DNA from: a virus
Virus record (IMG/VR): IMGVR_UViG_3300010885_031948
Span: 1 to 24,563 of that record
Strand: one strand, 5' to 3'
Length of the DNA stretch: 24,563 nt
The notes beneath the pieces are model-generated. The model had not been told where the DNA came from. It worked only from the letters and a program-made list of their open reading frames with translations, and did not search any database. The position numbers and the translations under genes were made by a program. Position 1 is the stretch's first letter, and every line of letters begins with the position of its first letter. Positions 1-24,563 of the stretch are shown here, one piece after another.

Positions 1-2
1 CC

Positions 3-2054
3 CCACTGCCGATGGGTATGCAACAGGCGCAGGCCCAGCAGCAACCACAAGCTGGCGCAGCTCCTGTAGCTGCTGCTCCGGCACAGAAAGCAGCTAATGT
101 TTCGCCTATGCCGGCGGGCGCTCAAGCTACGAAACCAAGTGCGCCCGCTGTTGGAAGCAAGCCGGGCCTCAAACCCATCAAGCCCATGGCGGCCAAGGGT
201 ACGAACCCGATGTTTAATCCCATTCAGTCGTTTGGCGGGCTCAGCTCCAACGGCGATATCAATGGCAATGCTGGCTTGGGTGTAAAGAACTCTCCTGATA
301 GCCTGAAGAGCGCCGGTGTCGCAAATATTCTGGAAGCCGCGCGTAAAGGCCTTGGCACGTATGCAAGTCGCCTCACGGGCAAATCAATTTTGCCGTTTGA
401 ACACAATTTACATTTAACAAAAGACTTAGCGGACAATATTCATCCCAAGACGTATACCAGAACACCTCAAATCGAGACGTTGATGCGCGGTGTTTCTGAT
501 AGCGGCGTAGGCAATGCTGGCGGCGCGTCAACAGCAAGATCTCTTGGTGGTGGGTTATCCGAGCAAGTGTGGGATTTTAATCACGCCGCGCAACGTAAGT
601 TGTGGAACGAGCAAAACGCGATTAAGAAAACACGGTTTGGTACGGGGCTTGGCGCGGCAGCCCTTGCGGCAGGTATAGCCGAAACACCGCGCTCAAATAA
701 CTCAAAGCCCGCCGATGATAGCCTGAAGAGCGCTGCTGCAAGTACACCGTGCTCGTGTGGCTGTGGCGATACTGTTAAGACATGCAAGTGCGGCCCTAGT
801 TGCAAGTGCCGTAAGCCGGGCGGATCTTGCTACAAGCCGGCTGATGAGAAAAGCGCTGCGCTGGGCTTGTGGGATCGTATTCGTATGAAGAAAGAACGGG
901 GCGGCAAGCCAGCCAAGCCGGGCGACAAGGATTACCCTGACACAAAGAGCTGGAAAAAAGTTACAGATATCAGTGAGAAGCAGTCGGGCTCTCCGGCGTG
1001 GCAGCGCAGTGCTGGTAAAAACGAAGAGGGTGGATTAAACGCCAAGGGCCGCGCTTCATACAACAAAGCTACTGGCGGCCATCTCAAGGCGCCCGTGACT
1101 GAGAAGCATCCTACGGGGAAAGCCAAGAAGCGTAGGCACTCTTTCTGCTCGCGTATGTGCGGTATGAAGAGCAAGAACACAGGCTCCAGCACAGCCAAAG
1201 ACCCAGACTCGCGTATTAACAAGTCGCTGCGCAAGTGGAACTGCAAGTGCTCTAGCGCTGCGCAGTTTGGCGTAAAGCTGGCGGCGACACTGGCTGACGC
1301 ACACAAAGGCATCAGTGATTTTATGCGCGGCGACGACAAAGGCTTAGACCAACGCTGGGGTTTATTGGGCGCGCCGCTTGTAACAGCGCCGGCAACATTG
1401 GGGTCGAAGTTGTACGCCAGCACCCTCATGCCGTTAATGGGAAAAAATCCGGGCGCTCCGGGCGCACATGACGCGTTAAAAAACTTTGCCACAGCCAACA
1501 ATATCGGCGTGCACGACGTTAGCGACGTGGCCGACAGCATTCGGATGCGAGGCGAAATGGCCGAAAAGTTTATGAAAAACAGCCCTATAGCAAGCGCATT
1601 GAACAAATGGCAGACGAACGCCGCGGCAAACGCAATTGAAAGCCAGCCCGGATTTTATACGCCGAGCGCGGGCGGGCACCGTGTATATCTAAATAAGAAC
1701 TGGAAAAGCCCGGGTATTTTGGCGCACGAAATCGGCCACGCGCTGGGTGGCAAAGGCATGATTGCGGCAAACGTAGTGGGCAAGAAGGCGCCGGGACTAG
1801 GGATACTTGGCGCGTTGTTCTCTCGCGATGAGAACAACTCCCGCAACATGGCGTTGGGCGGCACAGTTGGTTCTTTGCCCATGATGGCGTCTGAAATTGA
1901 TGCCAGTCGACGAGGCGCGAACATCATGAAAAACTTAAAGCTCAAGGGCCGGATGGGCGCATATATGGGCCTGCCTACATATGCAGCGCTGGCCAGTACG
2001 CCCATGTTGGCGCACTACGGCAAGAAATACTTCGGCGGTTTTGACAAGAAGTAG
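3..2054 (+). CDS. Large modular protein with C-terminal zinc metallopeptidase domain (5' partial)
   Basis: The reading frame is open to the left edge and the first ATG (position 12) has no ribosome site and lies in a Gln/Ala/Pro-rich linker, so the true start is probably outside the window. Residues below are counted from that ATG. Residues 247-273 hold eight cysteines in a metallothionein-like cluster. Residues 327-413 match a basic module recurrent in phage proteins (SPAWQ..., GGLNAKGRASYN, SFCSRMCGMK, LRKWNCKC; possibly the family called DUF6321). The C-terminal part carries HEIGH at 572-576 and EIDASRR at 628-634, an arrangement like YugP/M48-type gluzincins, where the later Glu is the third zinc ligand. 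Hydrophobic segments flank this domain. The segments are separated by repeated K-S-A or K-Q-S tripeptides (K99, K239, K280, K323). A structural or injected virion protein with a peptidase domain is my inference; the zinc site itself is clear. Confidence 0.8.
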   Translation, partial: PLPMGMQQAQAQQQPQAGAAPVAAAPAQKAANVSPMPAGAQATKPSAPAVGSKPGLKPIKPMAAKGTNPMFNPIQSFGGLSSNGDINGNAGLGVKNSPDSLKSAGVANILEAARKGLGTYASRLTGKSILPFEHNLHLTKDLADNIHPKTYTRTPQIETLMRGVSDSGVGNAGGASTARSLGGGLSEQVWDFNHAAQRKLWNEQNAIKKTRFGTGLGAAALAAGIAETPRSNNSKPADDSLKSAAASTPCSCGCGDTVKTCKCGPSCKCRKPGGSCYKPADEKSAALGLWDRIRMKKERGGKPAKPGDKDYPDTKSWKKVTDISEKQSGSPAWQRSAGKNEEGGLNAKGRASYNKATGGHLKAPVTEKHPTGKAKKRRHSFCSRMCGMKSKNTGSSTAKDPDSRINKSLRKWNCKCSSAAQFGVKLAATLADAHKGISDFMRGDDKGLDQRWGLLGAPLVTAPATLGSKLYASTLMPLMGKNPGAPGAHDALKNFATANNIGVHDVSDVADSIRMRGEMAEKFMKNSPIASALNKWQTNAAANAIESQPGFYTPSAGGHRVYLNKNWKSPGILAHEIGHALGGKGMIAANVVGKKAPGLGILGALFSRDENNSRNMALGGTVGSLPMMASEIDASRRGANIMKNLKLKGRMGAYMGLPTYAALASTPMLAHYGKKYFGGFDKK

Positions 2055-2116
2055 CCGCTAATTAGTTATCAATATCAGCGCCCCAAAGTCTAGACTTATA
2101 CGTATGGAGTAAGCGT

Positions 2117-2185
2117 ATGCGTGACTTTTTAACGGGGGTGCTGGCATGGATGCTGCAATTATTATTCTCCGCCGCGTGCTTCTAA
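2117..2185 (+). CDS. Possible 22-residue hydrophobic leader peptide
   Basis: A short frame begins at an ATG seven bases after a GGAG at 2106-2109, which is a better-placed ribosome site than the one before the protease start at 2146. It would encode a strongly hydrophobic 22-residue peptide (starts MRDFLTGVLAW, ends SAACF) and overlaps the first 40 bases of the protease gene in another frame. It could be a translated leader that couples initiation of the protease, or chance. Nothing in the sequence proves translation. Confidence 0.2.
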   Translation: MRDFLTGVLAWMLQLLFSAACF

Positions 2186-2970
2186 TCTTCTTTTGCTTAA
2201 TAGCTAGCTCTGGCGGCCTTGTTACAGCCGGCACCCGAGATCCCGAGACTCCCGACGAAAAGTACGTAGAGTTTGGCAAGAAGTTTCCGTTTGTGAGAAA
2301 AATTAGGGCTGTAGAGCGCGCCCCCAAAGACCCCAACGCCGTGCATGTCTTTTACGGCTCGGCTGTAATGATTAAGCCGCACTGGGTCATCACCGCGGCG
2401 CATGTCTTAATCGACGTAGACCAGCCGACTATTCTGGGCGACGAGCTGGATCCCGTGGAATACCCCATCCAGCACACTATTTCTCACCCCAAGTTTGACG
2501 ACGGCAAGAATGGCTACTACGACCTAGCTCTTTGCTATTCAGCGAAAGACTTGGGGTTAGACTTCTACCCAGCGCTGTACACAGAGCACGATGAGCTGGG
2601 AAAAGAAGCTACGCTGGCTGGGTTTGGCTTTCAGGGCACGTTTCATACTGGCATGGTGGAGCAAGACGGCAAGCGCAGGGCCGGGAGTAACAAGATTACA
2701 AGCCTAGAGCGCTCGGTGCTGGTGTGCGACCCCAGCATGTACCAAAAGACTGTACTAGAGTTTCTTATTACACCGGGTGACTCTGGCGGCGGGTTATTCA
2801 TTGGCAATAAGTTAGCTGGGATCCACTCGTTTCTTATGGCCAGTGATGGCAAGCCCAATGGGACGTACACAGACGAGTCGGCGCATACCCGTGTTAGTTT
2901 GTACGCAGATTGGGTAGAATCACAGATCGAGCAGTATGAAAAAACTCACCAGAGCCCGGCCGCACCATGA
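2146..2970 (+). CDS. Secreted trypsin-like serine protease
   Basis: This 274-residue protein is an S1-family (chymotrypsin fold) serine endopeptidase. The catalytic triad is complete: H86 in VITAAHV, D126 in YYDLAL, and S213 in the GDSGGG motif, followed by a typical LAGIHSF strand. Residues 1-29 form a signal peptide or signal anchor (two Arg, then a long hydrophobic stretch ending near VTAG), so the enzyme should act in the periplasm or outside the cell, or be membrane-tethered. The length is normal for a trypsin domain with a short propeptide. The ATG at 2146 is preceded by only a weak GGGGGTG. The downstream small membrane-protein gene overlaps its stop codon (ATGA), suggesting translational coupling. 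The substrate is unknown; cleaving host surface proteins or activating the other peptidases encoded nearby are possibilities. Confidence 0.9.
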   Translation: MDAAIIILRRVLLIFFCLIASSGGLVTAGTRDPETPDEKYVEFGKKFPFVRKIRAVERAPKDPNAVHVFYGSAVMIKPHWVITAAHVLIDVDQPTILGDELDPVEYPIQHTISHPKFDDGKNGYYDLALCYSAKDLGLDFYPALYTEHDELGKEATLAGFGFQGTFHTGMVEQDGKRRAGSNKITSLERSVLVCDPSMYQKTVLEFLITPGDSGGGLFIGNKLAGIHSFLMASDGKPNGTYTDESAHTRVSLYADWVESQIEQYEKTHQSPAAP

Positions 2971-3146
2971 AACATCTTATGTTGGATATACTTCTGACCG
3001 CGGGTTTGACCGGTTTTGTGTTGTGGCGCTGGTCGATGCTTCTGCCCCGTGTGCTGCGCGCTGTACAGCCTGTAGCGTCGCAAGTATTTGAGAAACAGCG
3101 AGAATTAAACGAATTGCAAGAATTGCTCGACAGCCCCACGCGCTAG
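2967..3146 (+). CDS. Small single-helix membrane protein (59 aa)
   Basis: The ATG overlaps the TGA of the trypsin-like protease gene (ATGA), which supports a real, coupled gene. The product has one predicted transmembrane helix at about residues 4-22 (LMLDILLTAGLTGFVLWRW), then a Pro-containing hinge and an amphipathic, charged helix (EKQRELNELQELLDS) ending in SPTR. There is no family I recognise. The arrangement of one membrane anchor plus a short coiled-coil-like helix resembles small phage membrane accessory proteins such as spanin or holin-regulator components, but that is only an analogy. It could also anchor or chaperone the protease it is coupled to. Confidence 0.6.
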   Translation: MKHLMLDILLTAGLTGFVLWRWSMLLPRVLRAVQPVASQVFEKQRELNELQELLDSPTR

Positions 3147-3170
3147 GCGCCAGTTATTTACAGGCTTTAG

Positions 3171-5630
3171 ATGTCACATACAGATATCATTGCGAAAGCG
3201 GCTGGAAGTGCGTGGGCGAAGCGTGCCGCTGAAAGTACACAGCCTGACATCGCCGACAAGTTCCAGCCAGACTACACGCCAGAACAGCTGGAGCACTTGG
3301 GTGTGTACGACGCGCTGTATCGAAACCAAGGCCCCAGACTGGCTAGCCTAGGCGAGTGGAAGCCCGAGTGGGTATCTGAGCATGACCCGAAGGGCTGGGC
3401 GCAGTGGTACAAGCGCTACGCCGCTGGCAGGCGTATTCCAGAAGAAGACGAACGGCAGATCAAGCGTTGGGCGAGCTTCAAGGCCAGACATGGCGGGCCC
3501 TTTGTCAGTAACCCCACGCCCCGTAGAGGCTGGGCTTTACGCAACTGGGGAATTGACCCTGCGAAATTGGTCACGAACGACGCGCGAAATGGTGTAGTAA
3601 CCATGCTCGACGAGTATCAGCGCAAAGCTATGCAGAAGTATGTGCAGGGTTTAAGCAAACAAGCTGACTTACCTGCGGCGCACCCTGCTAACTCGTTTAT
3701 TGCGCAAGCTGAATTAATGGGTTCTCGTGGGCGCGCAAAAATGTTTGGTCGACCTGAACCAGACAGGGATTATGACTACATTGCGTTTTCTGACGACCCG
3801 ACACAGCAGGAAAATATGCGCAAACAATTAGAAACATTGATTGCGCAGCATGGGTACAAGCGTAAAGAACGGCCGGGCGGTTTTCTTACAGCGTCTGGCG
3901 ATAACATGGATCTGAGCTATTACCCAATTGCAAAGCGCAATGCTATTCATAAAGCTTGGGCGCTGCAGGAAGGCGGTATGTCAAAAGATGACGCGTGGGC
4001 GCAGGTTGAAAAACAAGCTGACTTGCTTCCCGGCATCCAGCTGCAAGACCACCAGCAGCGCATCTCGGACCGTGTGACCAGCGACAACCCCCGCATGTTG
4101 GTCTATCACGGCTTAGGGTCTGGCAAGTCTCTCTCGGCCCTAGCTGCCGCTGAAGCTGCCAAGCGTAAGTTTGGCGGGAACTACGGCATCGTGGCGCCGG
4201 CTAGCTTGAAGGGCAACTTCGAGAAAGAAATCAAGAAGTTCACTACGAGCAATCCCGAGGTTATGTCTTACACGGGGCTTGGGCTGGGCAAGCATTTTCA
4301 AGAGCAGCCTGACACGCTGATCATGGACGAGGCGCATAGGCTAAGAAACCCCGGCGCTGCTAGCTCTCAAGCTGCTGCCCAAGCTGCAGCAAATGCCAAG
4401 CGCTTGTTATTACTCACTGGTTCGCCCGTCACCAACGAGCCTAGCGACATGGCTAACTTACTGTCGCTTATTCATAACAAAAACATCACGCCCGACGAGT
4501 TTAACAAGCAGTACGTGGGCCAAAAGACAGTCCGGCCGGGTATCATGGGCTGGCTCAGGGGCGCGCAGCCGGGGCATAAGACTGTAGTCAAGAACGAGGC
4601 TGAGCTGAGAAAGCTTTTAGCGCACCATGTAGATTACCAAGCGAGCAAGACCCCAGAGGGCGTGAATGTCAACGAGCAGACCGTGCGCGTCCCCTTGAGC
4701 GCAGAGCAGCAGAAGATTCAGAAGGCTATTCGAACCCAGATTCCGCCGGGGTTCCTCTGGAAGCTTGACAATGAATTCCCACTTTCGCGCGAGGAACTGT
4801 CAAAACTCAACAGTTTCATGACAGGAATGCGCCAAGTGAGTCTCTCAACGCAGCCGTTTAGAGCAGACAAAGACCCGGGCAAGTCTTTTGCGCAGAGCGC
4901 TAAGCTCCAAGAAGCTTTTAAGAACCTCCAGACTACGCTCAAGAGTGACCCACGTAAGAAGGCTATTATCTACTCTAATTTTGTAGACTCTGGGTTAGCC
5001 CCGTATGCTAGTGCGCTAGAGAAAGCCAAAGTTCCCCATGGGTTCTTCCACGGCGGTGTTTCTCCCAAGGCCCGCCAAGCAGCTGTCGACGCCTACAACG
5101 CCGGCAAGCTCAGGGCGTTACTCATTGGCCCAGCCGGCGCCGAGGGTTTGTCTACAAAGGGGACTAGCCTGATTCAACTCTTGGATCCCCACTGGAACGA
5201 AACCCGCTCCCAGCAAGCCCGTGGTAGAGGCTTGCGCTTTGACAGCCACGTAGGGCTGCCAGAGGAACTCAAGAACGTCGCTGTTCAAAGATATCTAAGT
5301 AGCTCAGAAGACCCCAGTGTTCTTGGCAAGCTTATGGGCTACAAGCGCGAGCGCACTGGTGACGAGGTATTAGAGCGCCTCACGGCCGAGAAAGAGCAGG
5401 CCAACGAGGAATTCAGGCGTATTCTGCGCGAAGAGGGCAGTAAATACAAAGACAAAGAGAAGCTCGCAGCTCTGTTTACACCCATGAAGTTACAGTCCAC
5501 AAGGCTGGCCAAGAAGCTCAAGAATTTGAAGCTTCGGCCCAGTGCTGTTAAATTAGTGGGACGCGCAGCTCAGCCAGCTCTTGCAAAAGAGTCCGAAACA
5601 GACACTTCCGACCAGCCCGAGAATAAATAA
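3171..5630 (+). CDS. Three-part fusion: conserved N-terminal domain, nucleotidyltransferase-like domain, SNF2-type helicase
   Basis: This 819-residue protein has three blocks. Residues 1-163 are a Trp-rich domain (GEWKPEWVSEHDPKGW, then DERQIKRW) that I have seen in uncharacterised bacterial and viral proteins. Residues 165-281 look like a minimal nucleotidyltransferase: GSR at 184-186, D200-x-D202, and a third acidic residue D247 in NMDLSYYP. Residues 283-819 are a superfamily-2, SNF2-like ATPase: Walker A GLGSGKS 314-320, DEAH 386-389, LTGSP 415-419, a second RecA lobe with FHGGVSP and QQARGRGLRF at 681-690. All expected helicase motifs are present. The junctions between blocks both read KQADL (163-167 and 281-285). 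A role in DNA remodelling, or co-injection with DNA, is plausible. The start lacks a strong ribosome site. Confidence 0.85.
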   Translation: MSHTDIIAKAAGSAWAKRAAESTQPDIADKFQPDYTPEQLEHLGVYDALYRNQGPRLASLGEWKPEWVSEHDPKGWAQWYKRYAAGRRIPEEDERQIKRWASFKARHGGPFVSNPTPRRGWALRNWGIDPAKLVTNDARNGVVTMLDEYQRKAMQKYVQGLSKQADLPAAHPANSFIAQAELMGSRGRAKMFGRPEPDRDYDYIAFSDDPTQQENMRKQLETLIAQHGYKRKERPGGFLTASGDNMDLSYYPIAKRNAIHKAWALQEGGMSKDDAWAQVEKQADLLPGIQLQDHQQRISDRVTSDNPRMLVYHGLGSGKSLSALAAAEAAKRKFGGNYGIVAPASLKGNFEKEIKKFTTSNPEVMSYTGLGLGKHFQEQPDTLIMDEAHRLRNPGAASSQAAAQAAANAKRLLLLTGSPVTNEPSDMANLLSLIHNKNITPDEFNKQYVGQKTVRPGIMGWLRGAQPGHKTVVKNEAELRKLLAHHVDYQASKTPEGVNVNEQTVRVPLSAEQQKIQKAIRTQIPPGFLWKLDNEFPLSREELSKLNSFMTGMRQVSLSTQPFRADKDPGKSFAQSAKLQEAFKNLQTTLKSDPRKKAIIYSNFVDSGLAPYASALEKAKVPHGFFHGGVSPKARQAAVDAYNAGKLRALLIGPAGAEGLSTKGTSLIQLLDPHWNETRSQQARGRGLRFDSHVGLPEELKNVAVQRYLSSSEDPSVLGKLMGYKRERTGDEVLERLTAEKEQANEEFRRILREEGSKYKDKEKLAALFTPMKLQSTRLAKKLKNLKLRPSAVKLVGRAAQPALAKESETDTSDQPENK

Positions 5631-5648
5631 CTTAATACAGGTGCTTGT

Positions 5649-7115
5649 ATGATGACCCCCCAGCAGTTTGGTTCGCTCGTTGGTGATCAGATGGGCAAAG
5701 ACGCTGGCGCTGTTGCTCCAAAGAGCATGCCAGTTGAGGCGCTGAAGATGGTGGGCAAGGCTGTCTATCACACGCCACGATCGCTGAAGACATTAGCTGC
5801 TGGTGGCGCAGGTGGTTACGCACTTGGGCACAATGCTGGCGAAGCGTCTGGCATGGAGCAGGGCAAAGCTGAAGCTGCTAAGAACCTTGCAGAGCGCTTG
5901 CTTGGGCAGCCAGCAGCTGGCGTGAAGACCGCCGGGCCGATTTCTGAAACACTTGGTTTCTCGTCGCCCGCCAACATCCTTGGTGGTGCCGCCGCGCTCA
6001 TGACGCCGACGCGCAGCCTTGAGCAGCAAGCTAAGTTTGACGCAACTGATAACGCAGGTCGCGCAATAGCCAATGCCGTCGTGCCGGGTTACGGCGCTTA
6101 TAACATGTACAAGCGCATGGGCTCTAGCGTCCGCAGCCCCGAGATGAAAGCGATGCAGGCGAAAGCAATGCAGCCACAACAGGCGCCCGTAGCAGCACCT
6201 GCTCCTGCGCCCACACCCGCACCAGCGTCACCGCTGCCGGCTGGTACTGGCCACGGCGGCATGATGGGTGGCGGCGGGCCAATGTCTATGTCACTGGCTG
6301 GCAAGCAGGCCGGCGCCATCAACGAGCTGCTCTCTGAGTTCGGCGGTCGCGCAGCGCAGGGCTTAAAGACGCATGCCCGGCCTATGCTGAACAAAGCTGT
6401 TGAGGGCGTGAAGACCTACGGCAAGCGCATGATGGGCGATAGCACACTCAAGCCGCTCTATCAGCGTGCCGATTTGGTAAACGACATGACTGATAGTTTT
6501 AAACTGCCGGCCATGGGGTCTGGGGCGCGGGGTGTGGGTTACGAAAACTATCACAACTTACTCACTAGCGGTTTGGACGCGAGGAAGGCCATTGCCAAAG
6601 AGCGCAACGCCATTGATCTGACGCGCAATCTGACAACAGGTGCAGGTGTCGCTGGCACACTCGGCGCGATTGGTTTAATGGCTCGGCACAACAATGCGCA
6701 ACCCAAGCAGGCCAACGATCAGGCCGCGTCGTTAGCTACTTCCCTTGCGCCGTATACAGCGTGGGGCCGGGGTTATAACTTCGGTACCGACACCACGAAT
6801 CAGCACCATCAGAATGCACTGGCCGGCGGTGCTCTGGTCGGCGGCGTGGCGGGATTGGCCACGGAAGCCATGCGGGAAAAGACCGAAGAAGAGAAGAAGC
6901 AGTCGATCCTGCGTAAGTTCCTGCGCTATGCCGCAACGTCTGGCGCTGGTGCTGTGGGTGGTGCTGGCGCTGGCGGGCTTATGGGCGCTCTGACAGCTCC
7001 GGGCAAGCTGCGCATGCACGACTCTTTGGCCGCGAAGCTTCCCGCTGACTTCACTAGCGGCAAGCTAGAAGCCAAGGGCCTGATGGGCCTTGGGCCAGTA
7101 GGCGAAGCTAAATAA
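5649..7115 (+). CDS. Gly/Ala-rich putative virion-associated protein with FG...KxA N-terminal motif
   Basis: I do not recognise a family for this 488-residue protein. It opens with the motif shared by three later genes (F7-G8, G12, K17-D-A19). Glycine-rich hydrophobic segments around residues 45-62 and 395-470 could enter a membrane. A Pro/Ala linker (about 178-200) leads into a Met/Gly run and then K219-Q-A, after which a helical region starts; another K93-T-A lies before an earlier segment. The charged stretch REKTEEEKKQ separates the C-terminal hydrophobic glycine-rich part. The composition and organisation resemble phage ejection or inner-head proteins that insert into host membranes, which is inference. 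It follows the helicase gene by 18 bases and probably shares its transcript; the intergenic structure at 7136-7180 lies just beyond its stop. Confidence 0.75.
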   Translation: MMTPQQFGSLVGDQMGKDAGAVAPKSMPVEALKMVGKAVYHTPRSLKTLAAGGAGGYALGHNAGEASGMEQGKAEAAKNLAERLLGQPAAGVKTAGPISETLGFSSPANILGGAAALMTPTRSLEQQAKFDATDNAGRAIANAVVPGYGAYNMYKRMGSSVRSPEMKAMQAKAMQPQQAPVAAPAPAPTPAPASPLPAGTGHGGMMGGGGPMSMSLAGKQAGAINELLSEFGGRAAQGLKTHARPMLNKAVEGVKTYGKRMMGDSTLKPLYQRADLVNDMTDSFKLPAMGSGARGVGYENYHNLLTSGLDARKAIAKERNAIDLTRNLTTGAGVAGTLGAIGLMARHNNAQPKQANDQAASLATSLAPYTAWGRGYNFGTDTTNQHHQNALAGGALVGGVAGLATEAMREKTEEEKKQSILRKFLRYAATSGAGAVGGAGAGGLMGALTAPGKLRMHDSLAAKLPADFTSGKLEAKGLMGLGPVGEAK

Positions 7116-7135
7116 CATAACCAGCCCATTATCTT

Positions 7136-7180
7136 CTCCCGGCCCTGCACAGGGGTTACTGGCACGGATGCCACCGGGAG
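7136..7180. other. Three-way-junction RNA/DNA structure between convergent genes
   Basis: CTCCCGG (7136-7142) pairs with CCGGGAG (7174-7180). Inside it are two hairpins: CCCT-GCAC-AGGG (7143-7154) and TGGCA-CGGA-TGCCA (7160-7173), the second abutting the outer stem. It lies between the stop of the rightward 5649 gene and the stop of the leftward DUF2294 gene. That position fits a bidirectional transcription end or an mRNA 3'-end protector, but neither strand has a T-run after the stem, so a classical intrinsic terminator is not supported. Confidence 0.45.
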
Positions 7181-7198
7181 GGATAACGTAGCTGTATC

Positions 7199-7627
7199 TT
7201 AGCGCCTGACAAAGCTGCTTTTTGCGTGGCCATTACCGGTGTGATTGCGCCTATACTCCGGCGTCTCTTGCAGCGAGAAGACAAACGCTTCTTCGCCCGT
7301 GACAGCGGACATGTCATGGTGAAAGCACTTTACCGCGACATTAGAAGCGTGCTCGACAATAGAAGTCAGCGCGGCTCTATTGGCGGCGATGATTCTTGCC
7401 CGCATGGCTTTGAACATAACCCGACCGGTTTCGTCATGAAACCCGTCAGGCGCCAAGATCTGAAGTTCAGCTTGTGTAAACGTGTTCTGTGTAACTATCA
7501 CAGCCGCCGCGGGAAGCATATGGACTTCGATATGCTTGGGGCCGCGGTTAAATAACTCAGAATAAAACTTTGTGAAACTAGCGCCTATCTGGGCTTCGAC
7601 TTCGCCTTGAGTACGAGAGAGTGACAT
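7199..7627 (-). CDS. DUF2294 / MpsC-like protein (only leftward gene)
   Basis: The 142-residue product matches the DUF2294 (MpsC-like) pattern: an N-terminal QGEVEAQIGASFTKF helix, the signature GPKHIEVHMLP, a hydrophobic strand, TFTQAEL, a long helix with RARIIAANRAAL, and a late HHDMSAVTGEEAFVFSL strand. The family is usually about 110-130 residues, so the last 25 residues are a basic extension. The biochemical role of the family is not well settled; it has been linked to membrane-potential systems in bacteria. It is the only gene here on the minus strand, convergent with 5649 and divergent from 7919, so it needs its own promoter in the 7628-7918 gap. No clear ribosome site precedes the ATG. 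It may be a recently acquired accessory gene. The plus-strand open frame across the same bases is not protein-like. Confidence 0.75.
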   Translation of the reverse strand: MSLSRTQGEVEAQIGASFTKFYSELFNRGPKHIEVHMLPAAAVIVTQNTFTQAELQILAPDGFHDETGRVMFKAMRARIIAANRAALTSIVEHASNVAVKCFHHDMSAVTGEEAFVFSLQETPEYRRNHTGNGHAKSSFVRR

Positions 7628-7918
7628 AATAGTAATCGTTTTTTTTAGTCATGGGTGTCGCCTTGATCCTGTGGCGTGGGGCTCCTTTAATCTTGTCTAT
7701 CGCTGACGTGATGTGTAGCGCGGCATTTCAGGCCGCTCAGTACCATCGCTCAAAAGAGGTACCTTGTCAAGGGGGTGTGTTTTTTCCAGCAAAATAGGCT
7801 AGAAAATGCAAGGGGGGAGTGGTCAGCCCCGCGGTTTTGCAGACAGCAGCGCGTGATCTTGGGCCTGTCCTGTATAATCAAGCTTGCTGTGGCATGGATG
7901 CCTACACAGGAGCTTAGC
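7628..7918. promoter_or_regulatory. Divergent intergenic region with candidate -10 box and leader hairpin
   Basis: This is the longest gene-poor gap and separates the leftward DUF2294 gene from the rightward 7919 operon. A perfect TATAAT sits at 7873-7878, though no good -35 box lies 16-18 bases upstream. After it, GGCA-TGGA-TGCC (7891-7902) can form a leader hairpin next to the AGGAG ribosome site (7908-7912). A small palindrome CCTTGTCAAGG lies at 7763-7773 and GCGGC/GCCGC at 7720-7736; either could be a regulator site. On the minus strand TTGACA (7770-7765) is present but lacks a convincing -10 partner. Confidence 0.4.
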
Positions 7919-8272
7919 ATGGCGGCTAAATTCAAGACGTATCAGGCCCTGTTACGCATGCTCAAGCAGGACTGCCCCGTGGCGTTCCCTGTGAGCGTGC
8001 GCCGGGTACAGCTCTCTAAGTTAGAGGGCCGATGCTGGAAACACGGCAAAAAATTCCACATCCAGATTGACCGAAATTTGGACGAAGGCCGCGCCATGGA
8101 CGTCTTGGTCCATGAGTGGGCGCATGCTCGGGCGTGGAACCACATGCTGGACGAAGCCAAAGACGACGCCGCGTTCAATAAGTTAGCCCATGACGCTGCG
8201 TGGGGAGTGGCTTACGCTGACATATACGTTCAGTATGAGCGGCACTTCACGCACGCTGCAGCAGTGCAGTGA
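7919..8272 (+). CDS. HEWAH zinc-metallopeptidase-like phage protein
   Basis: The product is 117 residues. I chose the ATG at 7919 because AGGAG stands seven bases before it; the in-frame extension upstream is not protein-like. The core is VLVHEWAHARAW at about residues 62-73, an HExxH zinc-binding motif, with later His residues (HDAAWGVAYADIY) that may supply the third ligand. Short proteins of this type with a conserved HEWAH and WGVAYA are common in tailed phages and usually unannotated. Peptidase activity is therefore plausible but unproven. Its stop overlaps the GTG start of the dioxygenase gene, so the two, plus the HNH gene, form a coupled operon under the promoter region upstream. Confidence 0.75.
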   Translation: MAAKFKTYQALLRMLKQDCPVAFPVSVRRVQLSKLEGRCWKHGKKFHIQIDRNLDEGRAMDVLVHEWAHARAWNHMLDEAKDDAAFNKLAHDAAWGVAYADIYVQYERHFTHAAAVQ

Positions 8273-8937
8273 GCAAGTACAAGCCGCTGTCCCGAGAACA
8301 GCTCTTAACGTACGGCAAATGCTGTGGGAACAAATGTAAGAACTGCCCATATTTACCCAAGCACAAAGCTGGCAGCAAAAAAGTCGGGGCGCGCATGCAA
8401 GAAATCCCAACAGACTACGCAGCTTTGGGCCTGCGCTTATATAGCGAATTTATTAACGCGAGTGAAGAGCAGCACCTAGTCGCGCGATTTAGTGCCGGCA
8501 CACCCCGTAATGCACAGCCCCGGGACACTAACAGGCAGAGCATTCGGCGCTACGGCTCTGACAAGTCGTACGGCTCTTACATGTTGGCTGATACTATTCC
8601 AGCTTACCTACAAGCGCTGTGCGACAGATTGCTAGAAAATAAGCTGGTCAGTGTGCTGCCTGACTCTGTCTCTATCAATGAGTATTTACGGGGCCAGCAT
8701 ATTCCACTTCATATTGATAACTTAGCCAGTGGCCGCGTTATCACTGTCTTAAGCGTCGAGTCCCCGGCGACAATGATATTTGTACGGGACCAAGAACGTT
8801 TCACAGTTGAGCTGCCGCCCCGAAGCCTTGTCCAGCTCCACGACGAGATTCGCGCTAACTGGCAGCACGCTATTGCGCCCGTAGTGAGCCGTAGATACTC
8901 CCTTGTCTTTCGCTGCAGCTGTGACGGCCATGCTTGA
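8269..8937 (+). CDS. AlkB-like 2OG-Fe(II) dioxygenase with N-terminal Cys motif
   Basis: The 222-residue protein starts at a GTG that overlaps the previous stop (GTGA). Residues 15-28 form a CCGNKCKNCPY motif, typical of small bacterial DUF5522-type proteins and likely a metal-binding knuckle. The rest is an AlkB-like double-stranded beta-helix oxygenase: SINEYLRGQHIPLHID supplies H148-x-D150, and WQHAIAPVVSRRYSLVFR supplies the distal H200 and Arg residues for 2-oxoglutarate. The full 2-His-1-carboxylate triad is present. Family members oxidatively remove alkyl groups from DNA, RNA or protein, or hydroxylate them. In a phage this could protect or modify nucleic acid; the real substrate cannot be read from sequence. 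Its neighbour downstream is an HNH nuclease overlapping by eight bases. Confidence 0.85.
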   Translation: MSKYKPLSREQLLTYGKCCGNKCKNCPYLPKHKAGSKKVGARMQEIPTDYAALGLRLYSEFINASEEQHLVARFSAGTPRNAQPRDTNRQSIRRYGSDKSYGSYMLADTIPAYLQALCDRLLENKLVSVLPDSVSINEYLRGQHIPLHIDNLASGRVITVLSVESPATMIFVRDQERFTVELPPRSLVQLHDEIRANWQHAIAPVVSRRYSLVFRCSCDGHA

Positions 8938-9292
8938 ATTCTTAATTAGCTTGCTGCCCATCTCGTGGCGACCCCGGCGTATTCTGGAATTACGCCAGCG
9001 GGCGAGTCAATGGCGGGCTGTACGTGAAGAGCACTTACACAAAGAACCAGCGTGTATGGCATGCGGAAGAACGGCTAATTTAGAGGTGCACCACGTGATT
9101 CCTGTAAGTTTCGACGAGACAAAACAGCTTGACCCAAATAACTTAATCACGCTCTGCGCCAGCCCGTGTCACATTGTGTTTGGCCATTTGATGTCGTATC
9201 ATTGCTACAATAAAGACGTGCGCAAAATGGCCGCTGAATATAGAAAAGCCATAAGTAAGCGGAAGTGCCTGAAGCCGCACGAAACTCGGTAA
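8930..9292 (+). CDS. Small HNH endonuclease
   Basis: From the ATG at 8930 the protein has 120 residues; an in-frame TTG at 8903 is possible but lies deep within the preceding gene. The zinc knuckle C42-x2-C45, the HNH core EVHH (H54-H55) followed by IP, N71 in NNLITLC, and C76...C80-H81 then GH at 85-86 give a complete beta-beta-alpha-metal nuclease site. The N-terminus has a short hydrophobic stretch (LEFLISLLPISW), unusual for a soluble nuclease. Small HNH proteins of this form act in phage DNA packaging when next to terminase genes, or as free-standing nucleases. No terminase is visible in this window, so the role is open. Confidence 0.88.
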   Translation: MLEFLISLLPISWRPRRILELRQRASQWRAVREEHLHKEPACMACGRTANLEVHHVIPVSFDETKQLDPNNLITLCASPCHIVFGHLMSYHCYNKDVRKMAAEYRKAISKRKCLKPHETR

Positions 9293-9307
9293 GACGCGAA
9301 GTACGCC

Positions 9308-10042
9308 ATGCCCCACTCTGACTTAAACCCGTACGCGTTTGGCTATGCCGTGGGTACGTACACGTCGAAGCAGGCGTTTGAGCTGAACAACTTAAATCCA
9401 TTTGATAGCAATAACGCAGTGGCTCGTGGCGTGGGATACATGATTCCCGGCGTAGGAACAGCCTTGGCCGCGCAGGATTTGTATCACAATGTGAGTCAGG
9501 GCAACGTGCTGGGCAGTATTGGCTCTGCCGGCATGATGGCGCTTGGGCTGATTCCGGGAGCTGGCTTATTGGGCGGCGCGGCGAAAGGCCTTGCCCGCGG
9601 CGGTCGTGCCTTGATGGGTGGCGGCCGCGTAGCGCAAACAGTTGGCAAGGGCCTGACAGCAGTGGCAGAAGGCGGCATGGCGGCGTCTCGGGGCATGGTC
9701 GCAGCGAACCGGGGCGCCAAGGCTGTGAATACCACAATGTCGCAGGGCCTTCAGAAGATCTCGCCGCTGTCGCAAACCAGCTGGAAGCAAATTGGGCCGA
9801 TGTCCGTGCCCATGAATCCGCTCAAGTCCACGGCCAATGCTATTAAGAACAATCCGCTGCAGACCATGGGTATGACCATGAGTTCGAGCCCGCCAGCAGC
9901 GTCGACACCGGCAGCTACGCCGGGTGTTGCACCCAGCGTCGCGGCGCAACTTCCTATGACACCGCCGCCGCCACCGCCACCTATGCCGGCTATGCCCAGT
10001 GGCCCCTTTCGCCCCCAGCCTCTTGTAAACTTTGCTAATTAA
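9308..10042 (+). CDS. Putative virion-associated protein with FG...KQA N-terminal motif
   Basis: This 244-residue protein belongs to no family I recognise. It begins with the shared motif F11-G12, G16, K21-Q-A23. Residues about 40-100 are glycine-rich and hydrophobic (GVGYMIPGVGTALAAQ, then GMMALGLIPGAGLLGGAAKG), capable of forming one or two membrane-active hairpins. An Arg/Gly-rich stretch follows, and the C-terminus is a proline-rich tail with seven consecutive prolines. It is the first of three motif-bearing proteins in 3 kb, suggesting duplication or a set of co-packaged proteins. It starts 16 bases after the HNH gene, with a weak ribosome site. Confidence 0.72.
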   Translation: MPHSDLNPYAFGYAVGTYTSKQAFELNNLNPFDSNNAVARGVGYMIPGVGTALAAQDLYHNVSQGNVLGSIGSAGMMALGLIPGAGLLGGAAKGLARGGRALMGGGRVAQTVGKGLTAVAEGGMAASRGMVAANRGAKAVNTTMSQGLQKISPLSQTSWKQIGPMSVPMNPLKSTANAIKNNPLQTMGMTMSSSPPAASTPAATPGVAPSVAAQLPMTPPPPPPPMPAMPSGPFRPQPLVNFAN

Positions 10043-10059
10043 ATATCAGGAGAAGCACC

Positions 10060-10644
10060 ATGTTGCCCGCAATGACGCCTATTGAGTTTGGTTATTACAC
10101 GGGCGCTACAGCCCAAGAGAAGCAGGCGTTTTTGGGCGCATTGGCCAAGGGTGTCGGCCGGGCAGCCAACACGGGCGCGCAGTATTTAGTCAGTGGCGCA
10201 TCGCACGCAGCGACGGGGCTTGGCGCTGCAGCGAACGCGGTTGGTCAAGGTGCGCGGGCTGCTGCGGGCGGCGGTATGCAAGCAGGGCAGGGCTTATTAA
10301 GCAGCGGGCAGGCGCTATCGCAGGGCGCCGCGCTCCACGGTGCTGCGGGCGGCCTCGCCGGCCGCGCCATGGACACCGCCGGCGACGTGCTGACAGGCTC
10401 AGGCGCTGCAACGCGATTGGGTAGCCGGGTATTGGGTGTGGCGGGCCAAGGTGCGCAGCTTGCTGGTCAGGGCGCCAACATGCTGGGCCAAGGCCTTGCG
10501 AACGCTAATAAAACTACTGCGGGTCGGGCTGTAGCTGCTGGTGGTATTCTGGCTGGTGGCGCCGCGGCTGGCCACGCGGCTGGCTTGGAAGCCCGCTCGC
10601 CGGTCACGATGCAGTTCCATAACCCAATTGGGTTTCGTAAATAA
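10060..10644 (+). CDS. Gly/Ala-rich putative virion-associated protein with FG...KQA motif
   Basis: The ATG at 10060 follows an AGGAG at 10049-10053 (CAGGAGAAGCACC), a strong ribosome site. The 194-residue product opens with TPIEFGYYTG (F10-G11, G15) and K21-Q-A23, the same signature as the neighbouring genes. The rest is nearly all Ala, Gly, Gln, Leu and Ser with repeats of forms like GQGxxxAGQGxxxLGQG, which suggests long glycine-zipper helices. The end (GGILAGGAAAGHAAG) is a hydrophobic glycine zipper, then a basic tail. Glycine-zipper proteins often insert into or cross membranes, so a DNA-injection or internal virion role is my guess. No catalytic motif is seen. Confidence 0.72.
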   Translation: MLPAMTPIEFGYYTGATAQEKQAFLGALAKGVGRAANTGAQYLVSGASHAATGLGAAANAVGQGARAAAGGGMQAGQGLLSSGQALSQGAALHGAAGGLAGRAMDTAGDVLTGSGAATRLGSRVLGVAGQGAQLAGQGANMLGQGLANANKTTAGRAVAAGGILAGGAAAGHAAGLEARSPVTMQFHNPIGFRK

Positions 10645-10655
10645 AGCGGTGCCGT

Positions 10656-10862
10656 ATGTGCCCATGCTGTAACAGCGAGCTAGTGGAGCGAAGAGGCAAA
10701 ATGATTTGTCCGGCGTGCCACACCATAGTAGAGACATGTTGCGAAGGCGGGCGCTGTACGTACGAGCATGAGCAAGACCAAGTGACGTTAGAGCGGTGGA
10801 AAGAACTTACCCGGGCAAGCGCTCAAAAGTACGCAACTTGGTGTAACAAAACCGCGAATTAA
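10656..10862 (+). CDS. Small zinc-ribbon protein
   Basis: The 68-residue protein contains CPCC at residues 2-5 and CPAC at 19-22, a paired-cysteine zinc ribbon, followed by TCCEGGRC and a helical tail (LERWKELTRASAQKYATW). It probably binds one or two zinc ions, and could contact nucleic acid or protein. The second half resembles short phage proteins of unknown function. It lies 11 bases after the glycine-zipper gene and before the long hairpin at 10892. Confidence 0.7.
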   Translation: MCPCCNSELVERRGKMICPACHTIVETCCEGGRCTYEHEQDQVTLERWKELTRASAQKYATWCNKTAN

Positions 10863-10891
10863 AAGATTTTGAGCAGAGGTTTCGTAACACC

Positions 10892-10939
10892 TGTGACAAA
10901 ACATCGGTACTTGTTGTTCAAGACCGACGTTTTGTCACA
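10892..10939. promoter_or_regulatory. Long hairpin/dyad upstream of the cupin gene
   Basis: TGTGACAAAAC (10892-10902) is exactly complementary to GTTTTGTCACA (10929-10939). After one A/C mismatch the stem continues with TCGGT/ACCGA and, past a bulged A at 10909, CTTG/CAAG closing a TTGTT loop: about 20 base pairs in total. No T-run follows, so it is not a simple terminator. It sits between the zinc-ribbon stop and the AAGGAG of the cupin gene. As DNA the outer 11-bp arms could be a repressor dyad; as RNA it would be a stable leader or processing hairpin. Confidence 0.6.
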
Positions 10940-10967
10940 CTTTGATAGCTAAAAAAAGGAGCACTTT

Positions 10968-11369
10968 GTGGCTGAGCCCAAGCGGTTTGTTTTGAATGCC
11001 GAGCAGCGCCCGTACGCAGAACACATATGGGGCAGTGAAGATTACATCTGGAACGGCAGGTATTGCGGCAAGAAAATCAAAGTCAACAAGGGCAAAACCA
11101 GCGAGTGGGTCTATCACAAAGTAAAAGACAAAGTGCTCTATGTGGAAAAGGGCAAGATTTTATTAAGCTATGGGTGGGACGATAACGAACTCACTGCGGC
11201 TACGTTAACCATGACGCCTGACATGGCGTTTCATATTCCTCCGGGAATGTGGCACAAGTTTCAAGGGCTCGAAGAAGCGCAGATGTTGGAGCTGGGCACG
11301 CACCACAGCGAAAAAGATGTCATTGGTGTGAATGACGCGCCCACTGACGCAGATTTAAATAACTCATGA
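10968..11369 (+). CDS. Cupin-fold protein
   Basis: The gene starts at a GTG seven bases after AAGGAG (10955-10960). The 133-residue product is a single-domain cupin: the first motif runs from KGKTSEWVYHKVKDKVLYVEKG (about 41-62) and the second from DMAFHIPPGMWHKF (about 85-98), with H50, H89 and H96 as likely metal ligands. The pattern resembles sugar-isomerase-type cupins (mannose-6-phosphate isomerase-like) that occur in phages and in sugar pathways. One metal-binding His normally present in motif 1 appears as W or Y, so the metal site may be incomplete. A binding or isomerase role is possible. It overlaps the next gene by four bases (ATGA). Confidence 0.78.
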   Translation: MAEPKRFVLNAEQRPYAEHIWGSEDYIWNGRYCGKKIKVNKGKTSEWVYHKVKDKVLYVEKGKILLSYGWDDNELTAATLTMTPDMAFHIPPGMWHKFQGLEEAQMLELGTHHSEKDVIGVNDAPTDADLNNS

Positions 11370-12313
11370 AAGAACCCCCAATGAATCACTTTGAATTCGG
11401 TTTAGCGGTCGGTGTGATGACCAAGAGTGCCAATCCCGGCGCTACAAATAGCGGTGGCTTAATGGGAAACATTGGCCACATGGGTAACCAGCTCATGGGC
11501 GCATGGAATAGCATGCCGGCTGAGTCGCGTACAGCTATTGCTGCTGGCGTACCCGCTGCGCTGGCTGGTTTGTATTTACATCACAGGGGCAATACCACAG
11601 CTGGCACAGGGCTGGGCTTGGCTGGCTTAGCCGCGGCTGGCGTTGGGGCTGCTCATGCTGGCATGTTCGGTCAGGGCGCACAGAAGTTTGTAGCGCCGCA
11701 CGTGAAGAATATCAGTAACATGGCCTCGCAGTTCATGGGCGGCCAGCAGCAGAACCCGATGGCGGCCAACCACGAGTACGGCCAAGCGATGCAGGGCCAT
11801 CTTGAGAACCAGCTGCAGAACGCCAGCGCCACTCCCGCCATGAAGGCCGGCGCCTATATTGCCGAGAAGCTAGCCGCTGGGCGGTGCTGGAAGGGTTACG
11901 AGCCAGTACCGGGCAAGGCGCCTTACAGCAACGACTCTTGCCGGCCGGCGGGAAAGAAAGCCAAGAAGAAGAAAACAGAAGAGAAGACTGCGGCCAAAGA
12001 TTGCGGCTGCACTTCCATGACAGAAACTCCGTCGAGCCGGGGCACGACCAAAAAAGTCAACGACGAGCAAAAGAGCACTGACAGCCCCAAGCCCGAAGAC
12101 GCTGGCGCAACGCAATTGGCTAAAGCATCGCAGGCACCCGTGCCGCAATCAGTTTCAGTGTGGGGCGGTACGCTGCCAAAGACGCAGACGACGGCCAAAC
12201 CCGCTGCCAAGCCGGCAATCCCGAAAAGCGTGTCTGCGTGGGGCGCAGCGCCGTCTCATGGCCCATCGGGCTACATAGACAACCAAGCTGCCCGGTCGTG
12301 GGGAGGCATGTGA
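11366..12313 (+). CDS. FG...KSA-motif protein with Cys-basic module and WGG repeats
   Basis: The ATG at 11366 overlaps the cupin stop; an ATG at 11381 is an alternative start. The 315-residue protein has the shared N-terminal signature F11-G12, G16, K20-S-A22. A hydrophobic glycine-rich region (about 50-110) follows. After EKLAAG comes a small module around C174, CWKGYEPVPGK ... SCRPAGKKAKKKK, seen in various phage and giant-virus proteins, then a KDCGC cysteine pair. The C-terminal third is Pro/Ala/Lys-rich and contains three related WGG or WGA units (SVSVWGG, SVSAWGA, ARSWGG). It has the same modular logic as the partial protein at the left edge. Probable virion-associated protein; no enzyme motif seen. 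Confidence 0.72.
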   Translation: MKEPPMNHFEFGLAVGVMTKSANPGATNSGGLMGNIGHMGNQLMGAWNSMPAESRTAIAAGVPAALAGLYLHHRGNTTAGTGLGLAGLAAAGVGAAHAGMFGQGAQKFVAPHVKNISNMASQFMGGQQQNPMAANHEYGQAMQGHLENQLQNASATPAMKAGAYIAEKLAAGRCWKGYEPVPGKAPYSNDSCRPAGKKAKKKKTEEKTAAKDCGCTSMTETPSSRGTTKKVNDEQKSTDSPKPEDAGATQLAKASQAPVPQSVSVWGGTLPKTQTTAKPAAKPAIPKSVSAWGAAPSHGPSGYIDNQAARSWGGM

Positions 12314-12375
12314 TCTCCAGCATTGAAATAACATAATCCCGTTCTAGTCTCAGCCATGGAAGGCGTGTTAACTAT

Positions 12376-13083
12376 ATGGGCAAAAAGCCGCAGACCCCGA
12401 AGGTCGCGAATCGGGCCAAGAAACGTCAAGAAAAGCAGAAGCAAGAGAAAGTAGTTGTTTACCAGCCAGTTGAGATTGAGTGGCGCACATCTGGCCAAAA
12501 GCGAGCGTGGGAACTTCTTCGTGACCATGACGTGAGCTTCTTACTGGGCTCCGCTGGATCTGGTAAGACGTTCTTAGCCATGGCGTACGCGATTAACGCT
12601 ATTTTGTCGCAGACGCACTCTAATATCATTCTTACCCGGCCCATCGTAGACGCCGGCGAAAAGCTAGGCTTTTTACCGGGCACGTTCGGGGACAAAGTCA
12701 ACCCGTACATGCAGCCGTTGTTCGACACCATGGACGCGCTTTTGGGTAAGTTCAGCTCCAAGCGCGAAGTCATTAACAAAGCGGTGTCATTGGCGCCGCT
12801 GTGCTACATGCGCGGCAGAACGTTCAATGACGCCGTGTGTATTCTCGACGAAGCTCAGAACGCCACGTATACGCAGCTGAAACTCTTTCTTTCTCGCTTT
12901 GGGCGTAACACCAAAGTAATTATCACCGGTGACTTGCACCAGAGCGACTTGCCTTTCTCGCCGGCGCCTCTTGGCGAAGTGGTGGAAAAACTCAAGGGCA
13001 CAAACGGCATTGGCATGCTGCAGTTTAACCACGGCGATGTAGTTAGACATCCGCTTGTATCAGCGATCTTGAAAAAGCTGTAG
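12376..13083 (+). CDS. phoH: PhoH-like P-loop ATPase
   Basis: The 235-residue protein has the PhoH signature: Walker A GSAGSGKT (58-65), LTRPIVDAGEKLGFLPG (86-102), Walker B ILDEAQN (156-162) and the sensor region ITGDLHQSDLP. The first 25 residues are a Lys/Gln-rich basic extension with no counterpart in minimal PhoH proteins, perhaps a nucleic-acid-binding tail. PhoH proteins are widespread in phages, and in cellular homologues the domain is coupled to RNA or nuclease functions, but its phage role is not established. The upstream spacer has TTGAAA (12323-12328) and TAGTCT (12345-12350) 16 bases apart, a weak promoter-like pair. The ribosome site is weak (AAGG, 13 bases away). Confidence 0.93.
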   Translation: MGKKPQTPKVANRAKKRQEKQKQEKVVVYQPVEIEWRTSGQKRAWELLRDHDVSFLLGSAGSGKTFLAMAYAINAILSQTHSNIILTRPIVDAGEKLGFLPGTFGDKVNPYMQPLFDTMDALLGKFSSKREVINKAVSLAPLCYMRGRTFNDAVCILDEAQNATYTQLKLFLSRFGRNTKVIITGDLHQSDLPFSPAPLGEVVEKLKGTNGIGMLQFNHGDVVRHPLVSAILKKL

Positions 13084-13090
13084 TTAAATC

Positions 13091-13119
13091 TTGACCTCTT
13101 TTCAGGGGGGTCGTAGACT
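13091..13119 (+). promoter_or_regulatory. Candidate sigma70-type promoter
   Basis: TTGACC (13091-13096) and TAGACT (13114-13119) are separated by 17 bases, giving five of six and four of six matches to the housekeeping consensus. It lies just after the phoH stop and would drive the 42-residue protein and the ferritin-like gene. Confidence 0.4.
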
Positions 13120-13152
13120 GCTCGCACTTCTAGCGCGCGGCAGGGTTACCAT

Positions 13153-13281
13153 ATGGGCTGGCTTGTCAACAACGCCATGGTGTGCAAGTCCTACGGCGAC
13201 GTGTATTACGACCAGATTATTCAAGAAGAAACGCCACAAGCTAAACGTTTGGCCGAGTATCTCACAACAAAACTGCTGTAA
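13153..13281 (+). CDS. Short hypothetical protein (42 aa)
   Basis: ATG-initiated frame of 42 codons in the gap between phoH and the ferritin-like gene. The product (begins MGWLVNNAMVC, then a Tyr/Asp-rich segment and ETPQAKRLAEYLTTKLL) has ordinary protein composition and a likely C-terminal helix, unlike the longer overlapping frame at 13091-13297, which is Arg/Thr/Cys-rich. No family is recognised, and there is no strong ribosome site (GCAGGGTTACCAT upstream). Confidence 0.5.
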   Translation: MGWLVNNAMVCKSYGDVYYDQIIQEETPQAKRLAEYLTTKLL

Positions 13282-13293
13282 AGGAATTGCGCA

Positions 13294-13767
13294 ATGACAC
13301 TTAGTCAGTTTTTAGAGATCATGAACGGAGACTTAGCCAACGAATGGACGCACTTGAGCTTTTATCTCTATCATGCGAGCGCTGTGGCCGGGCTGCACGC
13401 GCACGAGTACAAAGAGTTCTTCACTGAGTCTGCCAAGGGCGAAATGACCCATGTGCAGGCGTTTTTGGACCGCTTGCACGGTTTGAACTACGCGCAGCCC
13501 ACGCAGTCGGGCCATGCGTTTCCATATGCCGCCCGCGTTGAAGATATTTTAACGCTGGCAATCAAGCTCGAAGAAGATGTGGTGACAAACTACACGGCAC
13601 GACTAGCGCAGCTTGACGAATTAGCGGGCGCGCATCCAGAGATCGCCGCGTACCTCAAGGTGTTTTACGAAGACCAAATTCAAGACAGTTATGAAGACTG
13701 CGAGCACATGCGCAGACTGGTCGCGTACAGCACCAGCAATCTAGAGCCACAAAAGCGCGGCGACTGA
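13294..13767 (+). CDS. Ferritin-like di-iron protein
   Basis: AAAGGA lies nine bases before the ATG. The 157-residue product is a four-helix-bundle ferritin-like protein, the normal length for bacterioferritin/Dps-like members. Helix A has E17 in ANEWTHLSFYLYHASA, and helix B has E50 and H53 in KGEMTHVQAF, the usual ExxH di-iron pair. Helix C (KLEEDVVTNYTARL) and helix D (FYEDQIQDSYEDCEHM) supply further acidic ligands. Such proteins oxidise and store iron or carry out di-iron chemistry. Whether this one forms a cage cannot be told from sequence. In a phage it may protect DNA from iron-driven oxidation or manage iron during infection. It lies 12 bases after the short 42-residue gene. Confidence 0.8.
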   Translation: MTLSQFLEIMNGDLANEWTHLSFYLYHASAVAGLHAHEYKEFFTESAKGEMTHVQAFLDRLHGLNYAQPTQSGHAFPYAARVEDILTLAIKLEEDVVTNYTARLAQLDELAGAHPEIAAYLKVFYEDQIQDSYEDCEHMRRLVAYSTSNLEPQKRGD

Positions 13768-13792
13768 TACAGCGTAGCTTTCTGAACGCTTC

Positions 13793-13812
13793 ACACTGAA
13801 CGGACTCAGTGT
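13793..13812 (+). promoter_or_regulatory. Hairpin abutting the homing-endonuclease start codon
   Basis: ACACTGA (13793-13799) and TCAGTGT (13806-13812) form a perfect 7-bp stem around the loop ACGGAC, and the ATG begins at the very next base. Any ribosome-binding bases lie in the loop or stem, so folding should limit translation. Phage homing-endonuclease genes such as I-TevI are known to be restrained by hairpins over their ribosome site; applying that here is inference. Confidence 0.5.
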
Positions 13813-14505
13813 ATGCACAAAAGATGGCACTATTTGTATGTTATTGTGTACCCGTCGCTGGGGCACAAGCTTTACTTTGGCTCGCGTGTAACTCAAACAG
13901 CGCCCGAGGAAGACACGCAGTATTTTGGGTCGTCTGAGACATTTGCGCGCTACAACGACGCCGAACACGCCGAGTACCAGCCCGATGCTTTAAAAGTCGT
14001 GCTGTGGGCCAAATATCAGGCGCACGGCAAGTGTAACACCACAAAGTTAGCCAAAGCCGAAGCGCAGCTCATTAAGACAGCGCTTGAAGAGCACGGCCCG
14101 GATGCGTGTTTAAATAGAAATATCGGCGGGCGAATTTACATGACTCCCGAGGAGCAATCCCGGGCCACGGAGCGCTCGAAAGCCAATGGCGGCGGATTCT
14201 TTGGAATGACGCCAGAAAAACGCCGCAAATGGGCGCATGTCGGCGGTAAAAAATCAGCGCAGATGAATATCGGCCTGCACGGCATGACGCCTGAGCAGCT
14301 GAAAGCAGTGCAAGCCAAAGGGCGAGAGGTCATCGTGGCGCGCTACTCAAAGACATACACGTTTATAACACCCTACGGCCGACATGTTACGATAACTAAC
14401 TTACGAGAGTTTTGTCGGCTGCATCACTTAAACCCTGCCCACATGCGCGGCGTGCATACCGGCCGATTGAAAGCACACAAGGGCTGGCGCAAGCCAGAAG
14501 AGTAA
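13813..14505 (+). CDS. GIY-YIG-like homing endonuclease
   Basis: The 230-residue protein has an N-terminal GIY-YIG-type nuclease domain: YLYVIVY at 7-13 paired with YFGSR at 21-25, a second YFGS, and the KAEAQLI helix with E83 as the likely metal-binding residue. Next come three NUMOD3-like short DNA-binding units each beginning MTPE (110-113, 132-135, 158-161). The C-terminus (182-226) is the helix-turn-helix seen in phage homing endonucleases: FITPYGRHVTITNLREFCR ... GVHTGRLKAHKGW. This domain order is typical of free-standing, selfish nucleases that spread by cutting related phages. Its start is occluded by the hairpin at 13793. Confidence 0.8.
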   Translation: MHKRWHYLYVIVYPSLGHKLYFGSRVTQTAPEEDTQYFGSSETFARYNDAEHAEYQPDALKVVLWAKYQAHGKCNTTKLAKAEAQLIKTALEEHGPDACLNRNIGGRIYMTPEEQSRATERSKANGGGFFGMTPEKRRKWAHVGGKKSAQMNIGLHGMTPEQLKAVQAKGREVIVARYSKTYTFITPYGRHVTITNLREFCRLHHLNPAHMRGVHTGRLKAHKGWRKPEE

Positions 14506-14507
14506 TC

Positions 14508-14900
14508 ATGTTCGACCAAATCACGGTGGCTTATGTTACAGCGCTGTTTCTTATTTTTATGGGTTACGTGGCAGGTTATCTCGTTGGTCGGTTGGATATC
14601 ATTTACAGCGCTTTACGCCGCGTGTGTAAAGCAATACAGAATAGCGACGGGGGACACACGCCCCGCGCCCAAGTGGTGGGAGAGCCCGTTTCACGCCCAG
14701 CCCGCGCAGCGCATCGCGAAGAGTCAGACTTTGTCGTAAAACCTGTGGTGCCAGTAGATATCAATACCAGTACGTTTGTGACGGCTATTTCTACTACTGG
14801 CATGGAGCGTTCTGGGGCAGGTGAGCTTGGCAAAACCACCGCGGTACAGGATGATATTGGCGCTTCTGTCTCGAAGTTATCGCAGCTCAAAGGAAAGTAA
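14508..14900 (+). CDS. Single-pass membrane protein preceding the actin-like gene
   Basis: The chosen ATG (14508) lies two bases after the homing-endonuclease stop; a longer in-frame version would overlap that gene and is not supported. The 130-residue product has one N-terminal transmembrane helix (residues about 8-28, ending GYLVGRLD), a basic juxtamembrane segment, then a Ser/Thr/Val-rich tail ending ASVSKLSQLKGK. No family is recognised. Its stop is two bases before the actin-like gene, so the two are probably co-translated; a membrane anchor or partner for the filament-type ATPase is a reasonable guess. Confidence 0.65.
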   Translation: MFDQITVAYVTALFLIFMGYVAGYLVGRLDIIYSALRRVCKAIQNSDGGHTPRAQVVGEPVSRPARAAHREESDFVVKPVVPVDINTSTFVTAISTTGMERSGAGELGKTTAVQDDIGASVSKLSQLKGK

Positions 14901-14902
14901 TC

Positions 14903-15937
14903 ATGGCCAAGGGTTTAGACGTCGGAACTTCTTTCATTGTCTTAGCGTCTGATAGCCTCGAACCTATCAGCTACACCAGCGACGATAAGGCTGAATTTAT
15001 CAGCTACAAAGACTTCCGAGACGCGTTCTACGTGATTAAACCCACGACGCCCGTGGCCACGAAAATGATTGAGAAGGGCCTGCAGGGCAAAGTGTTTGTG
15101 AAAGACACAGACGGCGCGTTTATTCTCATCGGCCAAGACGCCATTGATAAAGCCATCGAGCGCAACGAGTCGGCTAAGCGTCCTATGTACCGCGGCGTAG
15201 TCTCTCCCAAAGAGAAAGAAGCCAAGCGCGTATTGGCTTTTATTCTCAAAGAAGTCGCCGGCAAAGCCACCGAAGAGAACGAAAAGCTCGTATTTTGTGT
15301 GCCGGCCCAGCCTGTAGACCAAGACGACGAGGACTTTGACGTCGGCTACCACGAAGACGTCGTCAAGGCTGTCTTGGCCGAGCAGGGCTATCAGGCGCGC
15401 GCTATCAACGAGGCTGAAGCGCTGTGTTACTCAGAGCTAGCGAACGATGATTACACGGGAATTGGTTTGTCGTGGGGCGCTGGTATGGTGAACGTGTGCG
15501 TAATGCTCAACGGCGAGCCCACAGTCTTGTTCTCGACCACCAAATCCGGCGACTGGATTGATAGGATGGCAGCTGTGGCAACTGGCGAAGAAGACTCTGT
15601 CGTTCAAGCTGAGAAAGAACACGGTGAGTTCACTATCGGCGAACCCAACGAGAATCCGGTGTTAGCCGCCGTGGGTGCCTATTACGAACGCTTGATTGAC
15701 TACACCACCAAACAGCTAGCGAGCGCGCTCTTGAACCACAAAGCGCTGCCCAAGTTCAAAGAGCCGTTATTGATAGCATTCGCGGGCGGGACTACGCGGG
15801 CCAAAGGTTTCCTGCAGATGTTTGAAAAGAAACTGGCAGAGAACAGTTTCCCGCTGCCTATCAAAGAAGTGCGTCACGCCAATGACCCGCTTCATGCTGT
15901 GGCTCGTGGCTGTCTGATCGCGGCTAAAATTCTCTGA
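14903..15937 (+). CDS. Actin/Hsp70-fold ATPase (ParM/MreB/FtsA-like)
   Basis: AAAGGAAAG precedes the ATG. The 344-residue protein, the usual size for bacterial actins, shows the three nucleotide motifs of the fold: phosphate-1 GLDVGTS (4-10), phosphate-2 GIGLSWGAGMVNVCV (about 186-200) and the adenosine motif AFAGGTTRAKGF (about 290-301), plus the connecting NEAEALCY segment and a C-terminal NDPLHAVARGCLIAA helix like those of MreB and ParM relatives. Known phage actins segregate DNA or organise replication at the membrane. Polymerisation and function here are not shown. The preceding one-helix membrane protein may be its partner. The sequence is divergent and I cannot assign it to a named clade. 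Confidence 0.8.
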   Translation: MAKGLDVGTSFIVLASDSLEPISYTSDDKAEFISYKDFRDAFYVIKPTTPVATKMIEKGLQGKVFVKDTDGAFILIGQDAIDKAIERNESAKRPMYRGVVSPKEKEAKRVLAFILKEVAGKATEENEKLVFCVPAQPVDQDDEDFDVGYHEDVVKAVLAEQGYQARAINEAEALCYSELANDDYTGIGLSWGAGMVNVCVMLNGEPTVLFSTTKSGDWIDRMAAVATGEEDSVVQAEKEHGEFTIGEPNENPVLAAVGAYYERLIDYTTKQLASALLNHKALPKFKEPLLIAFAGGTTRAKGFLQMFEKKLAENSFPLPIKEVRHANDPLHAVARGCLIAAKIL

Positions 15938-16044
15938 GTTGTACCGCCTGCTTTGCGTGGACATCTCGCTGCGCGTGCGCTAGGATGGTCGATCCCGCGC
16001 GGCCACGTTTGCGCGTTGTTTATTAACAAACCAAGGATGGTTGT

Positions 16045-16503
16045 ATGGCCAGTAGTCAGCGATTTGAGGGTATTATCATTGCGCACTTGGGCAACATCGC
16101 TGGGCGGCAGCCAAAACAGGAAAACAGGTTCAAATATCTAAAGGCGGCACTAGACGCTGGCTGGCACGTGTGCGCTGACGTGGTTTTCTATCAAGGCAGC
16201 TTCTTACTCCCTTTTGACGGCGGTTTTAACCCCGCCCCGCCTAGTTTCTTTTCTGGGCAGCGCGTCTGGTCGCGCTGCTACAACGCTGACACGCTAGACG
16301 CACTGTGTAACATTGGCGCGCACGCTTTTATGGACGCCGAGCATATGCCGACGTTAACAAGCTCGCAATTCATCTGGACGCCGGCTAATCGCGAACTTTC
16401 GCAACGCTCTGTGGCGTATTTACCAGAAACGGCAGAAGCCAACTGGCTGGACGGCTACGAACCGGCCGGGATCTGCACCAACGAACCGTCAAACTATATT
16501 TGA
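16045..16503 (+). CDS. Degenerate phage phosphodiesterase-like (GDPD/PLC superfamily-like) protein
   Basis: AAGGATGGTTGT precedes the ATG. The 152-residue protein aligns by eye with a widespread short phage family of PLC-like phosphodiesterases (typical blocks: SHRGN, P-E-x-EN-x-P-x-Y-I-x-x-A-L, HDEP, H/CKN-LEAL, FWH, TLTSKGFIWT, LPE). Here the scaffold residues are kept (GN ... ENRFKYLKAALDAGW, NADTLDAL, TLTSSQFIWT, AYLPE). The catalytic positions are not: HRGN reads HLGN, the HD/E loop reads PFDGG, and FWH reads FMD. It is therefore likely a non-catalytic relative that keeps a binding role. The 107 bases upstream show no clear feature beyond the ribosome site. Confidence 0.7.
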   Translation: MASSQRFEGIIIAHLGNIAGRQPKQENRFKYLKAALDAGWHVCADVVFYQGSFLLPFDGGFNPAPPSFFSGQRVWSRCYNADTLDALCNIGAHAFMDAEHMPTLTSSQFIWTPANRELSQRSVAYLPETAEANWLDGYEPAGICTNEPSNYI

Positions 16504-16557
16504 TCGTTCGTTTTCTTCTGCTCTTTGACAACTTAAAGTTGAGCTGCGTATCCCTTT

Positions 16558-16743
16558 ATGCTGCGGGATATACAAGCTGTTAAACTGAAGGTGTACCAGA
16601 AGTTAGTCGTGGTGGTCGACTGGTTAGGCGTTTCTTTGAAAGCAGGGATGCTGACAGGGTTACAGGTTCCGTGGTCAGATTTTGTCGGGCTCACGGGCGG
16701 AGGAGCGGCGAATACCACACGGGATGATTTATTATCCTTGTAA
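16558..16743 (+). CDS. Short hypothetical protein (61 aa)
   Basis: An ATG frame of 61 codons fills the gap before the holin-like gene. It encodes a Val-rich hydrophobic segment (KLVVVVDWLGVSLKAGMLTG) and a polar, Gly-rich end. There is no good ribosome site, and no family is recognised. It is kept because the gap would otherwise be about 370 bases with no gene, but it could be spurious. Confidence 0.35.
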   Translation: MLRDIQAVKLKVYQKLVVVVDWLGVSLKAGMLTGLQVPWSDFVGLTGGGAANTTRDDLLSL

Positions 16744-16747
16744 GTCG

Positions 16748-16785
16748 CCGCGGAACACCGGCTTCGGCCGGTACTGGACTCGCGG
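16748..16785. other. Structured element with UUCG tetraloop
   Basis: ACCGGC-TTCG-GCCGGT (16757-16772) is a perfect 6-bp hairpin capped by the very stable TTCG loop. CCGCG (16748-16752) can pair with CGCGG (16781-16785) as an outer stem. No T-run follows, so this is not a standard terminator. It lies in the leader of the holin-like gene. Confidence 0.45.
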
Positions 16786-16870
16786 AAGGGGATCGCGAGG
16801 GCTTCTGGTACACTTCATTTTCTGGTTTCTGGAAAAGAGAAAGTCGTTGGCATCAAAGCAGTTACGCGCT

Positions 16871-17227
16871 ATGGACAATGATTACTTACATGCGTTCTCA
16901 GTGTTTAGCAGCGCCTTTGGGGCGGCAGCCTTTGCAGGGCTGGCAACCCTTTTGCGGTTTGCACGGAAACTGTCTAAACTAGCTGTTGTCAGTGCGATGC
17001 TCAACGCCGGGTTTCTGGGGTTAGCCATTGCGCTGATTTGGTATCAAAATTACCGCAAAGCTGAGAACGTGTACGGGTTGATTGGGATCTGCGTGCTGGC
17101 CGGCATGGGCGGCTCCACGCTGACAGATTTGGCTATTTCGTTACTGTCCGGGGCTGGTATTAAAGTCACTATCGTGCACGAACGCGATCACATAGGAGAT
17201 CACGCCGATGAGCATGACCACCCGTAA
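16871..17227 (+). CDS. Holin-like membrane protein
   Basis: The product is 118 residues with three probable transmembrane helices: FSSAFGAAAFAGLATLLRF, LAVVSAMLNAGFLGLAIALIW and VYGLIGICVLAGMGGSTLTDL. A His/Asp-rich hydrophilic tail (HERDHIGDHADEHDHP) follows and could bind metal. The pattern of a glycine-rich third helix and an LDLAISLL-like segment is close to LydA-type phage holins. I chose the ATG at 16871 because the upstream in-frame residues are not protein-like and overlap the structured element; no clear ribosome site precedes it. It overlaps the next small gene by 20 bases. Holins perforate the inner membrane to time lysis, though no endolysin is recognised here. Confidence 0.7.
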   Translation: MDNDYLHAFSVFSSAFGAAAFAGLATLLRFARKLSKLAVVSAMLNAGFLGLAIALIWYQNYRKAENVYGLIGICVLAGMGGSTLTDLAISLLSGAGIKVTIVHERDHIGDHADEHDHP

Positions 17228-17369
17228 ATGTCTGAGCATTATGTCGTGGGGCGCCTCACTGGTGTTCTGCGGCCTGCTTTTGTTCTCAGCCTACGCTGCC
17301 GCAGCGCATAAAACCGCGGACGCCAGCCCATCGACCGAAGCGACGACGACGATTCAATCCCGACCCTGA
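17208..17369 (+). CDS. Small signal-peptide protein downstream of the holin
   Basis: AGGAG (17194-17198) lies nine bases before this ATG, a strong ribosome site inside the end of the holin-like gene. The 53-residue product has a positively charged start, a hydrophobic segment (WGASLVFCGLLLFSAYAAAA) and a polar Ala/Thr/Ser tail. It reads as either a signal peptide with cleavage near AYA-AAA or a membrane anchor. The pairing with a holin suggests a small lysis accessory (spanin-like or antiholin), but no lipobox or known family is seen. Confidence 0.6.
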   Translation: MSMTTRKCLSIMSWGASLVFCGLLLFSAYAAAAHKTADASPSTEATTTIQSRP

Positions 17370-17378
17370 CTAACCCAG

Positions 17379-17450
17379 TGCCTGATAGCTCAACGGTAGA
17401 GCGAGCGGCTGTTAACCGCTAGGTTCTAGGTTCGAATCCTAGTCAGGCAG
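17379..17450 (+). tRNA. tRNA-Asn (anticodon GTT)
   Basis: A complete 72-base cloverleaf: acceptor TGCCTGA/TCAGGCA (7 bp), D arm GCTC/GAGC, anticodon arm AGCGG/CCGCT with loop CTGTTAA giving anticodon GTT at 17411-17413, T arm CTAGG/CCTAG with TTCGAAT, discriminator G. The T1-A72 pair and G73 match bacterial tRNA-Asn. CCA is not encoded. It reads AAC and AAT codons. It stands between the lysis-like pair and a small conserved gene. Confidence 0.96.
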
Positions 17451-17467
17451 CACACATGGAGCGACAA

Positions 17468-17677
17468 ATGGACCGGTTCGAGTTGGAAGAGGCGATCAGC
17501 GCGTGTTTCAACACCACGGCAGACCTGAAGTTAGTCACGGGCCGCGTGTTAGACGGCGAGACAACGCCGGACATGCTGGCCAACACGCTGATCGGAATCC
17601 AAGAGCTTCACGACCTGCGCTGCCAAAGGGTTTTTGATATTTTTGAGGCGTTAGTCGAACGCGGCACTATTTCGTAA
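17468..17677 (+). CDS. Small conserved phage protein of unknown function
   Basis: I chose the ATG at 17468 because GGAG (17458-17461) is six bases away; an ATG at 17456 is possible. The 69-residue helical protein (MDRFELEEAI ... DLKLVTGRVLDGE ... DMLANTLIGIQELHDLRCQRVFDIFEALVE) matches a short phage family by its ELEEAI start and the IGIxELHDLRCQ-FxIFE segment. Its function is not known to me. It begins 17 bases after the tRNA. Confidence 0.7.
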   Translation: MDRFELEEAISACFNTTADLKLVTGRVLDGETTPDMLANTLIGIQELHDLRCQRVFDIFEALVERGTIS

Positions 17678-17696
17678 GACATATTCAGGGCCAGCT

Positions 17697-18914
17697 ATGG
17701 ACAGCTTATCAGCGCTTGATCCGCTGGCGTGGGATCCTGAGTTTTTCAAAGAACACCCGGCCTACGCTGCCGGCCAAGCCCTTGGGTGTCTGTATCAGGG
17801 CAACAAGCAGGCCGCGACAAGCTATCCACTCTCCGGGCGGCTATATCTCTCTAAGTCCGGCTGGCTTCTGCTTTCTGTGCCCAATGCGCTCGTGCGGGGT
17901 GTGTATGACGCCATGACAGCACCGGGCGCTGAACTGCCCATTGGTGAGCATTCCGAGGTGCTTAACGCGCACATCACGGTTATGACCGGCGATGAAGTAA
18001 CAAAAGTCGGCGCTGACAAGATCAACGAGCGCGGCCACATGTTCGGCTACACGCTAGGCTCTCTTAAAGAGATTGAGCCAAAATCAGGCAGTCAGCTCAG
18101 CAAAGTCTGGGCAATTCAAGTCTCGGCGCCGTTACTCTCAGCTTTGCGCAAGAGCTACGGCTTGTCGGCGCTGCCAAATGACGACGAGCCGTTCCACATT
18201 ACAGTGGCTGTGCGCAAGCGCGGTGTCTTACTCGATAACGGCGTCGCCAAGGGCTACGAGACTCCCACGGAAGTTACAGACGGTGAGAGCTTCGCGCATC
18301 CCATTAGTCGGGGAGAGTTAAAAGCTGCCGCAAACGGACTTTCCCGAGCGGGAACAAATGATTGCTTACACAGCAAATTTTCCCGCACGGGAACAAACGA
18401 TCTGTTACATGGTGGAAAAGCTGACAATGTTCCCGATCGGGAATTCTTCCCAACATCACTCGCTGAGGGCCAAGAAGATGAGCGCGAACACACAGACAAT
18501 GATCAAGTCGCCAAAGAAATTGCCAAGGATCACCTGTCCCAAGACCCCCAGTACTACAAAAAAGAAAAGCTGATTGAGCAGCTGCCGGCCAAGATCGCCA
18601 GCGTGTACATGCAGCAGCTCAAAAATCTAGCCAACTTCCGTGAGCCGATTGTGTACGACGAGTCTAAGCCCGTGTATCAGAACGTGGTTGACCATGTGTT
18701 CAAGGCTAAGCAGCGCGGGGATTTTATCTTGCGCTCACAGCAGAACGCGCATAACTACAAGGCGATGCTGGACCCGCACTACAGATATCAAGTAGCGATG
18801 CAGGCGGTGAATGGCACGTTGCCCCAGATGGACCCATTAGATAAAACCGTACAGATGTACGGTAATGATATCTTTGACACCATCGGCAATCTGGGGAAGA
18901 AAAAGCATGGCTGA
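17697..18914 (+). CDS. 2H-phosphoesterase-like domain fused to DUF5661-type module
   Basis: The 405-residue protein begins with a variant of the KQA signature (K37-Q-A39). Residues about 45-205 carry two HxT motifs, H92-I-T94 in NAHITVM and H167-I-T169 in FHITVAV, the hallmark of 2H phosphoesterases (LigT, cyclic phosphodiesterases), which act on RNA termini, cyclic phosphates or cyclic nucleotides. Residues 216-245 are a low-complexity linker with two near-repeats FSRxGTND. Residues about 262-292 (REHTDNDQVAKEIAKDHL...YY) match a small DUF5661-type module frequent in phages. The C-terminal 110 residues are helical and unrecognised. The DNA for the linker contains three palindromes. A phage 2H enzyme could degrade host cyclic-nucleotide signals or repair RNA; that is inference. 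Confidence 0.75.
   Translation: MDSLSALDPLAWDPEFFKEHPAYAAGQALGCLYQGNKQAATSYPLSGRLYLSKSGWLLLSVPNALVRGVYDAMTAPGAELPIGEHSEVLNAHITVMTGDEVTKVGADKINERGHMFGYTLGSLKEIEPKSGSQLSKVWAIQVSAPLLSALRKSYGLSALPNDDEPFHITVAVRKRGVLLDNGVAKGYETPTEVTDGESFAHPISRGELKAAANGLSRAGTNDCLHSKFSRTGTNDLLHGGKADNVPDREFFPTSLAEGQEDEREHTDNDQVAKEIAKDHLSQDPQYYKKEKLIEQLPAKIASVYMQQLKNLANFREPIVYDESKPVYQNVVDHVFKAKQRGDFILRSQQNAHNYKAMLDPHYRYQVAMQAVNGTLPQMDPLDKTVQMYGNDIFDTIGNLGKKKHG
18341..18443. repeat. Three palindromic TTCCCGnnCGGGAA sites inside a coding linker
   Basis: TTCCCG-AG-CGGGAA at 18341-18354, TTCCCG-CA-CGGGAA at 18380-18393 and TTCCCG-AT-CGGGAA at 18430-18443. All six-base arms are exact; starts are 39 and 50 bases apart. The first two also share flanking AACAAA-GAT and TTACA. 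No fourth copy was found when reading the window. They look like a regulator or replication-protein binding array, or repeated small hairpins in the mRNA. Confidence 0.65.
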
Positions 18915-19215
18915 CACGGTCCCCAATTCTGATGACGCGCCAAAAGAGTCTTTCTTAGATCGGCTCAAGAAGTTGCTTGGCCAAGAGACAAAGCCCGTCA
19001 CGCCCAATGTGCCAACGCCCGCACCAGTCGAGACGCATTATTTAAAAGCGCTGGCAATCTTGCGTCAGATTGACTTCAAAAAACTTGGCCCGGTGGTATT
19101 CACCGTGCCGGTCGTGCTTTTTTTTGCTATCAGCGGGTTTATCGCGTGGCTGGGTTTGCTCGTTGGGTTTTTTATCCGCATTGTCAAAGCTGTAGTGTGG
19201 CCGCGTCATGATTAG
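18907..19215 (+). CDS. Membrane-anchored small protein
   Basis: The ATG at 18907 overlaps the previous stop by eight bases and follows GGGGAAGA. The 102-residue product has an acidic and Pro/Thr-rich N-terminal half with a short amphipathic helix (FLDRLKKLLGQ), then one long or two short hydrophobic helices (GPVVFTVPVVLFFAISGFIAW, LGLLVGFFIRIVKAVVW) and a basic end. No family is recognised. It overlaps the next gene by eight bases, so three genes are translationally linked. Confidence 0.65.
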   Translation: MADTVPNSDDAPKESFLDRLKKLLGQETKPVTPNVPTPAPVETHYLKALAILRQIDFKKLGPVVFTVPVVLFFAISGFIAWLGLLVGFFIRIVKAVVWPRHD

Positions 19216-20353
19216 CGAAGAAAACTACACGCCCTATGTAGAGTGGCGCCGCGTTCCCCAAAGAGTGGCGGAACTCGTTCCATATGCGCTGGCGGCCAAG
19301 CTTGTCCACGAAAAAGCTGCTGTCGCCGCTGGTATTGCGAGTACCACAGCTGCCACGTGGACGCCCGAACTTAATGCCATCACGGTGTACACGCCCGAGC
19401 CGTTGTCCAAGACGGCGTTGGACATTTACGAGCGCGAGATGGCTGATGGCGACCACAATCTGGCTGTTGTGCCCATGATGGACGTCACGCCAAACTGGGC
19501 CGAAGAGATTATTATTAAACAGGGCACGTTGATTCCGGGTCTGCCAACTGTTTGGAACACCGGGAACAAACTATTAGGCGGGCCGACGCCGTTATCTAAT
19601 GGCATCGTGGCGAGTGTTTTGGGCGCAGGCGCGGGCTACGGCGCGGGCACATTAGCCGAGCACTTGTTTCCAGAGCGCTACCTTCAGCGCGGCAAGCTTC
19701 GCCGCACGTTAGCTATGATGGGTGCGCTTGGTGGCGTGGGTCTAGCTGGCGTGAATGCCTACGCCAATGCGCGCGCGCTCCGTACGGGCATGCTCAGCGG
19801 CTTAGTGACGCACAACGAAACGCCCGTGGTGTCGCCGTATGAGCAGGCTAAGTTAGAGAAAGAATCGTTCGACCAGTTTGGCGGCGACTTTCTCCACAGC
19901 CAAATGAACCAGCAGCTGGGTATGAACGCCATGCAGCAGGCGAACCAGCAGCAGTTCATGCAGCAAGGCATGTTTAACCAGCAGCAGCAAAACTCATTGC
20001 CGCCGATGTATCAACCGAGTGTTCCCGTGGCGCAGTTTAACAACGCTATGTGGAACGACGTGCGCAAGGGTATGACCAACGGTTTTGATACACACACGCC
20101 ACCGCAGTATGCCGCGGCCACAACAGGACTCATGTCTGGGATCAGCACTAACAATAACTCACCCATTATTCGCCCGATTGACGTAGTAACTGGTATTGCG
20201 TCCGCCGGCGTTGGATTAGCCACCGCGCACGTTGTCGGTAAAACCCTTTCGGCATTGGCAGGATTAACACCAGCTGGGCAGAACAAGTTACAGGACATGG
20301 GGTTATGGGGCGGCATGATGCACGCCATCGTTCCGCCTATGTTTGGTCGTTAA
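19208..20353 (+). CDS. Putative virion-associated protein, glycine-zipper and Gln/Met-rich
   Basis: This 381-residue protein has an alpha/beta-looking N-terminal domain (residues about 1-110, WTPELNAITVYTPEPLSKTALDIYEREMADG), a glycine-rich hydrophobic segment (GIVASVLGAGAGYGAGTLAE, then MMGALGGVGLAGVNAY), a Gln/Met-rich middle (about 235-270, many MQQ and QQQ) and a final hydrophobic region (VTGIASAGVGLATAHVVG). No known family. The composition and hydrophobic glycine segments resemble the FG...KxA proteins upstream, although the N-terminal motif is absent, so it may belong to the same virion or injection apparatus. Confidence 0.68.
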   Translation: MISEENYTPYVEWRRVPQRVAELVPYALAAKLVHEKAAVAAGIASTTAATWTPELNAITVYTPEPLSKTALDIYEREMADGDHNLAVVPMMDVTPNWAEEIIIKQGTLIPGLPTVWNTGNKLLGGPTPLSNGIVASVLGAGAGYGAGTLAEHLFPERYLQRGKLRRTLAMMGALGGVGLAGVNAYANARALRTGMLSGLVTHNETPVVSPYEQAKLEKESFDQFGGDFLHSQMNQQLGMNAMQQANQQQFMQQGMFNQQQQNSLPPMYQPSVPVAQFNNAMWNDVRKGMTNGFDTHTPPQYAAATTGLMSGISTNNNSPIIRPIDVVTGIASAGVGLATAHVVGKTLSALAGLTPAGQNKLQDMGLWGGMMHAIVPPMFGR

Positions 20354-20421
20354 CATCGGTGTTGCGCCACGTATACGCGTGTGTCACAATAGGTAGTATT
20401 AACTTGCATGGAGGCAAAACA

Positions 20422-20799
20422 ATGGCAACTGCAAAAAAGAGTGTTGAAACAATCCGTGAAGAACTGCGCGTCCTGACAGCCGCGGCTGACGACGCGACCG
20501 CCGTGGCTGCAAAAGACAACTGGCTGACCCCTGAATTCTGGACCATGGCGACGGCCGCGCTGACCAATCTCATGACCGTGGCCGTGTTAATCGGCTGGGT
20601 TGACCACACAAACGCAGATGCTCTGATGACGGCTGTAACCGCTATCATCGGCGCGTCGCAGGCTATCGTTGTGAACACGGCTTTGATTTGGAAGTTTATT
20701 TCCAGCCGGGCGCAGACCAAGGCGCAGATGGTTGAAGCGCGCTATCGCTACATGGAAGCCATCGCGGTAGAGAAGTTTCGCGCTGAGCGGAGTTTTTAA
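20422..20799 (+). CDS. Two-helix membrane protein (holin-like candidate)
   Basis: GGAGGC precedes the ATG at 20422; the longer in-frame frame runs across the intergenic gap and is unlikely. The 125-residue product has an N-terminal amphipathic region, then two probable transmembrane helices (FWTMATAALTNLMTVAVLIGW and ALMTAVTAIIGASQAIVVNTALIW) and a basic/charged tail with AQTKAQMVEARYRYMEA. This topology is common in phage holins and in short tail-associated membrane proteins, and a second holin candidate in one genome segment is notable. Confidence 0.65.
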   Translation: MATAKKSVETIREELRVLTAAADDATAVAAKDNWLTPEFWTMATAALTNLMTVAVLIGWVDHTNADALMTAVTAIIGASQAIVVNTALIWKFISSRAQTKAQMVEARYRYMEAIAVEKFRAERSF

Positions 20800-20800
20800 C

Positions 20801-21205
20801 ATGCAACTCGAAGAACTGGAAGCAAAGGTTAACGCATCTCCGGCGCTACGTTCCCTGCGTGACCGGTGTATGTCGGAGATGTCGCACCGCGTGGATAACT
20901 CGACGCAGTTTGGCATTATCTTGATTCTGAGCATGATTTCAGTGGCTATTCAGATTGCCACATACTGCAAGAACAAGAACAAGGCTGAGTTGCTGCAGGA
21001 CATGCGCGATATTCGAACACTGCCGCCGCGAAAGCTTTTACGGCTCAAGCGGCAAGTCAACAAGTTGTGGCGCGAAGAATATCCCGACAAGCCAATTACA
21101 GTACGTCAGCCTAACCCGATGCTGGAAGTAATGTACGAGTTGGGCGAAAACGCTGAGGACGCCGCGTTAAACGAACTGTTAACATTAGCGAACGTACCTG
21201 ACTGA
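20801..21205 (+). CDS. Single-helix membrane protein with charged C-terminus
   Basis: GGAG at 20789-20792 is eight bases before the ATG. The 134-residue product carries one transmembrane helix (STQFGIILILSMISVAIQIATY) after a short helical N-terminus, then a long basic/acidic domain (RDIRTLPPRKLLRLKRQVNKLW, later LEVMYELGENAEDAALNELLTLA). Proteins with an SQFGIIL-type helix are frequent hypothetical proteins of large phages. The role is unknown. It is one base from the preceding gene, indicating coupled expression. Confidence 0.65.
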   Translation: MQLEELEAKVNASPALRSLRDRCMSEMSHRVDNSTQFGIILILSMISVAIQIATYCKNKNKAELLQDMRDIRTLPPRKLLRLKRQVNKLWREEYPDKPITVRQPNPMLEVMYELGENAEDAALNELLTLANVPD

Positions 21206-21231
21206 TTTTTTTGTTTGCAAGGATGCAACGC

Positions 21232-22059
21232 ATGGCAAAAAAAGCAAAAACTGCTGACGTGCAGGCGAGCGTTTTGCCTACGCAAGAAATCCTGAAGAAG
21301 CTCTTTGATCTTGGCTATTTCGGCGCCAAGTCGTGGGCTGACGTGCAGAACCTGAAAGGCGCGCAGCTGATCAAAGCCATCAAGGCTTTTCAGGCATTTC
21401 ACGGGTTAGATCCGACCGGCGTGGTGGGCCCGAAGACCGCCAATAATATCAATAAGCGTCGGTGCGGCCTGCCGGACTTCAATATCACGGCAGCGAATAG
21501 CGCGCCCTGCAAGTGGCCTATGGCGGCGATTACGTACTTCCATCAGGTCAAGCTTCCGGGCATGACTGATGAGCAAGTCAAGGAAGCCTACGACATTGCG
21601 TTTTCGCAGTGGGCCAAGGTCTGCGATATCGAGCCTGTGCGCGTGGACGGCCCCACGAAGGCGAATATTTACGCGAAGTCTGGCGTGGGCCGGGCAAACG
21701 GTTTAGATGACCGCGGCGGCACACTCGCGTGGAGCGAACTGCCGTGCGGCGTTGCTGAGAATGTTCAGCTTGACCAGATGTTCGACGAGGCGGAGGCGTG
21801 GAGTTTTAATATGGCCGTGGCTGTGATCTGCCACGAGCTGGGCCATGCACTGGGTCTGCCGCACTTGGAAAACGGCAACTTAATGGCGCCCTATTACGAC
21901 CCAAACGTGACAGCGCCGCAGAAGGGCGACGTCAAAGAGATTGTGAAGCTCTACGGCAAACGCACGAAACCTTACGCTATTACACAAGACGCGTCGCTGC
22001 AAATTGGCGGCACTATTGTTATTAACGGTCGGCCGTACGTACTAGTGCCGAAGACCTGA
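21232..22059 (+). CDS. Matrixin-type metalloprotease with peptidoglycan-binding-like prodomain and cysteine switch
   Basis: I chose ATG 21232 (AAGG nine bases upstream); 21223 is an in-frame alternative. The 275-residue protein has a peptidoglycan-binding-1-like domain (about 16-75: LFDLGYFG ... AIKAFQAFHGLDPTGVVGPKT), then RRCGLPD with C78, which is the PRCGxPD cysteine switch of matrix metalloproteinases. The catalytic domain has HELGHALGLPH with zinc ligands H201, H205 and H211, and NLMAPYY as Met-turn. This is the full M10A (matrixin) layout: inhibitory prodomain, switch and catalytic domain. In eukaryotic enzymes, the Cys blocks the zinc until the prodomain is removed. There is no signal peptide, so release by lysis or virion packaging is needed. 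The final 50 residues are a short beta-rich tail. Confidence 0.9.
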   Translation: MAKKAKTADVQASVLPTQEILKKLFDLGYFGAKSWADVQNLKGAQLIKAIKAFQAFHGLDPTGVVGPKTANNINKRRCGLPDFNITAANSAPCKWPMAAITYFHQVKLPGMTDEQVKEAYDIAFSQWAKVCDIEPVRVDGPTKANIYAKSGVGRANGLDDRGGTLAWSELPCGVAENVQLDQMFDEAEAWSFNMAVAVICHELGHALGLPHLENGNLMAPYYDPNVTAPQKGDVKEIVKLYGKRTKPYAITQDASLQIGGTIVINGRPYVLVPKT

Positions 22060-22095
22060 TAGATTAGATAACACTGTTTTACACTGGAGTAACTT

Positions 22096-22383
22096 ATGAC
22101 TCAGTTTCAAATGATTTGCGCTGTTGTATTTGCATTAGCTGCATTAGCTGTGTATCGCAGCGTGCTGGCAAATGGTGTGCGTAGTTTACTGCGCGGCGCT
22201 ACACCTTCAAACGTGCCCGTGGTGCAGCCGTCGATCGCTGTGAATCTTGTGAATGACATTGTGTCGGTGACGAATCTTCGGGATCGTCTGACCGCGGAAG
22301 GTTGTCAAGAAGGCGCGGAAGCCTGCACGGCGTTACTGCGCGTGATCGTGGAGTTCAAGGAACCATCAAAGGGTGTCGTATGA
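22096..22383 (+). CDS. Small membrane-anchored protein (95 aa)
   Basis: TGGAG lies nine bases before the ATG. The product has one N-terminal hydrophobic helix (FQMICAVVFALAALAVY) followed by a soluble region with two Cys (GCQEGAEAC) and a Val-rich end. No family is known to me. Its stop overlaps the start of the next membrane protein by four bases (ATGA), so the pair is coupled. Confidence 0.65.
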   Translation: MTQFQMICAVVFALAALAVYRSVLANGVRSLLRGATPSNVPVVQPSIAVNLVNDIVSVTNLRDRLTAEGCQEGAEACTALLRVIVEFKEPSKGVV

Positions 22384-22841
22384 ACTGCAAAAACTGTAAT
22401 ACAGCTCTGCTGTGGTTAGCCGGCGCCTTGCTGGCCGTGTCATTTGTGTTCCCCAATGGCCTGAAGCTCGGCAAGCCCGCAGCCCCAGTTGCGCCAGTTG
22501 CTGAGCACGCTACAGACGCTGAAATTGTTCGGGTGTTGGCCGAAGCCACAGCTGCTGACAAAGCGAACGTTAATGGTATTTATACGGCACTGGCTACGAT
22601 CCTGCGCCGTGACATTGCCAAGCCGCCCATGCGGATTACGACCACTGAGAAATGGGCTGATCTGCAGGCAAACACGCTGCAGTTAGCTATTGAGCAAGTG
22701 GGTAAGTATCCGGGTTTAGACAAAGCCATCGAGGCCGTGTTTTTGGCAAAAGTCGGCACGGATGATGTGGTACAGGGCTCACCAGAAACGCACGCCAAGT
22801 TAATCGACGCGTGCGAGACGATTGCCAGTTCTGCCCGCTAG
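22380..22841 (+). CDS. Membrane-anchored helical protein with N-terminal CxxC
   Basis: The ATG at 22380 overlaps the preceding TGA (22381-22383). The 153-residue product begins MNCKNCNTALL, a CxxC pair, then a transmembrane helix (LLWLAGALLAVSFVFP), a Pro/Ala linker and a soluble helical domain (DAEIVRVLAEATAADKANVNG ... DLQANTLQLAIEQVGKY). It could be a lipoprotein-like or signal-anchored periplasmic protein; a second Cys-based function is not evident. Function unknown. Confidence 0.65.
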   Translation: MNCKNCNTALLWLAGALLAVSFVFPNGLKLGKPAAPVAPVAEHATDAEIVRVLAEATAADKANVNGIYTALATILRRDIAKPPMRITTTEKWADLQANTLQLAIEQVGKYPGLDKAIEAVFLAKVGTDDVVQGSPETHAKLIDACETIASSAR

Positions 22842-22850
22842 GAGTTTTTA

Positions 22851-23369
22851 ATGTTTGACGCCATGCTTATTCTGGCGGCAAAAACAGTCTTTGTTCTGTT
22901 TTTGTTGTGGTACTTGGTGTGCATTGCGCTTTCCGTATACGAGTTGTTACTTTGCGGGTTAAATGTATTTGTACATGTACCTGTAGGGTTGAGAGTTGTT
23001 TTACAAAAAGGTGAAATTATGGCAAATGTTCTGACATATCGTGTTTCTGTAAATGCTCCGGTTGACGGCGACGTTGTGTCGCGCGAGCTGACGGTGACCG
23101 TAAACGGTGTTGAGTCGACGGTTGTGACGGCTGCTGGTACCGCGACGGACCTTGGTTCCGTGGACGTACCGCAAGACGCGCTGGTTGTTCTTTCTTTGGT
23201 CGACGTGGACGATGCCGGCAACAAGTCGGAACCGGCTACGGTTGCGTTCACTGCCCTCGATACATTAGCCCCGGCGCAGCCCGGCGGTTTTAACGTGACG
23301 CTGGTGAGCGAGAAGGTTGTGACTGATGCGCCGGTTGTTGAAACCCCGACTAATACCACGAACGGTTAA
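22851..23369 (+). CDS. Two-helix membrane segment fused to an Ig/FN3-like domain
   Basis: TAGGAG precedes this ATG, a strong ribosome site. The 172-residue frame begins with two hydrophobic helices (LILAAKTVFVLFLLWYLVCIAL and YELLLCGLNVFVHVPVGL) and continues into a beta-rich domain from residue 57 (NVLTYRVSVNAPVDGDVVSREL ... LVDVDDAGNKSEPATVAF). The latter is an Ig/FN3-like fold seen in phage decoration and fibre proteins. The start of the frame uses more T-rich codons than its neighbours. A second start at 23019 could yield the Ig-like domain alone. It may display the domain on the cell envelope, or the two parts may be separate products of one frame. Confidence 0.65.
   Translation: MFDAMLILAAKTVFVLFLLWYLVCIALSVYELLLCGLNVFVHVPVGLRVVLQKGEIMANVLTYRVSVNAPVDGDVVSRELTVTVNGVESTVVTAAGTATDLGSVDVPQDALVVLSLVDVDDAGNKSEPATVAFTALDTLAPAQPGGFNVTLVSEKVVTDAPVVETPTNTTNG
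23007..23021 (+). promoter_or_regulatory. Internal ribosome site and ATG for a soluble Ig-like product
   Basis: AAAAGGTGAAATT lies directly before the in-frame ATG at 23019. Initiation here would give a 116-residue soluble protein that lacks both membrane helices and starts exactly at the beta domain (MANVLTYRVSV). The spacing and fit are as good as for other genes in the window. Confidence 0.5.
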
Positions 23370-23390
23370 TTTACATGCCGGAGACATGCC

Positions 23391-24419
23391 ATGGCCGCCA
23401 ACGAACATTTCTTTGAAAACGTCTATGACGTTGTGGCAGCGTATGAAACGGGCTTCACGGGTGCATACAGCAACCCCGAAGCCGCAGCTGCGCTTCGCCA
23501 GCAGATTCAAGCTGGTGGTGGTATTCCTGATGGGGCCATGGCATGCTCGGCGTATAAACTGGAAGAAACCGGGAAAGGCAAGTTAAGCCTGCCGTTTCTT
23601 GAGATTGTTAAGCTCTACCCAGACTGTTTACCGGGTGGCGCGCAGGGCCGTGGGGATTGTGTAAGTTGGTCAACCCGGAACGCCTGCTTGGGCACCATGT
23701 GTTGCGAGATTACAAGCGGCGTCCCCGACCCGAATAGCAATCGGTTAGAGGGTGCACCGGAAGTAAGCGACGCCGGCCGGCTTAGCGGCGTCTTAGCGAC
23801 AGAAGCGTTTTACAATTGGCGCCGGCACGGTGGAGACGGCTGGAGCTGCGCTGAAGCTGCGCAAGTAGCGCTTAATGACTCGGGCTTGTGGCTGCGCAAG
23901 AAGTACGACGAGATCAACGTCGACTTCACCACGTACAGCTCCAAGAATGCCGGTCTTTATGGTTCTCGTACGCCGCCAGACTCGTGGTTAGCGATCGGCA
24001 AAGATCACCGTGTCCAGACGGTTACAGAAGTCGAAGAGTACGAAGCCATGCGCGATTTACTCGCGAATGGTTATTGCATTTCATCGTGCGGCGGCGAGTC
24101 CTTCTCGTCTGATAAAGACATGAACGGCTACTCAAAGCGTACCGCTGCTGGGTGGGCTCACGCTATGGCTTATCTGGCCGTAGACGACCGCGACGAGATT
24201 AAAAAACTATATGGTGAGCCGCTTGTTATGCTCCAGCAAAGTTGGGGAAATTGGAACGACGGCGGTCGGCGTATTTTCGGCACATTTATTGATATTCCGA
24301 TTGGCGCATTCTGGGTGAAGTGGTCAGATATCAAAAACCGATATATGATCGCCATGTCGGGCGTAAACGGTTGGCCGCCCAAGAAACTCAAGAATTATGG
24401 CGCGCTCGGCAACATTTGA
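23391..24419 (+). CDS. Papain-like cysteine peptidase
   Basis: GGAG (23380-23383) lies seven bases before the ATG. The 342-residue protein has the papain-fold catalytic layout: Q85-G-R-G-D-C90-V-S-W (oxyanion Gln and nucleophile Cys), H257 in GWAHAMAYLAV, and QQSWGNW at 282-288, the counterpart of papain's NSWG...W with Gln283 where Asn normally sits. The N-terminal 60 residues are a variable pro-like region without a signal peptide, and the C-terminal part (PIGAFWVKWSDI) matches the final strand of C1-like enzymes. Several additional Cys are present. It probably cleaves proteins after release or within the virion. The Gln in place of Asn may affect activity but is tolerated in some relatives. 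Confidence 0.8.
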   Translation: MAANEHFFENVYDVVAAYETGFTGAYSNPEAAAALRQQIQAGGGIPDGAMACSAYKLEETGKGKLSLPFLEIVKLYPDCLPGGAQGRGDCVSWSTRNACLGTMCCEITSGVPDPNSNRLEGAPEVSDAGRLSGVLATEAFYNWRRHGGDGWSCAEAAQVALNDSGLWLRKKYDEINVDFTTYSSKNAGLYGSRTPPDSWLAIGKDHRVQTVTEVEEYEAMRDLLANGYCISSCGGESFSSDKDMNGYSKRTAAGWAHAMAYLAVDDRDEIKKLYGEPLVMLQQSWGNWNDGGRRIFGTFIDIPIGAFWVKWSDIKNRYMIAMSGVNGWPPKKLKNYGALGNI

Positions 24420-24455
24420 GCGCAACGTGTCGCAAAAAGTGTAAAAGGACAACAC

Positions 24456-24563
24456 ATGTTTGAATGGCTTATGCTTCTTTTGACTCCGTGGGTGCCCAAT
24501 GCCACGCCGACTGAAACAAACTATATCGGCATGGTCGCTGCAGAGACTGCTTACTCTGCTTTA
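24456..24563 (+). CDS. Start of a further gene (3' partial)
   Basis: AAAAGGAC precedes the ATG at 24456. The visible 36 residues begin MFEWLMLLLTPWVPNATPTE, a short hydrophobic start followed by a polar segment, possibly a membrane anchor. The frame runs to the right edge without a stop. No family can be assigned from this length. Confidence 0.5.
   Translation, partial: MFEWLMLLLTPWVPNATPTETNYIGMVAAETAYSAL

Follow-up and report, generated by a model that had tools for sequence, protein, structure and literature searches.

A phage-associated family of matrixins with a matrix-metalloproteinase-type prodomain and a conserved cysteine-switch motif

The window analysed here, an IMG/VR virus record of 24,563 bases, encodes a matrixin that combines the prodomain, the cysteine-switch motif and the catalytic domain of the pro-matrix metalloproteinases (proMMPs). 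It belongs to a phage-associated family of cysteine-switched matrixins that have neither a signal peptide nor the structural-zinc histidines of the animal enzymes, and whose switch would impose latency. By the features tested the window protein is a matrixin, and on the evidence it works like a proMMP; the probability that it is a zymogen held latent by its cysteine is put at roughly 0.7. To our knowledge, accounts of this type of latency come mainly from animals, plants and fungi, and no description of a cysteine-switched phage matrixin was found in the open-access literature. The gene and its parts are as follows.

21232..22059, plus strand: pro-matrixin gene, 275 aa, no signal peptide and no hydrophobic segment (ORF translation, Pfam, PDB sequence match)
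21274..21456, plus strand: prodomain, residues 15-75, peptidoglycan-binding-like three-helix fold (PF01471, 35.6 bits)
21346..21363, plus strand: basic bait-like loop QNLKGA, residues 39-44, aligned with the proMMP-1 bait region VEKRRNSG (putative role)
21457..21477, plus strand: cysteine-switch motif RRCGLPD, residues 76-82 (C78 codon 21463-21465)
21508..21510, plus strand: C93, probable disulphide with C172 (co-occurrence)
21511..21957, plus strand: matrixin catalytic domain, residues 94-242 (PF00413, 64.3 bits, full profile 1-159; structure matches)
21745..21747, plus strand: C172, probable disulphide with C93 (co-occurrence)
21832..21864, plus strand: zinc-binding motif HELGHALGLPH, residues 201-211, ligands invariant in 49 of 49 relatives
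21877..21894, plus strand: Met-turn NLMAPY, M218 (Met in 46 of 49 relatives, Leu in 3)
22009..22050, plus strand: C-terminal hairpin, residues 260-273, GTIVINGRPYVLVP, conserved

The ATG at 21232 is preceded, 8 nt upstream, by a ribosome-binding-like AAGGA, and the product begins with MAKKAKTADV. Its place among the matrixins is given by the HExxHxxGxxH motif with its catalytic glutamate, the Met-turn, the fold and a Pfam score above the curated cut-off (Matrixin PF00413, 64.3 bits against 24, E 1.6e-17). As in the cysteine-switched proMMPs, a prodomain of the expected fold and placement is present (PG_binding_1 PF01471, 35.6 bits against 23, E 1e-8), and a cysteine in a PRCGxPD-type motif lies before the catalytic domain. 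The top PDB sequence match, over residues 18-247, is human proMMP-1 (E 1.8e-16), with RCGLPD set against RCGVPD. In PHROG, the N-terminal domain matches endolysin peptidoglycan-binding domains; the likeness to endolysins is confined to this binding-like part, the catalytic part being that of a matrixin.

The AlphaFold2 model built with a diverse alignment has a mean pLDDT of 87.7 and a pTM of 0.83, and replaces a poor first run on clade sequences only (pLDDT 68). Its pLDDT is 90 for residues 71-80 and 69 for residues 81-90, the prodomain helices are modelled at 17-26, 43-56 and 67-73, and the strands of the C-terminal hairpin (261-264 and 267-270), whose counterpart in Planctomycetota prophages reads NGRRY, have low to moderate confidence. 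The model matches proMMP-1, -2, -3, -9 and -10 across prodomain and catalytic domain together: on proMMP-9 (5ue4_B) it superposes with Z 25.5 and an rmsd of 2.2 A over 209 residues (model 16-242), while the catalytic domains alone superpose at about Z 20.9. The superposition on human proMMPs places C78, in this metal-free model, at the switch position. The pro-MMP layout proposed by the sequence-only reading is borne out by RRCGLPD, HELGHALGLPH, the Met-turn, the PF01471 domain and the proMMP superposition.

The structural zinc site, formed by three histidines and one aspartate, is a feature of animal MMPs, and the Pfam matrixin profile does not require it. Alignment with MMP-1 shows LAHA replaced by LAWS and DAHFDED by DQMFDEA, so that the structural-zinc histidines are lost; the MMP ligand positions H183 and H196 correspond to W167 and M183 of the window protein. 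W167 is found in 45 of 49 relatives, and histidine at position 183 in none. The window protein lacks both the structural zinc site and the secretory signal peptide of vertebrate-type MMPs. Its catalytic domain probably carries a C93-C172 disulphide, as judged from co-occurrence: among 21 divergent members, 14 have both cysteines, 1 has a single one and 6 have neither (Fisher p 1.3e-4, uncorrected for kinship), and the pair is register-shifted to WPxxC/NxSC in seven lineages. Such a bond would suggest a working place outside the cytoplasm.

The animal and plant proMMPs (MEROPS M10A; human proMMP-1, -3 and -9) share with the window matrixin the prodomain fold, the PRCGxPD-type switch, the HExxHxxGxxH motif and the Met-turn. 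The window matrixin differs from them in being phage-encoded, in reading RRCGLPD where proMMPs read PRCGVPD, in having neither signal peptide nor hemopexin domain, and in its replaced structural-zinc histidines and probable catalytic-domain disulphide. Karilysin of Tannerella forsythia, a bacterial MMP, also pairs a matrixin catalytic domain with a propeptide and matches the model (Z 20.7, 161 residues). However, its propeptide has 14 residues and an aspartate switch (PMC6949598), whereas the window matrixin has a full prodomain with a cysteine. Mirolysin and other unicellular pappalysins are bacterial metzincin zymogens with latency through a Cys-Gly motif (PMC6949598), but they form a separate metzincin family with a short extended pro-segment and no MMP-like prodomain. 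By analogy, the nearest functional precedent is Listeria Mtz, a phage-derived metzincin that, with the TIMP-like lipoprotein Tim, makes the wall more sensitive to lysins (PMC8235301). Like the window matrixin it is of phage derivation; unlike it, Mtz is secreted with a signal peptide and has a TIMP-like partner, and a cysteine switch goes unmentioned. The MMPs of insect viruses are virus-encoded matrixins too, but of animal viruses. A survey of microbial MMPs spans more than 1,000 bacterial species and discusses neither switches nor phages (PMC12587646). In BFVD, the predicted fold of the uncharacterised Caudovirales protein A0A6J5RTD2 matches over the full length (302 columns, TM 0.69), so proteins of this kind have already been deposited without description.

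Scans of viral contigs recovered 67 loci with the matrixin at 60-94% identity, several of them on contigs of 194-205 kb. That the gene is phage-encoded is thus confirmed by the IMG/VR virus record and by syntenic relatives in phage genomes of this size. RCGLPDF, HE[LI]GHALGLxH and LMAPYY are kept in all 34 distinct clade proteins compared, and each of the 11 near-complete clade genomes has a single matrixin copy. Since clean terminal repeats were sought in one of them (G297, 205,188 bp) and none was found, "near-complete" refers to the uniform 194-205 kb size of the 11 contigs. A search of 50,697 GenBank phages by tblastn, with the window matrixin and two divergent relatives, returned no full relative, and the idea that it comes from a known phage record was rejected. 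Further phage lineages and Planctomycetota prophages with the matrixin were recovered by switch-independent searches. The family tree has long branches and was used solely to see that the clade forms one group.

An alignment of 49 relatives (25-93% identity) has no invariant columns other than C78, W95, H201, E202, G204, H205, H211 and D233, a degree of conservation far in excess of chance. Nine of the aligned sequences had been retrieved through a switch pattern and carry no weight here: conservation of the cysteine was judged from switch-free retrievals only (the zinc motif plus WSxLP in two scans, QLDQMFD/GGTLAWSE in a genome scan). The switch cysteine is kept in all 13 non-clade matrixins so obtained (L051, L052, L227, L228, L231, L232, L237-L241, L244 and L245). 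Divergent switch variants include CGCPD, CGRPD, CALPD, CSCPD, CAVHD, CGVAD and similar forms, all with the cysteine, which persists even in the degenerate LRCAHAE of L245; L246, found with the same pattern as L245, was excluded as an unrelated 158-aa metallopeptidase without a prodomain. The switch had been called intact from RRCGLPD at C78, and with the cysteine present in every aligned relative this description holds; homologues without it were sought, and none was found within the family. By comparison, none of 29 other Planctomycetota matrixin-like loci has a switch-like motif at the expected distance before HExGH. Two general Planctomycetota loci that match the expression C[GAS]xx[DE], L132 (-169) and L147 (-60), lie off the switch distance and were not counted. 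Since the cysteine occurs in all phage-family matrixins and in none of these 29 loci, the switch marks a phage-associated subfamily; as far as these sequences tell, it is not general among Planctomycetota matrixins.

In the mechanism that we propose, the window gene product would be made as a matrixin zymogen whose prodomain lays RRCGLPD over the active site, where C78 would coordinate the catalytic zinc, as in the superposed human proMMPs. Because it is made without a signal peptide, the enzyme would be held off in the reducing host cytoplasm and activated only outside it: cleavage of the prodomain or oxidation of the thiol would free the zinc when the cell lyses or once the particle has been released. 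Probably stabilised by the C93-C172 bond, the mature protease might then cut host surface proteins and thereby serve egress, which is the weakest step of the scheme. Two further peptidases encoded in the window are candidate activators.

2146..2970, plus strand: trypsin-like peptidase, candidate activator (PF00089, E 1.4e-13)
23391..24419, plus strand: papain-like peptidase, candidate activator (motifs GDCVSW, WAHAM and QSWG, by eye)

The papain-like protein has neither a Pfam nor a PDB match. It had been suggested from the window's sequence that these two peptidases activate the matrixin, and the same triple layout was searched for in phages. Each of the two genes occurs once in 11 of 11 near-complete clade genomes, whereas 15 further phage contigs with a matrixin, mostly fragments, yielded neither. 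The layout thus stands as a trait of the clade and does not extend to phage matrixins in general; the two enzymes probably do not activate matrixins across the whole family, and that version of the proposal was dropped. Within this clade, activation by the neighbouring peptidases is possible. A trypsin-like cut is plausible there, since all clade members have a basic bait-aligned loop and either K or R at position 94, next after C93.

The genes between about 14.4 and 24.4 kb of the window keep their order in about 27 representative loci, and within this region the matrixin gene is flanked by the papain-like protein and by small proteins with hydrophobic segments.

20305..20799, plus strand: small protein with two hydrophobic segments, holin-like by topology only, syntenic in 27 loci
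20801..21205, plus strand: small protein with one hydrophobic segment, syntenic
22096..22383, plus strand: small protein with an N-terminal hydrophobic segment (by eye), syntenic in 27 loci
22302..22841, plus strand: small protein with one hydrophobic segment, likely start ATG 22380, syntenic
22851..23369, plus strand: N-terminal hydrophobic segment and Ig-like C-terminal part (by eye), syntenic

Other features of the conserved region include an actin-like Volactin gene at 14903-15937 (PF25216, 6.5e-62), 75-97% identical across 25 related loci and found among GenBank phages in two uncultured huge phages only; a tRNA-Asn gene (gtt) at 17379-17451; and a 2H phosphoesterase-like protein at 17697-18914 (PF22547, 2.4e-9), syntenic in 27 loci. 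Elsewhere in the window, a 680-aa DUF6321 protein (12-2054) has a second HExGH motif, HEIGHALGGKG, and by this motif is possibly a further zinc peptidase. A 33-nt repeat (ACGGGGCTTGGCG...) lies in three copies within coding sequence (642-674, 10213-10245, 11606-11638). The clade also encodes ferritin-like and penicillin-acylase-like (AAT/NAAA) proteins and a multisubunit RNA polymerase with Rpb1-/Rpb2-type domains (L006:13556-16822; L249:14967-19379), one gene of which adjoins the matrixin region.

The neighbours of the matrixin have no PHROG match and the holin-like genes match no holin family, so that "holin-like" describes topology only; this membrane-gene context is not common to all other matrixin phages. 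Among 182 proteins of G297 compared with Pfam, no lysozyme, amidase, transglycosylase, M23, CHAP or NlpC domain was found, and Amidase_2 and SLT domains are absent from 26 matrixin-bearing records. Beyond these 182 proteins, a divergent endolysin could be hidden among large tail proteins, one of which has 2,542 aa, or among short ORFs. The small membrane-protein genes on both sides, together with the lack of a recognised peptidoglycan hydrolase in G297, point to egress, and lysis or egress is tentatively proposed as the main job of the window matrixin.

It is doubtful, though conceivable, that the enzyme belongs instead to the virion or its assembly, either trimming or maturing the phage's collagen-like fibres or travelling on the particle and cutting a host protein coat at entry. 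Animal collagenases are matrixins, and collagen triple-helix repeats occur in 11 of 11 near-complete clade genomes, with 3-31 matched stretches each; in G297, four proteins have collagen-like Gly-X-Y stretches of 219-507 residues each.

ORFs 70634-72784, 86793-88751, 164614-165516 and 165523-170064: collagen-like proteins of G297 (L249-L259)

The L238 matrixin, moreover, lies among genes that by eye resemble head-tail connectors. Against this, the matrixin has no recognised tail- or capsid-targeting domain, collagen-like fibres are common among phages generally, and of the 15 further phage contigs with a matrixin, just one has collagen repeats. Collagen is therefore not the family's shared substrate; the proposal was set aside at that level and kept as an alternative for the clade. 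Being abundant in the clade and nearly absent from other matrixin phages, collagen leaves a host-surface protein as the favoured common substrate.

A role as accessory (cargo) protease, directed at the host envelope in the manner of Listeria Mtz and distinct from that of a lysis enzyme, is unlikely. In its favour, a metzincin/TIMP-like pair of phage origin raises sensitivity to phage lysis (PMC8235301), and secreted or membrane-anchored neighbours adjoin many family members. Among these is a secreted-looking protein of about 430-500 aa with no Pfam match, a possible partner of the matrixin, which it follows in four loci, two of them in prophages and two on phage contigs.

L051:3785-5074, L052:3892-5193, L206:8284-9576 and L240:1886-3397: secreted-looking neighbour protein, mutual identity 25-64%

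Mtz, however, carries a signal peptide and is described without mention of a cysteine switch (PMC8235301), while the window matrixin is made without a signal peptide. Finally, the endolysin-type PHROG matches and the score above the PF01471 cut-off could mean that the N-terminal domain binds peptidoglycan and targets a constitutively active protease, with C78 structural or incidental; this is very improbable, given that PF01471-type folds are common to MMP prodomains, that C78 lies within an MMP motif in a region superposing with proMMPs, and that it is kept in 49 of 49 relatives against 32-41 for the other cysteines. Most likely, the protease stays inactive in the cytoplasm and acts on host surface protein during or after release.

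As to the host, two of the three genome matches of the matrixin lie in Planctomycetota prophages. L051 has genes for terminase (1.5e-8), portal (1.9e-16) and capsid (4.4e-21) within about 11 kb, and L052, on a 333-kb contig, has a capsid gene (8.5e-20) about 13 kb away on the same strand. Since these prophages contain relatives, and the closest ones outside the clade, Planctomycetota are the most probable hosts of the family; that the 200-kb clade itself infects them is inferred only from its matrixin relatives.

With a phage zymogen family that has a full MMP prodomain, the unit of prodomain and switch has a home in bacterial viruses, and phage matrixins bear on the origin of that unit. More speculatively, and with the odds against it, the C78-locked matrixin of several divergent lineages of Planctomycetota phages may be a stored lysis or egress enzyme that replaces or precedes a peptidoglycan endolysin and is armed on release. 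The phage matrixin offers a compact system for studying phage-timed protease activation and the surface make-up of Planctomycetota.
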